64,000 nucleotides of DNA from Nocardiopsis kunsanensis DSM 44524 (GTDB taxonomy: Bacteria > Actinomycetota > Actinomycetes > Streptosporangiales > Streptosporangiaceae): NCBI RefSeq assembly GCF_000340965.1, contig NZ_ANAY01000001.1, positions 186,001 through 250,000 on the forward strand, in the 5' to 3' direction. Shown piece after piece: positions 1-64,000 of this stretch (positions are counted from its first letter, which is position 1; each line of letters opens with the position of its first letter). Below the pieces are notes generated by a model. The model ran no database searches. It was not told the origin of the DNA and saw only the letters and a list, made by a program, of their open reading frames with translations. Both the position numbers and the translations under genes were made by a program.

Positions 1-618
1 CCCGGCGGAACGCCCGGACCCCTGGCGCACGACGGTCAGCCGCTCGGACACCGGCACCGGCGCCCGATTGGTCTCCGACGACAGCCGGAGGTAGACGGGG
101 CGCTCGCCGGCGATCTCCTGCCGGAGCAGACCCCGCACCTCGTCGGGGTGGCCGGGCACGTGCACGGCCCACCCCGGCAGGCTGTCCACGAGTGCCACGT
201 CGCCGGGCGACTGGTGGGTGCGTCCGGCGAAGGAGGCGTCGTAGGAACCCCCGATACCGACGAGGACCGCGCCCACACCCTGATGGGACAGGGAGATCTT
301 GAGCTGCTCGAAGGGCCGCTCCACCAGGAAGGGCGCGTAGCTGTGCACGATCGGCCGCATCCCGGTGAGCGCGAGTCCGCCTGCGACCCCGACCAGTGCC
401 TGCTCCCGGATCCCCACGTCGATGACCCGCTGGGGATGCCGTGCGGCGGACTCGCGGAACTTGTCCCCGGAGATGACGGCGAGCACGAGCGCGGCCCGGG
501 GGTCCTCGTCGATCGCCTCGCGCGCAGTAGCGGCGAAGGCGTCACGCATCGAGGCCCCGGACGCCGTGTGGATGTCCATGGACTGCGCGGGCACGTGCGT
601 CTGCACGGGTGTGTTCAA
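1..618 (-). CDS. Transketolase, C-terminal subunit (partial, runs off window start)
   Basis: This is the pyrimidine-binding half of a split transketolase, which pairs with the N-terminal subunit encoded just upstream to move two-carbon ketol units between sugars using thiamine diphosphate. About 206 codons are visible; the 3' end, with the rest of the C-terminal domain, lies outside the window. The family segment KFRESAARHPQRVIDVGIRE followed by QALVGVAGGLALTG is clear and includes the conserved glutamate (GIREQ) expected to activate ThDP. I chose the TTG at 618 because GAGGGA lies at a good distance upstream and it follows the partner's stop by 10 nt; an in-frame ATG 13 codons later is possible. 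Regulator, N subunit and C subunit are probably one operon. The pathway role (pentitol or related sugar) is inferred from the divergent dehydrogenase/ABC genes. Confidence 0.88.
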   Translation of the reverse strand, partial: MNTPVQTHVPAQSMDIHTASGASMRDAFAATAREAIDEDPRAALVLAVISGDKFRESAARHPQRVIDVGIREQALVGVAGGLALTGMRPIVHSYAPFLVERPFEQLKISLSHQGVGAVLVGIGGSYDASFAGRTHQSPGDVALVDSLPGWAVHVPGHPDEVRGLLRQEIAGERPVYLRLSSETNRAPVPVSERLTVVRQGSGRSAG

Positions 619-628
619 GGTTCTTCCC

Positions 629-1345
629 TCAGCTCTGCGACGGAGTGGTGACGACGACGGCGAGCGGCCGCCCGGGGTGCGGTTCGGTGAGGGCGCGGTG
701 GACGGCGTCGTGGTGGCGCCCGCGTGCGCTGCGCACCTCCCAGCCCTCGACCTCGAAGCGGGTTCCCACACCCCCGGGCCAGGGCGGTGTGGCCGAACGG
801 TTGTCGACGACGACGGCGGTGAGGTTGTCGGCCCCCAGACGCGCTGCGGCGGCGATGGCCTCGTGGTTGCTTCCTTCCTGGAGCTCACCGTCGCCGACGA
901 GCACGACGACGCGGGGCCGGGTCCCGTCGTCGCGCCGGATCCCCTGGGCACGCAGTCCGAGGGCACTGCCGAGGGCGAGGGGCAGCCCGTGCCCGAGCGA
1001 TCCGCTGCTGATCTCGACGCCGAGGGCGAGGGTGCGGTCGGGGTGGAACCCGAGTGGTGAGTCGTAGGCCCCCCATCCGCGCAGGGTGGACACGTCGAGG
1101 AACCCCTTGGCGGCGAGCACGGCGTAGTAGGCGGCCGGTCCGTGTCCCTTGGAGAGCAGGAACCGGTCGCGGTCGGGTGCGTCCGCGGTCTCGGGGCTCA
1201 CCCGCAGGATGCGGTCGTAGAGCGTCCAGATGACGTCGAGCGTGGAGTGGGCGGCCTCGAAGTGTTTCTCGTCGCCCTCCATGAGGCCGACGAGCGAGGG
1301 CAGATCGGCGTAACGGCTGAATGCGGCTGCGGTGGTCATGTCCAC
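629..1345 (-). CDS. Transketolase, N-terminal (ThDP-binding) subunit
   Basis: This 238-aa protein is the diphosphate-binding half of a two-subunit transketolase. The sequence shows LLSKGHGPAAYYAVLA, the SSGSLGHGLPLALGSALG segment, and the ThDP/Mg motif GDGELQEGSNHEA. Its length fits split transketolases rather than the ~650-aa single-chain enzyme. The start is GTG (1345), two codons before an ATG at 1339; GAGGG lies about 10 nt upstream of the GTG. It ends 10 nt before the C-subunit start, and the SorC regulator ends 41 nt upstream, so co-transcription is likely. Split transketolases in sugar-alcohol loci usually act on a ketose phosphate made downstream of a polyol dehydrogenase; the actual substrate cannot be told from sequence. 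Confidence 0.9.
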   Translation of the reverse strand: MDMTTAAAFSRYADLPSLVGLMEGDEKHFEAAHSTLDVIWTLYDRILRVSPETADAPDRDRFLLSKGHGPAAYYAVLAAKGFLDVSTLRGWGAYDSPLGFHPDRTLALGVEISSGSLGHGLPLALGSALGLRAQGIRRDDGTRPRVVVLVGDGELQEGSNHEAIAAAARLGADNLTAVVVDNRSATPPWPGGVGTRFEVEGWEVRSARGRHHDAVHRALTEPHPGRPLAVVVTTPSQS

Positions 1346-1365
1346 CAGTGTTCGCCCTCAAGTTT

Positions 1366-1379
1366 GGTTGAGGTCAACC
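1366..1379. promoter_or_regulatory. Perfect 6-bp inverted repeat between regulator and transketolase genes
   Basis: GGTTGA-GG-TCAACC lies in the 41-nt gap between the SorC gene and the transketolase N-subunit gene. It could be a secondary operator or a weak mRNA hairpin. It differs from the GCTCATATGAGC motif found upstream of the regulator, so I do not assign it to SorC. Confidence 0.3.
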
Positions 1380-1386
1380 TCCGGGT

Positions 1387-2466
1387 TCAGCTGTCCTCGG
1401 ACCCGGCCTCCGCACGGCCCGTGTCCGCGTCCCCCGTGTCCGCGTCCCCCGTGTCCTCCTCGGCCAGCAGTACCCGTGCGGCTTCGCTATCGGTCACCAG
1501 TGTGGAGACCAGCCCGCTGCGCAGCGCCGCACTCACCGCCCGCGCCTTGGCCCGGTCCCCGGCCCCGGCCACCGCCACGACCTCGGGCACCCGCCGCAGC
1601 TGCTCGGCGCGCACACTGATGATGCGCTCGGCCAGGTCGCTGTGGATCTGGTTGCCGGCGCCGTCGAACAGCTGCGCCGACATCTCCGCGCGCACGCCCA
1701 GCCCCGTGTACCGTTCCCGCGCCTCGGGGTCCAGCGCCTGGTACACGGTGGAGTTCCGTTCGTCCCAGCCGCCGATGGCCACCACCGCGGTCGTGAGCCG
1801 GTCGTAGTGCGCGAAGGCGCTCGCGATCCCGGGGTCGGAACGCAGGGTGGCGGCAGTGGCCGCGTCCGGCAGGATCAACGGTGCATAGATCGGGTAGGCG
1901 GGCCCACCGCTCAGCGCCGCGGCCCGGCGCACGGTCTCCACGGACCCGCCTGCTCCGGCGTGTTCGGAGAGCACCCCGTTGAGCTGCACGACCGTGCACT
2001 CGGGCAGGTCGACCAGGTCCGAACCCATGACTTGCAACGCCCGGCTCCAGGCCAGACCGAGCACTTCCCCCGACCGCACGATCTCGGCCAGCAGGCGGGC
2101 CGCGGCCGAGCCGAGCGCCCGCCGGGTCTCCTCGGGGTCGGAGACGCCGTCCGCACCCGCGGGGGTGTCCACGACGACGGCGCGGCGCAGGCCGTAGGCG
2201 GTTCTCAGCTCTTCCGACAGCTGCCCGTCGAGGCGGGCCGGCAGCCGGATGTCGATGTGCACGATGCCGCGTTCCCGGGCGGTATCGAGGTCGCGTGCGA
2301 TCTTGAACCGGCTGATCCCGAACTCCTCGGCGATCTCGACCTTGGAACGCCCGTCCAGGTAGAAGCGCCGCGCGACGGCGGCCAGCCGCAGCATCTCCGC
2401 GGGCCCCAGGGGTGCGGCCTCGGGCCCCTGGGTACCGGTCTGCACTCCATGCCCCCGATTGCTCAT
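1387..2466 (-). CDS. SorC/DeoR-family sugar-responsive transcription regulator
   Basis: This 359-aa protein has an N-terminal helix-turn-helix (about residues 24-60: MLRLAAVARRFYLDGRSKVE, then IAEEFGISRFKIARDLDTAR) followed by a SorC-type sugar-phosphate-binding domain (about 75-345, with GSAAARLLAEIVRSGEVLGL and VVAIGGWDERNSTVY). Family members sense a phosphorylated sugar and control the adjacent catabolic genes. I place the start at the ATG at 2466; an open frame extends 28 codons further but enters the intergenic region. The C-terminus carries a GDADT tandem repeat absent from typical homologues. It is first in a probable operon with the transketolase halves and is divergent from the dehydrogenase/ABC operon. 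Two copies of a GCTCATATGAGC-like palindrome flank the promoter region, one overlapping this start codon, which suggests autoregulation. Confidence 0.85.
   Translation of the reverse strand: MSNRGHGVQTGTQGPEAAPLGPAEMLRLAAVARRFYLDGRSKVEIAEEFGISRFKIARDLDTARERGIVHIDIRLPARLDGQLSEELRTAYGLRRAVVVDTPAGADGVSDPEETRRALGSAAARLLAEIVRSGEVLGLAWSRALQVMGSDLVDLPECTVVQLNGVLSEHAGAGGSVETVRRAAALSGGPAYPIYAPLILPDAATAATLRSDPGIASAFAHYDRLTTAVVAIGGWDERNSTVYQALDPEARERYTGLGVRAEMSAQLFDGAGNQIHSDLAERIISVRAEQLRRVPEVVAVAGAGDRAKARAVSAALRSGLVSTLVTDSEAARVLLAEEDTGDADTGDADTGRAEAGSEDS
1421..1456. repeat. 15-bp tandem repeat inside the SorC gene C-terminus
   Basis: GTGTCCGCGTCCCCC occurs twice in direct tandem with a partial third copy. 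In the coding strand it encodes a repeated GDADT, making a low-complexity acidic tail that may vary in copy number between strains. Confidence 0.8.
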
Positions 2467-2472
2467 ATGTGC
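2461..2472. promoter_or_regulatory. Candidate SorC operator O1 (GCTCATATGTGC)
   Basis: This 12-bp near-palindrome differs by one base from the perfect palindrome at 2556-2567. It overlaps the regulator's ATG (2466-2464), a position from which a bound repressor could block its own gene. The two centres are 95 bp apart, about nine helical turns. Confidence 0.5.
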
Positions 2473-2500
2473 GGAAGTGTACTCGGCTGAGCTACACCCA

Positions 2501-2530
2501 TTGACACCAGGTTCCACTCGGGCTTTCAAT
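2501..2530 (+). promoter_or_regulatory. Candidate promoter of the dehydrogenase/ABC operon
   Basis: TTGACA at 2501-2506 matches the -35 consensus. The best -10 at 17-18 nt spacing is the weak TTCAAT at 2525-2530. The operator-like palindrome at 2556-2567 would then lie about 20 nt downstream of transcription start, a common place for repression. Confidence 0.4.
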
Positions 2531-2555
2531 GATCCAAACAAATGTGACAAAGGTC

Positions 2556-2567
2556 GCTCATATGAGC
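2556..2567. promoter_or_regulatory. Candidate SorC operator O2 (perfect palindrome GCTCATATGAGC)
   Basis: A perfect 12-bp palindrome lies 28 nt before the dehydrogenase start. A one-mismatch copy lies at the regulator's start codon, so the pair brackets the divergent promoter region. Assignment to the neighbouring SorC protein is inference from position and duplication. Confidence 0.55.
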
Positions 2568-2595
2568 ACTATGACAGTCCGGGAGTACCCCAGCC

Positions 2596-3603
2596 ATGCG
2601 TGCCGCCATCATCAGTGAGCCGGGTTCCCTCACCGTGGGGGACCGGCCCGCGCCCGCCCCAGAACCCGACGGAGTGGTCGTCCGGGTCGGTGCCTGCGGA
2701 ATCTGCGGAACCGACCTGCACATCGCCGACGGCGAGTTCCCGCCCAGCCCGTACCCGCTGGTCCCTGGGCACGAGTTCGCCGGCACCGTCACCGCCGTGG
2801 GCGACCGTGCCCCCGGCGGTCTGCGACCGGGCGACCGCGTGGCCGTGGACCCCTCGCTCTTCTGCGGCCACTGCGAGTACTGCCGGGCCGGCCGCGGCAA
2901 CCTGTGCGCGAACTGGGGCGCGATCGGCGACACCGTCGACGGCGCCTTCGCCGAGTACGTGGCCGTGCCCGCGGCCAACTGCTACCGGCTCCCCGACTCC
3001 GTGAGCATGCGCGAGGGCGCCTTGGTCGAACCGCTCTCCTGCGCCGTGCACGGTATGCGCCGCATCGGTGTGGAGACCGGTGAGGAGTTCCTCGTCGTCG
3101 GCGCGGGAACCATGGGTCTGCTCCTGCAACAGCTCCTGCAGAACTCCGGCGCGCGTGTGACGGTCGTGGACCGCAACACCGAACGCCTGCGCCTGGCCGC
3201 CGACCTGGGCGCAGCCGCCACGGCCGCCGACACCGCCGGCATCGCGACGGGCACCTTCGACGCCGCCGTCGACGTCACCGGCGCTGTCCCGGCGATCGAG
3301 GCCGCCGTCGACGCGCTCGGCAAGGGCGGGCGGCTGCTCGTCTTCGGGGTCGCCGACGAGGACGCCCGGGTCTCGCTGTCGCCGTTCCGCATCTACAACG
3401 AGGAGATCACCGTCGTGGGGTCCATGGCGGTACTGAACAGCTTCGGCGCTGCCGTCGACCTCATCGCCTCCGGGAGCATCGAGACGGCCCCGCTGCTCAC
3501 CCACGCGCTGCCGTTGGAGGAGTTCCCCGAGGCCCTGGCGATGATGCGCGCCGGGACCGGCGTCAAGGTCCAGGTCGTTCCCGACGCCGACACGGCCGCC
3601 TGA
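2596..3603 (+). CDS. Zinc-dependent polyol (sorbitol/arabinitol-like) dehydrogenase
   Basis: This 335-aa medium-chain dehydrogenase should oxidise a sugar alcohol to a ketose with NAD(P). Catalytic zinc ligands are visible as C37 (GICGTD), H59 and E60 (PGHE). The structural zinc lobe CGHCEYCRAGRGNLC keeps all four cysteines. The Rossmann region starts near residue 166 (EFLVVGAGTMGLLLQQLLQN), and VTVVDRN carries the acidic residue that usually favours NAD. It is the first gene of an operon with a binding protein and two permeases, divergent from a SorC regulator and split transketolase. The natural substrate (arabitol, sorbitol, mannitol, xylitol or other) cannot be decided. A TDH/BDH-like specificity is the main alternative. 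Confidence 0.88.
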   Translation: MRAAIISEPGSLTVGDRPAPAPEPDGVVVRVGACGICGTDLHIADGEFPPSPYPLVPGHEFAGTVTAVGDRAPGGLRPGDRVAVDPSLFCGHCEYCRAGRGNLCANWGAIGDTVDGAFAEYVAVPAANCYRLPDSVSMREGALVEPLSCAVHGMRRIGVETGEEFLVVGAGTMGLLLQQLLQNSGARVTVVDRNTERLRLAADLGAAATAADTAGIATGTFDAAVDVTGAVPAIEAAVDALGKGGRLLVFGVADEDARVSLSPFRIYNEEITVVGSMAVLNSFGAAVDLIASGSIETAPLLTHALPLEEFPEALAMMRAGTGVKVQVVPDADTAA

Positions 3604-3620
3604 ACCCGGGAGGAACCGGA

Positions 3621-4979
3621 ATGCGCAGTACACCAGGCACACCGGTGTTGGCCACGGCCGCAGCGGGGCTCCTGTTGACCGGGTGCGCAGGTGCGGGCGC
3701 GACCGCGTCGAGCGAGGACACCGTACGGCTGACCGTGGCGATCGTGTCCAACCCCCAGATGCAGGACGCGATCTCCCTGCAGTCGGAGTTCCGCGAACAG
3801 CACCCCGGTATCGAGGTCGACTTCGTGTCCCTGCCCGAGAACGAGGCCCGCGCCAAGATCACCACGTCGGTGGCCACGGGCGGAGGCGAGTTCGATGCGG
3901 TCATGATCAGCAACTACGAGACCCGGCAGTGGGCCGAGTACGGCTGGTTGGAGAACCTGCAACCCCACATCGACGACGCCGAGGGTTACGACCCCGAGGA
4001 CTTCATCCCCTCGATCCGCGACGACCTCTCCCACGAGGGCGACATGTACTCGGTGCCCTTCTACGGGGAGTCCTCGTTCGTGGCCTACCGCGAGGACCTC
4101 TTCGCAGAGGCCGGGGCCGAGATGCCCGAGGACCCCACGTGGGAGGAGATCGCAGACCTCGCGGCCGAGATGGACGGTGTCGAACCCGGGGTGTCGGGCA
4201 TCTGCATGCGCGGCCTCGCCGGGTGGGGCGAGGTACTCAGCCCGTTCAACAGCATCCTCAACACCTTCGGCGGCCGCTGGTACGACCAGAACTGGAACGC
4301 CGAACTCGACTCGCCCGAGTTCCGCGAGACCGCTGGGTTCTACGTCGACCTGGTGCGGGAGCACGGCCAGCCCGGCGCCGCCAACAGCGGGTTCGGCGAT
4401 TGCCTCAACCAGTACGCGCAGGGCCGCTCCGCGATGTTCTACGACTCCACGTCCATGGTCAGCACCATCGAGGACGAGAACGCCGGTACGGTCGCCGGAC
4501 TCAACGGCTACGCACCCGCGCCCGTGGCCGAGACCGACTACGGCGGCTGGCTGTACACCTGGTCGCTCGGGATCCCCTCCACCTCCGAGCACAAGGAGGA
4601 GGCCTGGGCGTTCCTGGAGTGGATGACCGACAAGGACTACGTACGGACGGTCGCCGAGGAGTACGGCTGGCAGCGCGTCCCGCCCGGCAACCGCCTCTCC
4701 ACCTTCGAGGAGCCCGCCTACCAGGAGGTCGCCGGCGCCTATGCGGAACCGATGCTGTCCGGCATCGAGGACGCCGATCCGGCCGACCCCGGGACCCGTC
4801 CCGTCCCCTACGAGGGCATCGGGTTCCTGGCCATCCCCGAGTTCCAGGACCTGGGTACCCGGGTGAGCCAACAGCTCAGCGCGGCCGTGGCCGGGCGCGT
4901 CACCGTCGAGGAAGCGCTGGAGCAGGGCCAGGAGTACGCCGAGACCGTCGGCGAGACCTACAGGGAGGAGGAGCGATGA
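3621..4979 (+). CDS. ABC transporter sugar(-alcohol)-binding lipoprotein
   Basis: This 452-aa family-1 extracellular solute-binding protein has a lipoprotein signal peptide with lipobox LLTGC (C22), so it is anchored outside the membrane. The segments AIVSNPQMQDAISLQSEFRE, VATGGGEFDAVMISNYETR and VPFYGESSFVAYREDLF resemble the SmoE/MtlE sorbitol-mannitol binding proteins. A GGAGG-like site (GGGAGGAACC) precedes the ATG. It starts 17 nt after the dehydrogenase and overlaps the first permease by ATGA. It would deliver the polyol to the two permeases downstream. The exact ligand is not decidable from sequence. Confidence 0.88.
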   Translation: MRSTPGTPVLATAAAGLLLTGCAGAGATASSEDTVRLTVAIVSNPQMQDAISLQSEFREQHPGIEVDFVSLPENEARAKITTSVATGGGEFDAVMISNYETRQWAEYGWLENLQPHIDDAEGYDPEDFIPSIRDDLSHEGDMYSVPFYGESSFVAYREDLFAEAGAEMPEDPTWEEIADLAAEMDGVEPGVSGICMRGLAGWGEVLSPFNSILNTFGGRWYDQNWNAELDSPEFRETAGFYVDLVREHGQPGAANSGFGDCLNQYAQGRSAMFYDSTSMVSTIEDENAGTVAGLNGYAPAPVAETDYGGWLYTWSLGIPSTSEHKEEAWAFLEWMTDKDYVRTVAEEYGWQRVPPGNRLSTFEEPAYQEVAGAYAEPMLSGIEDADPADPGTRPVPYEGIGFLAIPEFQDLGTRVSQQLSAAVAGRVTVEEALEQGQEYAETVGETYREEER

Positions 4980-5938
4980 GCGCCCCGACCGCCCCCGAGC
5001 GCGAGGAGGCCGCGGCACGCCCGCCCCGGGGCCGTCGGCGCCCGTCCCCCTCGGCCCGCCGCCAGGGGTGGGTGCGGCGCGCGCCGCTGTTGCCCGCCCT
5101 GGTGTTCACGCTGGTCGTGACCCAGCTGCCGTTCCTGGCCACGATCGTCTACTCGCTGCGGTCGTGGAACCTGCTGCGTCCCGATTCCCAGGCGTGGGTG
5201 GGCCTGGCCAACTACACGGCCGTGTTCACCGATCGCCAGTTCCTGGGCGCGGCCGCCAACACGGTCCTCATCACCGCCTCGTGCGTGATCGTGGCGATGC
5301 TGCTGGGCATCGGGCTGGCACTCCTGTTGGACCGCAGGTTCTGGGGCCGGGGCGTGGTGCGCACGCTCGTCATCACCCCGTTCCTGATCCTGCCGGTGGC
5401 CACGGCTCTGCTGTGGAAACACATCATGCTGGAGCCGGTCTTCGGGCTGGTCAACTTCGTGCTGACACCGTTCGGGTTCGCCGATTTCGACTGGGTCTCG
5501 CAGGCGCCGGTGCTGTCGGTGGTCATCGCCCTGGTGTGGCAGTGGACACCGTTCATGGCGCTGCTGGTGCTCGCAGGGTTGCAGAGCCAGGACGCGGACG
5601 TGCTGGAGGCCGGGCAGGTCGACGGCGCCTCGAAGTGGCAGATGTTCGCGTGGATCACCCTGCCGCACCTGCGCCGCTACATCGAGCTGGGTGTGCTGCT
5701 GGGGTCGATCTACGTGGTCAACACCTTCGACACGATCTACATGATGACGCAGGGCGGTCCGGGCACCGCCAGCTCCAACCTGCCCTTCTACATCTACCAG
5801 CGAACCTTCCTGGGGTTCGACATCGGACAGTCCGCGGCCATGGGCGTCGTGGTGGTGGTCGGCACCATCCTCGTGGCGCTGCTGGCCCTGCGGCTGATCT
5901 TCCGCACGTTCATGGACGCACAGGAGGCCCGATCGTGA
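4976..5938 (+). CDS. Sugar ABC transporter permease (SmoF/MalF-like)
   Basis: This 320-aa inner-membrane permease has an Arg/Pro-rich N-terminal tail, six or so hydrophobic segments (first at about residues 36-58), and the EAA loop EAGQVDGASKWQMFAWITLP that docks on an ATPase. I chose the ATG at 4976 because it overlaps the binding-protein stop (ATGA) and follows GGAGGAG; the frame is open far upstream but that part is antisense-like Arg-rich sequence. It forms a heterodimer with the next permease. Confidence 0.9.
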   Translation: MSAPTAPEREEAAARPPRGRRRPSPSARRQGWVRRAPLLPALVFTLVVTQLPFLATIVYSLRSWNLLRPDSQAWVGLANYTAVFTDRQFLGAAANTVLITASCVIVAMLLGIGLALLLDRRFWGRGVVRTLVITPFLILPVATALLWKHIMLEPVFGLVNFVLTPFGFADFDWVSQAPVLSVVIALVWQWTPFMALLVLAGLQSQDADVLEAGQVDGASKWQMFAWITLPHLRRYIELGVLLGSIYVVNTFDTIYMMTQGGPGTASSNLPFYIYQRTFLGFDIGQSAAMGVVVVVGTILVALLALRLIFRTFMDAQEARS

Positions 5939-6828
5939 CCGCCCCAGCCGCCGAACGACCCGCGCGGTCCGGTGACGGGTCCGCCGCACCGGAACCGCGC
6001 CGCCGGTTCCCGAACGCCGCGAACGTGCGCGGTGGCGCCCTGACCGTGTTCACCTGGGCCGTGGGCCTGCTCTTCGTGTCCCCGGCGCTGTGGCTGGTCC
6101 TGACGGCCTTCAAGGAGGAGAACCAGGCCGCCACCGACCCGCCCACGCTGTTCTTCACCCCGACCCTGGACCGGTTCTCGGCCGTGCTGGGGTCGGACTT
6201 CGCGCCCTATCTCGGCAACTCGCTGATCGCGACGCTGGCCTCGACGCTGCTGGTGCTGGCCCTGGGGGTCCCGGCCGCCTACGCGCTGTCGGTGGCCCCG
6301 GTCGAGCGCACCAAGGACGTGCTGTTCTTCTTCATCTCCACGAAGATGCTGCCGGTGGTGGCGGTCGTGGTGCCGATCTACGTCGCGGCCGCGCACCTGT
6401 CGGTCCTGGACAACGTGTGGACCCTGGTGGTGCTCTACACGGCGATGAACCTGCCCATCGCGGTGTGGATGCTGCGGTCGTTCTTCCTGGAGGTGCCGAC
6501 CGCGATCGTGGAGGCCGCCCGGGTCGAGGGCGCGGGCCTGCCGAGGATCCTGTGGTCGGTGATGCTGCCGATCATGGTCCCGGGTATCGCCGCCACGGCG
6601 CTGATCTGCATGATCTTCGCCTGGAACGAATTCTTCTTCGCGGTGAACCTGACCGCGGCCCAGGCGGCGACGGTGCCGGTGTTCCTGACCGGTTTCGTCA
6701 CCAGCGAGGGCTTGTTCGTGGCCCAGCTCTCGGCCGCGGTGGTGATGGCCTCGCTGCCGATCGTGATCGTGGGTTGGAGCGCCCAGCGCCAGCTCGTGCG
6801 CGGCCTCTCGATGGGTGCGGTGAAGTGA
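5935..6828 (+). CDS. Sugar ABC transporter permease (SmoG/MalG-like)
   Basis: This 297-aa permease is the partner of the preceding one. It has six predicted membrane spans and the EAA motif EAARVEGAGLPRILWSVMLP. The GTG start overlaps the upstream stop (GTGA). It is the last gene of the operon and no ATP-binding subunit follows. In actinomycetes such CUT1 importers often borrow a shared MsiK-type ATPase encoded elsewhere, which is the likely arrangement here (inference). Confidence 0.9.
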   Translation: MTAPAAERPARSGDGSAAPEPRRRFPNAANVRGGALTVFTWAVGLLFVSPALWLVLTAFKEENQAATDPPTLFFTPTLDRFSAVLGSDFAPYLGNSLIATLASTLLVLALGVPAAYALSVAPVERTKDVLFFFISTKMLPVVAVVVPIYVAAAHLSVLDNVWTLVVLYTAMNLPIAVWMLRSFFLEVPTAIVEAARVEGAGLPRILWSVMLPIMVPGIAATALICMIFAWNEFFFAVNLTAAQAATVPVFLTGFVTSEGLFVAQLSAAVVMASLPIVIVGWSAQRQLVRGLSMGAVK

Positions 6829-6833
6829 TCGGC

Positions 6834-6877
6834 GGGCCGGGCTCCGACTGCCTCCCGCAGGTCTCGCCGCCCGGCCC
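6834..6877. terminator. Hairpin between convergent permease and ispE genes
   Basis: GGGCCGGGC (6834-6842) pairs perfectly with GCCCGGCCC (6869-6877) across a 26-nt loop, in the 64-nt space between two gene ends. It probably terminates both genes. There is no T-tract, as is usual in high-GC actinomycetes. Confidence 0.5.
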
Positions 6878-6892
6878 GGAGCATGAACTCCC

Positions 6893-7843
6893 TCACACCA
6901 GGACGGCCCCGGGGACATCGCCCTCGGCCGTGACGACCGACTCGCACAGGCCGCTGCCCTCCAAGGACGCCACGACCTCGCGGCGGCGCGCCTCGACGGT
7001 CCCGGGGTCCTCGTCGCCGCCTCCCACCAGGAAGGCACACGTGGGACCCGAGCCCGAGACCAGCGCACCGACGGCACCGGCAGCGCGCCCGGTGTCCAGG
7101 GTGCGTTCCAGTTCCGGCAGCAGCGAGAGCGCGGCGGGTTGCAGGTCGTTGTCGAGGGCCCGGCCCAGGGCAGCGGTGTCGGCCTCGGCCAGGGCCCTGC
7201 GCAGGGCGGGGCTCTCACGGGGCTCGGGCGCGTCCGGGAACAGCCGGTCGTACTCGCCGAAGACGGCGGGGGTGGAGAGGCCGTGCGGGGACAGCGCGAA
7301 GACCCACTGGAACCGGCCGGGGCTGTCCATGGGGGTGAGGATCTCGCCGCGTCCGGTACCGACCGCCGTGCCTCCCACGAGTCCGAAGGCGACGTCACTA
7401 CCCAGGCGGGCCGCGAGCCCGGCCAGGTCCTCCTGGGACATGCCGCTGTCCCAGAGCCGGTCGCAGGCCACCAGGGCGGCCGCGGCATCGGCACTGCCGC
7501 CCGCCATACCGCCCGCGACGGGGATCTGCTTGATCAGTTTCAGATCGACTGGCGTACTCTTCCCCGTGGTCTCGGCGAGGAGAACGGCCGCCCGGGCAGC
7601 AAGATTCGACGAGTCGAGGGGAACCCGTGCAAGGTGGGTCCCCGTCCCACCATCGGCTGTGAGTTCTGTGAGGGGCCGTGAACGACGCGCCGACGCGTCC
7701 TGGGCGGTAACCTCGTCGAACAGCGAGACGGCGTGGAACACGTTGACGAGGTCGTGGAACCCGTCCTCACGTCCGGGCCCCACCGCCAACTGGAGGTTCA
7801 CCTTCGCGGGAACCCGCACGGTTACGGTGGTATTAACGGTCAC
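6893..7843 (-). CDS. ispE: 4-diphosphocytidyl-2-C-methyl-D-erythritol kinase (IspE)
   Basis: This 316-aa GHMP-family kinase phosphorylates CDP-methylerythritol in the MEP isoprenoid pathway. The start region TVTVRVPAKVNLQL matches the family N-terminus, and the glycine-rich ATP loop PVAGGMAGGSADAAAAL (about residues 98-114) and the C-terminal VSGSGPTCAFL motif are present. I chose the GTG at 7843 with GGGGA just upstream; the frame is open further but passes through a strong hairpin region. In many actinomycetes ispE follows rsmA, but here it stands alone, convergent with the sugar permease gene. Confidence 0.93.
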   Translation of the reverse strand: MTVNTTVTVRVPAKVNLQLAVGPGREDGFHDLVNVFHAVSLFDEVTAQDASARRSRPLTELTADGGTGTHLARVPLDSSNLAARAAVLLAETTGKSTPVDLKLIKQIPVAGGMAGGSADAAAALVACDRLWDSGMSQEDLAGLAARLGSDVAFGLVGGTAVGTGRGEILTPMDSPGRFQWVFALSPHGLSTPAVFGEYDRLFPDAPEPRESPALRRALAEADTAALGRALDNDLQPAALSLLPELERTLDTGRAAGAVGALVSGSGPTCAFLVGGGDEDPGTVEARRREVVASLEGSGLCESVVTAEGDVPGAVLV

Positions 7844-7876
7844 GAGTCCCCAATCGTAAAGGAACCCCCACCTTGC

Positions 7877-7914
7877 GTGAACACGAGCCCCCGAAGGGGC
7901 ACCCCCGTGTTCAC
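7877..7914. promoter_or_regulatory. Two-stage hairpin in the ispE leader region
   Basis: GTGAACACG (7877-7885) pairs with CGTGTTCAC (7906-7914), and inside it GCCCC-cgaa-GGGGC forms a tetraloop stem. It lies 34 nt upstream of the ispE start in the direction of ispE transcription. It could be a leader structure or attenuator of ispE. Confidence 0.4.
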
Positions 7915-7923
7915 CGCCTCCCA

Positions 7924-7942
7924 GCGGCGGTGACACCGCCGC
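7924..7942. promoter_or_regulatory. Perfect 9-bp palindrome with one central base
   Basis: GCGGCGGTG-A-CACCGCCGC sits in the divergent region between ispE and the Ser/Thr kinase gene. With a single central base it suits a dimeric DNA-binding protein better than a hairpin; no regulator can be assigned. Confidence 0.35.
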
Positions 7943-8102
7943 ACGGGAACCCGGGGCCCCTCGCACCGGGGACCGTCACCACTGTCATGTCAGTCAACGC
8001 CCGTCCCCTGAGGGACCCGATCAGGTCTCCGAATGGGAATCCGGGCACAAACACCGCTACCTTGGGGCAAGGCGGGGTTTGGACACCGTCGGGGAGGGTC
8101 GC

Positions 8103-10097
8103 TTGCCGTCGGATGGGCTCCCGAAGAACCTGGAACCGCTGGCTGCCGGAGATCCGGCCACCATCGGCCCGTACGTGCTTTCCGGAAAACTGGGCAGTGG
8201 CGGCATGGGTACCGTCTACCTCGGCAGCATGCCGGAGCGGGGCAACCAGGTAGCCATCAAGGTCATCCGCCCGGAGCTCGCCTTCGACGAGCAGACCCGG
8301 GCCCGGTTCCGCGACGAGATGGAGAACGCCCGCAAGGTCGCCTCCTTCTGCACCGCGAAGGTTCTGGACCACGGAACCTTCGAGAACCGGCCGTACATGG
8401 TCACCGAGTACATCGCCGGGACAGCGCTGGCCGAACACGTCTCCGAGAACGGTCCGCTGGACTCCTCGACGCTGCACGGCTTCGCTCTGGGCGTGGCCGC
8501 GGCGCTGGCTGCCATCCACCGCACCGGGCTGGTCCACCGCGACCTCAAGCCCGCGAACGTGTTGCTGTCGTTGTCGGGTCCGCGGGTGATCGACTTCGGT
8601 ATCGCCCGGGCGATGAACACCGCCACGAACCACACCCAGACCGGCATCGTCATGGGCAGCCCGGGGTGGATGGCGCCCGAGCAGCTGCTGGAGGAGCAGG
8701 TCACCACCTCCGCGGACATCTTCGCCTGGGGGTGCCTGGTGGCCTTCGCCGGCAACGGCACACACCCGTTCGGTAACGGCGACGCCATGACGCTGGGCAA
8801 ACGGGTGTTGTTCGCCGAGCCGCAGCTGGGCAACATCACCAGCCCTCTGGACCGGCTGGTGACCCAGGCCCTGGCCAAGGAACCGGGCCGCCGCCCCACC
8901 GCGCAGGACCTGCTGCTGGAGCTCACCGGCGGTGAGGACAACGGCAACGACATGGTCTCCGACGCGCTGCACCATTCGTGGCACCCGAAGCTGCCGCCCA
9001 TCCCGCCCGGCCCCGGTGCGCCGCCCCAGCCTCCGCAGGGTGCGCACCAGACCGCGAGCGGGATGCGCCGCCCTCCTCCCCCGGGCCAGTTCCAACAGAA
9101 CGGTCCGCCGGTACCTCCCGGCAACCAGACCGGGAACTTCGCGCACTCGCAGCAGGGGCCGCCGCCCGGGGGCCCGCAGCCCGCCTCACACCCTTCCGGG
9201 GCGCCGCAGCAGGCACAGCAGCCCCGGGGCGGGCCCGCACCCGCTCAGCACCCGGCCTCCACGGGGCCGATCCCGATGGTGGCGCCGGCCGAGCAGCAGA
9301 ACCCGCAGGCGCATCACCACGCCCGAGCACAACAGCCTCAGCACCAGCACGCCCAGCACGCCCAGCAGGCCCAACCGGCTTCGCGGCCGTACGTGCCCCC
9401 GGTGCCGCCCCCACCGCACCGTCCGACCGAACCCGGGCGCCGCAGAGGGTTGTTCCTGGCTCTGGGACTGGGCGGGGTCGCGCTCGTGGCAGCGATCCTG
9501 TTCCTGCTGTTCAGTGTGCTCAACCCGGGCTCGGGGCCGCTGTGGTTCGGCTCCGACGACTCCGGGAGCGAGGGGGACGGTTCCGACGACTCCGGGAGCG
9601 AGGGGGACGGGACCGACGACTCCGCCGAGCAGGCCCCCGACGGTCCCCAGGACCAGGCCGGGGACGGACCTGTCGACTTCGATGTCACGGCCATCACCTG
9701 CGGTATGGAACAGGTCGGTCTGCACTCGGCGGTCCGGGTCGGCGATGGAGAGTACTGCGTCGTCGAACTGACCGTGACCAACCACGGTGACGAGACCGTA
9801 CGCATGCGGCACGAGAACCAGATCATGGCCACCGACGAGAAGACCGAGACGGCGCGCGAACCCTCGACCGCGGAGGCGAACGCGCCCCTGTGGAACCCCA
9901 CCATCCACCCCGGCGACAAGGTCACGGGGCCGATGGTCTTCATCATCCACAGCGATCAGGTCCCCGAACGGCTCCTGCTGACCACCGAGGAGCTCCCGGA
10001 GGGCGAGCTCCCGGGTGAGAACCTCGACCGCTACGACGAGGTGCTCGTCGGCGACCTCGTGGAGCGCGCCGAGGAGTACGAGTTCGGGGACTACTGA
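8103..10097 (+). CDS. Transmembrane Ser/Thr protein kinase with extracellular DUF4352-like domain
   Basis: This 664-aa protein has an N-terminal Hanks-type kinase domain (about residues 18-275: glycine loop GKLGSGGMGTVYLG, lysine in VAIKV, catalytic HRDLKPANV, DFGIARA, activation-segment end GSPGWMAPEQ). A long Pro/Gln/His-rich linker (about 285-440), one membrane span (LFLALGLGGVALVAAILFLL), an acidic DDSGSEGDG repeat and a C-terminal beta-rich domain with two cysteines follow. The C-terminal part resembles DUF4352, so it may sense something outside the membrane. I chose TTG at 8103 because GGGGAGGG lies 4 nt before it; an in-frame TTG at 8079 is the alternative. It lacks PASTA repeats, so it is not the PknB type linked to cell division. 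Confidence 0.88.
   Translation: MPSDGLPKNLEPLAAGDPATIGPYVLSGKLGSGGMGTVYLGSMPERGNQVAIKVIRPELAFDEQTRARFRDEMENARKVASFCTAKVLDHGTFENRPYMVTEYIAGTALAEHVSENGPLDSSTLHGFALGVAAALAAIHRTGLVHRDLKPANVLLSLSGPRVIDFGIARAMNTATNHTQTGIVMGSPGWMAPEQLLEEQVTTSADIFAWGCLVAFAGNGTHPFGNGDAMTLGKRVLFAEPQLGNITSPLDRLVTQALAKEPGRRPTAQDLLLELTGGEDNGNDMVSDALHHSWHPKLPPIPPGPGAPPQPPQGAHQTASGMRRPPPPGQFQQNGPPVPPGNQTGNFAHSQQGPPPGGPQPASHPSGAPQQAQQPRGGPAPAQHPASTGPIPMVAPAEQQNPQAHHHARAQQPQHQHAQHAQQAQPASRPYVPPVPPPPHRPTEPGRRRGLFLALGLGGVALVAAILFLLFSVLNPGSGPLWFGSDDSGSEGDGSDDSGSEGDGTDDSAEQAPDGPQDQAGDGPVDFDVTAITCGMEQVGLHSAVRVGDGEYCVVELTVTNHGDETVRMRHENQIMATDEKTETAREPSTAEANAPLWNPTIHPGDKVTGPMVFIIHSDQVPERLLLTTEELPEGELPGENLDRYDEVLVGDLVERAEEYEFGDY
9551..9610. 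repeat. 30-bp tandem direct repeat in the kinase gene
   Basis: Two 30-bp units differing at one base encode SDDSGSEGDG twice, just outside the membrane span. It is an acidic spacer that could change copy number by slippage. Confidence 0.85.
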
Positions 10098-10151
10098 GGG
10101 GAGCTCCCCCCTACGGGAACGGGCCCGGCCGCGCGATGCGACCGGACCCGT
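10098..10151. terminator. Bidirectional terminator between kinase and guaA genes
   Basis: There are two structures in the convergent gap. GGGGAGCTCCCC (10098-10109) is a perfect 12-bp palindrome right after the kinase stop. ACGGGCCCGG (10119-10128) then pairs with CCGGACCCGT (10142-10151) with one mismatch. Confidence 0.6.
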
Positions 10152-10170
10152 CCGTGCGCGGGAGCGGCGC

Positions 10171-11751
10171 CTACTCCCACTCGATGGTTCCCGGGGGCTT
10201 GCTCGTGACGTCGAGCGTGACGCGGTTGATCTCCCGGACCTCGTTGGTGATGCGGTTGGAGATCTGCGCCAGGACCTCGTAGGGAACCCGCGACCAGTCC
10301 GCGGTCATGGCGTCCTCACTGCTGACCGGACGCAGCACGACCGGGTGGCCGTAGGTACGGCCGTCGCCCTGCACACCGACCGAGCGCACGTCTGCCAGCA
10401 GCACGACCGGGCACTGCCAGATGTCGCGGTCGAGGCCGGCGCGGGTGAGCTCCTCGCGGGCGATGGCGTCGGCGTCGCGCAGGGTCTCCAGGCGTTCGCG
10501 GGTGACGTCGCCGATGATGCGGATGCCCAGGCCGGGGCCGGGGAAGGGCTGGCGCCAGACCATCTCGGAAGGCAGGCCGAGTTCCTCACCGACCTTGCGC
10601 ACCTCGTCCTTGAACAGCTCGCGCAGCGGTTCGACGAGGGTGAACTGCAGGTCCTCGGGCAGGCCGCCGACGTTGTGGTGCGACTTGATGTTGGCGGTGC
10701 CGTTGCCGCCGCCGGACTCCACGACGTCGGGGTAGAGGGTGCCCTGGACCAGGAACTCGACCTGGCTGTCGGCGTCCCCGCTCTCGGCGACGACCTCGCG
10801 GGCCGCCTGCTCGAAGACGCGGATGAACTCGCGGCCGATGATCTTGCGCTTCTCCTCGGGGTCGCTCACGCCCGCCAGCGCCTCCAGGAACTGTTCCTGG
10901 GCGTCGACCACCTTGAGCTTGGCGCCGGTGACGGCCACGTAGTCCTTCTCGACCTGCTCGGCCTCGCCCTTGCGCAGCAGGCCGTGGTCGACGAAGACGC
11001 AGGTCAGTTGCTCTCCGACAGCACGCTGGACCAGGGCGCCGGCGACCGCGGAGTCCACGCCGCCGCTCAGTGCGCAGATGACACGCTTGTCGCCGATCTG
11101 CTCACGGATGCGTTCGACCTGCTCGTCGACGATGTTGACCATCGTCCAGGTGGGACGGCACCCGGCCCCCTCGTACAGGAAGCGGCGCAGCATCTCCTGG
11201 CCGTGCTCGGTGTGCAGGACCTCGGGGTGGAACTGGACGCCGAACAGAGCGCGGTCGGTGTCCTCGAAAGCAGCGACGGGGGCGCCCGCGGTACGTGCGG
11301 TGGTGACGAACCCTGCGGGGGCCTCGACGACGGAGTCCCCGTGCGACATCCACACGAGCTGCTCGGCCGGCGTGCCCTCGAAGAGCACCGATCCGGGCTC
11401 GACGGCGAGTTCGGTCCGGCCGAACTCGCTGAGGTCGGTGCGGGCGACCGTCCCGCCCAGGGCCCGGGTCATCGCCTGGAAGCCGTAGCAGATACCGAAG
11501 GTCGGGACCCCGGTCTCGAACAGCTCTGCGCCCACGTCGGGGGCGCCCTCGGCGTAGACCGAGGAGGGCCCGCCGGAGAGGACGATGGCCTTGGGTTTCT
11601 TGGCGAGCATCTCCTCGACCGGCATGGTCGAGGGAACGATCTCACTGTGCACGTGCGCTTCCCGCACCCGCCGTGCGATCAGCTGCGCGTACTGCGCGCC
11701 GAAGTCGACGACGAGGACGGTGTCGAACGTGGTGTCATCACCAACGGACAC
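10171..11751 (-). CDS. guaA: GMP synthase (glutamine-hydrolysing)
   Basis: This 526-aa two-domain enzyme converts XMP to GMP using glutamine and ATP. The N-terminal amidotransferase domain shows [16 protein letters not shown], the nucleophile in GICYGFQAM and the His/Glu of GVQFHPEV. The synthetase domain has the PP-loop [14 protein letters not shown] and the C-terminal dimerisation segment ending KPPGTIEWE. Its length is as expected. The GTG start at 11751 has GGAAGG upstream. It is convergent with the kinase gene and in the same direction as galE, which ends 92 nt upstream. It works with guaB and guaB3 encoded 20 kb away in this window. Confidence 0.97.
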
Positions 11752-11790
11752 GACGGAGGACCTTCCGCAGGAGTAAAGGGATCTCCGTCG

Positions 11791-11796
11791 ATTCTA
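11791..11796 (-). promoter_or_regulatory. Candidate guaA -10 box (TAGAAT)
   Basis: TAGAAT read on the minus strand lies about 40 nt upstream of the guaA start in the gap after galE. It matches the actinomycete -10 pattern well, but I see no clear -35 at standard spacing. Confidence 0.4.
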
Positions 11797-11843
11797 GGGT
11801 GTCCAGCGTGCTCAGGGGTTCACTCGCGGATGTGCGCTCCGGC

Positions 11844-12872
<1,029 letters not shown>

Positions 12873-13015
12873 CGTTGGTTCCCTCGCTCGTGGCCGGGTG
12901 TGGCAGCCGTACCGGGTCTCCGGCGGCCCGCGGACGCCCCCAGCATAGGACGCGCCCCGACCGGGCCAGGGGTGAACCCCGCCACTGGTTCCTCGAGCGC
13001 GGGCGCGGTCTCATA

Positions 13016-13054
13016 CCGGGGTACGAGGACATGCGTGCGACGGGTCGATAGCGT
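13016..13054 (+). promoter_or_regulatory. Kinase-gene promoter: shared CCGGGGTACGAGGAC motif plus -10 TAGCGT
   Basis: GGGTACGAGGAC (13019-13030) lies where a -35 would be, 18 nt before TAGCGT (13049-13054). The -10 is only 8 nt before the ATG at 13063, so the transcript is probably leaderless. The same 12 bp recur upstream of the ABC ATPase gene at 15016-15027, which suggests a binding site for the response regulator encoded between them. The bases around TACC-GG-GGTA form a small inverted repeat. Confidence 0.5.
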
Positions 13055-13062
13055 TGGTGCCC

Positions 13063-14292
13063 ATGCCCACCACGTCTCCGCGCCCGCTCATGGACCGTGT
13101 GACACGTTGGGCCCGTGGGCACACGCTCGCCGTGGACGTGTGCGGGGCGGTGCTCTGGTTCACCGTGTCGGTCTCGCTCTGGCCGCTGACTTATTTCTCC
13201 GCCGTCGACTCCCTCCTGTACGTACTGTTGGCGGCGGCGTGCTGCTCGGCGTTGGCCGTGCGGCGCCTGCGTCCACTGGCGTCCCTCTCGGCCCTGGCCG
13301 CTTTGGTGACGCTCCAGTACCTGTGGATGAGCCAACTGACGGTGTTGAGCCTGGTCTGCGCCCTGGTGGCGGCCTACACCTCGCAGACGGAGCTGTCGCC
13401 CCGGTGGCGGCCCGTCGCGGTGGTGCTCCTGCTGGCGGGGGCGGCCTGGGCCGTGTTCATCATCCCGGACTGGACGGGCGGTGACGACCTGGGGAGCAGG
13501 ATGGCCACCGTGGCCTCGAGCTGGTCCTTCCTCCTGTTGTTCACCCTGCTCGGGACGGTGCGGCGGCGCAATCGCGAGGAGGTCGAGCGGGTGGTCGAGC
13601 ACGCACGGCTCCTCGAGGAGGGAAGGGACCGGGAGGTGCGCCTGGCCGCGCTGGCCGAACGCACACGGATCGCGAGGGAGATGCACGACGTGCTCGCGCA
13701 CTCGTTGAACGTCATGATCGCCCAGGCCGACGGGGGCCGCTACGCCGCGGCCTCCGACCCGGGCCGTGCGGTGGATGCGCTGGAGACGGTCGGCCGGGTG
13801 GGGCGCGAGTCCGCCCGGGAGCTGCACCAGCTCCTCGGTGTGCTCCGTGCCGACGAGGAGCGCGGGCCGGCCCCCGTGCCTGGTGTGGCCGCTCTTCCGG
13901 AACTGTTCGACGAGTACAGGAGCGCCGGCCTGGACGTGCGCCACGTGCTCCGCGGCGTTCCTCCGGGAGACGGCGGGGCCGAGGGGGCCGACCACGTACC
14001 CACGAGCGTGTCCCTGACCGTGCACCGCATCGTCCGTGAGGCCCTCGCCAACGTGCTCAAACACGCCGGGCCGGTGGTGGTGCGGGTGGAACTGGCGTGG
14101 TCGCCGCACCGGGTCGACGTGATCGTGGCCAATCTCCCCGGCGACGGAGGCGGCGAGGACGCTCCCGCGGGGCACGGCCTCGCCGGCATGCGCGAACGGG
14201 TGGCCCTGCACGAGGGCACTTTGGAAGCCGGTCCGGACGAGGGGACCGGCGGCTGGCGGGTGCACGCGACCCTGCACTGGGGGCGACCGTGA
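13063..14292 (+). CDS. Sensor histidine kinase, NarL-partner (HisKA_3) type
   Basis: This 409-aa membrane kinase has five or so hydrophobic segments in the first 165 residues and little extracellular sequence. The dimerisation/phosphoacceptor segment ERTRIAREMHDVLAHSLNVM carries the histidine, and the ATPase domain shows an N-box (REALANVLKHA) and GHGLAGMRERV. Short-loop sensors of this kind next to ABC exporters often detect membrane-active peptides. I chose the ATG at 13063, 8 nt after a -10 box; TTG 13054 and GTG 13057 are in frame. It overlaps the response regulator by GTGA. Confidence 0.88.
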   Translation: MPTTSPRPLMDRVTRWARGHTLAVDVCGAVLWFTVSVSLWPLTYFSAVDSLLYVLLAAACCSALAVRRLRPLASLSALAALVTLQYLWMSQLTVLSLVCALVAAYTSQTELSPRWRPVAVVLLLAGAAWAVFIIPDWTGGDDLGSRMATVASSWSFLLLFTLLGTVRRRNREEVERVVEHARLLEEGRDREVRLAALAERTRIAREMHDVLAHSLNVMIAQADGGRYAAASDPGRAVDALETVGRVGRESARELHQLLGVLRADEERGPAPVPGVAALPELFDEYRSAGLDVRHVLRGVPPGDGGAEGADHVPTSVSLTVHRIVREALANVLKHAGPVVVRVELAWSPHRVDVIVANLPGDGGGEDAPAGHGLAGMRERVALHEGTLEAGPDEGTGGWRVHATLHWGRP

Positions 14293-14984
14293 TCCGGGTG
14301 GGTTTGGCCGACGACCAGCAGCTCTTCACCGCGGGCCTGGCCATGGTGATCGACTCCCAGTCCGATCTGTGTGTGGCCTGGCAGGCACGGGACGGCGCCG
14401 AAGCGGTACGTGCCCAGCAGGAGGACCCCGCGGAACTGGTGCTCATGGACGTGCAGATGCCCGGCACCGACGGGTTGGACGCCACCCGAACCCTGGTCGC
14501 CTCCGGGTCGCGCTGCCGGGTGATCGTGCTGACCACGTTCGACACCGACGAGTACGTGGTGGAGGGCATCGAGGCCGGAGCAGCGGGGTTCCTGCTCAAG
14601 AGCACCCCGCCCGAGGAACTGTTGGCGGCCCTGCGCACGGTGCACCGGGGCGACTCGGTGATCTCGGCGAGCTCCACACGGCGCCTGCTGCAACACGTAC
14701 GGCCCCTGCTCGGGGGCGGTTCGGGCCCGTCCTCCCCGCCCGACCGGGAATTGCGTCGGGCGTCGGAGTCACTGACCCTGCGCGAGCGCGAGGTGCTGGT
14801 GGCGGTGGCACGCGGATCCACCAACACCGAGATCTGCGACCTGCTGGTGCTGTCCATGCCGACCGTGAAGACACACGTGGGCAACGTGCTGGCCAAGACG
14901 GGATCGCGCGATCGGGTGCAGGCGGTGCTGTTCGCCTTCCGGACCGGGCTGGTGGACCGTGAGGACCTGCTCCGCGGCCCCTGA
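14289..14984 (+). CDS. NarL/LuxR-family response regulator
   Basis: This 231-aa regulator has a receiver domain (acid pocket D8/D9, phosphoacceptor D54 in LVLMDVQMPGTDG, lysine in GFLLKST) and a C-terminal LuxR-type helix-turn-helix (LTLREREVLVAVARGSTNTE to VKTHVGNVLAK). The start GTG overlaps the kinase stop. It should bind DNA when phosphorylated; the motif GGGTACGAGGAC found before both the kinase gene and the ABC ATPase gene is a candidate target. It is followed by 113 nt and then the exporter operon. Confidence 0.92.
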   Translation: MIRVGLADDQQLFTAGLAMVIDSQSDLCVAWQARDGAEAVRAQQEDPAELVLMDVQMPGTDGLDATRTLVASGSRCRVIVLTTFDTDEYVVEGIEAGAAGFLLKSTPPEELLAALRTVHRGDSVISASSTRRLLQHVRPLLGGGSGPSSPPDRELRRASESLTLREREVLVAVARGSTNTEICDLLVLSMPTVKTHVGNVLAKTGSRDRVQAVLFAFRTGLVDREDLLRGP

Positions 14985-15012
14985 AGCGCCCGGGCCTCCC
15001 GTGTTCCTCCTC

Positions 15013-15027
15013 CCCGGGTACGAGGAC
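15013..15027 (+). promoter_or_regulatory. Second copy of the GGGTACGAGGAC motif, before the ABC operon
   Basis: CCCGGGTACGAGGAC shares 12 consecutive bases with the motif in the kinase promoter and lies 71 nt before the ATPase start. The -10 at equal spacing is weak. It is proposed as a response-regulator target from duplication and position only. Confidence 0.45.
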
Positions 15028-15097
15028 GGATCCGGTACCGCGGCCCGATGTGCGGGAGGGATGCGGTGACGGAGGCTTCTTCGTGGAAGGAGCATCC

Positions 15098-15997
15098 ATG
15101 AGTCACGTCATCACCACCGAAGGTCTGACCAAGACCTACGGTTCACGCACCGTCGTGGACGGATTGGACCTGCGCGTGCCCGAGGGCTGCGTCTACGGGT
15201 TCCTGGGTCCCAACGGATCGGGCAAGTCGACCACGATGAAGATGCTGCTGTCGCTGGTGCGGCCCACCCGCGGCGAGATCAGCGTGTTGGGCCGTCCCGT
15301 CGATCACCGCACACGACACGAACTGTCCCCGCACATCGGTTCCCTGATCGAGGCCCCTCCCGGCTACGGGCACCTGACGGGCCGGGAGAACATGGCGGTC
15401 GTCCAGCGCATGCTCGGGTCGAGCGACCGCCAGGTGGCACGCGCCGTGGAGATCGTGCGGTTGGGCGAGCACATGGACAAACGTGTGCGCGACTACTCCT
15501 TGGGCATGAAGCAGCGGCTGGGCATCGCGACGGCGTTGGCCCGGGACCCTCGCCTGCTCGTGTTGGACGAGCCCACCAACGGCCTGGACCCGGCCGGGAT
15601 CGAGGAGATCCGCGAACTGCTGGTGTCACTGGCCGACCGGGGCATCACCGTGATGGTCTCCAGCCATCTGCTCGACGAGGTCGACCGGATGGCGTCGGTG
15701 CTGGGGGTCCTCGGTCGGGGACGGTTGATCTTCCAGGGCACCCGGGAGGAACTGTTCGACCGGAGCGTTCCCGACCTGCTCGTGGACACCCCCGAGCCCG
15801 AGCGCGCCCTGGACCTCGGGTTGCCGGCGGTGCGCGGGCCCGGGGGTCTGCGCTTGTCCGGGTTCGACGACGCGGCCACCGCCGACCTGGTGCGGCAGCT
15901 CGTCCACCATGAGGTACCGGTCCACGGGGTGCGACGGGTGCGGCAGTCCCTGGAAGAGGTCTTCATGGACCTGACCGGGCGGGAGGGGTTGTCGTGA
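15098..15997 (+). CDS. ABC exporter ATP-binding subunit (peptide-immunity type)
   Basis: This 299-aa ATPase shows Walker A GPNGSGKST, signature YSLGMKQRLGIA, Walker B LLVLDEPTNGLDP and the switch histidine in MVSSHLL. The C-terminal ~80 residues are the accessory region seen in bacitracin/lantibiotic-type exporters. I chose the ATG at 15098 with GGAAGGAG upstream rather than the GTG 16 codons earlier. It overlaps the first permease by GTGA. With the two ~250-aa permeases it forms an ABC-2 exporter, probably for defence against or export of a peptide. Confidence 0.9.
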   Translation: MSHVITTEGLTKTYGSRTVVDGLDLRVPEGCVYGFLGPNGSGKSTTMKMLLSLVRPTRGEISVLGRPVDHRTRHELSPHIGSLIEAPPGYGHLTGRENMAVVQRMLGSSDRQVARAVEIVRLGEHMDKRVRDYSLGMKQRLGIATALARDPRLLVLDEPTNGLDPAGIEEIRELLVSLADRGITVMVSSHLLDEVDRMASVLGVLGRGRLIFQGTREELFDRSVPDLLVDTPEPERALDLGLPAVRGPGGLRLSGFDDAATADLVRQLVHHEVPVHGVRRVRQSLEEVFMDLTGREGLS

Positions 15998-16761
15998 ACC
16001 GCACCGCAGTGGCGGTCGAACTCCGCAAGACACGCCGCGCCCGGGTCGTTCCGGTACTCGCGGTCATGGTGATCGCGGTCGTGGCCCTGTCCTCGGCGAA
16101 CCTGTTCTCCGATTCGATGCGGGCCGACCTGAGCGACCCTTCCGCGCAACCGTGGGAACAGCTGCTGCTCAACCACGTCGTGGTCGCCGCGATGACCTCC
16201 CCGGTCGTGGTCGCGGTACTGGCCTCGCGTCAGGTCGACATCGAGCACCAGGGACAGGGGTGGACGCTGGCCCGTGTGTGCGGCCTCGGGCCGGGACAAC
16301 TGTGCCGGGCCAAGGCGCTCGTGCTGGGTGCCGTGCTGACCCTGGCCGTGGCCGTCCAGTCCGCCCTGGTCGCCGGGGCCGGGCTGCTCGCCGGCGTCGA
16401 AGTGGCTTTCCCCGCGGGGATGTGGGCGCGGTACACGCTCACCCTGGCACTGGTGAACCTGGTGGTGCTCTTCCTGCATCTGTGGTTGGCGGCTCGCGTG
16501 GACAACCAGTTCGTCGGCCTGGGGGTCGGCCTGCTCGGGGCGTTCTACGCGGTCTTCGCCCTGCTCATGCCGGCGTGGGTGGCTCTGGCGCTCCCCTGGG
16601 GACACTACGCGGCGATCTCTCCGCTGGGCACCGGACCGGACGGCGGTCTGGCCGCCGTCACCCCCGCCTACGGGGTGCTGGTGCCGTACCTGAGCGCCGT
16701 GGTGGTGCTGTTCGCCGTGGCCTGCCGCCGCTTCGACCGTGCTGAGGAGGGTCCGGCATGA
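15994..16761 (+). CDS. ABC-2 type permease, lantibiotic-protection-like (first subunit)
   Basis: This 255-aa integral membrane protein has about six hydrophobic spans. The segment DIEHQGQGWTLARVCGLGPG followed by RAK resembles the conserved E..gq.W..l..P....l..aK region of MutE/EpiE-type immunity permeases; that family link is a pattern judgement. GTG start overlaps the ATPase stop, and its stop overlaps the next start (ATGA), so the three genes are translationally coupled. Confidence 0.8.
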   Translation: MNRTAVAVELRKTRRARVVPVLAVMVIAVVALSSANLFSDSMRADLSDPSAQPWEQLLLNHVVVAAMTSPVVVAVLASRQVDIEHQGQGWTLARVCGLGPGQLCRAKALVLGAVLTLAVAVQSALVAGAGLLAGVEVAFPAGMWARYTLTLALVNLVVLFLHLWLAARVDNQFVGLGVGLLGAFYAVFALLMPAWVALALPWGHYAAISPLGTGPDGGLAAVTPAYGVLVPYLSAVVVLFAVACRRFDRAEEGPA

Positions 16762-17504
16762 TCCTCGCCGAACTCGTCAAACTACGCCGTTCGGCCCTGT
16801 GGCTGGTCGCACTGGTTCTGCCCGTGTTGACCGTGACGGCCGGGGCGCTGAACTACGCCGGCAACCGGAGCATGCTGTCGTCGGGGTGGGCGCCGTTCTG
16901 GTCACAGGTGGTGCTGTTCTACGGGCTGTTGTTCCTGTCGATGGGGGTGGCGGTCCTGGCCTCGGCCGCCTGGCGCATGGAGCACCGCGGCCACAACTGG
17001 AACCTGCTGATGTCCACACCCATCCGCCCTGCTGCGATCGTGGGCGCCAAGATCGCGGCGCTCGCACTCGTGGTCGCGTTCATGCAGCTGGTGCTGTTGG
17101 TACTGGTCGCAGTGGTCGGCCGTCTCGTCCTGGGCCTGGAGGGGATGCCGCCGTGGGAACAGGCCGCCGTGGCGGGGTTGGCCGTGGTCGCCGCGACACC
17201 GGTGATCGCGGTGCAGTCGCTGCTGTCGATGTCCATTCGCTCGTTCGCCGCTCCCGTCGCCCTGGGTCTGCTCGGGTGCGTGGCCGGGGCCGGTGTACTG
17301 CTCGGCGGCGGGGGCGGTGTACTCAGCCACCTGGTGCCGCAGGCACTGGTGTCCTCGGCGCTCTTCCTCGGTAACACGGCGGTCGCGGACTCGGCGTCGC
17401 TGGATCCCGGCGCCGTGGGCACGATCGTGGCCGCCGCCGGGGCCCTGACCGCGGCCGTGTGGGCGTTGTCGGCCGTGCTGCTGGCCCGCCGGGAGATGCG
17501 GTGA
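16758..17504 (+). CDS. ABC-2 type permease, lantibiotic-protection-like (second subunit)
   Basis: This 248-aa membrane protein is a paralogue of the previous one, with about six spans and the equivalent segment RMEHRGHNWNLLMSTPIRPA followed by IVGAK. It ends the operon; a strong hairpin follows at 17588-17624. The neighbouring orphan lasso-peptide precursor on the other strand makes peptide immunity or export an attractive, untested role. Confidence 0.8.
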   Translation: MILAELVKLRRSALWLVALVLPVLTVTAGALNYAGNRSMLSSGWAPFWSQVVLFYGLLFLSMGVAVLASAAWRMEHRGHNWNLLMSTPIRPAAIVGAKIAALALVVAFMQLVLLVLVAVVGRLVLGLEGMPPWEQAAVAGLAVVAATPVIAVQSLLSMSIRSFAAPVALGLLGCVAGAGVLLGGGGGVLSHLVPQALVSSALFLGNTAVADSASLDPGAVGTIVAAAGALTAAVWALSAVLLARREMR

Positions 17505-17587
17505 ACCCCGGCTCCCACACGGATGTGCCCGCAGTCGGCCCGTCAGCCATACATGCCCCCTGAGCCGCACGGTCACGTGAGCCGCGT

Positions 17588-17624
17588 GCGCGCCGTCACG
17601 GCTGTGAGAGCGGTGACGGCGCGC
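17588..17624. terminator. Strong bidirectional terminator, perfect 12-bp stem
   Basis: GCGCGCCGTCAC (17588-17599) pairs perfectly with GTGACGGCGCGC (17613-17624), loop 13 nt, followed by CTTTC on the plus strand. It separates the ABC operon (plus) from the lasso-precursor transcript (minus). The 83 nt between the operon stop and the stem hold nothing else I can identify. Confidence 0.75.
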
Positions 17625-17627
17625 CTT

Positions 17628-17829
17628 TCATTCGGAGAGGGAGCGCATCAGGCCGCGCGTGGCCAACAACGCACCCGGCACCGCAACGGCGAGACCGAAG
17701 ACCCCCACCAAGGGCAGCACCAGCCACGGGAAGGTCCAGAGGGTCGCACCGACATCACCCCCGCCACCGCCAGGGCCTGGAGGGCCCCGGCGTCGCCGAC
17801 CCCGCCACGAGGTCCGCCTTCTTCTGCAC
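17628..17829 (-). pseudogene. Frameshifted small membrane protein downstream of lasso precursor
   Basis: Reading from GTG 17829 gives MQKKADLVAGSATPG, then the frame runs into a stop; the +1 frame continues as GDVGATLWTFPWLVLPLVGV, FGLAVAVPGALLATRGLM and RSLSE before a stop at 17628. Removing one G from the GGGG run near 17788 joins the two into a 66-aa protein with a Gly/Pro-rich linker and one long hydrophobic span. GGAG lies 9 nt before the GTG. It follows the lasso precursor by 30 nt on the same strand. Either a real frameshift or a homopolymer sequencing error would explain it. I do not recognise the family. Confidence 0.4.
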
Positions 17830-17859
17830 GGCCACCGGCTCCGAGGGGCCAGAGTACCG

Positions 17860-17985
17860 TCAGAGCCACCAGCCCCAGCCGGGGCTGTCGATCCAGCCGC
17901 CGCTGGAGGTGATACGCGTCAGCTCTGCGGAGTCGCCGACATCGGCGATCTGCGGGGGCTCGTAGATCTCGACGTTCCCGTTCAT
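17860..17985 (-). CDS. Orphan lasso-peptide precursor
   Basis: This 41-aa peptide is too short for routine gene calling. The leader contains Y8-EPP-Q-I13-ADV-G17-DSAEL-T23-R24, an exact fit to the lasso leader rule YxxPxLx3Gx5Tx (with Ile for Leu), where the threonine is at -2. Cleavage after R24 gives a 17-residue core ITSSGGWIDSPGWGWWL, in which Asp is at position 9, as needed for an Ile1-Asp9 macrolactam ring. The tail is unusually Trp-rich (WGWWL) and there is no cysteine, so it would be class II. GAGGA lies 5 nt before the ATG. No B1 (RRE), B2 (protease) or C (cyclase) gene is within this window, so maturation would need enzymes encoded elsewhere. The nearby exporter and two-component system could provide immunity (inference). 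Confidence 0.78.
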   Translation of the reverse strand: MNGNVEIYEPPQIADVGDSAELTRITSSGGWIDSPGWGWWL

Positions 17986-18219
17986 CGCATTCCTCAATCT
18001 CTCGGGAGTGGACCACACTCGAGCGCTTCCCGCTGTGGAAACCGTCAGCGCCCGGTGCTGGTGCCCACCCTCGCGGTCCACGCTTCCTGAGCCCTGACCA
18101 TCTTTCGACCCGAGGGTGTCCAGGTGGTTCCTCCGCTCTTCCCCCGGAGAACACACACGCTGGTCCCGCCGCCGCGCTACGGTCGGTGCGAACCGGACGA
18201 CCGACCCCAGGAGACAATG

Positions 18220-18957
18220 ATGAGCGCCCGCTTCCAGGAGCTCGACTGGCGGACCACTCCCATGGGGGAACTCAGCCTGCGCCGCCGTTACGACCCGCTC
18301 TTCCGGGCCGAGGTGCACGAGATCAAACTCGGGGACGAGTTCCTGATGTCGAGCCTGTTCACCGTGGCCGAGGTCGAGATGGCCCGGCTGGCCCTGGCCG
18401 AGGCGGAGGGCACGGACCTGCGTGTGGCCGTGGGCGGCCTGGGCCTGGGATACACCGCGCAGGCCGTGTTGGAGGCCGAGGCGGTCGGTTCCCTCGTCGT
18501 GGTGGAGACCCTGGCCGAGGTCATCGACTGGCACCGGCAGGGTCTGATCCCCCTCGGCCCCGAACTGGTGCGGGATCCCCGCTGCCGACTGGTGCACGGG
18601 GACTTCTTCGCCATGGTGGGTGCGGGTTCGGGAGCCGTGCCCGAACCCGCACCGGAACCGTTCCACGTGGTGCTCGTCGACATCGACCACTCACCGAGCC
18701 ACGTGCTCGACCCCGGCCACGCCGTCCTCTACACGGACGAGGGGTTGCGGCACCTCAGGGACGAGCTCCTGCTGCCCGGCGGGGTCTTCGCCCTGTGGTC
18801 CAACGACGCACCGGACGAGGATTTCACCGAGCTGCTGGGAACCGTGTTCGACCGGGTCAGGGCCGAGGTCGTCAGCTTCCCCAACCCGATCCAGGAGCGC
18901 GATTCCAGCAACACCGTCTACCTGGCGGTGTCCCCCGGCACCGGGACCGGGGGCTGA
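18220..18957 (+). CDS. Spermidine-synthase-like class I methyltransferase-fold protein
   Basis: This 245-aa protein has the spermidine-synthase fold without an obvious full polyamine-synthase signature. It starts with a beta-rich N-terminal domain (FQELDWRTTPMGELSLRRRY), then a glycine-rich nucleotide loop (RVAVGGLGLGYTAQAVLEAE), the acidic residue in VVVETLAEVIDWH and DxxDH (VVLVDIDHSPSH). Family members use decarboxylated SAM or SAM; many actinomycete homologues are of unknown role. I chose the second of two adjacent ATGs because AGGAG is 6 nt before it. It is divergent from the lasso precursor, with 234 nt between starts; a tailoring role is possible but untested. Confidence 0.75.
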   Translation: MSARFQELDWRTTPMGELSLRRRYDPLFRAEVHEIKLGDEFLMSSLFTVAEVEMARLALAEAEGTDLRVAVGGLGLGYTAQAVLEAEAVGSLVVVETLAEVIDWHRQGLIPLGPELVRDPRCRLVHGDFFAMVGAGSGAVPEPAPEPFHVVLVDIDHSPSHVLDPGHAVLYTDEGLRHLRDELLLPGGVFALWSNDAPDEDFTELLGTVFDRVRAEVVSFPNPIQERDSSNTVYLAVSPGTGTGG

Positions 18958-18965
18958 GTGCGGCG

Positions 18966-19186
18966 TCAGCCGCGGGTGTCCAACCACATCACCTGCGGGT
19001 CGTGGTCGCTGACCCGGTCGTGGAACTCGGATCGGCGACCGGGATGTGGCCGAGGGCCTGCGAGCTGCCGTCGAACACGTAGTTGTACTGCTCGCCGGTG
19101 TCCAGGCCGGTCATCGGGTCGTGCAGCGGCCCGTCCCCGGTGAGCACCTCCAGCGTGCGGGAGAACTGGAAGCCGTTGAGGTCGAC
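18966..19186 (-). pseudogene. Remnant of a secreted endonuclease/exonuclease/phosphatase-family nuclease (ExeM/NucH-like)
   Basis: One frame reads VDLNGFQFSRTLEVLTGDGP then EQYNYVFDGSSQALGHIPV, which matches the C-terminal part of extracellular nucleases (usually DxNDFQFS..., YTYVF.GNSQ.LDHI). After ADP the frame shifts and continues SEFHDRVSDHDPQVMWLDTR to a stop at 18966, containing the catalytic SDHDP motif. The catalytic D-x-N is still visible but the 'LDHILVS' stretch is altered and a segment is missing. Only about 70 codons of an expected 600-900-aa protein remain. It follows the downstream end of the methyltransferase gene on the same strand. It is a decayed gene. Confidence 0.7.
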
Positions 19187-19252
19187 GGAACCGGCGGAGG
19201 TCGGACGCGAACCCCGGTGGGTTCCGTCCGTCCCGCCCCCGCTCGACCCGTA

Positions 19253-20038
19253 TCAGGGCTTGCGTGCCACCCCGCAGTACTGGTCCATCCCGCGGTTGCT
19301 GCCGACCTCGACGGGGCGGGGCCGCCACAGGGGGCAGGGGACGACACCGGGGTCGAGGAGCTCCAGACCCTCGAATCGCTTCGCGATCTCCTCCGGGCTG
19401 CGCAGGATGTAGGGCACGTCCCCCTGTTCGTTGCCGACCTCGATGGCCTGGTTGTAGGCCTCGCTGGTGTTGCTGCCGTCGTAGCTGGCCAGGTAGCTGC
19501 CCGAGGGCAGAGCGTCCATGAGTCGGCGTACGACCGGCACGACCTCCTCGTCGGGGATGTGGCCCAGGATCCCCATGAGCATGAGCCCCACCGGCTGGTC
19601 GAGATCGAAGGTCCGGGCGGCGCGTTCGATGATCTTGTCGGGGGCGCGGAGGTCGGCGTCGATGTAGTCGGTGGCGCCCTCCTCGGTGCCGACGAGGAGC
19701 GCGCGTGCGTGGGTGAGCACGAGCGGGTCGTTGTCCACGTAGACCACGCGGCTCTCGGGCGCGACGGCCTGGGCGACCTCGTGGGTGTTGTTTGCCGTGG
19801 GCATCCCGGTGCCGATGTCGAGGAACTGCCGGATGCCGGCGTCCTGCGCCAGATGGGTCACGGCGCGGATGAGGAACTCACGGCCGCCGCGGGCCAGGTC
19901 CGTGATCTCGGGGAAGTGCTCGGCCACCTGGTCACCGGCGGCGCGGTCGACCGGGTAGTGGTCCTTGCCGCCCAACCAGTAGTTCCAGATACGGGCGGAG
20001 TGGGTACGGGTGGTGTCGATCTGCGGACCGTCGGGCAT
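19253..20038 (-). CDS. SAM-dependent methyltransferase (Methyltransf_19 / DUF574 family)
   Basis: This 261-aa protein belongs to an actinomycete-expanded methyltransferase family. The N-terminal signature RTHSARIWNYWLGGKDHYPV is diagnostic, followed by the SAM loop RQFLDIGTGMPTANNTHEVA, VYVDNDPLVLTHARALL and the DLR..DKI segment. The ATG at 20038 is preceded by GAGG; the frame is open upstream through non-coding sequence. These proteins are present in many copies in Streptomyces and relatives and their substrates are unknown. Its 3' end abuts the nuclease remnant. Confidence 0.9.
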   Translation of the reverse strand: MPDGPQIDTTRTHSARIWNYWLGGKDHYPVDRAAGDQVAEHFPEITDLARGGREFLIRAVTHLAQDAGIRQFLDIGTGMPTANNTHEVAQAVAPESRVVYVDNDPLVLTHARALLVGTEEGATDYIDADLRAPDKIIERAARTFDLDQPVGLMLMGILGHIPDEEVVPVVRRLMDALPSGSYLASYDGSNTSEAYNQAIEVGNEQGDVPYILRSPEEIAKRFEGLELLDPGVVPCPLWRPRPVEVGSNRGMDQYCGVARKP

Positions 20039-20150
20039 GGGAGGTGCCTCGTTCCATGGGGGTGGGCGGTTCGGGTGGCTGGGGGGCGGGCGCGCCGCCC
20101 TGGGCCTCGGGGCTGGGCGGCGCGTCACGTATGGTAGCGCCGGGTATGGC

Positions 20151-20345
20151 TCACTGCAGCCCCGCCACATAGCGTTCGCCGTCCTCGGCGATGTAGGCGA
20201 CCGCTGCGGCCCCTTCGGCGACCACTGCCTCGAGACCCGATGCAGGTGCGGGTGCGTTCTCCGGCACAGCGACCGAGCGCTCGCCGTCGAACCCCTCGAA
20301 CTGCGTGAGCATGTCCGGGATCCGGTCCTCGTCGACATGGATCAC
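20151..20345 (-). CDS. Small acidic hypothetical protein (64 aa)
   Basis: A GTG at 20345 with GAGGG 5 nt before it opens a 64-aa frame beginning with IHVDEDRIPDMLTQFEGFDG and ending YIAEDGERYVAGLQ. The composition is acidic and Val/Ala-rich, unlike the Arg-rich antisense frames nearby, which supports a real gene. I do not recognise a family. It sits between the methyltransferase gene (112 nt away, same strand) and the large inverted repeat, the left arm of which ends 56 nt before its start. Confidence 0.5.
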   Translation of the reverse strand: MIHVDEDRIPDMLTQFEGFDGERSVAVPENAPAPASGLEAVVAEGAAAVAYIAEDGERYVAGLQ

Positions 20346-20400
20346 GCCCTCCCTCAGACCGATCGGCGGCTCAGGGTGTGGGGGGTTTCTTGTGGTGCCG

Positions 20401-20926
20401 GGTGATGGTTCGTCGGGGTCGGGAATTGTAGCCCGGCCGGGTCTGCGCAACCCGCTTCGGCGCCGCCCCCGGTTCTGATTCCCGGTGCTCATGGTGGCGG
20501 GTGTGTGGTGGGCTGGCCCCGGCGCCTCGGAGTGTGCGCTGCGACCCTTTGCGCCGGGCTTTCCCGACCCTTGTCGACGAACCCCCACACCCCGGCGCCC
20601 GGCTGCCAAAGGAACGGTGGGCGCTTTCCTCCCCCTGTGGCGGGCCATTGTGACCACCGCTGGCGGCGTGTGCGCGGTGACTCGCCCCTGGGGGTTGGTC
20701 GTGCCCCCACACTTCTTCGGGCGGATGGTTGGTCTGCGGCCGTTGGGTGTTCGGCGGCGAGAGCGGGCCAGCCCGGGGAAGGGGTGGACCGCACACCCCG
20801 AGGCGCCGCGAACAACCCACCACAACGCCGTACCCTTCAGCGGGTGCCGGGTATGTGGCGGGGCGCCGATGCGGGTTGCGGGAAGCCCCGGCCGGGCTAC
20901 GCTCGACGCTCCGACGAACACCACCC
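20401..20926. repeat. Giant imperfect inverted repeat, ~186-nt arms
   Basis: The left arm (20401-20588) matches the reverse complement of the right arm (20742-20926) at roughly 70% identity by eye. Exact blocks include TTCGTCGG, GTAGCCCGGCCGGG (20428-20441), CGCAACCCGC, GGCGCCTCGG and GTGTGCG, in the same order in both arms. The 153-nt centre is also partly self-complementary. No convincing protein is encoded within it on either strand. It fills almost all of the 699-nt gap between the small 64-aa gene and the next gene; 20927-21044 shows nothing I can identify. It could be a transcribed structured RNA or two inverted copies of a dispersed repeat. Confidence 0.75.
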
Positions 20927-21044
20927 ACCTACCACCGGTCCATGGACCCGTCCCACCTGTCACTCCTCCACCGGCCGGTCACCGACCCACCGGGTCCGCC
21001 CCCGCGCAGGGCCACGTTCCCTACCCTGAACCCCCATCAACGCT

Positions 21045-22082
21045 CTAGGGATCGCGGCGCGGATCCCCTCCGACGGTGTCGTGGGCCGTGGGATCGACAC
21101 CGAGTTCGGCCATGGCACGGGCGGTCTCGGCGCGGGGTGCGCCGAAGAAGGACCACGGCAGGTCACAGGAGTGGCGGCCGACGGATCCCAGGTGCCAGCG
21201 GGCGGGATCGGGCATGCCGGCCCGGTGGAAGGCCCAGCCGAACAGGTGGTGGGCCTGCGTGTCGTAGACGTGCGGGACGGCGTTCTCGGCCCAGGACCGG
21301 GCGAGGTCGAAGAGTTCCTGCACGGGCTCGCCGTGCAGGCGGCCCAGGCCCAGGTGAGCGATCTCGGGGTTCTTGCCTTCGGCGACCAGGCGTTTCTCCT
21401 CCCCGCGCAGGTGTTCGGCGTGGGCCAGGGCGAGCACGGCGGGCAGCGGGTCGCCCTCGGGGGCGACGTCGGCGGAGGCACCAGCGCTCGCGAACATCTC
21501 CTCGGTGGTGCCGCCACGGGTGGGCGAGAGGGTGCGCACGCGGGTCATGTGCGCGGGGAAGAGCGCGGGTGCGCGGTCGGTGATCTCGCGCCAGAGGCGG
21601 TCCTTCTCGTCACGGTTCGCGCCCAGACCCATGGCGACGGTCTGCAGTGCCGTCCAGGGCGCGGCGTCGTCGGGACGCAGCTCGGCGGAGGTCTCCAGGG
21701 GGATGCGCACCTCCTGGAGTGCGGCCGCCAGACCCTTGCGGTCGGCACGGGAGGATCCGGGGCGGCGTTGGGCGCCGGCGAGCAGGGTGTGGCCCACCCA
21801 CAGGAGCACGTCGGCCTGGTCGGCGCCGTCCTCGGCGAGCTCGGCGACGTCGCCGATGCGCTGTACCGCTGCGCGGCCGAGGGCCTCGGCCGCGTGGACC
21901 CGGGCGTGGGGGTCGTCGCGGGTGTCGGCGAGCAGGGTGAGCCCGGGGGCCAGCTCGCCCCCGAGGACAGCTTCGCACACGGCACGTACGGCCGGATCGG
22001 TCCCGTATCCGGCGGGCACCAGGAGTTCACCGATGCCGGTACCGCCCAGCACCCTCTTCCGATTCCAACCGAAACGCCACAT
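21045..22082 (-). CDS. Conserved hypothetical protein, helical-repeat-like
   Basis: This 345-aa protein starts MWRFGWNRKRVLGGTGIGEL. It is rich in Ala/Leu/Glu helices, including a HEAT-like stretch (TLLADTRDDPHARVHAAEAL) and TPR-like pairs around DDAAPWTALQTVAMGLGANR. A conserved-looking C-terminal part includes YDTQAHHLFGWAFHRAGMPD and GRHSCDLPWSFFG. There is no signal peptide or membrane span. The architecture recalls actinomycete proteins of unknown function that carry solenoid repeats. It ends next to the inverted repeat and starts 70 nt from the end of the TRAP permease gene on the same strand. Confidence 0.7.
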   Translation of the reverse strand: MWRFGWNRKRVLGGTGIGELLVPAGYGTDPAVRAVCEAVLGGELAPGLTLLADTRDDPHARVHAAEALGRAAVQRIGDVAELAEDGADQADVLLWVGHTLLAGAQRRPGSSRADRKGLAAALQEVRIPLETSAELRPDDAAPWTALQTVAMGLGANRDEKDRLWREITDRAPALFPAHMTRVRTLSPTRGGTTEEMFASAGASADVAPEGDPLPAVLALAHAEHLRGEEKRLVAEGKNPEIAHLGLGRLHGEPVQELFDLARSWAENAVPHVYDTQAHHLFGWAFHRAGMPDPARWHLGSVGRHSCDLPWSFFGAPRAETARAMAELGVDPTAHDTVGGDPRRDP

Positions 22083-22152
22083 GCCACCGAGCTTAGGGGG
22101 TGGTGGGAAGGGCCCGGTGCGCGCAGGACGGGCGCGCGCACCGGGGGCCGAG

Positions 22153-24267
22153 TCAGCCGGCGTGGACGCCGGCCGCGGTCTCGGTGCGTTCCTCGGGCAG
22201 ACCGGAACGCCGGGCCAGACGGTGGTTGATCACGTGCAGGACCAGGAGCACCACACCGAGAGCGGTCCCGGTGAGCACGAACCAGTAGTGGTGCAGGTCC
22301 AGGGACAGCACGGCCTGCAAGAGCCCGGCCCATTCGGGGGCGACCATCACCAGTACCGCGGCCAGGAGCAGGCCGAGGCGTTCGGCGAGCACGACCTTGC
22401 GCAGGAAGAAGCCCTCGATCGCCACCGCCGACGCCGTCAGGGCCACACACCCGGTCACCACGGCGATTACCACGTCGGCGGGAGGGCCGTCCAGGGCCAT
22501 GAGCGCCGAGTAGGCCATGAGGAGCGGGACGAGGTAGAGGCCTTTGGCGAACTTCCACGCGGACACACCCGCGCGCATGGGCTTGGACCCGGCGATCCCG
22601 GCTGCGGCGAAGGCCGCGAAGGAGACCGGTGGCGTGACGTTGGAGTCCTGGCTGTACCAGTACACGATCATGTGCGCGACGATCAGGGCCAGACCGAGCT
22701 CTTCCAGGGCGGGGCCGGCCAGGATCACCAACACCACGTAGGAGGCGGTCACCGGCAGGCCGATACCGAGAACGAGCGAAGCCAGGGCGACCATGACCAT
22801 GGTCAGCAGCAGGCTCCCGGAGAACGCGGTGACGAGCACGTTGGAGAAGACCAGCCCGAGCCCGGTGAGGCCGACCACGCCGACGATGATGCCGGCGACG
22901 GCGCAGGCCACCGAGACCGCCAGGGTGTTCCGGGCGGCGATGACGAAGACCTCGAAGAAGTCGCGCACCCCCAGGCGGCTGCTCGCCCTCAGCATCGCGA
23001 CCACGAGCAGGGCGCCGCAGGCGTAGAGGCCGGCCTGTGCGGGGTGTACGTAGTTGAGCAGGAGCACGATGAGCAGCACGAGCGGTGCGAGGAAGTGCCA
23101 GCCGGCCTTCATGACGGTCCGGAACCGGGGGACCTCGTCGGCGCGCAGGGCCCCGATCCCGTGTTTGCGGGCGAGGATGTCCACGAACAGGAACATCACG
23201 CCGAAGTACATGAGTGCGGGGATGATGGCGACCTTGACGATCTCGGCGTAGGGGACGCCGAGCCGCTCGGCCATGATGAAGGCGCCCGCGCCCATGATGG
23301 GCGGCAGGACCTGTCCCCCGGTCGAGGCGGCGGCCTCCACCCCGGCAGTGTCGTATTTCTTGTAACCGACCCGCTTCATGAGGGGGATGGTGAAGGGGCC
23401 GGTGGTGACGACGTTGGCGATGGCGCTGCCGGAGACCGACCCCATCAGGGCGCTGCCGAGCACCGCACCCTTGGCGGGGCCTCCGGTCATGCGTCCGGTG
23501 AGCACGTAGGCGAGGCCGACGAAGAAGTTGCCGCCCCCGGTCTTGGACAGGACCGCTCCGAAGAGGATGAACACGAACACGAACGTGACGACCACGCCGA
23601 GGGTCATCCCGTAGATGCCGTCGTTGCCCAGGTAACTGTGGGTGGCGATGCGCTGGACTGTGGCGCCGGTGTGCCCGAACTCGCCGGGGATCAGCGGCCC
23701 GAGCCAGGCGTAGTACATGAACAGCGACACGAGGACGACCATGACCCATCCGACGGCACGGCGGGTGGCCTCGAGCAGCACGAGGATCCCGAGCAGTCCC
23801 ATGATCCAGTCGGTGTTCTCGTAGCCGCCGGCGCGGGAGGCCAGCTCCTCCTGGAGGACGATCGGGTACAGGCTGGTGACCACTGCCAGGCCGATGGCGG
23901 CGAGGTCGATGCCGGCACCGAGGATCGTGCGGGTGCGGTTGCCGGCGGTGTCGAGGGGGTTTCCGTCCTCGTCCTCGACCGCCTTCAGCGGCGGCATCGT
24001 CAGGAACACCAGCAGCATCACGAACATCAGGTGCACGAGGCGTTGCTGGCGTGCGTCGATCCCCGCCGCCAGCGACACGTAGAGCTGGAAGGCGGTCAGT
24101 GCCGTGGCCAGCACGAGCACGAGCAGGCCCACGGTGTCGGCGGTGCGGCCGCTCCCCCAGCGTTCGGCTGCGATGCGGCGCCAGACGGGCGGGAGTTCGG
24201 CGCCGTGTCCCTCGACGTCGGGGAGTACGGATGCCTCACCCCGGTCCTGTCTCGGAGTGTGGGTCAT
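22153..24267 (-). CDS. TRAP transporter fused permease (4TM/12TM, TAXI type)
   Basis: This 704-aa inner-membrane protein fuses the small DctQ-like and large DctM-like TRAP subunits and imports a carboxylate-type solute with a sodium or proton gradient. Motifs of the family include GAVLGSALMGSVSGSAIANV, TGPFTIPLMKRVGYKKYDTA, GGQVLPPIMGAGAFIMAERL and SQDSNVTPPVSFAAFAAAGI. About 16 hydrophobic segments are visible. The ATG at 24267 follows the DUF1850 gene by 43 nt; both and the TAXI binding protein form one minus-strand operon. The substrate is unknown; many TAXI systems are annotated for glutamate or dicarboxylates without proof. Confidence 0.92.
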   Translation of the reverse strand: MTHTPRQDRGEASVLPDVEGHGAELPPVWRRIAAERWGSGRTADTVGLLVLVLATALTAFQLYVSLAAGIDARQQRLVHLMFVMLLVFLTMPPLKAVEDEDGNPLDTAGNRTRTILGAGIDLAAIGLAVVTSLYPIVLQEELASRAGGYENTDWIMGLLGILVLLEATRRAVGWVMVVLVSLFMYYAWLGPLIPGEFGHTGATVQRIATHSYLGNDGIYGMTLGVVVTFVFVFILFGAVLSKTGGGNFFVGLAYVLTGRMTGGPAKGAVLGSALMGSVSGSAIANVVTTGPFTIPLMKRVGYKKYDTAGVEAAASTGGQVLPPIMGAGAFIMAERLGVPYAEIVKVAIIPALMYFGVMFLFVDILARKHGIGALRADEVPRFRTVMKAGWHFLAPLVLLIVLLLNYVHPAQAGLYACGALLVVAMLRASSRLGVRDFFEVFVIAARNTLAVSVACAVAGIIVGVVGLTGLGLVFSNVLVTAFSGSLLLTMVMVALASLVLGIGLPVTASYVVLVILAGPALEELGLALIVAHMIVYWYSQDSNVTPPVSFAAFAAAGIAGSKPMRAGVSAWKFAKGLYLVPLLMAYSALMALDGPPADVVIAVVTGCVALTASAVAIEGFFLRKVVLAERLGLLLAAVLVMVAPEWAGLLQAVLSLDLHHYWFVLTGTALGVVLLVLHVINHRLARRSGLPEERTETAAGVHAG

Positions 24268-24310
24268 GGTCCACCTCGGGTGGTCGGGCCGGGTTCGGGG
24301 TCGTAGGGGT

Positions 24311-24826
24311 TCAGCATTCGGGCCGGGGGATGCTGCCGAACCACGAGCGCAGGACGGAGATGCGGGCCGGTTCGACCGTCACGGGTTCCCCGGCCAGGCA
24401 CGGGGACAGTTCCACCTCGGCGCCGGGGACCCGCAGCCGGTGGTCGACCTCTGCGGAGCCGACCCGCAGGACCATCTCGGTGCCGATGTCGCGGTCGAGG
24501 CCATCCACGACCCACCACTGCCCGTCGGCGCGGCCGGTGCCCTCGCCGGGGATCTGTCCCATACCGGCACCGAACTGGTGCAGCCGGGTGGCGTCGACGA
24601 CGAGGCGGCCGTCCTCGACGAGGAGGTCCTCCTCGATGGGCAGCCCGTCGATGGAGTGGGTGTAGGCCACGGTCAGCACCTCGCCCTCGGCCAACGGCAG
24701 GTGTCCCAGGGGCCGGTCCTGGCCGCTCACACGCAACGCGGTCCGGGCGGGCCAGAGCAGGGCGGTCAGGACGGCGACGGCCAGGGCGGAGGCCGCCACC
24801 GCACGGGGCCACGGCGGCAGGCGCAT
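24311..24826 (-). CDS. DUF1850 membrane-anchored protein of TRAP operon
   Basis: This 171-aa protein has an N-terminal membrane anchor (AVAASALAVAVLTALLWPA) and an external beta-rich domain with the DUF1850 core: VAYTHSIDGLPIEEDLLVED and RLHQFGAGMGQIP. DUF1850 proteins accompany TAXI-TRAP permeases and probably assist substrate capture or assembly; their role is not established. Its ATG overlaps the binding-protein stop by one base (TGATG), so it is translationally coupled. Confidence 0.85.
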   Translation of the reverse strand: MRLPPWPRAVAASALAVAVLTALLWPARTALRVSGQDRPLGHLPLAEGEVLTVAYTHSIDGLPIEEDLLVEDGRLVVDATRLHQFGAGMGQIPGEGTGRADGQWWVVDGLDRDIGTEMVLRVGSAEVDHRLRVPGAEVELSPCLAGEPVTVEPARISVLRSWFGSIPRPEC

Positions 24827-25827
24827 CAGCCCTGGATGTCCTCGGAGAGTTCGACGCCCTGCTCCTCGTAGTAGCGCTGGGCGCCGGGGTGGACGGGAAC
24901 GGGCGCGTTCTCCACGGTCTCGGGCACCATGTACTCCTCGCCGGGGGCGTAGGCACCGACGACGTCGTCGATGTTGTCGAACACGGCCTCGGTGATCTCG
25001 TAGGCCTGGTCCTCGTCGAAGTCCTCCGGGACCACGAGGGCGTTCCACGTGGCGACGGTGGTGACGTCCTCGTCGACGCCCGGGTAGGTTCCGGCCTCGA
25101 TGGTGTGCTCGGTGTAGCCGCCCTCGCCCTCGACGACCTGGTCGAGTTCCTCCTCGCACATGGAGATCATGTCGATGTCGTCGGTGGTGCCGAGTTCGAC
25201 GATGCCGGCGTGCCCCTCTCCGACGACCCAGGACCCGGCGTCGAGCCGGCCGTTCTGGAGTGCGGTCGCGGTCTCGGAGTAGCCGAGCTGGTCCATCTCG
25301 ATGTCGTCCTCGCCGATGCCGAGGCTCTCGAACACCTGGTTGGTGGTGGTCTCGTTGCCGCTGCCGATGTCACCGACGGAGTAGCGGGTACCGACCACGT
25401 CGGAGAAGCACTCGTAGCCCTCCGACTCGGCGGTGGAGTCCAACGTGACGGCGTGGAAGACGTTGGGGTAGAGCACAGCGAGGGTACGGGTCCGGATCTC
25501 CTCGCCCTCGAAGTCGGCGGTGCCGGTGATGGCCTGGTCGGCGGAGTCCCCCTGGACCAGGGCCATGTGGGCGTCTCCGGAGTCGAGGAGGCGGAGGTTC
25601 TCCACGGAGGCGCCGGTGGCCTCGACCGAGGCCTGGTGCCCCTCGAACTCACTCTCGATGATGGTGGCCAGGACCCCTCCGATGGGGTAGTAGACGCCGC
25701 TGGTGCCACCGGTGGCGATGCTCAGGTTCTCGACGGGCCCGTCGGTGTTCTCGGCCGGTTGTGAGCAGGCGGACAGCAGGAGGACGCCGGCGGGGATCAC
25801 GGCGGCCTTCATCAGGGAGCGACGCAT
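24826..25827 (-). CDS. TAXI-family TRAP solute-binding lipoprotein
   Basis: This 333-aa binding protein has a lipoprotein signal with lipobox LLLSAC (C21). The TAXI hallmark is present as SIATGGTSGVYYPIGGVLAT, with VEATGASVENLRLLDSGDAH, the SVGDIGSGNETTTNQVFES phosphate-like loop and the C-terminal PVHPGAQRYYEEQG. I chose the ATG at 25827 with GAGAGGA upstream; the frame is open earlier but in promoter sequence. It is the first gene of the TRAP operon and is divergent from a second TAXI-like gene with which it shares a mirrored promoter region. Confidence 0.92.
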   Translation of the reverse strand: MRRSLMKAAVIPAGVLLLSACSQPAENTDGPVENLSIATGGTSGVYYPIGGVLATIIESEFEGHQASVEATGASVENLRLLDSGDAHMALVQGDSADQAITGTADFEGEEIRTRTLAVLYPNVFHAVTLDSTAESEGYECFSDVVGTRYSVGDIGSGNETTTNQVFESLGIGEDDIEMDQLGYSETATALQNGRLDAGSWVVGEGHAGIVELGTTDDIDMISMCEEELDQVVEGEGGYTEHTIEAGTYPGVDEDVTTVATWNALVVPEDFDEDQAYEITEAVFDNIDDVVGAYAPGEEYMVPETVENAPVPVHPGAQRYYEEQGVELSEDIQG

Positions 25828-25892
25828 GGTCTGGGTCCTCTCGGGGGGACGGACGGTCGACGGGGTGTGGCGCGCACCACTCCGCAGCAGGG

Positions 25893-25976
25893 AACCTAAC
25901 CGCCGCACCCCGGACTTCCGTAGTCCCAGCGCCGGGATTTGAGCCTCTTCTGAGGTCGTGGCGCAGCGGTTAGGGT
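25893..25976. promoter_or_regulatory. Mirrored divergent promoters of the two TAXI genes
   Basis: CCTAACCGCCGC (25895-25906) and GCAGCGGTTAGG (25963-25974) are inverted copies, 11 of 12 matching. Each reads GGTTAGG-[GT]T outward, giving -10 boxes TAGGTT (minus strand, 25893-25898) and TAGGGT (plus strand, 25971-25976). TAGGGT is 6 nt before the plus-strand ATG at 25983, so that gene is probably leaderless. The shared flank GCGG next to both -10s could be a site for the neighbouring response regulator. Confidence 0.55.
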
Positions 25977-25982
25977 GACGCC

Positions 25983-27074
25983 ATGCAACGGGCCCCCTCC
26001 CCGCGCCCAGGCACAGCACCCCTGTCGGCCTGCACCGCCCTGGTACTCGTCCTCGTGTTGACGCTCTCCCATCCGGAGGGCGCGCGTGTGCTGCGGGTGA
26101 CGGTCGGCACGGGCGGCCCCGGCGGGGTCTACCAGGTCTACGGCGACGGTCTGGCCCAGGTCACGGCCGCCTCTCCGAACACCGAGATCTCCACGCGTGT
26201 GACCGGAGCGAGCGTGGAGAACCTGGAACTGGTGGCGCGCGGCGAGGTCGATGCGGCCTTCACCCTGGCCGACGTGGCGGCGCTGTCGGTGGCGGGTCGG
26301 CCGCCCTTCGACGGGCCCCTGCCGGTGGCGGCGGTCGCGCGCCTGTACGACAACCACACCCACGTGGTCGTGCACCGGGACTCGCCCTACGAGGAAGTCT
26401 CCGACCTGGAGGGGACGGCGGTGTCGGTGGGCGCACCCGGTTCGGGCACCGAGATGATGGCCGAACGGCTGCTCGGGCTCGCGGGGATCGGTGAGGGCAG
26501 TGACGGTCCCGGGGTGGACCGGCGGCGGCTGGCGATCGAGGAGTCCGCCGAGGCCCTGGCCTCGGGTGAGGTCGAGGCGTTCGTGTGGTCGGGCGGGCTG
26601 CCGACCCGCGCCGTGGCCGAACTGGCCGAGGAGACACCGGTCCGGCTGCTGGACCTGTCCCAGCACGTGCCCGAGCTCGTGGAGGGGTACGGCGAGTACT
26701 TCTCCGAACTGCCCGTGCCCGCCCACACCTATCCGGGGGTCCCGGCGGTACGCACGATCGGGGTGCCGAGCATGCTCGTCGTCTCCGCACACATGCCGGG
26801 GGAGGACGCCCGCGACCTGACCCGGACGCTGTTCGAGTCCCGGGCGGACCTGAGCGCCGTCCATCCGGTGGCCCTGCACCTGGACCCGCGTTCGGCGATC
26901 GCGACACGGCCGGTTCCGCTGCATCCGGGAGCGGCCGACCACTACCGTTCGGTCAAGTACGCACACGACCCGTGGGCGGTCCCCCCGTCACCGGAAGGTC
27001 GACGCGCGCGTCGATGCCGTGCGGGTCCGCGGGGCCGAGCGAGAGGGTCCCGCCCTGCATCTCCAGCAGGGTGA
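25983..27074 (+). CDS. Second TAXI-family binding protein, possibly sensor-linked
   Basis: This 363-aa protein has an N-terminal hydrophobic segment (TALVLVLVLTL) without a lipobox, then the TAXI core: RVTVGTGGPGGVYQVYGDGL, VTGASVENLELVARGEVDAA, SVGAPGSGTEMMAERLLGL and PLHPGAADHYRSVK. The family part ends at about residue 325. The last ~35 residues are Arg-rich and read through the 3' end of the convergent histidine-kinase gene (122-nt overlap), so the native stop may have been lost. It is monocistronic, facing the kinase/regulator pair. It could be the periplasmic sensor partner of that kinase, as binding proteins are in some tricarboxylate systems, or an orphan TRAP receptor (inference). 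Confidence 0.82.
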   Translation: MQRAPSPRPGTAPLSACTALVLVLVLTLSHPEGARVLRVTVGTGGPGGVYQVYGDGLAQVTAASPNTEISTRVTGASVENLELVARGEVDAAFTLADVAALSVAGRPPFDGPLPVAAVARLYDNHTHVVVHRDSPYEEVSDLEGTAVSVGAPGSGTEMMAERLLGLAGIGEGSDGPGVDRRRLAIEESAEALASGEVEAFVWSGGLPTRAVAELAEETPVRLLDLSQHVPELVEGYGEYFSELPVPAHTYPGVPAVRTIGVPSMLVVSAHMPGEDARDLTRTLFESRADLSAVHPVALHLDPRSAIATRPVPLHPGAADHYRSVKYAHDPWAVPPSPEGRRARRCRAGPRGRARGSRPASPAG

Positions 27075-28356
27075 CCACGATCGACAGCCCCAACCCGGAG
27101 CCGCCCGGGCCCCCGTCGCGCCAGAACGGCCGGGTGGCCTCGGCCAGTTGTTCGGCCGGGAGTCCGGGGCCGTCGTCGACCACCCGGACCGTCGCCGGGG
27201 CCTCCACCAGGACCCGGATGTGCGCCCCGGGACCGCCGTACTTGAGCGCGTTGTCGATGAGGGCGTCCAGGGCCTGTTCGAGGGTGCCCTCCACGCAGTG
27301 GACCACGGCCGTGCCGTCGCCCCCGCACTCCAGGCGGGCACCGGCGCGTTCGGCGATGGGCTGCCAGGCGGCGACCCGGTCCTCGGCCGCCTCGCGGATC
27401 TCCTCCTCCACCAGTGAGTGACCGGTGTCCCCGCTCCGGGCGAGGGTGAGCAGGCTGTCGCAGATGCGGGTGAGGCGGTCGACCTCGTCCAGGGCGAGAC
27501 GGTGTTCACGGGTTCCGGCCTCGGGCAGGTGGCGCCCCAAGGACTCCACGCGGAGCCGCAGTGCCGCGAGGGGGTTGCGGACCTGGTGGCCCGCGTAGGC
27601 GACGAAGGTGCGCTGGCTCTCCAGCATCGAGGTGATGGTGTCGGCCATCCGGTTGAAGGACTCACCCAGGCGGCGTAGTTCCAGGGGGCCCTCACCTGCG
27701 GGCACACGCGCGTCGAGGCTGCCCCCGCTGACGGCCCGGGTGGCCTCGTCGAGGTCGTCGATGGGCCGCAGCACCCACCGGGTCAGCGGGTCGGCCGCGA
27801 CGATACCCGCGACCAGCACGGACAGGGCCACTGCCCACACCCCGAGCCACTGGAGCAGGATCGCCCGGCGCAGCCCTCCCGTGGGCGAGGAGGTCACGAC
27901 CGCACCCACGATCTCCCCGGAACCGATCGGTTCGGCGACCACGAGCGGTTCGGTGTTCCAGGGCCACACGACGGTGTCCGCACCCGCCCGGCCCCCGGCC
28001 AGCGCGGTGCGTACCTCGGCGGGCAGCTCCGCGGGCGCCCCGCCCACGGCCTCCTCCAGTCCCGTGCCGTCGAAGCCGGCACGGGAGGAGGCCACGACGC
28101 CGCCGTCACGGTCCAGGACCACACCCGCGACCCCGTAGAGCTCGTCGTAAGCGGCCAGTTCCCCGGACAATGTGCCGACCGACCCGGTGAGCACACTCGG
28201 TTCGGCCACCCCCGACAGCCGGGCGGTGTCGTTGATGCGGTCGAGGAGCATCTCGGAGGTGCCCCGGGCCGCGATGCTCCCGCACAGGGGCAGGGCCAGG
28301 CCCAGACAGGTGACCACGAGCAGGGTCACGTACACCGTCCTCACACGCCGGCGCAT
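26953..28356 (-). CDS. Sensor histidine kinase (HAMP-HisKA-HATPase)
   Basis: This 467-aa kinase has a membrane span near residue 20, an extracellular sensor region (about 35-160), a second span (WLGVWAVALSVLVAGIVAA), a HAMP linker, the phosphoacceptor segment VAYAGHQVRNPLAAL, and an ATPase domain with DALIDNALKYGG, VVDDGPGLP and GGSGLGLSIV. ATG 28356 lies 5 nt after the response-regulator stop, so the two form an operon. Flanked by two TAXI genes, it probably senses the TRAP substrate. Its 3' end overlaps the convergent TAXI gene. Confidence 0.9.
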   Translation of the reverse strand: MRRRVRTVYVTLLVVTCLGLALPLCGSIAARGTSEMLLDRINDTARLSGVAEPSVLTGSVGTLSGELAAYDELYGVAGVVLDRDGGVVASSRAGFDGTGLEEAVGGAPAELPAEVRTALAGGRAGADTVVWPWNTEPLVVAEPIGSGEIVGAVVTSSPTGGLRRAILLQWLGVWAVALSVLVAGIVAADPLTRWVLRPIDDLDEATRAVSGGSLDARVPAGEGPLELRRLGESFNRMADTITSMLESQRTFVAYAGHQVRNPLAALRLRVESLGRHLPEAGTREHRLALDEVDRLTRICDSLLTLARSGDTGHSLVEEEIREAAEDRVAAWQPIAERAGARLECGGDGTAVVHCVEGTLEQALDALIDNALKYGGPGAHIRVLVEAPATVRVVDDGPGLPAEQLAEATRPFWRDGGPGGSGLGLSIVVTLLEMQGGTLSLGPADPHGIDARVDLPVTGGPPTGRVRT

Positions 28357-28361
28357 GCGGG

Positions 28362-29048
28362 TCAGGACCGCCCGGTCGCGGCGGTCCCGGTCGTGGAGAG
28401 CCGGTAACCGACCCCGCGCACCGTCTCGATGAGCCCCACCACCCCGAGCTTGGAACGCAGGGTCCCCACGTGCACCTCGAGGGTGCGCAGCGTGCCCGGC
28501 CAGCTGGTGCGCCACACACGCAGCAGGAGCTGTTCACGGGTGACCACCGCCCCTTCCTCCCGGATCAGGGCCGCAAGCAGGTCGAACTCCTTGCGGGTGA
28601 GTCCGATGGGGCCGTCTGCGTCAGCGACGGTGCGGGCGTCCAGGTCCACCCGGAGCGGTCCTACCCGCAGGACCGGATCGTGGCGGCGCCGGGTCCGGCG
28701 CAGGACCGCTTCCATACGGGCGCAGAGTTCCTCGACGGCCAGAGGCTTGACCACGTAGTCGTCGGCGCCCGAACGCAGGCCCCGGACCCGTTCGCGCCGG
28801 CGGCCGCGCGCGCTGACCATGATGATCGCGGTGTCCCCGAAGTCGTTCCGTTCACGCAGGAGCGAGCACAGTTCGAGGCCGTCCGTGTCGGGCAGTCCGA
28901 GGTCGAGCAGGACGACATCGACCGGGGCGGCTTCCAGCGCACCGGCTGCGGTGCGCACTTGCGCGACCTCGAAACCGTTGCTCTCCAGGGCCCCGGCGAG
29001 GGCGTCCGCGAGGCGGACGTCGTCCTCGACGAGCAGCACCTTGATCAT
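28362..29048 (-). CDS. OmpR-family response regulator
   Basis: This 228-aa regulator has a receiver domain (IKVLLVEDDVRLADAL, phosphoacceptor aspartate in VVLLDLGLPDTDG, lysine in DYVVKPL) and a winged-helix DNA-binding domain (IGLTRKEFDLLAALIREEGA and LEVHVGTLRSKLG). It is followed directly by the kinase gene. The likely targets are the mirrored promoters of the TAXI genes at 25893-25976. A strong hairpin upstream (29071-29100) insulates it from glpD. Confidence 0.93.
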   Translation of the reverse strand: MIKVLLVEDDVRLADALAGALESNGFEVAQVRTAAGALEAAPVDVVLLDLGLPDTDGLELCSLLRERNDFGDTAIIMVSARGRRRERVRGLRSGADDYVVKPLAVEELCARMEAVLRRTRRRHDPVLRVGPLRVDLDARTVADADGPIGLTRKEFDLLAALIREEGAVVTREQLLLRVWRTSWPGTLRTLEVHVGTLRSKLGVVGLIETVRGVGYRLSTTGTAATGRS

Positions 29049-29070
29049 GGCGTCCGGGTCCTCCGGGTGG

Positions 29071-29100
29071 CGGGGCGCGGTGTCCGGTCACCGCGCCCCG
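29071..29100. terminator. glpD terminator, perfect 12-bp stem
   Basis: CGGGGCGCGGTG (29071-29082) pairs perfectly with CACCGCGCCCCG (29089-29100) across a 6-nt loop. It lies downstream of glpD and upstream of the response-regulator gene, both on the minus strand, so it ends glpD transcription. Confidence 0.7.
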
Positions 29101-29163
29101 AGGGAGTGTTTCCTGCACACCCTAGAGGCGGGCCTGTGTCCTGGGCCACAGTGGGCCGCCGGA

Positions 29164-30891
29164 TCAGATCCGGTGCACCTCTGCTTCCGGAACGATCTCC
29201 GGGGCGCCGTGCTGCACGGCGTCGGCTTCCCGGTCGGTGTCCTGCTCCTGCGCGGCGCGTTCGGCCTCGATGCCCTTGCGGTAGTACTCGACCTCGCGCT
29301 CGACCTGCTCGTCGGACCAGCCCAGCGGTTCGGCCATGAGCCGGGCGGCTTCCTCGGCGGCGGCGATACCGCGGTCCCAGGTCTCGAACGTGATGCGGGT
29401 GCGGCGCGTGAGCACGTCGTCGAGGTGGCGGGCGCCCTCGGCCTCGACCGCGTAGACGACCTCGGCGCGCAGGTAGTCCTCGGACCCCTCCAGCGGGTTG
29501 CCCAGGTCGGGACGTTCCTTCACCAGGTCGAGCAGGTCACGGGCGTGGGTCCCGTAGCGGCGCAGCAGGTGGGAGATGCGCGAGACGTGCAGGCCCGAGT
29601 CGTGGGCGAGGGCGTGGCGCTGGTTGACCAGGGCCTGGTATCCGGACGCACCCGCGAGCGGCAGCTTGTCGGTCACCGAGGGCGGCAGGGCACCGCCCAG
29701 ACCGTGCGCGACGGCGTCCACCGCGTCCTTGGCCATGACGCGGTAGGTGGTGTACTTCCCGCCGGCGATGAGCACGAGGCCGGGTACCGGGTGGGCGACC
29801 GTGTGCTCGCGGGAGAGCTTGGAGGTCTCGTCCGACTCCCCCGACAGCAGAGGCCGCAGCCCCGCGTAGACCCCTTCGACGTCGTCGTGGGTCAACGGGG
29901 TGCGCAGGACCCTGTTGAGCTCGTCGAGTACGTAGTCGATGTCGGTGCGGCTCGCGGCCGGGTGGGCCTTGTCGAGGTCCCAGGGGGTGTCGGTGGTGCC
30001 GATGATCCAGTGGCGGCCCCACGGGATCACGAACAGCACACTCTTCTCGGTGCGCAGGATCATCCCGGAGGAGGCCTGGATGCGGTCGCGCGGCACGACC
30101 AGGTGGACGCCCTTGGAGGCGCTGACGTGGACCTGCCCGCGTCCGCCGACCATCTCCTGGATCTCGTCGGTCCACACACCCGCGGCGTTGACGACCTGGC
30201 GGGCGCGGATCTGCTTCTCCCCGCCCTTCTCCAGGTCGGTGACGGTCGCGCCGACCACGTGCTCGCCCTCACGCAGGAAACCGACGGCCTGCACCCGCGA
30301 GGCGACGTGCGCGCCCAGCCCCGCGGCGGTGCGCAGGACCGTGGTGACGTAGCGGGCGTCGTCGACCTGGGCGTCCCAGTACTGGACGGCGCCGGCCACG
30401 GAGTCGCGTTTGAGCGCCGGGAACACACGCAGTGCCCCGGAGCGGGACAGGTGCCTGTGCGCGGGAAGCCCGCGGTTGTTGCGGGAGGTGTGCGCGAGCG
30501 CGTCGTAGAGCGTGACACCTGCGCCGATGTAGAACCGTTCCCAGTGCTTACTGAAGGGGAAGAGGAACGGCACCGGGCGGACCAGGTGCGGCGCGATGGT
30601 GCTCAGCAGCAGTCCGCGCTCCTGGAGCGCTTCCTGCACGAGCTCGAAATCCAGCTGCTCCAGGTAACGCAGACCGCCATGGATGAGTTTGCTGGACCTG
30701 CTGGAGGTGCCGGAGGCGAAGTCGCGTGCTTCGATCAACCCGGTCGAGAGACCGCGCGAGACGGCGTCCAGGGCGATGCCCGCGCCGACGATGCCCCCTC
30801 CGACGACGAGGACGTCCAGTTCTTCTTCCCCGTCGGCCATGGACGCGAGTGCCGCGTCCCGGCCTTTGGGCCCCAGCCACGTGGTCGCCAT
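29164..30891 (-). CDS. glpD: Glycerol-3-phosphate dehydrogenase (respiratory, FAD-dependent)
   Basis: This 575-aa flavoprotein oxidises glycerol-3-phosphate to dihydroxyacetone phosphate and passes electrons to quinones at the membrane. The FAD loop VLVVGGGIVGAGIALDAVSR is near residue 27, followed by GTSSRSSKLIHGGLRYLE and the C-terminal alpha-helical domain with CSR-like LLRRYGTHARDLLDLV. ATG 30891 is preceded by AAGGGA. No glycerol kinase or facilitator is nearby, and a hairpin isolates it, so it is monocistronic. Confidence 0.96.
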   Translation of the reverse strand: MATTWLGPKGRDAALASMADGEEELDVLVVGGGIVGAGIALDAVSRGLSTGLIEARDFASGTSSRSSKLIHGGLRYLEQLDFELVQEALQERGLLLSTIAPHLVRPVPFLFPFSKHWERFYIGAGVTLYDALAHTSRNNRGLPAHRHLSRSGALRVFPALKRDSVAGAVQYWDAQVDDARYVTTVLRTAAGLGAHVASRVQAVGFLREGEHVVGATVTDLEKGGEKQIRARQVVNAAGVWTDEIQEMVGGRGQVHVSASKGVHLVVPRDRIQASSGMILRTEKSVLFVIPWGRHWIIGTTDTPWDLDKAHPAASRTDIDYVLDELNRVLRTPLTHDDVEGVYAGLRPLLSGESDETSKLSREHTVAHPVPGLVLIAGGKYTTYRVMAKDAVDAVAHGLGGALPPSVTDKLPLAGASGYQALVNQRHALAHDSGLHVSRISHLLRRYGTHARDLLDLVKERPDLGNPLEGSEDYLRAEVVYAVEAEGARHLDDVLTRRTRITFETWDRGIAAAEEAARLMAEPLGWSDEQVEREVEYYRKGIEAERAAQEQDTDREADAVQHGAPEIVPEAEVHRI

Positions 30892-31126
30892 GAGGTAGTC
30901 CCTTCAACTCGACAGGTATTCTGAGGGGCGCCTACCCACCCCGCGTCCCGTCCACCGGATCGGCCTGGATCAGGCTACCCAGGTCACATGGGGCACTTCA
31001 GACACACACGCCGCTGACCTGCACCGACAGTCCGGCCATGTGGGTTACCCCACCTGAAATCGGCATCTTTCGGCTCTCGGGGCCCGGACACGGGCTCCTG
31101 AGAGGCCGCCTGGATCCTGCGGCACC
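30892..31126. other. Intergenic region: glpD promoter area and upstream gene end
   Basis: This 235-nt gap holds no gene. GTGGG-ttac-CCCAC at 31040-31053 forms a short hairpin that may terminate the transglycosylase gene. No convincing -35/-10 pair for glpD was found. Confidence 0.4.
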
Positions 31127-31987
31127 TCAGGAGGCGTCCGCGTAGGCGTGGGCGTAGGCGAGCACGTCGGTCACGTACTCACCGGAACGGTTGTAGTCCA
31201 TCACCGCGGCTTCCCAGTCCTCCCCGGCGGTGAGGTCGCGCTGGTCCGCGCACAGGTACCGCGCCGCCGCCAAGGAGGCGTCGTCGATGTTGTGCGGGTC
31301 GGGTTCGCCGCCCTCCGACGGTTCTGCCCAATGCTCCCAGGTGCTGGGGATGAATTGCATGGGTCCCACGGCGCGGTCCCACTCGGTGTCGTCGTCGTAG
31401 TCCCCGCCGTCGGTGTCGGGGATCGCCTCGGTACCTTCGGTGCCGTCGAGCGGGATCCCGATGACGTCGACGGTCGTGGTGCCGTCCTCACCGATCTGCC
31501 CGCCCGCGAACGTGCCGTGCCGGGACTCCACGAACCCGATCCCGGCCAGGGTGGGCCAGGAGAGGCCACAGGTGGGCGTCTCCCGGTCGACGACGAGCTG
31601 GGCGCCGGCGTAACCCTCCAGGGCTCGGGCCGGGATGCCGGTGTCGTCGGCGACCCGTTCGAGCCAGGCACCGTCGGGCCGGGGCGAGGCCTCCTCGGGG
31701 GCGGAGCGCTCGTCGGCGGCGCCCTCGTTCTCCCCCATGACCTCCGCCTGTTCGGGCGGGCCGTCGAGTTCGCTGTGCGGCGGGGTCTGGATGGTTCCGT
31801 CCGAGGGCTCCACCGGTGCACCCACGGGTGGCTCCCACTCGCCCAGGGCCGTGGAGACACGGCCGGCCACGTAGAGCACGCCCCCTGTGAGCACCAGGCA
31901 CACCACGAGGGCCGCGCAGGCCGTGATGACGGTCCCCCGCCCCTTACGAACGGTTCCGGATGTACTGCCACCCATACGTGTCTCCAT
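31127..31987 (-). CDS. Membrane-anchored lytic transglycosylase
   Basis: This 286-aa protein has an N-terminal membrane anchor (VITACAALVVCLVLTGGVLY), an acidic/Pro spacer (about 50-105), and a lytic murein transglycosylase domain. The catalytic glutamate is in LAGIGFVESRHGTF, followed by GPMQFIPSTWEHW and the C-terminal NRSGEYVTDVLAYAHAYAD motifs of the family. It would cleave peptidoglycan glycan strands outside the membrane. ATG 31987 or 31975 are both possible starts. It is monocistronic, 34 nt after guaB3 on the same strand. Confidence 0.85.
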   Translation of the reverse strand: METRMGGSTSGTVRKGRGTVITACAALVVCLVLTGGVLYVAGRVSTALGEWEPPVGAPVEPSDGTIQTPPHSELDGPPEQAEVMGENEGAADERSAPEEASPRPDGAWLERVADDTGIPARALEGYAGAQLVVDRETPTCGLSWPTLAGIGFVESRHGTFAGGQIGEDGTTTVDVIGIPLDGTEGTEAIPDTDGGDYDDDTEWDRAVGPMQFIPSTWEHWAEPSEGGEPDPHNIDDASLAAARYLCADQRDLTAGEDWEAAVMDYNRSGEYVTDVLAYAHAYADAS

Positions 31988-32021
31988 CGGGGGTCGAGCC
32001 CTCGGCCGGGAACAGGGCGGA

Positions 32022-33137
32022 TCAGCCGTGGGGGTTGACCACGACCTCGACTCGCTGGAACTCCTTCAGGTCGCTGTAGCCGGAGGTGGCCATCGTGCGG
32101 CGCAGGGCGCCCATGAGGTTCATGGAGCCGTCACTGGTGGAGGCGGGCCCGTGCAGGATCGACTCCAGGCTGCCGATGGTGCCGACCTCGACGCGGTGGC
32201 CCCGGGGCAGTTCGCTGTGGTGGGCCTCGCTGCCCCAGTGGAAGCCGCCGCCGGGCGCCTCGGTGGCGCGCGCGAGCGGAGAGCCGACCATGACGGCGTC
32301 GGAACCGCAGGCCAGAGCCTTGGCGATGTCCCCGCTGCCGCTCATACCGCCGTCGGCGATGACGTGCACGTAGCGGCCGCCGGACTCGTCGAGGTAGTCG
32401 CGGCGGGCTGCGGCGACGTCACCGATGGAGCTGGCCATGGGCACGGCCACACCGAGCACCGAGCGGGTGGTGTGGCCGGAACCGCCACCGAAGCCCACGA
32501 GCACGCCCGCGGCACCGGTACGCATCAGGTGCAGGGCGGCGGTGTAGGTCGCGCAGCCGCCGACGACGACGGGCACGTCCAGGTCGTGGATGAACTGCTT
32601 GAGGTTGAGCGGCTCGGCCCGCCCCGACACGTGCTCGGCCGAGACGGTGGTCCCGCGGATCACGAAGATGTCCACCCCGGCGTCGACGACCGCGCGGTGG
32701 TACTGGGCGGTGCGCTGCGGCGACAGGCGTGCGGCGGTGACCAGGCCGGTGCTGCGGATCTCCTCGATCCGGCGGCCGATGAGCTCCTCCTGGATCGGCG
32801 CGGCGTAGATCTCCTGCAGGCGCGCGGTGGCGGCCTCTTCGTCGAGCTCGCGGATCTCCTGGAGCAGCGGGGTGGGGTCCTCGTAACGGGTCCACAGCCC
32901 CTCGAGGTCGAGAACACCGAGACCGCCCTGCCGACCGACCGCCACCACCGTCTCGGGCGAGGCGACACTGTCCATGGGGCTGACGACCAGCGGCGTGTCG
33001 AATCTGTAGGCGTCGATCTGCCAGGTGATCGACACCTCCTCCGGGTCACGGGTCCGCCGGGCGGGCACGATCCCGATCTCGTCGAGCTCGTAGGCCCGGC
33101 GCCCGTTCTTGCCCAGCCCGATCTCCACCTGAGCCAA
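32022..33137 (-). CDS. guaB3: GuaB3-type IMP dehydrogenase-related protein
   Basis: This 371-aa IMPDH/GMP-reductase-family barrel lacks CBS domains. N-terminal MAQVEIGLGKNGRRAYELDE, the PMDSVASPETVVAVGRQGGL segment and YVHVIADGGMSGSGDIAKAL are typical. The position of the catalytic-cysteine loop (GSICTT in GuaB) reads GSGHTTR here, so the usual cysteine is replaced. GuaB3 proteins of other phyla have been reported to act as GMP reductases, so the actual reaction here is open. It lies 107 nt downstream of guaB in the same direction, as in Streptomyces and Mycobacterium. Confidence 0.9.
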   Translation of the reverse strand: MAQVEIGLGKNGRRAYELDEIGIVPARRTRDPEEVSITWQIDAYRFDTPLVVSPMDSVASPETVVAVGRQGGLGVLDLEGLWTRYEDPTPLLQEIRELDEEAATARLQEIYAAPIQEELIGRRIEEIRSTGLVTAARLSPQRTAQYHRAVVDAGVDIFVIRGTTVSAEHVSGRAEPLNLKQFIHDLDVPVVVGGCATYTAALHLMRTGAAGVLVGFGGGSGHTTRSVLGVAVPMASSIGDVAAARRDYLDESGGRYVHVIADGGMSGSGDIAKALACGSDAVMVGSPLARATEAPGGGFHWGSEAHHSELPRGHRVEVGTIGSLESILHGPASTSDGSMNLMGALRRTMATSGYSDLKEFQRVEVVVNPHG

Positions 33138-33244
33138 CGCTTCGATCCCCTCTGACGTGTGTCACCGGCCCACAGGGCCGGCGCAGGATTGCGCAGGTGA
33201 GTCTATCGGTCCGGAACCGGGGACGGCGCCGGGGTGCACAGGTC

Positions 33245-34792
<1,548 letters not shown>

Positions 34793-34925
34793 CTAGGTCG
34801 TTCGTCCACACGGCCCAGGTGAAACAGGATGTTCGACCGATCACTTCGCCGGGAGCCGGCAGTAACCGCTGCGCGGGACGGGACGGAAGGGACAGACTCG
34901 GCGGGAACGGGTGCGCCGGGGCGGT

Positions 34926-35513
34926 TCATGGGAGGAGGCGTTGCGCCACGGCCACCTTCCGAAGCCGAGCAATAGCCCTGTGCTGGGCAACCCGTACCGC
35001 TCCTGCCGACATTCCAAGGACATGTCCCGTCTCATCCGCTGTCAGACCGACGATCACCCGCATGACGAGCAGTCTGCGCTGCTGTTCGGGCAATTCGTCG
35101 AGTAGTTCTCGGGCCTTCTGGGCCTCGATGACCCGGACCGCCGCCTCCTCCGGACCGGGGCCCTCGTCCGCGCGCTCGGGGAGCGTGTCGGTGGGCACCG
35201 TCTCCGTCCGGCCCGCCACACGGAGGGTGTCGGCGACCTTGTGGGCCGCGATCCCGTAGACGAAGGAGGCGAAGGGGCGCCCCCTGTCCTCGTACCGGGG
35301 CAGGGCCGAGAGCAACGCGACACAGACCTCCTGCGCCACGTCGTCGGAGTAGTGGGCGAGTCCGGAGACCCGGGCCAGTCTGGCACGACAGTAGCGGACC
35401 ACCATCGGGCGGACCTCCCGGAGGAGGGAGTCCATGGCCCCGTCCTCACCTTGCACAGCACGTGTTCCCAGGTGGTTCAGGCCCTGGTCGGGCGCCGAGG
35501 CCTCCCCGGCCAC
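34926..35513 (-). CDS. shbA: ECF-type sigma factor ShbA (SigD-like)
   Basis: This 195-aa group-IV sigma factor has region 2 ([38 protein letters not shown]) and region 4 ([20 protein letters not shown] ... [18 protein letters not shown]). It closely resembles Streptomyces ShbA, which drives transcription of the principal sigma gene hrdB, and sits next to guaB as in that genus. I chose GTG 35513 because AGGAG lies 5 nt before it; an in-frame GTG at 35567 would add 18 residues. No anti-sigma gene is adjacent. In Streptomyces whiD and bldM lie between groEL and this gene; here they are absent. Confidence 0.88.
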
Positions 35514-35612
35514 GTGCGCTCCTGGCCGCTGCGCGGCAACGCCTCTGGGGGCGCCTGCATCCGTCACGTCAGAAATGATGCCCCGCGTGCGGGACCTGAC
35601 CGCTCCAACAGG

Positions 35613-35640
35613 ACGCTACGGAATGGTCACATTTTGCAAA
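35613..35640 (-). promoter_or_regulatory. Candidate shbA promoter
   Basis: Read on the minus strand, TTTGCA (35640-35635) and TAGCGT (35618-35613) are 16 nt apart. The surroundings (35630-35665) form the most AT-rich stretch of the gap between groEL and shbA, which supports a promoter. Confidence 0.4.
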
Positions 35641-35699
35641 AATAACCCGAAACCGCCCAATTAGGCTCTGTCTATGGGGTGTTTCCCATGGTAATGGGC

Positions 35700-35729
35700 G
35701 GGGCGGGGCGCCCGGAAGCGCCCCGCCCC
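35700..35729. terminator. Terminator hairpin downstream of groEL (12-bp stem)
   Basis: GGGGCGGGGCGC (35700-35711) pairs perfectly with GCGCCCCGCCCC (35718-35729), loop 6 nt. It is the distal of two hairpins after groEL. Confidence 0.65.
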
Positions 35730-35773
35730 TGAACCACGGTCCTGTGCCCCTCGCGGCCCGGCCCCGGCCCGTG

Positions 35774-35813
35774 GAACCCGCCCCGGACCCTCGCCGCCCC
35801 GGAGGGCGGGTTC
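35774..35813. terminator. Terminator hairpin downstream of groEL (10-bp stem)
   Basis: GAACCCGCCC (35774-35783) pairs perfectly with GGGCGGGTTC (35804-35813) over a 20-nt loop, about 55 nt after the groEL stop. Together with the hairpin at 35700-35729 it forms a double terminator. Confidence 0.55.
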
Positions 35814-35866
35814 GGGAGCACCTGACGGGCGGACCGGAGCGGGGCCGAGGCCCAGCACGAGGACGA

Positions 35867-37890
<2,024 letters not shown>

Positions 37891-38020
37891 TGTCTGACCT
37901 CCCCCTTCACAGTTTCTGGTGTCTTGCACTACGGCCCACGCCTCTTGCGTGGACCTCTACGAGAAAAAGGGGCGACCGCGGCGGCCTGTCGTCGCGGGTG
38001 CCAGACCGGCCTCGTCGCGA

Positions 38021-38047
38021 TTAGCACTCTACCCCCGAGAGTGCCAG
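38021..38047. promoter_or_regulatory. CIRCE element (HrcA operator)
   Basis: TTAGCACTC-N9-GAGTGCCAG matches the CIRCE consensus TTAGCACTC-N9-GAGTGCTAA with two mismatches in the last arm. It lies about 130 nt upstream of groES. HrcA should bind it and repress groESL except under heat stress. It is also 73 nt before the divergent methyltransferase gene. Confidence 0.92.
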
Positions 38048-38120
38048 AATGGAAATGAGACCGTGATCCCCGCCGGGGACCCGCATTCACCACCACAGAT
38101 CACCGCGCACGGGGGGATCC

Positions 38121-39374
38121 ATGCACGCGGCCGCGTTCGAGGCGCTGCTCACCGAAGCGGGGCGGGAACTCCTGGGAGGGATCGACCCGACGGAAGCCGC
38201 GAACGACCGATTGGCGGTGGCCTCACGCCTGCGCGCCGAGCCCGGCGTCGCGGCCCTGCGGCCGGACCTACCCGCCTCCGACCTGGTCAACGCACTCCTC
38301 ACCCAGATCACTCTGCGTGAACGCGCACGGGCCAAATTCGGCGACCGCGCGGCCTCGATGTTCTTCACCCCGGACGGCGCCGAGCAGGCCACCCGCGCGA
38401 GCGTGGCCGCCTACCGGGCCGGACGCCTCGCGGAGGCCGGCGTGCAGCTCTCGGACGCGCGTCCGGCAGGGGACCTTTGCTGCGGGATCGGGGCCGATCT
38501 GATCGCCCTGGCCGAGCACGGGGTCCCGGTCGAGGGCACCGACACGGACCCGCTGACCGTGGCGGTGGCGCGCGCCAACATCGCGGCCCTGGGCCTGGAG
38601 GACACCGCGCGGGCACGGCAGGGTGATGCCACCGTCACGGCGCCGGGCCATTACCCGGTGCTGTTCTGCGACCCCGCGCGGCGGGGCGGGCGCGGCCGGG
38701 TCTTCGACCCCGATGCCTACTCCCCGCCGTGGGGCTCCGCGGTGGAGCTGGCCCGGGAATCACAGGCGGCCTGCCTGAAGGCGGCCCCGGGGATCCCGCA
38801 CGAGGTGCTCCCGGAGGACTCCGCAGCCGAGTGGATCTCGGTGGACGGCGAGCTCAAGGAGGCCGCTCTCTGGTTCGGTGCGCTCGCGCAGAACCGGCAG
38901 CGGCGCGCGACGGTGCTGCACGAGCGTCCGGGCCTGCGCGAGCGCGAGGGAGAGGCCGCGCACCTGGAGGCCGACCCGGACGCGGGCCCGGCACCGGTGG
39001 CCCCGGCACGCCGGTACCTGTACGACCCCGACCCCGCGGTGGTGCGCTCGCACCTGGTGGCGGAGGCCGCCGCACGGGTGGACGGGGCCCTGCTGGACGA
39101 GCGGATCGCCTACTTCACCTCCGACCGGGCCGAGTTCTCACCGCTGTGGCGGGTGCTGGAGGTCGAGGCGGTCATGCCGTTCTCCCTCAAGAAGCTGCGG
39201 GCGGCGCTGCGCGAACGCGGGGTCGGGACGGTGACGGTCAAGAAGCGCGGGTCGGCGGTGGACACCGAGCGGCTGCGGCGCGACCTGCGCCCGTCCGGTC
39301 CGGAGGCGGCGACGGTGGTCCTGACGAGGGTGGGCGAACGCCCCTGGGCGCTGGTGTGCCGCGAGGTGGCCTGA
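38121..39374 (+). CDS. Class I SAM methyltransferase with THUMP-like domain
   Basis: This 417-aa protein has an N-terminal helical region, a SAM-binding fold (GDLCCGIGADLIALAEHG, VEGTDTDPLTVAVARANIAA, the catalytic-type loop FCDPARR), and a C-terminal THUMP-like domain (about 320-417: FSLKKLRAALRERGVGTVTV). Such proteins are thought to be RNA methyltransferases, but the target is unknown. It is divergent from groES and shares the CIRCE-containing region. Its position near groES is conserved in related genera. Confidence 0.82.
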   Translation: MHAAAFEALLTEAGRELLGGIDPTEAANDRLAVASRLRAEPGVAALRPDLPASDLVNALLTQITLRERARAKFGDRAASMFFTPDGAEQATRASVAAYRAGRLAEAGVQLSDARPAGDLCCGIGADLIALAEHGVPVEGTDTDPLTVAVARANIAALGLEDTARARQGDATVTAPGHYPVLFCDPARRGGRGRVFDPDAYSPPWGSAVELARESQAACLKAAPGIPHEVLPEDSAAEWISVDGELKEAALWFGALAQNRQRRATVLHERPGLREREGEAAHLEADPDAGPAPVAPARRYLYDPDPAVVRSHLVAEAAARVDGALLDERIAYFTSDRAEFSPLWRVLEVEAVMPFSLKKLRAALRERGVGTVTVKKRGSAVDTERLRRDLRPSGPEAATVVLTRVGERPWALVCREVA

Positions 39375-39702
39375 GCGCGGGCTTCCCGGATCGTTATGCG
39401 GACGAGTCCGAAGTTCCCTCGTCCCCTGGGGCAAGCGGAGGCGGGTTGGTTAAGGTTGGGGAGCGAACCCTTCTCTTCTCATGGATTCCCCCGGAAGGCC
39501 CAGTGAGCGAACCGCGACGCGGATCGACCGGTTCAAGAACTCTGCCCGAGATTGACACCCTCAGTCACACTTCCATCACGTTGTGGCAGTGCCTGTGCGG
39601 GGCGGGGCCCTCCCCGGGGAGCATCGAGAGTCCCGACCGCCCGGACCACCGTCCACTCCCCCGGGTACGTACGGGAGCGCCGAAACCATAAGGAGCACCT
39701 CG
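39375..39702. other. Intergenic region before the coiled-coil gene
   Basis: This 328-nt stretch has no supported gene. TTGACA (39552-39557) is a good -35 for the coiled-coil gene, but the -10 at proper spacing is weak. AAGGAG lies 7 nt before that gene's GTG. Confidence 0.4.
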
Positions 39703-41775
39703 GTGGAACAGACCAATCACAACTTCCTCAACGGTGGAGGTCAGACCGGGATCTCCGACCGGATGCGCGACCTCCTCTCCCAGGCCGCGCAGGAACACGT
39801 CTCCGAGCAGAAGTCCCAAGGGGCGGTCAGCGAGGAGATGCGTCAGCGGTTGGAGGGGATGGAGTGGCTGCTGCGCGAACTGCGCGAGCGTGAACTCAGC
39901 TCCCTCTCCGAGTCGATCGACGCGGTCAACGGCCGCATCGACGACTTCCTCGCCCGCCCTCCGGAGTGGGCCGAGACCCTTGCCGAGCACATAGAGATCG
40001 TCGGCCAGCGGGTCAAGCCCCTCGCCGACATGCCCTCCCTCCGGGCCGACACCCACCGCATCGCCGGTCACCTCGACACAGCGCTCACCCGTCTGCAGCG
40101 CATGGCCGAGACCGGCAACAGGACCGCCGAGCAGGTCGACACGCTCGGTGACCGCCTCACCGGGCTGAGCGAGACCGTCGAGACCCGCCTGACCTCCCTG
40201 GACGAGGCCGTGGCCGCGCTCTCCGAGCGCACCGAGGCCGTGGAGGCCACGCTCAACTCCCTGAGCGAGTCCTCCGGGGAGCGGCACGAGGCGCTCACCG
40301 AGGTCCTGGCCCAGAACAGGACCGAGATCACCGAGTCGTTGACCAGCGGCAAGGACGAGCTCGCCGAAGCCGTGAAGGAAGGCCGGGAGGCCCTGGCCAC
40401 CGCGCTGACCGAGGCCCGTGAGAGCCTCTCGGCCACCGGCAAGGAGCTCGGCGAGGAGGTCACCGGCAAGCTCGACACCACCGCCGCGGAGCTGCGTACC
40501 TTCGTCGAGGAGCGCACCGCCGAGCAGCACTCCACCCTGCTGGAGCGCTTGCAGGAGAACACCGGTGAACTGGGTGAGCGCACCACGAAGCTCGCCGAGG
40601 AGCTGGAGTCCCTCTCCAGCGCCGCCAAGGAACGCCACGAGACCCTCCACTCGGAGCTGACCGAGCGTGCGGGCGCCGCGGAGCAGCGCCACGGCGAGCT
40701 CGCCGAACGTGTGGGCGAGCTCGGTACCCTCGCCGAGGAGAACCACGCCGAGGCCACCGCCGCCGTCGCCGACCTGACCGGGTCGCTGGCCAAGGTCCGC
40801 CAGACCCACGAGTCCTCCCTCAACGACCTGCGCACGCACCTGCGCCAGCGCCTGTCCGAGGTCACCGAGCAGATGGAACTGGCCCGCACCGAAGCGCGGG
40901 AACAGGACGAGGCCACCGCCGAGCAGCTGCGCGAAACCCTCACCGAGCGCACCGACGCCCTCACCACCCGCGTCGCCGAGGACGCGAAGAAGGTCGCCGC
41001 CGACCTCGCCGAACTGCGCACCTTCGTCGAGGAGCGCACCGACCGCGCCGCGGGCGAGGACACCGAGCGCCACCAGTCGCTGACCGACGCCCTCACCGAG
41101 CAGGTCGAGACGCACCGCACCGCCCTGGACGAGCGCCTGGAGCGCCAGCGGGAGTCCCTCACCGGGAAGGTCGACTCGCACCTGTCGCAGATCACCGGCA
41201 AGGTCGACCACGAGCTCGGCCGGCTCACCGACCGTTTCGACACCTTCGAGGGGCACTTCGAGGGCAGCTTCGAGGCGGTCGAGGGCAAGTTGGACCGGGT
41301 CGACGGCCGCCTGGACGGGCTCAACGGGCGTGTCAACGGGGTCGAGGGCCAGTTCGAGGGGGTCAACGGCCACTTCGAGGGTGTCGACGGGCGCATGGAG
41401 GCCATCGACGACCGTCTCGAAGCGCTCAACCAGCGCCTCAACCAGCTCCCGCAGACCCTGGAGGTCAGTGAGCTGCACCGGCGCATCACCGAACTGGTGG
41501 AGCGTCCCGTGGTCGACAACACCGAGAAGCTCGACGAGATCGACTCCCACGTCACCTCCGCCGTGGAGCCCGTCCTGCACGAGCTCAAGCAGCGCCCGGA
41601 CCGGCACGAGTTCGAGGAGACCGTCAGCGACGCGGTGGAGAACTCCCACGACGACATGAGCAAGCGCCTGGCCTCCCTGGAGGAGACCATGCTCGCGCTC
41701 GCCGAGGCGCTGCTGCGTCCTGGCAGTGACGGCAAGAAGAAGCGCCGTTTCGACGACGAGGACGACGACGACTAA
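39703..41775 (+). CDS. Long coiled-coil protein, cytoskeleton-like
   Basis: This 690-aa protein is almost entirely Glu/Ala/Leu/Thr-rich heptad sequence from about residue 30 to 600. ELRTFVEERT occurs twice, 174 residues apart, suggesting internal duplication. Near residues 510-575 there is a regular seven-residue repeat (FDTFEGHFEGSFEAVEGKLD, VNGVEGQFEGVNGHFEGVDG) like those in apolipoprotein-type helices. The C-terminus is Lys then Asp-rich (KKKRRFDDEDDDD). No signal peptide or membrane span is seen, so it is cytoplasmic. It could be a structural or polarity protein analogous to Scy/FilP, but no specific homology is claimed. GTG 39703 follows AAGGAG; a hairpin terminator follows the stop. 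Confidence 0.75.
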   Translation: MEQTNHNFLNGGGQTGISDRMRDLLSQAAQEHVSEQKSQGAVSEEMRQRLEGMEWLLRELRERELSSLSESIDAVNGRIDDFLARPPEWAETLAEHIEIVGQRVKPLADMPSLRADTHRIAGHLDTALTRLQRMAETGNRTAEQVDTLGDRLTGLSETVETRLTSLDEAVAALSERTEAVEATLNSLSESSGERHEALTEVLAQNRTEITESLTSGKDELAEAVKEGREALATALTEARESLSATGKELGEEVTGKLDTTAAELRTFVEERTAEQHSTLLERLQENTGELGERTTKLAEELESLSSAAKERHETLHSELTERAGAAEQRHGELAERVGELGTLAEENHAEATAAVADLTGSLAKVRQTHESSLNDLRTHLRQRLSEVTEQMELARTEAREQDEATAEQLRETLTERTDALTTRVAEDAKKVAADLAELRTFVEERTDRAAGEDTERHQSLTDALTEQVETHRTALDERLERQRESLTGKVDSHLSQITGKVDHELGRLTDRFDTFEGHFEGSFEAVEGKLDRVDGRLDGLNGRVNGVEGQFEGVNGHFEGVDGRMEAIDDRLEALNQRLNQLPQTLEVSELHRRITELVERPVVDNTEKLDEIDSHVTSAVEPVLHELKQRPDRHEFEETVSDAVENSHDDMSKRLASLEETMLALAEALLRPGSDGKKKRRFDDEDDDD

Positions 41776-41796
41776 CGTCCCGTCATCATTCGCTGA

Positions 41797-41823
41797 GGGC
41801 CCGGTCGCAGCGCGGCCGGGCCC
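41797..41823. terminator. Terminator after the coiled-coil gene
   Basis: GGGCCCGG (41797-41804) pairs perfectly with CCGGGCCC (41816-41823), starting 21 nt after the stop codon. Confidence 0.6.
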
Positions 41824-41828
41824 ACGCT

Positions 41829-42044
41829 GTGCCCGACCCGGACCGACGCGCGTTCTACTATGACTATGTGTTGGCCGACCTTGGAGAGGCCGCCCGGATC
41901 CACCTGGAGGGCCTGATGTCCGTGGACACCTACAAGTGGCAGAGTGACTTCGCTCGCACCTACGCCGCCCAGGGACGCGAGGAAGGCCGGGAGGAAGCCC
42001 TCGTCAAGAGTGTGCTCTCGGTCGTCAACTTGACCCGGCCCTGA
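41829..42044 (+). pseudogene. Remnant of an Rpn/PD-(D/E)XK-like transposase-family protein
   Basis: The 71-codon frame contains YYDYVLADLGEAARIHLEGL and TYKWQSDFARTYAAQGREEG followed by REEALVKSVLSV, typical of the C-terminal half of Rpn-type actinomycete proteins ('..ARTYAAQGREEGREEA..'). The nuclease part is missing, and similarity stops after LSV (about 42029) where the IS200/IS605 end begins; the last residues VNLTRP come from the insertion. It is therefore truncated on both sides. Confidence 0.6.
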
Positions 42045-42110
42045 AGAAGCCGGGCTTGAAGGTAGCGCCCAGCTGGCTGCTGGGTGGGCCCCTCCGTCCA
42101 GCCACTCCCG
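42029..42110 (-). mobile_element. Right end of the IS200/IS605-type element (hairpins, possible omega-RNA region)
   Basis: CCCGGC-n9-GCCGGG and CCCAGC-tggct-GCTGGG lie directly past the tnpB stop. Subterminal hairpins at this place are characteristic of IS200/IS605 right ends, and in active tnpB elements this strand encodes the guide omega-RNA. Because tnpB is frameshifted, any RNA is probably a relic. The exact end is inferred from the Rpn junction. Confidence 0.45.
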
Positions 42111-43320
42111 CTATGGGGTGACAGGGGCGCGTGACTCACGCCCCGCGTTCCACACGCTCTGGCCGCGGGTGGCGAGGTTGTGGGAAGCGTTCCGGTCGGC
42201 GTGGGCAACGACCCCGCACCCCCGGCAGACAAAAAGCCCCTGGCCCACACGGTTGCGCTTGCCGACGTGGTCGCACTCGGCGCACGTCTGCGACGTGTAA
42301 GCAGGATCAACAAAGACCACGGGCACACCCGCCCGCCGGGCCTTGTAGGCGAGGAAGCCGGCGAGCTGGGCGAAGGCCCAGGAATGGAGCGCGACCCGTT
42401 GGGGCATCGGAAAGAGACCGCGGCCGCAGGCCGTCGTTTGAGGGTGGTGGCGGGCGACGGGCGGGACGGACCCGGGAGCGGAGGCCCTGGAGATCTTCCA
42501 GGACCAGTCCGCACCCGGTGCGTTCAGCCTCGGTCACGATCCTCTCGGAGATGGTGTGGTTGGTGCTCTTGGCGTGGCGCGCCTCTTTACGGGCGCGGGC
42601 CCTGAGCCGCCGCTCGGCGGACGTGGTGCGCTTCTTCTGGAGCTTGGCCCGCAGGGCGAGCTGGCGCCTGCGGTGGCGGTTGAGCTTGCGTCCCGCGGCC
42701 TGGTAGCCGGCGGAGGTCGTGGCGATGTGGGCGATGCCCAGCTCCACACCGATGAACCCCTCCGGCTCGTACTGCTCGGCCTCGGCCACCTCACACGTGG
42801 CCAGGGGGTAGAACACCCCGTCGCGCTCGACGAGGTCGGATTCGCCCTGCCGGTGTTCCTGGAGCATTTTGAGTGCCTCGGCCGAACAGGCGGAGCCGAG
42901 GTTCTTGACCCGGCCGGCCGTGGTCCAGATGGAGACGGTCTGCGCGTCCAGTTGCCAGGACAGGCACCGGCCGTCGTAGGGCTGGGCAGCCTCGGGCCGG
43001 AACACGACGGGCTCGGACTCCGCCTTGACCCGGCGCTTGGAGCCCGGCTTGCCGAGGTTCCCGGCCCGGATGTTGGCGTGCAGCGTGGTGTAGGCATCCC
43101 GTGTTTTCTTTATCACGTGCTGGGCCGCCTGCGCGCCGAGCCCTTCGGCCTTGAGGTCGGCGTAGGTGTGCTTGCGCAGCTCGTACTCACGCGGCACACC
43201 GCGCTCGAACGCGGCCTCCGAGACCCGGTTGGCGGCCCCGTTGACCGCGTGAAGGGTCTCCGACAGCGCCAACGCCTGGTCGGCGCCCGGGGTGAGCTTG
43301 ACCTGCACCGTGATCTTCAC
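42111..43320 (-). pseudogene. tnpB: TnpB (IS200/IS605 OrfB), frameshifted
   Basis: From GTG 43320 the protein reads KITVQVKLTPGADQALALSE through the RuvC-I region FIGVELGIAHIATTS and RuvC-II LVLEDLQGLRSRV, then loses similarity (PPPPSNDGLRP...). The true continuation is in another frame from about 42400: PQRVALHSWAFAQLAGFLAY, the zinc finger CAECDHVGKRNRVGQGLFVC-RGC, and RuvC-III AHADRNASHNLA. So there is a frameshift between 42390 and 42480. The first RuvC aspartate (usually GVDLG) is Glu here. The enzyme is expected to be inactive. Confidence 0.85.
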
Positions 43321-43431
43321 ACGCGTGAGCGTAGCGCCGCCCTCTGACACTTCGGGGGCCAAATCCGGAAATCCGACGTGGTCCTCACGTCGCCTGCGCC
43401 CGCAGGCCGGGCCAGGGGTTTGCCCTCCCGT

Positions 43432-43551
43432 ATCCGCACGTACCTGTGGAGCGAGCACTTCTGGTCGCTGTCCTATTTCGCGGCCTCCTGCGGGGACGCG
43501 CCGCTCGCCGTGGTCGAGGAGTACATCGCGAGCTTTGAGAAGCGATTCCTC
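43432..43551 (+). pseudogene. tnpA: TnpA (Y1 transposase) C-terminal fragment
   Basis: IRTYLWSEHFWSLSYFAASC followed by GDAPLAVVEEYIASFEKR matches the end of IS200/IS605 TnpA, including the region of the catalytic tyrosine. The HUH half is missing. It is divergent from tnpB, as in IS605-type elements, and its 3' side is cut by the next insertion at 43554. Confidence 0.6.
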
Positions 43552-43553
43552 CC

Positions 43554-44477
43554 GGGCGTGAACGAGTCTGTTCAAGAAGGCGTGTTTCGGGCGCCAGACG
43601 TGGCCGGTGCCTCCGCGATGAGGGTAGCCAGGTGGCCGGTACGCGTGCCCGCGGCAGGGGCGCCGGACAGGCGGGCATCGATCCTTCTCAGGTTGATCGC
43701 GCACCCGGTCAACAGGTGGGACAGGTGGGTCCGGTCCAGCCCCTGATAGCGGCTGCGCCGGTTCCCGCACGTCGTGGTCGCCTGCCGCATGGTCCCCTCC
43801 ACCCCCGCACGCATCCCGTACCGCCGTTTCCACTCCTGGGTGCTCTGCTCGGCCCGCAGCCGGGCCAGTTCCTCGTGCTGGGCCCGGCGGCGCATCGTCA
43901 ACGAGCGTCCCCACTTGGGGTTGGTCGAGGTGGTGCGTCGGTGCGCTGGCGGCCACCGGTGGCGAGCAGCCCGATCTGGTCGGCCCGTTCCAACACGGCT
44001 TGGAGGAGCTGGTTCTCCAGCCCGTGTTCGAGCAGGCGGGAGCGGAAGTGGCTCAGGGTGGCGTGGGCGATGCCCGGGTCGTGTATTTCCAGTCCCAGAA
44101 GGTACTTCCAGTCCATGCGGGAGCGGACCGCCTCAGCGGTCTGGCGGTCGGTGAGTCCTTCGGCGTGCTGCAGGACCGAGATCAGCGCGAGCGATCCGGG
44201 AGAGACGGCGGGTCTGCCTCGGTAGGAGAACGCGGTGGTGAAGCGCTCGTCGGTGAAGACCGGCCCCAGGGCATCGCGCAGCCGGATCGCGGGGCTGGAG
44301 TCGGGGAAGGCCGCGGCCACCACTTGGGCGGTCATCTCCGGCACACCGGTGTCCTTACCTGGTTCCAGTGACATCGCACCGCTTCCAGGGGAGAGGGGAT
44401 CCGATACCGGGAAGGATGGCACAGCGGCAGGACCGACACGACCGGTTCGCGCTTTTTGAACAGAGTCGTGAACGCCC
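43554..44477. mobile_element. Internally deleted IS1182-like element with terminal inverted repeats
   Basis: The left end GGGCGTGAACGAGTCTGTTC (43554-43573) and the reverse complement of the right end GGGCGTTCACGACTCTGTTC (44458-44477) match at 17 of 20 positions, and similarity continues (CAAGAAG/CAAAAAG). Inside are only the two ends of a transposase gene. The element is about 0.9 kb instead of the usual ~1.6-1.8 kb. It inserted at the end of the tnpA fragment. Confidence 0.7.
43572..44374 (-). pseudogene. IS1182-family transposase, internal deletion
   Basis: The N-terminal part reads FSYRGRPAVSPGSLALISVL, then DRQTAEAVRSRMDWKYLLGL and HATLSHFRSRLLEHG up to GGRQRTDA near 43930. There the reading frame changes and only the C-terminal part remains: NPKWGRSLTMRRRAQHEELA, then RYGMRAGVEGTMRQATTTCG and RSRYQGLDRTHLSHLLTGCA. 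About half of the ~540-aa protein, with the DDE core, is gone, so it is non-functional. Confidence 0.8.
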
Positions 44478-44541
44478 GGGGTTCCTCACTAGACTCCGCT
44501 GAAGACCTCTTCACCTAGTCGGTGCGGCTCAACCGCCGCGT

Positions 44542-44579
44542 GGGCCCGGCCGCAGTCTCGTGACCCGGCGGCCGGGCCC
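44542..44579. terminator. Perfect 11-bp stem before the aconitase gene
   Basis: GGGCCCGGCCG (44542-44552) pairs with CGGCCGGGCCC (44569-44579), loop 16 nt. It lies between the IS remnant and the aconitase gene, 110 nt before the latter, and probably insulates it. The rest of 44478-44688 shows no gene. Confidence 0.6.
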
Positions 44580-44688
44580 TCGTCGTACCTGTGCTCCGGG
44601 AAGGTATCCCTGCCGAGGTGAACGGGTAGGGGTCGGACGAGCAGCCCCCAGCGAAGCCCCCCGACCTTCGAGGTAGTGAGGCACGCAC

Positions 44689-46647
44689 ATGGCACAGACA
44701 GTCGCTCACAAGCTCATCGGCGACCACCTGGCTTGGGGAGAGATGGTTCCGGGGTCGGAGATCGGCCTGACCATCGAGCAGACCCTGACCCAGGACGCCA
44801 CCGGGACCCTGGTCATGCAGGAACTCGAGGCCCTGGGACTGGACCGCGCCGCCACGCAGCGGAGCGTCCAGTACGTGGACCACAACCTGTTGCAGACCGA
44901 CGAGAAGAACGCCGAGGACCACGCCTTCCTCCAATCGGCCTGCCTCCGCTACGGGTTGTGGTACTCCAAGGCGGGCAACGGTGTCTCCCACCCGACCCAC
45001 ATGCAGCGGTTCGGGGTCCCGGGGACCACGATGGTGGGTTCGGACTCCCACACCCCTGCGGCCGGTTCCCTGGGCATGCTGGCGATCGGGGTCGGCGGCC
45101 TGGAGGTGGCACTGGCCATCGCGGGTCACCCGCTGCGCCTGCGGATGCCCCGGATCTGGGGTGTCCGGCTCGACGGCGAACTCCCCGACTGGAGTTCGGC
45201 CAAGGACGTGATCCTGGAGATGCTGCGCCGGCACGGCGTCTCCGGGGGCGTGAACCGGATCATCGAGTACTACGGTCCCGGGGTCGAGACGCTCAGCGCC
45301 ATGGACCGCCACGTCATCGCGAACATGGGAGCCGAGCTCGGCGCGACGACCACCGTTTTCCCCGCGGACGAGAAGGTGCGCTCCTTCCTCCGCGGGGAGG
45401 GGCGCGAGGACGATTTCCGTGAGCTGTCCGCCGACCCCGGCGCGGTCTACGACGACCACGAGCAGATCGACCTGTCCGGGATCGAACCGCTGATCGCGGC
45501 GCCTTCCTCACCCGGCAACGTCGTGCCCGTGCGGGAGGTGGCCGGCCGGGAGGTCAGCCAGGTCGTCATCGGCTCGTCCGCCAACCCGGGGTACCGCGAC
45601 TTCGCCGTGGCGGCGGAGATGGTGCAGGGACGGCAGACCGACAGCGGTGTCAGCTTCGACGTGAACCCTTCGTCCCGGCAGATCCTCGCCGACCTGACCA
45701 AGGCGGGCGCCGTCCTCGACCTGGTCAACGCCGGGGCCCGTATCCACCAGGCCGGCTGCCTGGGCTGTATCGGTATCGGCCAGGCACCCGCGGTGGGCAG
45801 GAACTCGCTCCGGACCTTCCCCCGCAACTTCCCCGGCCGTTCCGGGACCAAGGAGGACTCGGTCTGGTTGTGTTCCCCCGAGACCGCGGCCGCGTCGGCG
45901 CTCACCGGGGTCATCACCGACCCGCGCGACCTGGCCGCTGACCTGGGGATGGACTACCCCCGCATCGAGCAACCCGTGCGGGCCAGCATCAACACCTCGA
46001 TGCTCACGCCCCCGCTCCCGGTGGAGGAGGCCCGGCAGGAGGAACTGGTGAAGGGACCCAACATCTCGGCCCTCCCGGAGCTGACCGAACTGCCGGACCG
46101 GATCGAGGCACCGGTCCTGCTCAAGGTCGGCGACGACGTGTCCACCGACGAGATCTCACCGGCCGGTGCACGTGCCCTGCCGTTCCGTTCCAACATCCCG
46201 AAGCTCGCCGAGTTCACGTTCACCCAGATCGATCCGGAGTACCCGAGCAGAGCGGCGGAGGTGGTGGACACCACCGGCCACATCATCGTGGGCGGTCAGA
46301 ACTACGGCCAGGGTTCCTCACGCGAGCACGCCGCCATCACCCCGCGCTATCTGGGCCTGCACGCGGTCATCGCCAAGTCCTACGCACGGATCCACTGGCA
46401 GAACCTGGCCAACTTCGGGGTCCTGGCCCTGGAGTTCGCCGATCCGGCCGACTACGACCGTCTGGAGGGCGGTACCGTCCTGGTCCTGGACGGGGTACGC
46501 GACGCTCTGGCTTCCGGGGGCACGCTGACCGCGTTCGAGCGCGGCACGGACCGCAACTACGAGCTCCGCCACAACCTCTCCTCCCACCAGGTGGACGCCG
46601 TGCTCGCCGGCGGTGAGATCCCCCTGATGAGAGGAGGGTCGAACTGA
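44689..46647 (+). CDS. Aconitate hydratase (single-chain, Aquifex-type)
   Basis: This 652-aa enzyme of the aconitase superfamily should interconvert citrate and isocitrate. An iron-sulfur cysteine pair is visible in QAGCLGCIGIGQAP, with MVGSDSHTPAAGSLGMLAIG early and the swivel domain VGDDVSTDEISPAGARALPF, VVGGQNYGQGSSREHAAITP, YARIHWQNLANFGVL. It is much shorter than AcnA (~900 aa) and matches the 'Aquifex type' class. A homoaconitase-like activity is the alternative. GAGG lies about 20 nt before the ATG, AGGTAGTGAGG nearer. It is monocistronic, convergent with the reductase gene. Confidence 0.85.
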   Translation: MAQTVAHKLIGDHLAWGEMVPGSEIGLTIEQTLTQDATGTLVMQELEALGLDRAATQRSVQYVDHNLLQTDEKNAEDHAFLQSACLRYGLWYSKAGNGVSHPTHMQRFGVPGTTMVGSDSHTPAAGSLGMLAIGVGGLEVALAIAGHPLRLRMPRIWGVRLDGELPDWSSAKDVILEMLRRHGVSGGVNRIIEYYGPGVETLSAMDRHVIANMGAELGATTTVFPADEKVRSFLRGEGREDDFRELSADPGAVYDDHEQIDLSGIEPLIAAPSSPGNVVPVREVAGREVSQVVIGSSANPGYRDFAVAAEMVQGRQTDSGVSFDVNPSSRQILADLTKAGAVLDLVNAGARIHQAGCLGCIGIGQAPAVGRNSLRTFPRNFPGRSGTKEDSVWLCSPETAAASALTGVITDPRDLAADLGMDYPRIEQPVRASINTSMLTPPLPVEEARQEELVKGPNISALPELTELPDRIEAPVLLKVGDDVSTDEISPAGARALPFRSNIPKLAEFTFTQIDPEYPSRAAEVVDTTGHIIVGGQNYGQGSSREHAAITPRYLGLHAVIAKSYARIHWQNLANFGVLALEFADPADYDRLEGGTVLVLDGVRDALASGGTLTAFERGTDRNYELRHNLSSHQVDAVLAGGEIPLMRGGSN

Positions 46648-46669
46648 CCCCGGTCGGGGACCGGGGTCA
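46645..46669. terminator. Shared terminator containing both convergent stop codons
   Basis: TGACCCCGGT (46645-46654) and ACCGGGGTCA (46660-46669) form a perfect 10-bp stem with a CGGGG loop. The TGA at its left edge is the aconitase stop, and the TCA at its right edge is the stop of the opposite reductase gene. Confidence 0.75.
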
Positions 46670-47629
46670 GGGGGTGAGGACGACCTTGCCGAAGAGGTCG
46701 CCCTCCGCCATGGCCCGGAAGCCTTCCCCTGCGCGGTCCAGGGGCAGCACCCGGTCGATGCCGGGGCGCAGGCCGGTCGCGGCGAGCATGCGGGTGAGCG
46801 CTTCCAGTTCCGGTTTGGTGCCCATGGTCGAGCCGATCACCCGCAACTGAAGGAAGAAGACCCGGGTCAGCTCGGCGGAGGGCGCATCCCCGCTGGTCGC
46901 GCCGCAGGTGATGATCGCGCCGCCGGGTTTGACCGCCCGCAGTGAGTGTTTCCAGGTGGCCTGGCCGACGGAGTCGAAGACCGCGTCCACCCGTTCGGGC
47001 AGCCGCTCACCGGACGCCAGTACGGCGTGCGCGCCCAGGGACAGGGCCCGCTCCCGTTTGGCCTCGCTGCGGCTGGTGACGTAGACGCGGTGCCCCACGT
47101 GTGAGGCCAGGGTGACGAGGGCGGCGGACACACCGCCGCCCGCGCCCTGCACCAGAACGGGCGAACCGGGGTTCAGGTCGGCCTTGCCGAACAGCATGCT
47201 GTAGGCCGTCAACCAGGCGGTGGGCAGGCAGGAGGCCTCCTCGAAGGAGAGCTCCGGGGGTTTGGGCACCAGGTTCTGCCGGGGCACGAGCACCTTCTCC
47301 GCGAAGGTGCCGTCGTAGACCTCCGAGAGCAGGGAGGGCCGCACACCGGGTGCGGCGCCCCCGGCCGTGGGGTCGCCCACCAGGCCGTGCACGATGACCT
47401 CGTTGCCGTCCTCGTCCACCCCGGCCGCGTCGCACCCCAGGATCATGGGGAGCTGCTCCTCCTTGATGCCCACACCCCGCAGGCTCCACAGGTCGTGGTG
47501 GTTGAGGGAGGCCGCCCGGACACGGACGGTCGTCCACCCCTCGCGCGGCTCGGGGCCGGGGCGTTCCCCGGCCTCGAGAGCGGAGACCGGGTCATCGGCG
47601 TCGAAACGTGCTGCTGTGATCGCGAACAT
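46667..47629 (-). CDS. Zinc-binding-dehydrogenase-family quinone/enone reductase
   Basis: This 320-aa medium-chain reductase has the fold of quinone oxidoreductases (VRVRAASLNHHDLWSLRGVG, PMILGCDAAGVDEDGNEVIV, the nucleotide loop VLVQGAGGGVSAALVTLASH, and VTSRSEAKRERALSLGAHAV). It lacks the structural-zinc cysteine lobe, so it is likely an NADPH-dependent quinone or enone reductase of unknown substrate. I chose ATG 47629; GTG 47638 is in frame. It follows the 26-aa gene by 99 nt. Confidence 0.82.
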   Translation of the reverse strand: MFAITAARFDADDPVSALEAGERPGPEPREGWTTVRVRAASLNHHDLWSLRGVGIKEEQLPMILGCDAAGVDEDGNEVIVHGLVGDPTAGGAAPGVRPSLLSEVYDGTFAEKVLVPRQNLVPKPPELSFEEASCLPTAWLTAYSMLFGKADLNPGSPVLVQGAGGGVSAALVTLASHVGHRVYVTSRSEAKRERALSLGAHAVLASGERLPERVDAVFDSVGQATWKHSLRAVKPGGAIITCGATSGDAPSAELTRVFFLQLRVIGSTMGTKPELEALTRMLAATGLRPGIDRVLPLDRAGEGFRAMAEGDLFGKVVLTP

Positions 47630-47728
47630 ACCCGGCACCCCATCACACGGCCGCTCCGGTCACCAGACCCGAGCCCGTCCGCCGGTTCCCGGGACCACCG
47701 CCGGGCCGGAGTGCGAGCGTGCTCACCG

Positions 47729-47809
47729 TTAATTCTTCTTCTGGTTCACCGCGACGAAGACGGCCACGAAGACGCAGAGCGCGATCGCGATGACGAGTGC
47801 GGTACTCAT
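47729..47809 (-). CDS. 26-aa single-span membrane peptide
   Basis: ATG 47809, preceded by GGAAGGAG, opens a 27-codon frame: STALVIAIALCVFVAVFVAV then NQKKN. It is one hydrophobic helix with a short positive tail, and the codons use G/C at third positions. It lies between tsaD and the reductase gene on the same strand. No family is recognised; it may be a small membrane protein of unknown function. Confidence 0.6.
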   Translation of the reverse strand: MSTALVIAIALCVFVAVFVAVNQKKN

Positions 47810-47903
47810 CGACGGGGGACTCCTTCCTCTCGACGTCGGTCAGGACGACACCCGCGCACGCATTGGTCCGGGGCGCACCGACGGTGCCGGACCACCGGTG
47901 CCC

Positions 47904-48938
47904 TCAGACGGCCAGGGGCATGGAGACCGGCAGCGAGGTGTCGGTTCCCAGGTCCAGGGGCGAGGGCGGAAGACCCGCGGCCACGACCTCAGACCCCAAC
48001 GCGGCGATCATCGCCCCGTTGTCGGTGCACAGGCGCGGGCGCGGCACCCGGAGTTCGATACCGGCCTCCGCGCAGCGCTGCTCGGCCAGGGCGCGCAGCG
48101 CGGAGTTGGCCGCGACGCCGCCGCTGATGACCAGGGTGCGCACGCCGTTCTCGACGCAGGCGTCCACGGCCTTGCGGGTGAGCACGTCCACGACCGAGTC
48201 CTGGAAGGCGGCGGCGATGTCGGCGAGTACGAGGGGGCTGCCCGAACGGTCGGCCTCCTCGACGTGGCGGGCCACCGCGGTCTTGAGCCCGGAGAAGGAG
48301 AAGTCGTAGGTGCCGTCGCCCCACTTGCCGCGCGGGAACCGCAGCGCCGATGCGCTGCCGCTCCGGGCGGCCCGGTCGATGTGGGGCCCGCCCGGGTAGG
48401 GCAGCTCCAGCAGTCGGGCGACCTTGTCGTAGGCCTCCCCGGCGGCGTCGTCGACGGTGTCGCCGAGGGAGACCACGTCGGTGGCCAGGTCGTTGACCAG
48501 CAGCAGCGAGGTGTGCCCGCCCGAGACCAGCAGTGCGATCGCGGGTTTGGGCAGCGGTCCGTGCTCGAGCTGGTCGACGGCGACGTGGCCGACGAGGTGG
48601 TTGACGCCGTAGAGGGGTTTGCCGAGCGCCATGGCGTAGGCCTTGGCGGCCGAGACACCCACCAGCAGTGCACCGGCGAGCCCGGGGCCAGCGGTGACGG
48701 CGACGGCGTCGATGTCGTCCTTCTCCACCCCTGCGGAGTCGAGGGTGCGTCGGACGGTGGGGATCATGGCTTCCAGGTGGGCGCGGCTGGCGACCTCGGG
48801 CACGACCCCGCCGAAGCGGGCGTGCTGGTCGACGCTGGAGGCGACTTCGTCACCCAGTAGTTCACAGCCGCGCACCAGACCGACGCCGGTCTCGTCGCAC
48901 GAGGTCTCGATCCCGAGGATCAGCGGGTGTTCGCTCAT
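47904..48938 (-). CDS. tsaD: tRNA t6A threonylcarbamoyltransferase TsaD
   Basis: This 344-aa Kae1/Qri7-family protein transfers the threonylcarbamoyl group to A37 of ANN-decoding tRNAs. [17 protein letters not shown], the metal histidines in HLEAMIP and [22 protein letters not shown] and [15 protein letters not shown] are visible. ATG 48938 has AAGGAGG 4-5 nt upstream and overlaps the rimI stop (ATGA). It completes the TsaB-TsaD-TsaE set encoded in this operon. Confidence 0.96.
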
Positions 48939-49408
48939 CGGTCCTCCTTGTGGCCGGAACCGCCGGCCTCGTCGACGCGGCACATGGTGATGGCGTCGGT
49001 GCCGTTGTAGTAGCCGTCCCGCATCCCGATCCGGGTGAACCCGAAGTCGGTGTAGAGCTTCTGGGCGCGCGGGTTGTCCTCGCGCACGTCCAGGAACACG
49101 TGGGTGACGCCGCGGCGTCGGGCCTCCTCGAGCAGGGCGGTGAGCAGGGCGCGTCCCACGCCGCGCCCCCACAGGCTCTCGTCGACCGCCATGGTCCGCA
49201 CGTCGCCCTCGGGCGCGTCCGCGCGCAGTCCCGCGTAGCCGGCGATCCCGTTGTCGGACTCGGCGACGAGGTAGTGGCGGCCGGGTGCGGCGAGTTCGCT
49301 GAGCAGGGTGTACTGGCTCCAGGCGTCCTCGGGGAACAGCGCGGTCTCCAGCGCCATCACGGGTCCGACGTCGGCGAGGTTCATCGGGCGCAGGCGCACG
49401 GGCGTCAT
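48935..49408 (-). CDS. rimI: Ribosomal-protein-alanine N-acetyltransferase-like RimI
   Basis: This 157-aa GNAT acetyltransferase has the acetyl-CoA loop [40 protein letters not shown] and [11 protein letters not shown]. In this position between tsaB and tsaD it is the conserved RimI-like gene. ATG 49408 overlaps the tsaB stop; its own stop overlaps the tsaD start. Its protein target is not certain. Confidence 0.92.
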
Positions 49409-50082
49409 TTCACCCACTGGCGCACCTTCTTCGGGGCTCCGGGTGCCACGGCGTCGGGACGGCGCAGGTACAGCGGGCGGGGCTCCGGCAGACCCTGGCC
49501 GCTGTGCAGCTTGCCCAGTGCGAGCTCTGCCATGGCGGCGGCGTCGGGCAGGAGTGGTTCGGGAGCGGCCGCGGCCTCGCCGAACACGTCGGCGTACATA
49601 CGGGCGCCGTCGCCGACCAGGGGGAGTCCGCCTGTGTCGAGTTCCGCGGGCCTGACGACCTCGACCTCACCGGAACGGGTGCGGTGGTCGTCGTAGCGGG
49701 CCCAGAAGACCTCCTTGCGGCGGGCGTCGGTCATGGCCACGAAGGGGGCCTCGCGTCCGGTGGCGAAGGCCAGGGTGTCCAGGGTGGTGACGCCGTGGCA
49801 GGGGATGCCGAGCCCGTCGGAGAGAGCGTGTGCGGTGGCGAGCCCGACCCGGAGGCCGGTGTAGGGGCCGGGGCCGATTCCGACAGCGATCGCGTCCATG
49901 TCGGCCAGGGTGAGGCCTGCCTCGCGGGTGAGGTCGCGGAGTGTGGGCGCGAGGAGTTCACCGTGGCGGCGCGCGTCGACCGAGGAGGCGCAGGCGCGCA
50001 GCGCGAAGGAACCGTCCGGGGCGCTCTCGCCGATCGCGGCGGTGACCGCCGGTGTGGCGGTGTCGAAGGCCAGGAGCAGCAC
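49405..50082 (-). CDS. tsaB: tRNA t6A biosynthesis protein TsaB
   Basis: This 225-aa protein is an inactive paralogue-type partner of Tsa[40 protein letters not shown] and [20 protein letters not shown] are typical. GTG 50082 starts 11 nt after the tsaE stop. It scaffolds TsaD in the t6A complex. Confidence 0.93.
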
Positions 50083-50093
50083 GGGTGACCTGC

Positions 50094-50600
50094 CTATCCG
50101 TTCCCGGGGTCGCCGGGCAGTTCGGCACCGGTCCAGCGTGCGCCGACGGGGCGCAGGCGGACGGTGCGTGTGTCGTCGGGGTGGCGTTCGATGTCGATCT
50201 CCAGCCGTTCCTCCGACAGTCCTTCGGCCACGTCCTCGCCCCATTCCACGACGGTGACGGAGTCGGCGAGGGTCATGTCGAGGTCGATGTCGTCGATCTC
50301 GTCGGCGCCGGAGAGGCGGTAGGCGTCCACGTGCACCAGAGCGGGACCGCCGACGAGGGAGGGGTGGATGCGGGAGATCACGAACGTGGGTGAGGTGACC
50401 GATCCGCGCGCACCCAGGCCTTCGCCGAGGCCCTGGGTGAAGGTGGTCTTCCCGGCGCCGAGGGGGCCGGAGAGGATGAGCAGGTCGCCCGGTCGGGTCA
50501 GGGCGGCCAGGTCTCGGCCCAGTGCGCGCATGGCGTCGTCGGTGGCGGCGCCGACCGTGCGCACGTGGGCCCGGGGTGCGGTGGGTGTCGCTCGTGTCAT
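50094..50600 (-). CDS. tsaE: tRNA t6A ATPase TsaE
   Basis: This 168-aa P-loop ATPase has Walker A LSGPLGAGKTTFTQGLGEGL, SPTFVISRIH and HVDAYRLSGADEIDDIDLD. It energises the TsaBD complex. I chose ATG 50600; upstream sequence in frame has low coding character. It begins the tsaE-tsaB-rimI-tsaD run and follows alr by 116 nt. Confidence 0.93.
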   Translation of the reverse strand: MTRATPTAPRAHVRTVGAATDDAMRALGRDLAALTRPGDLLILSGPLGAGKTTFTQGLGEGLGARGSVTSPTFVISRIHPSLVGGPALVHVDAYRLSGADEIDDIDLDMTLADSVTVVEWGEDVAEGLSEERLEIDIERHPDDTRTVRLRPVGARWTGAELPGDPGNG

Positions 50601-50716
50601 GGGCTCACTGCTCGTGTCGGGTGTGTTCGGGAGGGGCGGCGGCCCGGTGCCGGTCGCGGGGCCTGCACGGACAAGGTTATGGCCCCCGACCCACCTGCGC
50701 GGCCGGTTCACCGGGG

Positions 50717-51853
50717 TCAGGGCCGTCCGAGGGAGGTGTACTCGCGCGGGACCCGGGTGCTGATCCTGGTGACGATCTCGTAGGGGATCGTGTCGAGGAC
50801 GCGGGCCCAGTCCAGGGCCGTGGGGACTCCGGGCTGACGGGAGGGGTCGCCGAAGAGGACCGCGTACTCGCCCGCCGAGACGTCGTCGTCCCCGACATCG
50901 ACAACGAACTGGTCCATGCAGACTGTTCCCGCGACGGTACGGGGCCGGCCGCCCAGCAGGAGGGGGCCCCGGTTGGTGGCGGCGCGCGGGACACCGTCGG
51001 CGTACCCGAGGGGCACCAGGGCCAGGGAGGTCTCGCGGTCGGTGACGTAGTGGTGGCCGTAGGAGACGCCGCTGCCGGCGGGGGCCCGCTTGGTGAGGGC
51101 GATGCGGGACTCCAGGGTCATCGCGGGCCGCAATTCGGGCACGTCATAATCAGGAATCGGGCACAGACCGTAACTGGCGATCCCGGCACGCACCAGATCG
51201 AATCGTGCTTCGGGCAGAGTGAGCAGCGCCGCGGAGTTGGCGATGTGGCGCACCTCGGGCTCCAGACCGGCCTTGTCGACGGCGGCCAGGGCGGTGTGGA
51301 AGGCCGAGAGCTGCATGGCGATCGAGGGGTGCCCGGGTTCGTCGGCACACGCGAAGTGCGACCAGATGCCGCTGACCTTCACGAGTCCGTCGGCCTCGGC
51401 ACGGGCCGCGGCGGCCACGACATGCTCCCAGTCGTCCGGGGAGATCCCGCCGCGGTTGAGCCCGGTGTCGGCCTTGAGCTGGACCCGGGCGGCCCGGCCC
51501 AGGCGGCGCGCCTGGGCCACGATCGTGTCCAGGACCGCCATGTCGCTCACGCCCAGGTCGATTTCGGCCTCGATGGCCTCGCCGACCGGTTCGCCCGGCG
51601 GGATGATCCAGGAGAGCACGGGCGCACTGATCCCGGCGCGGCGCAGTTCCAGGCCTTCCTTGATCAGGGCCGTGCCCAGCCAGGTCGCGCCACCCGCCAG
51701 CAGCGCGTGGGCGGCCGGCACCATCCCGTGCCCGTAGCCGTCGGCCTTGACCACGCCCATGAGCGGGGTACCGCCCGCACGTTCCTTGAGGAAGCGGGCG
51801 TTGTCGGAGAGCGCTCCGAGATCGACGCGGGCGCGCGCGAAGTGTGCTGCCAT
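50717..51853 (-). CDS. alr: Alanine racemase
   Basis: This 378-aa PLP enzyme supplies D-alanine for peptidoglycan. The PLP lysine is in LMGVVKADGYGHGMVPAAHA, and the second catalytic tyrosine region is SGVSYGHHYVTDRETSLALV; the C-terminal DQFVVDVGDDDVSAGEYAVL is also standard. GGAGG is 4 nt before the ATG. The alr-tsaE-tsaB-rimI-tsaD order is conserved in actinomycetes. Confidence 0.95.
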   Translation of the reverse strand: MAAHFARARVDLGALSDNARFLKERAGGTPLMGVVKADGYGHGMVPAAHALLAGGATWLGTALIKEGLELRRAGISAPVLSWIIPPGEPVGEAIEAEIDLGVSDMAVLDTIVAQARRLGRAARVQLKADTGLNRGGISPDDWEHVVAAAARAEADGLVKVSGIWSHFACADEPGHPSIAMQLSAFHTALAAVDKAGLEPEVRHIANSAALLTLPEARFDLVRAGIASYGLCPIPDYDVPELRPAMTLESRIALTKRAPAGSGVSYGHHYVTDRETSLALVPLGYADGVPRAATNRGPLLLGGRPRTVAGTVCMDQFVVDVGDDDVSAGEYAVLFGDPSRQPGVPTALDWARVLDTIPYEIVTRISTRVPREYTSLGRP

Positions 51854-51946
51854 GCCCTCCAGTGTTCCACGTTCCGGTTACCGCTGAGGGCCCACGGGTA
51901 GGTGCCTTTCGACCGAATTTCACGCCCTGACGAGGGGAAATCGGTA

Positions 51947-52597
51947 ATGAGCGAAATCGGAAGTGAACGAGCCGTCAACGTCTCCCGGCTCTGGTCCGGG
52001 GGGCTCGCCACGGCTGTCGTCGCGATACTGGTGATCTTCGCGGGAGCACTCGTCTTCCGCGGCGTCTTCGACGTCCCCGTCCTCGCTCCCGAGGAGGCCG
52101 GGTACCTCGGTGACACGAGCACCGCCCTCTACGCTCTCCTGGCCGGCGTGATCGCGCTCGTCGCGACCGCGCTGCTGCAGATGCTGTTGTTGTCGGCGCC
52201 GCGTGCGCTGACCTTCTTCGGCTGGATCATGGGCCTGGCCATCGCCATCGCGGCGGTGACCCCGTTCAGCCAGGCCGCCGAGACGTCGAGCCAGGCGGCC
52301 ACCGCGGTCATCAACCTGGTCTCCGGCATCGTGATCGTGGCGCTGCTGCGCAGCGTGGGCCGTACGGCCTTCACGCCCCAGGCGCCCACGACCCCGGAGA
52401 AGTCGCCCACCCTGCTGGGGCCCAACGCCCCGTCCAATCCCGAGGGGTATCCGAACCAGGCTTCGACCGGGCCCGCCCTGCAGCAGGAGGGTGTTCTCCC
52501 CGACGTGAGCCAGGAGGAGTACCGGAAGGCCGAGACACGCGCCAGGCGGCAGGACGCCGAGGAGGAACGCGCGAAGGAAGGCCCCCTGCACGAATGA
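51947..52597 (+). CDS. Four-span membrane protein, DUF6069-like
   Basis: This 216-aa protein has four hydrophobic helices in its first 140 residues (AVVAILVIFAGALVFRGVF, ALLAGVIALVATALLQMLLL, FFGWIMGLAIAIAAVTP, AVINLVSGIVIVALL) and a charged, disordered tail with a YRKAETRARRQDAEEERAKE stretch. The helix pattern resembles actinomycete DUF6069 proteins of unknown function. I chose ATG 51947 with GAGGGG upstream. It is divergent from alr and convergent with the ROK gene, separated by a perfect palindrome. Confidence 0.7.
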   Translation: MSEIGSERAVNVSRLWSGGLATAVVAILVIFAGALVFRGVFDVPVLAPEEAGYLGDTSTALYALLAGVIALVATALLQMLLLSAPRALTFFGWIMGLAIAIAAVTPFSQAAETSSQAATAVINLVSGIVIVALLRSVGRTAFTPQAPTTPEKSPTLLGPNAPSNPEGYPNQASTGPALQQEGVLPDVSQEEYRKAETRARRQDAEEERAKEGPLHE

Positions 52598-52625
52598 GGC
52601 AGGAGACCGCACCGGCGACGAACAG

Positions 52626-52659
52626 GGTGGGGGTGGAGCCGATCGGCTCCACCCCCACC
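52626..52659. terminator. 34-bp perfect palindrome, bidirectional terminator
   Basis: The left half GGTGGGGGTGGAGCCGA is followed at once by its exact reverse complement. It lies between two convergent genes, 28 nt after the DUF6069-like stop and 14 nt from the ROK stop. As a hairpin it would have about 15 bp with a minimal loop. Confidence 0.8.
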
Positions 52660-52673
52660 GTCGTGTGCGGGGC

Positions 52674-53867
52674 TCAGGCCCGGGCGACGAGGGCGTCGGC
52701 GGCTCCGGGGCTGAGGCAGTGCTCGATGACCATGACGGCGGCGCCGACGACACCCGCGCCCTCCCCCGCGGTGGAGGAGACGATGCTCAGGTGCTCGGTG
52801 GCCAGGGGCAGCGAGCGCTGGTAGATGATCTCGCGGACCCCGGCGAGCAGGTGGTCGCCGGCCAGGGCCATGGCGCCGCCGATGACGATCACCGAGGGGT
52901 TGAACATGTTGACGGCAGCGGCGAGGACCTCACCGATGTCGCGGCCGGCCTGGCGCAGGGCGCGCAGCACCGGCACGGAGCCGCCTCGGGCCAGGTCGAC
53001 GATCTCGCGGGCTCCGGAGGCGGGCACGCCCTCGATGGTGAGGGCCTCGGCGAGGGCGGTGCCGGAGGCGACCGCTTCGAGGCAGCCGGTGTTGCCGCAG
53101 CGGCAGGGTTTGTCGGAGCCGCTCGGCACGAAGACGTGGCCCATGTCGCCGGCGGCCCCCTGGGCCCCGCGGTAGACGCGCCCCTCGCTGACGATGCCGC
53201 AGCCGATGCCGGTGGCGACCTTGACGAACATGAGGTGGCTGGCGGTCGGCCAGGAGACGTGGTGCTCCCCGACGGCCATGATGTTGACGTCGTTGTCGAC
53301 CAGGACCGGCACGTCCAGGTGTGACCTGACGTAGCCGGGAACGTCGAAGTGGTCCCAGCCGGGCATGATCGGCGGGTTCACGGCGCGGCCGGTGGCGTGC
53401 TGGACGGGCCCGGGCAGGCCCAGTCCCAGGCCCAGGAGTTCGGCCTCGGAACGCCCGGCCCGGTCGAGCAGTACGCGGCCGTGTTCGACGACCCAGTCCA
53501 GGACGGCCTCGGGCCCGGCGGCGATCTCGAGGTCGATCCCTTCCTCGGCCAGGATCTGCCCGGACATGTCGGTCAGGGCCGTGCGGGTGTGGGTGGCGCC
53601 GAGGTCGGCGGCCAGGGCGACACGGGCCTCGGGCCGGAAGCAGAAGGTCGTGGGCGGGCGTCCTCCGGTGGAGACCGCTTCGCCGGAGGGGCCGATGAGG
53701 CCGCTGGCCAGGAGCGCGTCGACGCGTTGGGTGACGGTCGAGCGTGCCAACCCGGTCACCGAGGCCAGTTCGGAACGGGTGCGGGGGCGCCCGTCCCGCA
53801 GCAGGCGCAGGAGGGTTCCCGCCCCTGGCGCCGCCGTCGCGGGCGCGGTGTCTCGCAACTCCGTCAC
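52674..53867 (-). CDS. ROK-family transcriptional repressor/sugar sensor
   Basis: This 397-aa protein has an N-terminal winged helix (TLLRLLRDGRPRTRSELASV, GLARSTVTQRVDALLASG) and a ROK sugar-kinase-like domain with the ATP-like motif AADLGATHTRTAL, LGLGLPGPV and the zinc signature CRCGNTGCLEAVASG. I chose GTG 53867, following GGGGGACAGGG. It is divergent from the sugar transport operon, and a 7-bp inverted repeat overlaps that operon's -35, so it probably represses it until the sugar binds. Confidence 0.9.
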   Translation of the reverse strand: MTELRDTAPATAAPGAGTLLRLLRDGRPRTRSELASVTGLARSTVTQRVDALLASGLIGPSGEAVSTGGRPPTTFCFRPEARVALAADLGATHTRTALTDMSGQILAEEGIDLEIAAGPEAVLDWVVEHGRVLLDRAGRSEAELLGLGLGLPGPVQHATGRAVNPPIMPGWDHFDVPGYVRSHLDVPVLVDNDVNIMAVGEHHVSWPTASHLMFVKVATGIGCGIVSEGRVYRGAQGAAGDMGHVFVPSGSDKPCRCGNTGCLEAVASGTALAEALTIEGVPASGAREIVDLARGGSVPVLRALRQAGRDIGEVLAAAVNMFNPSVIVIGGAMALAGDHLLAGVREIIYQRSLPLATEHLSIVSSTAGEGAGVVGAAVMVIEHCLSPGAADALVARA

Positions 53868-53969
53868 GCCCTGTCCCCCGTTCCAATCAGCGCTTCTTCT
53901 GGCATGCGCCCAGTGAATCACAGGATCTATTGACCGGCCGCCATGGACCTATTTTTCCTCTCTCCGACA

Positions 53970-53995
53970 ACTTATGCTTGACGATCGACATAAGT
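53970..53995. promoter_or_regulatory. Candidate ROK operator (ACTTATG-N12-CATAAGT)
   Basis: A perfect 7-bp inverted repeat with a 12-nt spacer covers the -35 of the sugar operon and most of its spacer. AT-rich arms of this kind stand out from the 70% GC background. Assignment to the divergent ROK protein is positional inference. Confidence 0.6.
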
Positions 53996-54007
53996 GCGGC
54001 GTAATCT
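53978..54007 (+). promoter_or_regulatory. Promoter of the sugar operon, probably leaderless
   Basis: TTGACG (53978-53983) and TAATCT (54002-54007) are 18 nt apart. The -10 ends 7 nt before the ATG at 54015 and no Shine-Dalgarno sequence lies between, so transcription probably begins at or next to the start codon. Confidence 0.6.
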
Positions 54008-54014
54008 GCCGAGC

Positions 54015-55172
54015 ATGACAGTGAGAAAGGTCACAAGCCTGGGTGAGGCCACCGATTCGGCCGCCGCGCCCGTACCGGAGACCTACCGGGCGGCCGTGAT
54101 CGGCACGGGCTTCATGGGCCGGACCCACACCCACGCCGTCAGGGCCGCCGGCGGCGAGGTGGTAGGGGCCGCCGGCTCATCGGCCGACAAGGCCGCGAGC
54201 TTCGGAGCCGCCCACGGCATCGGCCGTACCCACGCCGATCCCCTCGAACTCATCCACCGCGACGACGTCGACGTGGTGCACGTGTGCACCCCCAACCACC
54301 TGCACGCACCACTGAGCCTCGCCGCGCTCGAAGCGGGCAAGCACGTGGTCTGCGAGAAACCCCTGGCCACCGAGGCCTCGCTCGCCCGGGAACTGGTCAC
54401 CGCCGCCCACGAGCGCGACCGCGTGGCGGTGGTGCCCTTCGTCTACCGCTTCCACCCCATGGTCCGGGAGGCCCGCGCGCGGGTGGCCGCCGGTTCCGTG
54501 GGCCGGCTGACCCTCGCCCACGGCGGCTACCTCCAGGACTGGATGCTGCGCACCGAAGAGGACAACTGGCGGGTCGATCCCGCCCTGGGCGGGCCCACCC
54601 GCGCCTTCGGCGACATCGGATCGCACTGGTGCGACATGCTCGAGTTCGTCACCGGCGACCGCATCACCGCTGTCAGCGCCCAGACCTCCCGTATCTCCGA
54701 GACCCGCGGCGCCGAGTCCCGTCCCGTGGACACCGAGGACCTGGTGGCCTTCCAGTTCGCGACCGCGGGAGGGATGGTCGGCACCTCGGTGATCAGCCAG
54801 GTCTCCCCCGGCCGCAAGAACCAGCTCGTGCTGGAGATCAGCGGCACCGAGGGAGCCCTCGCCTTCGACCAGGAACGCCCCGAGACCCTGTGGGCCGGCG
54901 GCCGCGAACGCACCGCCGTCGTCTCCCGCGACGACCCCGATCTCAGCCCCGACGCCGCCCGGTTCGTGAAGGTCCCGGTCGGCCACCCGCAGGGCTACCA
55001 GGACTGTTTCAACTCCCTGGTCGCCGACACCGGCGCGGCCGTGGCCGGAGCATCCCCCGAGGGTCTCCCGGTCTTCACCGACGGCCTGCGCGCCGCGGTA
55101 CTGGCCGAGGCGGTCCTGGAGTCGGCCCGTACACGGGGCTGGGTCGACGTCCCGGGGGTGGAGGAGCCATGA
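54015..55172 (+). CDS. Gfo/Idh/MocA-family sugar oxidoreductase
   Basis: This 385-aa NAD(P)-dependent dehydrogenase has a Rossmann start YRAAVIGTGFMGRTHTHAVR, the family motif HVVCEKPLA with its lysine, and FGDIGSHWCDMLEF carrying the second-domain catalytic residues. The first ~20 residues before the fold are extra. It is first in the operon and overlaps the ABC ATPase gene by ATGA. Likely role: oxidation or reduction of an imported sugar, inositol or 3-keto-sugar; the substrate is unknown. Confidence 0.88.
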   Translation: MTVRKVTSLGEATDSAAAPVPETYRAAVIGTGFMGRTHTHAVRAAGGEVVGAAGSSADKAASFGAAHGIGRTHADPLELIHRDDVDVVHVCTPNHLHAPLSLAALEAGKHVVCEKPLATEASLARELVTAAHERDRVAVVPFVYRFHPMVREARARVAAGSVGRLTLAHGGYLQDWMLRTEEDNWRVDPALGGPTRAFGDIGSHWCDMLEFVTGDRITAVSAQTSRISETRGAESRPVDTEDLVAFQFATAGGMVGTSVISQVSPGRKNQLVLEISGTEGALAFDQERPETLWAGGRERTAVVSRDDPDLSPDAARFVKVPVGHPQGYQDCFNSLVADTGAAVAGASPEGLPVFTDGLRAAVLAEAVLESARTRGWVDVPGVEEP

Positions 55173-56764
55173 CCGCCGACCCCCTGCTCCGGATGAGGTC
55201 CATCACCAAGTCGTTCCTCGGCGTGCGTGTCCTGCACGGCGTGGACCTGGACCTGTACCCCGGCGAACTGCACGCGCTCGTCGGCGAGAACGGAGCGGGC
55301 AAGTCGACCCTGATGAAGGTGCTGGCCGGCGTCCACCGCGCCGACGAGGGGACCGTCGAGCTGGACGGCACACCGGTCTCCTTCGACCACCCGGTGCGGG
55401 CACAGCGGGCAGGGGTCGCCACCGTCTTCCAGGAGTTCAACCTCCTGCCCGAACGTACGGTCGCGGGCAACGTCCACCTGGGCCGGGAGATCCGGCGGCG
55501 CGGGCGGGTCGACGTGCGCGCCATGGAACGGGCCACCGGCGACCTGCTCGACGAACTGGGCCTGGAGGGCATCTCCCCCCGGGCCAAGGTGCGGTCGCTG
55601 TCGGTGGCCGAACAGCAGGTGGTGGAGATCGTCAAGGCGTTGTCGCAGGACGCCCGAATCATCTCCATGGACGAACCGACGGCGTCGCTGGCCGACCACG
55701 AGGTCGAGGTGCTCTATCGCCTCATCGGCCGGTTGCGCGAGCGCGACGTGGCGCTGCTGTACGTCTCCCACCGGCTCAAGGAGATCTTCGACCTGGCCAC
55801 CACCATCACGGTGCTCAAGGACGGACAGCGGGTGGACACGGTCGCGGCCGGGGACATCCGGCCCGCCGAGCTGGTCCGCACGATGGTGGGCCGTCCGGTC
55901 TCGCAGGTCTTCCCCGATCGTCTGGAAGCGCGCGGTGAACACGTGGGCAAGGTACGCCTGGACGTGCGCGGGGGCGGCAACGAACAGGTCGACGGTATCG
56001 ACCTGACCGTGCGCGGCGGCGAGATCGTGGGACTGGCCGGGTTGCAGGGGTCGGGCCGCACCGAGATCGCCCGGGCCCTCTTCGGCATGGACCGGTTCAC
56101 CCGCGGCGAGGTCCGCGTGGACGGCCGCCGTGTCGACCCGCGCTCGCCCCGCCGGGCCGTACGCGCGGGCGTGACGCTGGTGAGCGAGGACCGCAAGACC
56201 CAGGGGTTGGCGCTGAACCAGTCGATCCTGGCCAACGGGCGCCTGGCGCTGGACGCGGTCTGGCCTCTGGGCACGCGCCGAAGATCCCGTCGTCTGCCGG
56301 CGATCTTCGGTTCCCTGGAGCTGGTGGCGCGCGGCGGCCACGGTCAGGAGGTGCGGTTCCTCTCCGGCGGCAACCAGCAGAAGGTCGTCCTGGCCAAGTG
56401 GTTGGCGGCCGAGCCGGGTGTGATGGTGCTGGACGAACCCACCCGGGGCATCGACGTGGGCGCCAAGCAGGCCGTGTACCGGCTCATGCGGGAGTTGACC
56501 GCCGAGGGGGTGGCGATCCTGCTCATCTCCTCGGAGCTGCCGGAACTGATCGGGATGTCGGACCGGCTCGTGGTGCTCGACGAGGGGCGTGTGGCCGACG
56601 AGCTGCCGGGCGGTTCCGACGAGGAGGCCGTGATGGCCCTGGCCACCGGGGCCCCGCCGGAGCAGGAGCCCGGTCGCTCCCCCGACCGGCACGGTCCGCA
56701 CTCCTCGGGGGCCGGTCCCGGCGAGAACGGTCCCCGTTCGCAGCACGAGGGGGCCGCACCGTGA
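55169..56764 (+). CDS. Sugar ABC importer ATPase with two nucleotide-binding domains (RbsA-like)
   Basis: This 531-aa protein has two ABC domains. The first has Walker A LVGENGAGKSTLMKVL and signature LSVAEQQVVEIVKAL with MDEPTASL; the second has the degenerate GLAGLQGSGRTEIARALFG loop and LSGGNQQKVVLAKWL with VLDEPTRGID. This is the CUT2 arrangement for ribose, xylose, inositol and similar monosaccharides. A Pro/Gly-rich tail of about 45 residues is unusual. Its stop overlaps the permease start (GTGA). Confidence 0.93.
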   Translation: MTADPLLRMRSITKSFLGVRVLHGVDLDLYPGELHALVGENGAGKSTLMKVLAGVHRADEGTVELDGTPVSFDHPVRAQRAGVATVFQEFNLLPERTVAGNVHLGREIRRRGRVDVRAMERATGDLLDELGLEGISPRAKVRSLSVAEQQVVEIVKALSQDARIISMDEPTASLADHEVEVLYRLIGRLRERDVALLYVSHRLKEIFDLATTITVLKDGQRVDTVAAGDIRPAELVRTMVGRPVSQVFPDRLEARGEHVGKVRLDVRGGGNEQVDGIDLTVRGGEIVGLAGLQGSGRTEIARALFGMDRFTRGEVRVDGRRVDPRSPRRAVRAGVTLVSEDRKTQGLALNQSILANGRLALDAVWPLGTRRRSRRLPAIFGSLELVARGGHGQEVRFLSGGNQQKVVLAKWLAAEPGVMVLDEPTRGIDVGAKQAVYRLMRELTAEGVAILLISSELPELIGMSDRLVVLDEGRVADELPGGSDEEAVMALATGAPPEQEPGRSPDRHGPHSSGAGPGENGPRSQHEGAAP

Positions 56765-57864
56765 ACCGTCCTTCCCTCTCCCCCTCCCTCCTGTCCCCCC
56801 GTTCCCTCCACCGGCGGTTGGGCACCACCGGTCTGGTCTACGCGGCGCTCGTGGTGATCCTCGCCGTGAGTGCGGTACTGGTGTCGGCCCGGGGCGCGAG
56901 CCTGTTCACCACCGCCAACACGGTCGACCTGCTCACCCGCTCCAGCCTGCTGGGGTTCCTGGCGGTCGGGATGACCCTGGTGATCCTGTGCCGGTCCCTG
57001 GACCTGTCGGTGGGGTACGTGGCGGCTCTGTCCACGGTGGTGGCGGCCACGGTGATGGCGGGCGATCCCGGACGGATGCTGCTGGGTGTGGGCTCTGCCC
57101 TGGGCGTGTGCGCGCTCGTCGGTCTGGCCAACGGGCTCGTCGTGACCAAGCTCCGGGTCAATCCGTTCATCGCGACCCTGGGCATGGGGCTGGTCGTCAA
57201 GGGATACCTGGACACGAACTTCCAGGGCCCGGCCGGCGAGATACCGGCGGCGTTCCAGACGCTCGGTTACGCGCGCCTCGGCCTGCTTCCGGTGTCGACG
57301 GTCGTGATGCTCGTGCTGGCCGTGGCCGCGGTCTGGATGCTGGCCCGTACCCGTCTGGGCCACCACATGTACGCGGTCGGGGGCGACGCCGAGGTCGCGC
57401 GGCTCTCCGGGGTGCGGGTGGCCACACCCGTGGTGACGGCACACGTGCTCTGTTCGGTCCTGGCCGGTGTGGCGGGCCTGCTGCTGGCAGCCCGTTTCGG
57501 TACCGGGAACGCGCTGGTCTACGACAGCGGCTACGAGCTGGAGGCCATCGCGGCGGTCGTCCTGGGCGGCACCTATCTCCTCGGCGGCCGCGGGGGTGTG
57601 GCCGGGACGATCGCGGGTGTGCTGATCCTGGCCACGCTCGACACGGTCTTCAACGTCCTGGCGGTGGACCCCTTCGTCAAGGACGTGCTGCGCGGCACGA
57701 TCGTCATCGCCGCGGTGGCCCTCTACGCCCGCGGCCAGTCGTCCCGGGCCGCGGTCCGGGTGCGTTTCCCCTCGGGCGGCCCGCCACCGCCGGAGGCCGC
57801 CCCCGATCCGCCCGGCGGTGGCGGACCACGCGATCCCGAGCCCGCAGTGGGAGGTGCACGATGA
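56761..57864 (+). CDS. CUT2 sugar ABC permease 1
   Basis: This 367-aa membrane protein has about nine hydrophobic segments and RbsC-type motifs (LVILCRSLDLSVGYVAALST, VTKLRVNPFIATLGMGLVVK, AVVLGGTYLLGGRGGVAGTI). The C-terminal 40 residues are a Pro/Gly tail. It is translationally coupled to both neighbours and pairs with the second permease. Confidence 0.92.
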   Translation: MNRPSLSPSLLSPRSLHRRLGTTGLVYAALVVILAVSAVLVSARGASLFTTANTVDLLTRSSLLGFLAVGMTLVILCRSLDLSVGYVAALSTVVAATVMAGDPGRMLLGVGSALGVCALVGLANGLVVTKLRVNPFIATLGMGLVVKGYLDTNFQGPAGEIPAAFQTLGYARLGLLPVSTVVMLVLAVAAVWMLARTRLGHHMYAVGGDAEVARLSGVRVATPVVTAHVLCSVLAGVAGLLLAARFGTGNALVYDSGYELEAIAAVVLGGTYLLGGRGGVAGTIAGVLILATLDTVFNVLAVDPFVKDVLRGTIVIAAVALYARGQSSRAAVRVRFPSGGPPPPEAAPDPPGGGGPRDPEPAVGGAR

Positions 57865-58922
57865 GTACGGATCGCACCGGTCCGAAGCACGCGGGGCCGC
57901 GCCGCGGCCCGTGGTCCTTCCTGTCGGGCGGCACGGGCACGGTCGCCCTGCTGCTGGTGGTGGTCTTCGCGGTCATCGCCACCCAGAACCCGTCGTTCTT
58001 CGAAGGCCCGCCGCTGATGTCCTTCGCCCGTATGGCGGCGCCGCTGGTGCTGTTGGCGGTCGGCCAGTACTTCGTGATCGTCTCCGGGGAGTTCGACCTG
58101 TCGGTGGGTTCACTCGTGGGTGCCCAGGTGGTCGTCGCCGCCCGGCTGATCGACGGCGACGAGGCCATGACCCTGCCGGTGATGGGGCTGATGGTCGCCT
58201 TCGGCCTGGTCGTGGGCCTGTTCAACGGGCTGGTCACGACGGTACTGAAGGTGCCCTCGATCATCACCACGCTCGGCACGATGCTGATCCTGTTCGGAGC
58301 GGTGCGGTACTGGACGGGCGGTGCGCCCACCGGTGCGCTCTCGGAGTCCTTCCGGCTCCCGGGCCGGGGCGGCATCGAGGGCGTCCCCTACCTGGGGCAG
58401 CTCCCCTACGCGCTGATCATCGCTGCCGTGGCCGCGGCCGCGGCGGTCTGGCTCATGCGCTCCCCCTACGGCCGCTGCCTCATGGCTGTCGGCGACAACG
58501 ACGTCGCGGCCGCGTTCTCGGGGGTGCGGGTGTGGCGGGTGCGCACTGCGGCCTTCGTCCTGTCCGGGCTCATGGCTTCCGTGGCCGCCGTACTCATCGG
58601 CGGGTTCTCGGGGGTGACCGCACAGGTCGGGGAGGGTCTGGAGTTCACCGCCATCACCGCCGTGGTGCTCGGCGGCGTGCTCCTGGGCGGCGGACGCGGA
58701 ACAGTCGTTGCCGCCGTCCTGGGAGCGCTCTCCCTGGAGGCCCTGTTCACCCTGTTCACCCAGCTCTACCTGCCGGCGACGATCCAGCCGACCGTGCAGG
58801 GGCTCATCATCATCGCCGCCGTCGCCTACGCCTCGCGCCGCGGCGACCTGCGACTACCGGAACGCCTGAGACGGCGGACCGGTCCCCCCACCGAGCGCCC
58901 GCTCGGCACTTCGAGGAGGTAA
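57861..58922 (+). CDS. CUT2 sugar ABC permease 2
   Basis: This 353-aa permease has RbsC-type motifs (YFVIVSGEFDLSVGSLVGAQ, VLKVPSIITTLGTMLILFGA, AVVLGGVLLGGGRGTVVAAV). ATG 57861 overlaps the upstream stop. Having two different permeases rather than one suggests a heterodimeric channel. Confidence 0.92.
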   Translation: MSTDRTGPKHAGPRRGPWSFLSGGTGTVALLLVVVFAVIATQNPSFFEGPPLMSFARMAAPLVLLAVGQYFVIVSGEFDLSVGSLVGAQVVVAARLIDGDEAMTLPVMGLMVAFGLVVGLFNGLVTTVLKVPSIITTLGTMLILFGAVRYWTGGAPTGALSESFRLPGRGGIEGVPYLGQLPYALIIAAVAAAAAVWLMRSPYGRCLMAVGDNDVAAAFSGVRVWRVRTAAFVLSGLMASVAAVLIGGFSGVTAQVGEGLEFTAITAVVLGGVLLGGGRGTVVAAVLGALSLEALFTLFTQLYLPATIQPTVQGLIIIAAVAYASRRGDLRLPERLRRRTGPPTERPLGTSRR

Positions 58923-58927
58923 CTACC

Positions 58928-60127
58928 ATGCACGTCCCCCGCGTGCTGTTGGCCGGCGCCGCCGGCCTGGCCCTCGTCCTGTCCGCCTGTACCACCGACG
59001 CTCCGGACGGCTCCGCCGACGGCAACGGTGCGGATCTGACCCCCGAGGAGGAATGGTTCGACCAGGAGGAGTTCGACCGCCAGCTCGCCCAGCGCGACAT
59101 CGAGCCGGAGGGTCCCGAGGACGAACCCTGGCTCCAGGCGATCGAACCGGAATGGGTCGACACCTCGGAGTGGGAGTCCGACGCCCCCGAGGACGCCACG
59201 GTCTGTTTCTCCAACGCCTCGGTGTCCAACCCCTGGCGCGTCACCGGTTTCATCACCATGGAGCAACAGGTGGAGGAGTTGCAGGAGGCCGGTGAGATCG
59301 GGGACTTCCAGGTCTCCGACGCAGCGGACGACGACAACCAGCAGATCTCCGACATCCAGGCGTTCGTGGACTCCGGTGACTGCGACACGATCATCATCTC
59401 CCCGTCGACGACCGCGACCATGACCCCGGCGGTGGAGACCGCGTGCGAGAGCGGGGTGCCGGTCATCGTCTTCGACCGCGGTGTGAACACCGACTGCGCG
59501 GTCACGTTCATCCACCCGATCGGCGGTTACGCCAACGGTGCCGACTCGGCCGAGTTCCTCGTCGACAACCTGGAACCGGGCTCACGGGTCCTGGCCCTGC
59601 GGATCCTGCCGGGCGTGGACTCGCTCGAGCACCGCTGGGCGGCGGCCCAGACCATCTTCGACGACAGCGAACTGGACATCATCGGCTACGAGTTCACCGA
59701 GGGTGACGGCGCCCAGATCAAGGACCTGGTCTCCCAGCACCTGCAGCGCGGCGCGGTCGACGGTGTCTGGATGGACGCCGGCGACGGGGCCGTGGCGGGC
59801 CTGGAGGCGTTCGAGGACGCCGGCCAGGACTACCCGGTCGTCTCGGGCGAGGACGAGCTGAGCTTCATGCGCAAGTGGCAGGAGGAGGACCTGACAGCGA
59901 TCGCCCCGGTCTACTCCAACTTCCAGTGGCGCACCCCGGTCCTGGCCGCAAGCATGATCCTGCGGGGCGAGGAGGTTCCCCAGGAGTGGGTGCTGCCGCA
60001 GGAGCCGGTCACCGAGGACGAGCGCGACGAGCTGCTCGAGGTCAACTCCGGGATGCCGTCCCTGCACTACGCCCGCTTCGGCGGCCAGGACCTGCCCGGT
60101 TTCCCCGAGGCGTGGGAGGACCGCTGA
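58928..60127 (+). CDS. Periplasmic-type sugar-binding lipoprotein
   Basis: This 399-aa type-1 periplasmic-binding-fold protein has lipobox VLSAC (C21) and an acidic linker (about 22-85), then TVCFSNASVSNPWRVTGFIT, SDIQAFVDSGDCDTIIISPS and VPVIVFDRGVNTDCAVTFIH. GAGGAGG lies before the start. It delivers sugar to the CUT2 importer. Its stop is followed at once by the isomerase start. Confidence 0.9.
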   Translation: MHVPRVLLAGAAGLALVLSACTTDAPDGSADGNGADLTPEEEWFDQEEFDRQLAQRDIEPEGPEDEPWLQAIEPEWVDTSEWESDAPEDATVCFSNASVSNPWRVTGFITMEQQVEELQEAGEIGDFQVSDAADDDNQQISDIQAFVDSGDCDTIIISPSTTATMTPAVETACESGVPVIVFDRGVNTDCAVTFIHPIGGYANGADSAEFLVDNLEPGSRVLALRILPGVDSLEHRWAAAQTIFDDSELDIIGYEFTEGDGAQIKDLVSQHLQRGAVDGVWMDAGDGAVAGLEAFEDAGQDYPVVSGEDELSFMRKWQEEDLTAIAPVYSNFQWRTPVLAASMILRGEEVPQEWVLPQEPVTEDERDELLEVNSGMPSLHYARFGGQDLPGFPEAWEDR

Positions 60128-61054
60128 GTGGAACGCGCGCTGGGGATCAACACCTGGGTGTGGACGTCGCCGCTGACCGACGCCGCGCTGGAGCAGCTGG
60201 CGCCGCGCGTGGCCGAATGGGGCTTCGACACGATCGAGCTGCCGGTCGAGAACGCCGGCGACTGGGATCCCCGGCGCGCCCGTGCCCTGCTCGACGGTCT
60301 GGGGCTGTCGGCGACGGTGGTCCTGGTGATGGGCCCGGGCCGCGAGCTGGTGTTCACCGGCGCCGGAACCCGGAACGCGACCCGGGACTACCTGAAGCAG
60401 GTGGTGGACGCGGCGGAAACGGTGGGCTCACCGGTCGTCGCGGGGCCGGCCTACACCTCGGTGGGGCGCACGTGGCGCCTGTCGGCCGACGAGCGCGCGG
60501 CTCTGCCCGAGGAGCTGGCCGAGGCCCTGTCCCCCGTGGTCGAGCACGCCTCGGCCGCGGGGGTGGCGGTGGCGGTGGAGCCGTTGAACCGGTACGAGAC
60601 CAGTGTGTTGAACACCGTCGACCAGGCGGTGGAGGCGTTGGCGGGGCTGCCGCGTGAGCACTGCGGGCTGGCGTTGGACCTCTACCACCTGAACATCGAG
60701 GAAAAGGACATCGCCAATGCGATCGAGCGCGCGTCCGGAATACTCAAGCATGTCCAGGTCTGTGCGAATGATCGCGGGGCCCCCGGGGCCGATCACCTGC
60801 AATGGTCACGGATCGTGTCCGCATTGGACGAAACAGGTTACTCAGGTCCCCTAGTCATCGAATCCTTCACTTCTGACAATGCCAGCATCGCCGCGGCCGC
60901 GTCCGTATGGCGGCCCCTGGCCGCCACCCAGGACGCGCTCGCGGTCGACGGCCTGGCGTTCCTGAGAGGGCTGCACCGGCCGGCCTCCGCCGACGGCGGG
61001 GGCGGCGGCGCACCCGATGTCCCTGCCCCGACGAGAGGAGCCCCTGTGGACTGA
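60128..61054 (+). CDS. Sugar phosphate isomerase/epimerase (TIM barrel, AP-endonuclease-2 fold)
   Basis: This 308-aa protein has the xylose-isomerase-like barrel of D-psicose/tagatose 3-epimerases: ALGINTWVWTSPLTDAALEQ, GVAVAVEPLNRYETSVLNTV with the metal glutamate, LALDLYHLNIEEKDI with the metal Asp/His, HVQVCANDRG and PLVIESFTSDN. GTG 60128 starts directly after the upstream TGA. It would epimerise or isomerise the imported sugar or its keto form. Confidence 0.88.
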   Translation: MERALGINTWVWTSPLTDAALEQLAPRVAEWGFDTIELPVENAGDWDPRRARALLDGLGLSATVVLVMGPGRELVFTGAGTRNATRDYLKQVVDAAETVGSPVVAGPAYTSVGRTWRLSADERAALPEELAEALSPVVEHASAAGVAVAVEPLNRYETSVLNTVDQAVEALAGLPREHCGLALDLYHLNIEEKDIANAIERASGILKHVQVCANDRGAPGADHLQWSRIVSALDETGYSGPLVIESFTSDNASIAAAASVWRPLAATQDALAVDGLAFLRGLHRPASADGGGGGAPDVPAPTRGAPVD

Positions 61055-61156
61055 TGTGCCGATGAGGCGGGCCTGCCCCGTTTCCCGACCCTGATAGCAG
61101 GACACCCCCGACCACCCCGGTCGCAGCCATGCCGGGCCCGTCCCGGCCGACCGGAA

Positions 61157-61210
61157 GGACTTGTCCGGTGGATGCCCTCCACCGGAGGACGGTCCCCGTC
61201 GAGCAAGTCC
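61157..61210. terminator. Two-stage stem-loop between isomerase and ThuA genes
   Basis: An inner perfect hairpin TCCGGTGGA-tgccc-TCCACCGGA (61164-61186) sits inside an outer pair GGACTTG (61157-61163) and CAAGTCC (61204-61210). It could end the transport operon or act in the leader of the next gene. The rest of the 229-nt gap has no gene. Confidence 0.55.
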
Positions 61211-61283
61211 CCGTCCCTGCCGTCGGCGCCGGCACGCCGTACGGAACACATCGACTCACTCCCACCCCCAGGTGAGGTGCTGC

Positions 61284-64000
61284 ATGTTCCACAGACCGTT
61301 ACTACGACTGGGCGCACTGGTGTCCGGGCTCGCGTTGGCCATGGGGCTGACCGCGCCCGTGGCCCACGCACAGGAGGAGGACGAACAGGGGTCGTTCCAC
61401 GCCCTGATCTTCTCCAAGACCGCAGGTTTCCGGCACGACTCGATCCCCCACGGCGTCTCCCTCATCGAGGAACTGGCCGACGAACACGGGTTCACCACCG
61501 AGCACACCGAGGACTCATCGGTCTTCAACGAGGAGGACCTGGCCGAGTTCGACGCCGTCATCTGGCTCTCGACCACCGGCGACGTGCTCAACGAGGAGGA
61601 GCAGTCCGCCTTCGAGAGCTACGTCCAGGACGGCGGCGGTTTCACGGGTGTGCACGCCGCCTCCGACACCGAGTACGAGTGGGACTGGTACGGCGACCTC
61701 GTCGGCGCCTACTTCTCCAGCCATCCGCCCGGCACCCAGGACGCCGAGGTGATGGTCAACGACCGTGTGCACCCCTCCACCGAAGGGTTGCCGGCCCGGT
61801 GGGACCGCCACGACGAGTGGTACGACTTCGACCTGTCCCCGCGCGGTGACGTGCACGTCCTGGCGGGGCTGGACGAGAGCTCCTACGAGGACGAGGTCGA
61901 TCCCGCCGGACAGATGGGGTGGGACCACCCCACCGCCTGGTGCCAGAACTTCGACGGCGGCCGTTCCTGGTACACCGGCGGCGGCCACACCGTCGACTCC
62001 TTCTCCGAACCCGAGTTCACCGAACACCTGCTCGGCGGGATCCAGTGGGCGGCCGGCGCGGTCGAGGGCGACTGCGGCGCCACCCAGTGGGACAACTTCG
62101 AGAAGGTCACGTTGGCCCAGGGCGAGGAGCAGATGGGCGAGCCCATGGGTCTGGCGGTGCTGCCGGACGGCCGTGCACTGCACACCACCCGCGACGGCGA
62201 AGTGAGCCTGTGGGACCCCGAGACCCACGCCACCGAGGTCATCGCCGAGATCCCCGTCTACAACCACGACGAGGACGGACTCCAGGGCGTGGCCGTGGAC
62301 CCCGGCTTCGAGGAGAACGGCTGGGTCTACACCTACTACGCGCCACAGGTCGAGGGGGTCCCGCCGGGTGAAGCGCCCTCCGACGGCGAACCCGGGGACT
62401 TCGAACCCTACGAGGCGCACAACAACCTCTCCCGGTTCCAGCTGGTGGAGGGCGAGGACGGCCCGAGCCTGGACCTGGACAGCGAACAGGTCGTCATGGA
62501 GGTCGGTACCGACCGCGGCATGTGCTGCCACGTGGGCGGCGACATCGACTTCGACGCCGAGGGCAACCTGTACCTGGCCACGGGCGACGACACGAACCCG
62601 TTCGAGTCCGACGGGTACGCGCCCATCGACGAGCGCGGGGACCGCAACCCCGTCTTCGACGCCCAGCGCACCTCCGGCAACACCAACGACCTGCGCGGCA
62701 AGCTGCTCCGGATCTCGGTCAACGAGGACGGCAGCTACGAGATCCCCGACGGCAACCTCTTCCCGACCGAGGAGTACGGCGAGGAGCAGACCCGCCCGGA
62801 GATCTACGCGATGGGCCTGCGCAACCCGTTCCGGTTCTCCGTCGACCAGCAGGACGGCACCGTCTACCTGGGCGACTACGGCCCCGACGCGCAGGAGGCC
62901 GACCCCGAGCGCGGTCCGCAGAACACGGTCTCCTGGCACGCCATCGACGAACCGGCCAACATCGGGTGGCCGTACTGCATCGGCGACAACTCCCCCTACA
63001 TCGACTACGACTTCGAGGAGGACGCCTCCGGGGAAGCCTTCGACTGCGCCGCTCCGGTCAACGACTCCCCGAACAACACCGGGCTGACCGAACTGCCCCC
63101 GGTCACCCCCGCGATGCTCTGGTACAACTACGACGAGTCCGAGGAGTTCCCGCACCTGGGCGAGGGTGGCGGTTCCCCCATGGGCGGTCCGGCCTACCGG
63201 TTCGATCCCGAGCTGGAGTCCGAGACCAAGTGGCCCGAGTACTACGACGGCATCCCGCTGATGTACGAGTGGGACCGCAAGTGGATCAAGCAGATCCACC
63301 GTGACGACGAGGGCGAGCTCCTCGACATCACCGAGACGGTCGACGACATCGACCTGGCCAACCCCATGGACATGGAGTTCGGCCCGGACGGGTCACTGTA
63401 CGTGCTGGAGTACGGCTCCGGTTACTTCGGCGGCGCGCCCGACTCGGCGCTCTCACGCATCGACTACACGGGCTCGGGCAGCAGCCCCGTGGCCGACCTG
63501 GAGAGCAGCACCTCCTCCGGCCCGGCCCCTCTCGAGGTCGAGTTCTCCGCCGAGGGGTCCGAGCACCCCGGCGGCCTGGACATGACCTACGAGTGGGACT
63601 TCGGGGACGGCACCGCCTCCGACGGGATCGCCCCCACCCACACCTACGAGGAGGAGGGCCAGTACACGGTCGTGCTGACCGTGACCGACGAGCTCGGTGC
63701 CACCGGCACGGCCACGACCACCGTGACCGTCGGCAACACCCGGCCCGACGTCTCCTTCGACACCCCGCAGGACGGCCAGTACTTCCACTGGGGCGACGAG
63801 ATCCCCTTCGAGGTCTCCGTGGAGGACCCCGAGGACGGCTCGATCGGCGACGGCATCGACTGCGAGGACGTCGAGGTCACCTCGTCGCTGGGCCACGACG
63901 CGCACGCGCACCCGTGGACCCAGTACGACTCCTGCGAGGGCACCACACAGACCGAGACCGACGGCGGCCACGGCGCCGACATGAACATCTTCTGGGTGCT
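61284..64000 (+). CDS. Secreted ThuA - glucose/sorbosone dehydrogenase - PKD protein (partial, runs off window end)
   Basis: At least 905 codons are open from ATG 61284 (GAGGTG 6 nt upstream). A signal peptide ends near AHA-QEED. A ThuA-like domain follows (about 38-255: ALIFSKTAGFRHDSIPHGVS, GGFTGVHAASDTEYEWDWYG), then a glucose/sorbosone dehydrogenase beta-propeller (about 270-725: EPMGLAVLPDGRALHTTRDG, GLRNPFRFSVDQQDGTVYLG, IGWPYC), then a PKD domain (about 733-815: YEWDFGDGTASDG, THTYEEEGQYTVVLTV), then a further beta domain that is cut off. It would act outside the cell on a sugar or glycan near the importer. Carbohydrate-binding modules probably follow beyond the window. Confidence 0.88.
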   Translation, partial: MFHRPLLRLGALVSGLALAMGLTAPVAHAQEEDEQGSFHALIFSKTAGFRHDSIPHGVSLIEELADEHGFTTEHTEDSSVFNEEDLAEFDAVIWLSTTGDVLNEEEQSAFESYVQDGGGFTGVHAASDTEYEWDWYGDLVGAYFSSHPPGTQDAEVMVNDRVHPSTEGLPARWDRHDEWYDFDLSPRGDVHVLAGLDESSYEDEVDPAGQMGWDHPTAWCQNFDGGRSWYTGGGHTVDSFSEPEFTEHLLGGIQWAAGAVEGDCGATQWDNFEKVTLAQGEEQMGEPMGLAVLPDGRALHTTRDGEVSLWDPETHATEVIAEIPVYNHDEDGLQGVAVDPGFEENGWVYTYYAPQVEGVPPGEAPSDGEPGDFEPYEAHNNLSRFQLVEGEDGPSLDLDSEQVVMEVGTDRGMCCHVGGDIDFDAEGNLYLATGDDTNPFESDGYAPIDERGDRNPVFDAQRTSGNTNDLRGKLLRISVNEDGSYEIPDGNLFPTEEYGEEQTRPEIYAMGLRNPFRFSVDQQDGTVYLGDYGPDAQEADPERGPQNTVSWHAIDEPANIGWPYCIGDNSPYIDYDFEEDASGEAFDCAAPVNDSPNNTGLTELPPVTPAMLWYNYDESEEFPHLGEGGGSPMGGPAYRFDPELESETKWPEYYDGIPLMYEWDRKWIKQIHRDDEGELLDITETVDDIDLANPMDMEFGPDGSLYVLEYGSGYFGGAPDSALSRIDYTGSGSSPVADLESSTSSGPAPLEVEFSAEGSEHPGGLDMTYEWDFGDGTASDGIAPTHTYEEEGQYTVVLTVTDELGATGTATTTVTVGNTRPDVSFDTPQDGQYFHWGDEIPFEVSVEDPEDGSIGDGIDCEDVEVTSSLGHDAHAHPWTQYDSCEGTTQTETDGGHGADMNIFWV

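Follow-up and report, generated by a model that had tools for sequence, protein, structure and literature searches.

The 64-kb stretch of DNA analysed here (the window) carries an intact gene whose predicted product is a lasso-peptide precursor of the YxxP class, and this precursor is very probably the relic of a decayed lasso cluster, no longer matured in the strain today. We regard it as a likely ordinary genetic leftover because a matching cyclase was not found in the assembly and because broken pieces of a cluster lie elsewhere in the genome. Counting against a relic, the precursor ORF and its ribosome-binding site are both intact, and the genome is a 97-contig draft.

The precursor gene

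Read on the minus strand from an ATG start, positions 17985-17860 translate as MNGNVEIYEPPQIADVGDSAELTR followed by ITSSGGWIDSPGWGWWL and a stop (Table 1). An earlier sequence-only reading of this DNA had proposed a 41-aa peptide that follows the lasso leader rule with Ile for Leu, and the sequence agrees: the rule YxxPx[L/I/V]xxxGxxxxxTx finds Y8, P11, I13 (Ile replacing Leu), G17 and T23, with x at 24. An excerpt of one paper (PMC10368454) gives the YxxPxL leader motif and Thr at -2 as marks of lasso precursors. The translation also confirms the 17-residue core that had been described, in which Asp is residue 9 and Trp occurs four times (7, 13, 15, and 16), and D9 falls in the core interval, positions 7-9, where an Asp or Glu ring acceptor is expected. 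With one water lost on ring closure, the predicted product would have an [M+H]+ of 1886.89.

The NCBIfam lasso leader model NF033521 scores the window precursor at 21.8 bits against a cut-off of 19. Across the whole genome (5.31 Mb, 97 contigs), it matches in two places, the window precursor and a precursor on contig C3, and it matched in none of 14 control genomes. This model provides no full inventory, since it missed the lasso-type precursor on contig C16. The albusnodin precursor model NF033525, which matches the C3 and C16 precursors, did not match the window precursor.

Table 1. Positions in the window of the precursor gene, its parts, and the neighbouring permease remnant
Feature	Position	Strand	Basis
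Lasso-type precursor gene, 41 aa + stop	17860..17985	(-)	ORF reading, NF033521 21.8 bits, homologues
Leader, 24 aa, C-terminal ...LTR; predicted RRE-binding YEPPQI, Thr(-2)	17914..17985	(-)	Rule and alignment; predicted cleavage site
Predicted core ITSSGGWIDSPGWGWWL, predicted Ile1-Asp9 ring	17863..17913	(-)	Core G5, D9, and G14 invariant in nine precursors
GAGGAA, likely ribosome-binding site	17990..17995	(-)	4 nt 5' of the ATG, read from sequence
FtsX/MacB-type ABC permease stump, 3' end, one frame break near upstream edge	17633..17777	(-)	76% DNA identity to the G007 permease

Homologues and the Trp-tailed family

Homologues of the precursor occur in other genera, the best being that of Nocardiopsis potens DSM 45234 (G130; NZ_ANBB01000025.1; L129/L141), which is 62% identical over residues 3-41 (E 3e-16) and shares the DSPGWGWWL tail. 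At the family level, 18 of 341 genomes gave a match at E<=0.02, the window's own genome counted. Within the genus (40 genomes), the only strong match was in the own genome; the next best had an E of 0.0387, and weak matches at E<=1 were seen in 32 of the 40. NF033521 gave 17 matches in 13 of these 40 genomes, and none of the 15 outside the own genome, all inspected, has a core of the window-precursor kind. A core GRPNWGFENDWSCVRVC at L098 (G002:C10:360503) is one that we take to be the lasso peptide LP2006 of Nocardiopsis alba. A protein-database search with the precursor returned only itself, and the tail pattern W-x-D-S-P-G-W-G-W-W occurred in a single stretch, inside the N. potens locus, of a genome contig collection that may omit the nearest records of the window genome.

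Nine precursors were aligned: those of the window, N. potens, G326, G311, G159, G189, and a Streptomyces plasmid, and the two of G109 (L131, C5), where Trp-tailed precursors stand in tandem within one cluster. The 17 matching genomes besides the own thus contributed six (G130, G326, G109, G311, G159, and G189); six others (G064, G140, G141, G179, G250, and G266) were dropped for their different cores, and five (G091, G098, G201, G202, and G204) because a lasso-like leader was not found. G179 and G141 stand outside the alignment yet are among the seven homologue loci fetched below.

Invariant in all nine are M1, Y8, E9, P11, G17, D18, and T23, together with G5, D9, and G14 of the core. The residues seen at core position 1 are I, L, M, A, and D; none is Gly. 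The Ile1 and the Trp-rich core that had been called uncommon are present; as judged from the alignment, they are traits of a small precursor family and not of the window gene alone. Lasso cores with several Trp are also already known: according to the excerpted text of PMC12518702, chlorolassin of Lentzea jiangxiensis has Trp at positions 8, 12, and 14 of a 15-residue core and is produced and chlorinated by a halogenase.

The window leader departs at two columns that are otherwise constant in the nine-row alignment, E15 to D and F19 to S, and scores 12 bits lower than the N. potens leader. These departures may fit relaxed constraint, weakly and without deciding for it; the plasmid precursor, whose cluster has C, B1, and B2, likewise departs at two otherwise constant columns, and Asp is common at the position 15 place in other leaders of the genus. 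The codon comparison with N. potens (18 identical, 8 silent differences, and 16 residue changes, stop codon counted) involves so few codons that no inference is drawn from it.

Among solved structures, the only sequence match is a weak one, to the precursor of the siamycin-type peptide MS-271 (PDB 8itg_B; residues 7-39, E 0.0015). MS-271 is a class I lasso peptide with two disulfides, unlike the window core, which lacks Cys.

Whole clusters beside the homologues

The window gene had been described as a lasso-type precursor orphaned from its enzymes, and the comparison bears this out: the homologues keep the cyclase next door, with C, B1, and B2 following the precursor in all seven fetched loci (L129-L135). 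The precursor on the Streptomyces plasmid NZ_CP108791 is also annotated with C, B1, and B2 alongside. In four of the seven loci (G130, G109, G311, and G159), a MacB-type ATPase and a permease come next and then an ABC exporter, so that the gene order in these relatives is precursor, cyclase (C), B1, B2, ABC ATPase, permease, and ABC exporter. In N. potens, NCBIfam models confirmed both B1 (NF033530) and B2 (NF033537); three others were tested for B1, and all three have it. The C proteins of N. potens and five others score 243-252 bits against the albusnodin/ikarugamycin cyclase model, below its cut-off of 300; we therefore consider them related to that cyclase family but outside it.

In N. potens, the genes for C, B1, B2, ATPase, permease, and exporter stand together in a single run, whereas the genome of the window has scattered and broken parts. 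A cluster of this lasso type is thus seen at more than one stage, intact in N. potens and others, and here as a lone precursor with broken parts on other contigs. For genome mining the lesson is one of caution, since even a perfect precursor motif is no guarantee of a product. We know of no product of the N. potens lasso-type cluster, and a search of open-access papers found none that deals with orphan lasso precursors or with lasso peptides from this species. The Trp-tailed family (position 1 I, L, M, A, or D; G5, D9, and G14 constant, n=9) is uncharacterised, and its whole clusters could be expressed.

Lasso genes elsewhere in the genome

As the sequence-only reading had it, the 64-kb window holds no lasso enzymes: neither PF13471 (B2-type) nor PF00733 (cyclase-type) has a match there, though parts exist elsewhere in the genome. 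The genome-wide search that it proposed was only partly rewarded, with cyclase-like genes on C3, C16, and C51 and B2 genes on C3 and C28, but no cognate C or B1. Its suggestion to look for other precursors turned up those of C3 and C16, both albusnodin-type.

PF00733 (Asn_synthase) finds three loci. On C3 there is a full-looking albusnodin-type cluster (L006 7725-11330) with its own precursor, a B2, and a full-length cyclase (NF033561, 594 bits). A second albusnodin-type locus, on C16 (L066 8710-10100), has its own precursor (MDASVIPVPLDTDESVIDLGDAADLTLGEGSARNENKRNPYN), and its cyclase breaks off at position 379 of the 561-position model. C51 carries a remote asparagine-synthetase/cyclase homologue of 511 aa scoring 26 bits (L067 6919-8990). 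The cognate cyclase was thus not found in the assembled genome. The albusnodin-type pair shares the genome and the lasso class with the window precursor and differs in its leaders, which have no Tyr at the YxxP place, and in a cyclase family of its own; between the C3 cyclase and that of N. potens, identity is about 28%. An excerpt of PMC9266682 describes the albusnodin cluster as albA, albB, albC, and albT.

Some details of these loci may be recorded in passing. The core of the C3 cluster is GSDDQSVESKQSPYD, and an identical core is found in G005 (L108). Two C3 ORFs read as acetyltransferase-like from their sequence, as does a 179-aa ORF, without an NCBIfam match, that directly follows the C51 homologue.

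For B1/RRE, the genome gave no PF05402 match, in a search that was positive in 5 of 14 control genomes, and no match to a seven-row B1 profile, which was positive in eight of nine other genomes; G039 was the sole miss, and N. potens, one of the eight, had supplied a row of the profile. PF13471 matches on C3 and near the end of C28. The C28 B2 covers model positions 41-131 of 132 and aligns to the N. potens B2 from residue 58 only, about 57 N-terminal residues being absent; in a ten-protein tree, it is the sister of the N. potens B2 with 95/97 support. A complete B2 of the matching type was not found, and by this alignment and tree, the C28 B2 is the only cognate-type B2 in the genome and is truncated.

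Cluster fragments on contigs C28 and C61

The C28 B2 (L007 7039-9354) is adjoined by an ATPase that breaks off at the contig end. C61, a 4.2-kb contig (L136 1-4200), opens with the remainder of an ATPase, followed by a permease (55% to N. potens) and, near the contig end, an exporter (61% to N. potens). The broken ATPase ends of the two contigs have alike termini (AGGTGATC[T/C]CAGCGA..., 19 of 25 bases), with a CACTG repeat on both sides, which suggests that C28 and C61 were once one locus, since split by an IS. Permease and ATPase trees did not resolve the joining of C61/C28, N. potens, and G007/G023. The break in B2 is internal to C28, beside a gene of the N-acylglucosamine 2-epimerase family, whose start region the B2 fragment overlaps.

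Probably, these pieces are the rest of the window precursor's own cluster; otherwise, they would be leftovers of another cluster of this type.

The window locus in congeners

Synteny of the window locus rests on blastn. By that comparison, G039 has the galE-side DNA (to 13030), then about 130 bp, and then the divergent gene (from 18202), and in G007 and G023 an ATPase-permease pair fills the corresponding gap; the ATPase reading is open throughout in G007 and crosses ambiguous bases in G023. The window itself has in this gap a histidine kinase, a response regulator, and an ABC-2 operon, followed by the permease stump and the precursor. In these congeners, then, the locus has a transporter (G007 and G023) or only the short spacer (G039), and no lasso genes were seen at the corresponding place in G007 or G023. 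No congener with a whole cluster at the window locus was found.

The stump shares 31 of 42 residues with the permease of G007, 32 of 42 with that of G023, 22 of 41 with that of N. potens, and 16 of 40 with that of C61; a second blastn piece (17759-17799, 41 bases) aligns to an internal segment of the G007 permease. On these identities, the stump derives from the G007/G023 transporter and not from the C61 permease. The precursor and the stump share a strand and follow the gene order of the clusters, an arrangement that a single internal deletion would produce. The stump alone is no proof of a former cluster at the window locus, since G007 and G023 have no lasso genes there.

Proposed history and competing explanations

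In an intact cluster, B1 would bind the YxxP leader, B2 would cleave after Arg24, with Thr at -2, and C would close the ring between the amino group of Ile1 and Asp9 with the Trp-rich tail threaded through it; export of the product or protection of the producer would fall to the ABC genes. Later deletion and rearrangement would then remove C, B1, and the start of B2. It is also possible, and we hold it only as a tentative alternative, that two separate clusters decayed, one at the window locus, leaving the precursor, and one at C28/C61, leaving B2, transporter, and exporter: the window has its own permease stump, unlike the C61 transporter, and the precursor has the strand and cluster order to go with it, but the precursor and the C28 B2 are both nearest to N. 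potens, and each cognate-type part was found once. That the short ORF is a chance open frame merely resembling a lasso precursor, which the sequence-only reading had allowed for, has a vanishingly small probability. It sits within a longer, 276-codon open frame that is antisense to the divergent gene, as a chance frame might; against this stand the E 3e-16 homologue in another genus, the invariant columns, and the biosynthetic genes beside the homologues. By sequence comparison, then, the window ORF is a real gene.

An intact cognate C and B1 could lie in unassembled DNA, the precursor being matured normally, and a 97-contig draft with an ATPase locus truly split at contig ends gives some room for this; we judge it very unlikely, as the stated completeness is 100% (contamination 0.18%) and neither break is a contig end, the precursor lying within a 324.6-kb contig and the B2 break within C28. 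Maturation in trans, which had been suggested for the orphan, needs a YxxP-leader reader, a peptidase, and a cyclase. The C3 enzymes (a full-length cyclase and a B2, with acetyltransferase-like neighbours) might have adopted the window precursor as a second substrate, and excerpts of PMC12518702 lend this some precedent, the Thermobifida FusB/E pair having cleaved the non-cognate chlorolassin precursor in vitro. Such adoption is nonetheless improbable: the C3 and C16 precursors lack the Tyr, the C3 cyclase is distant from that of N. potens, neither B1 search found a reader, the sole cognate-type B2 is truncated, the genome's cyclase-like genes are albusnodin-type, with precursors of their own, or remote, and RREs can, in the excerpted text of PMC13381572, discriminate against foreign leaders. 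There is very little chance that the precursor outlived its own cluster with albusnodin-type enzymes making a Trp-rich Ile1-Asp9 lasso without a discrete B1/RRE. Among open-access titles on trans maturation, pseudogenes, and Trp or core position 1, we noticed nothing that bears on the window precursor.

Neighbouring genes

Two neighbours were considered as partners of the precursor and set aside. The ABC operon at 15050-17504 was rejected as dedicated immunity, since its orthologues appear repeatedly across the genus and none was found to have the precursor alongside. The divergent gene (from 18217) was rejected as a tailoring enzyme, having no homologue in seven of seven lasso loci (L093, L110, and L129-L133); its only matches are to polyamine aminopropyltransferases, below cut-off.

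The stretch 13054-17504 (histidine kinase, response regulator, and ABC-2 operon) resembles lantibiotic-protection transporters, also below cut-offs. Its orthologues in the genus often stand beside a gene of which 18973-19184 of the window is a 3' fragment, the remainder being deleted; that gene is complete in G007 (L090 6937-9162) and looks nuclease-like by eye.
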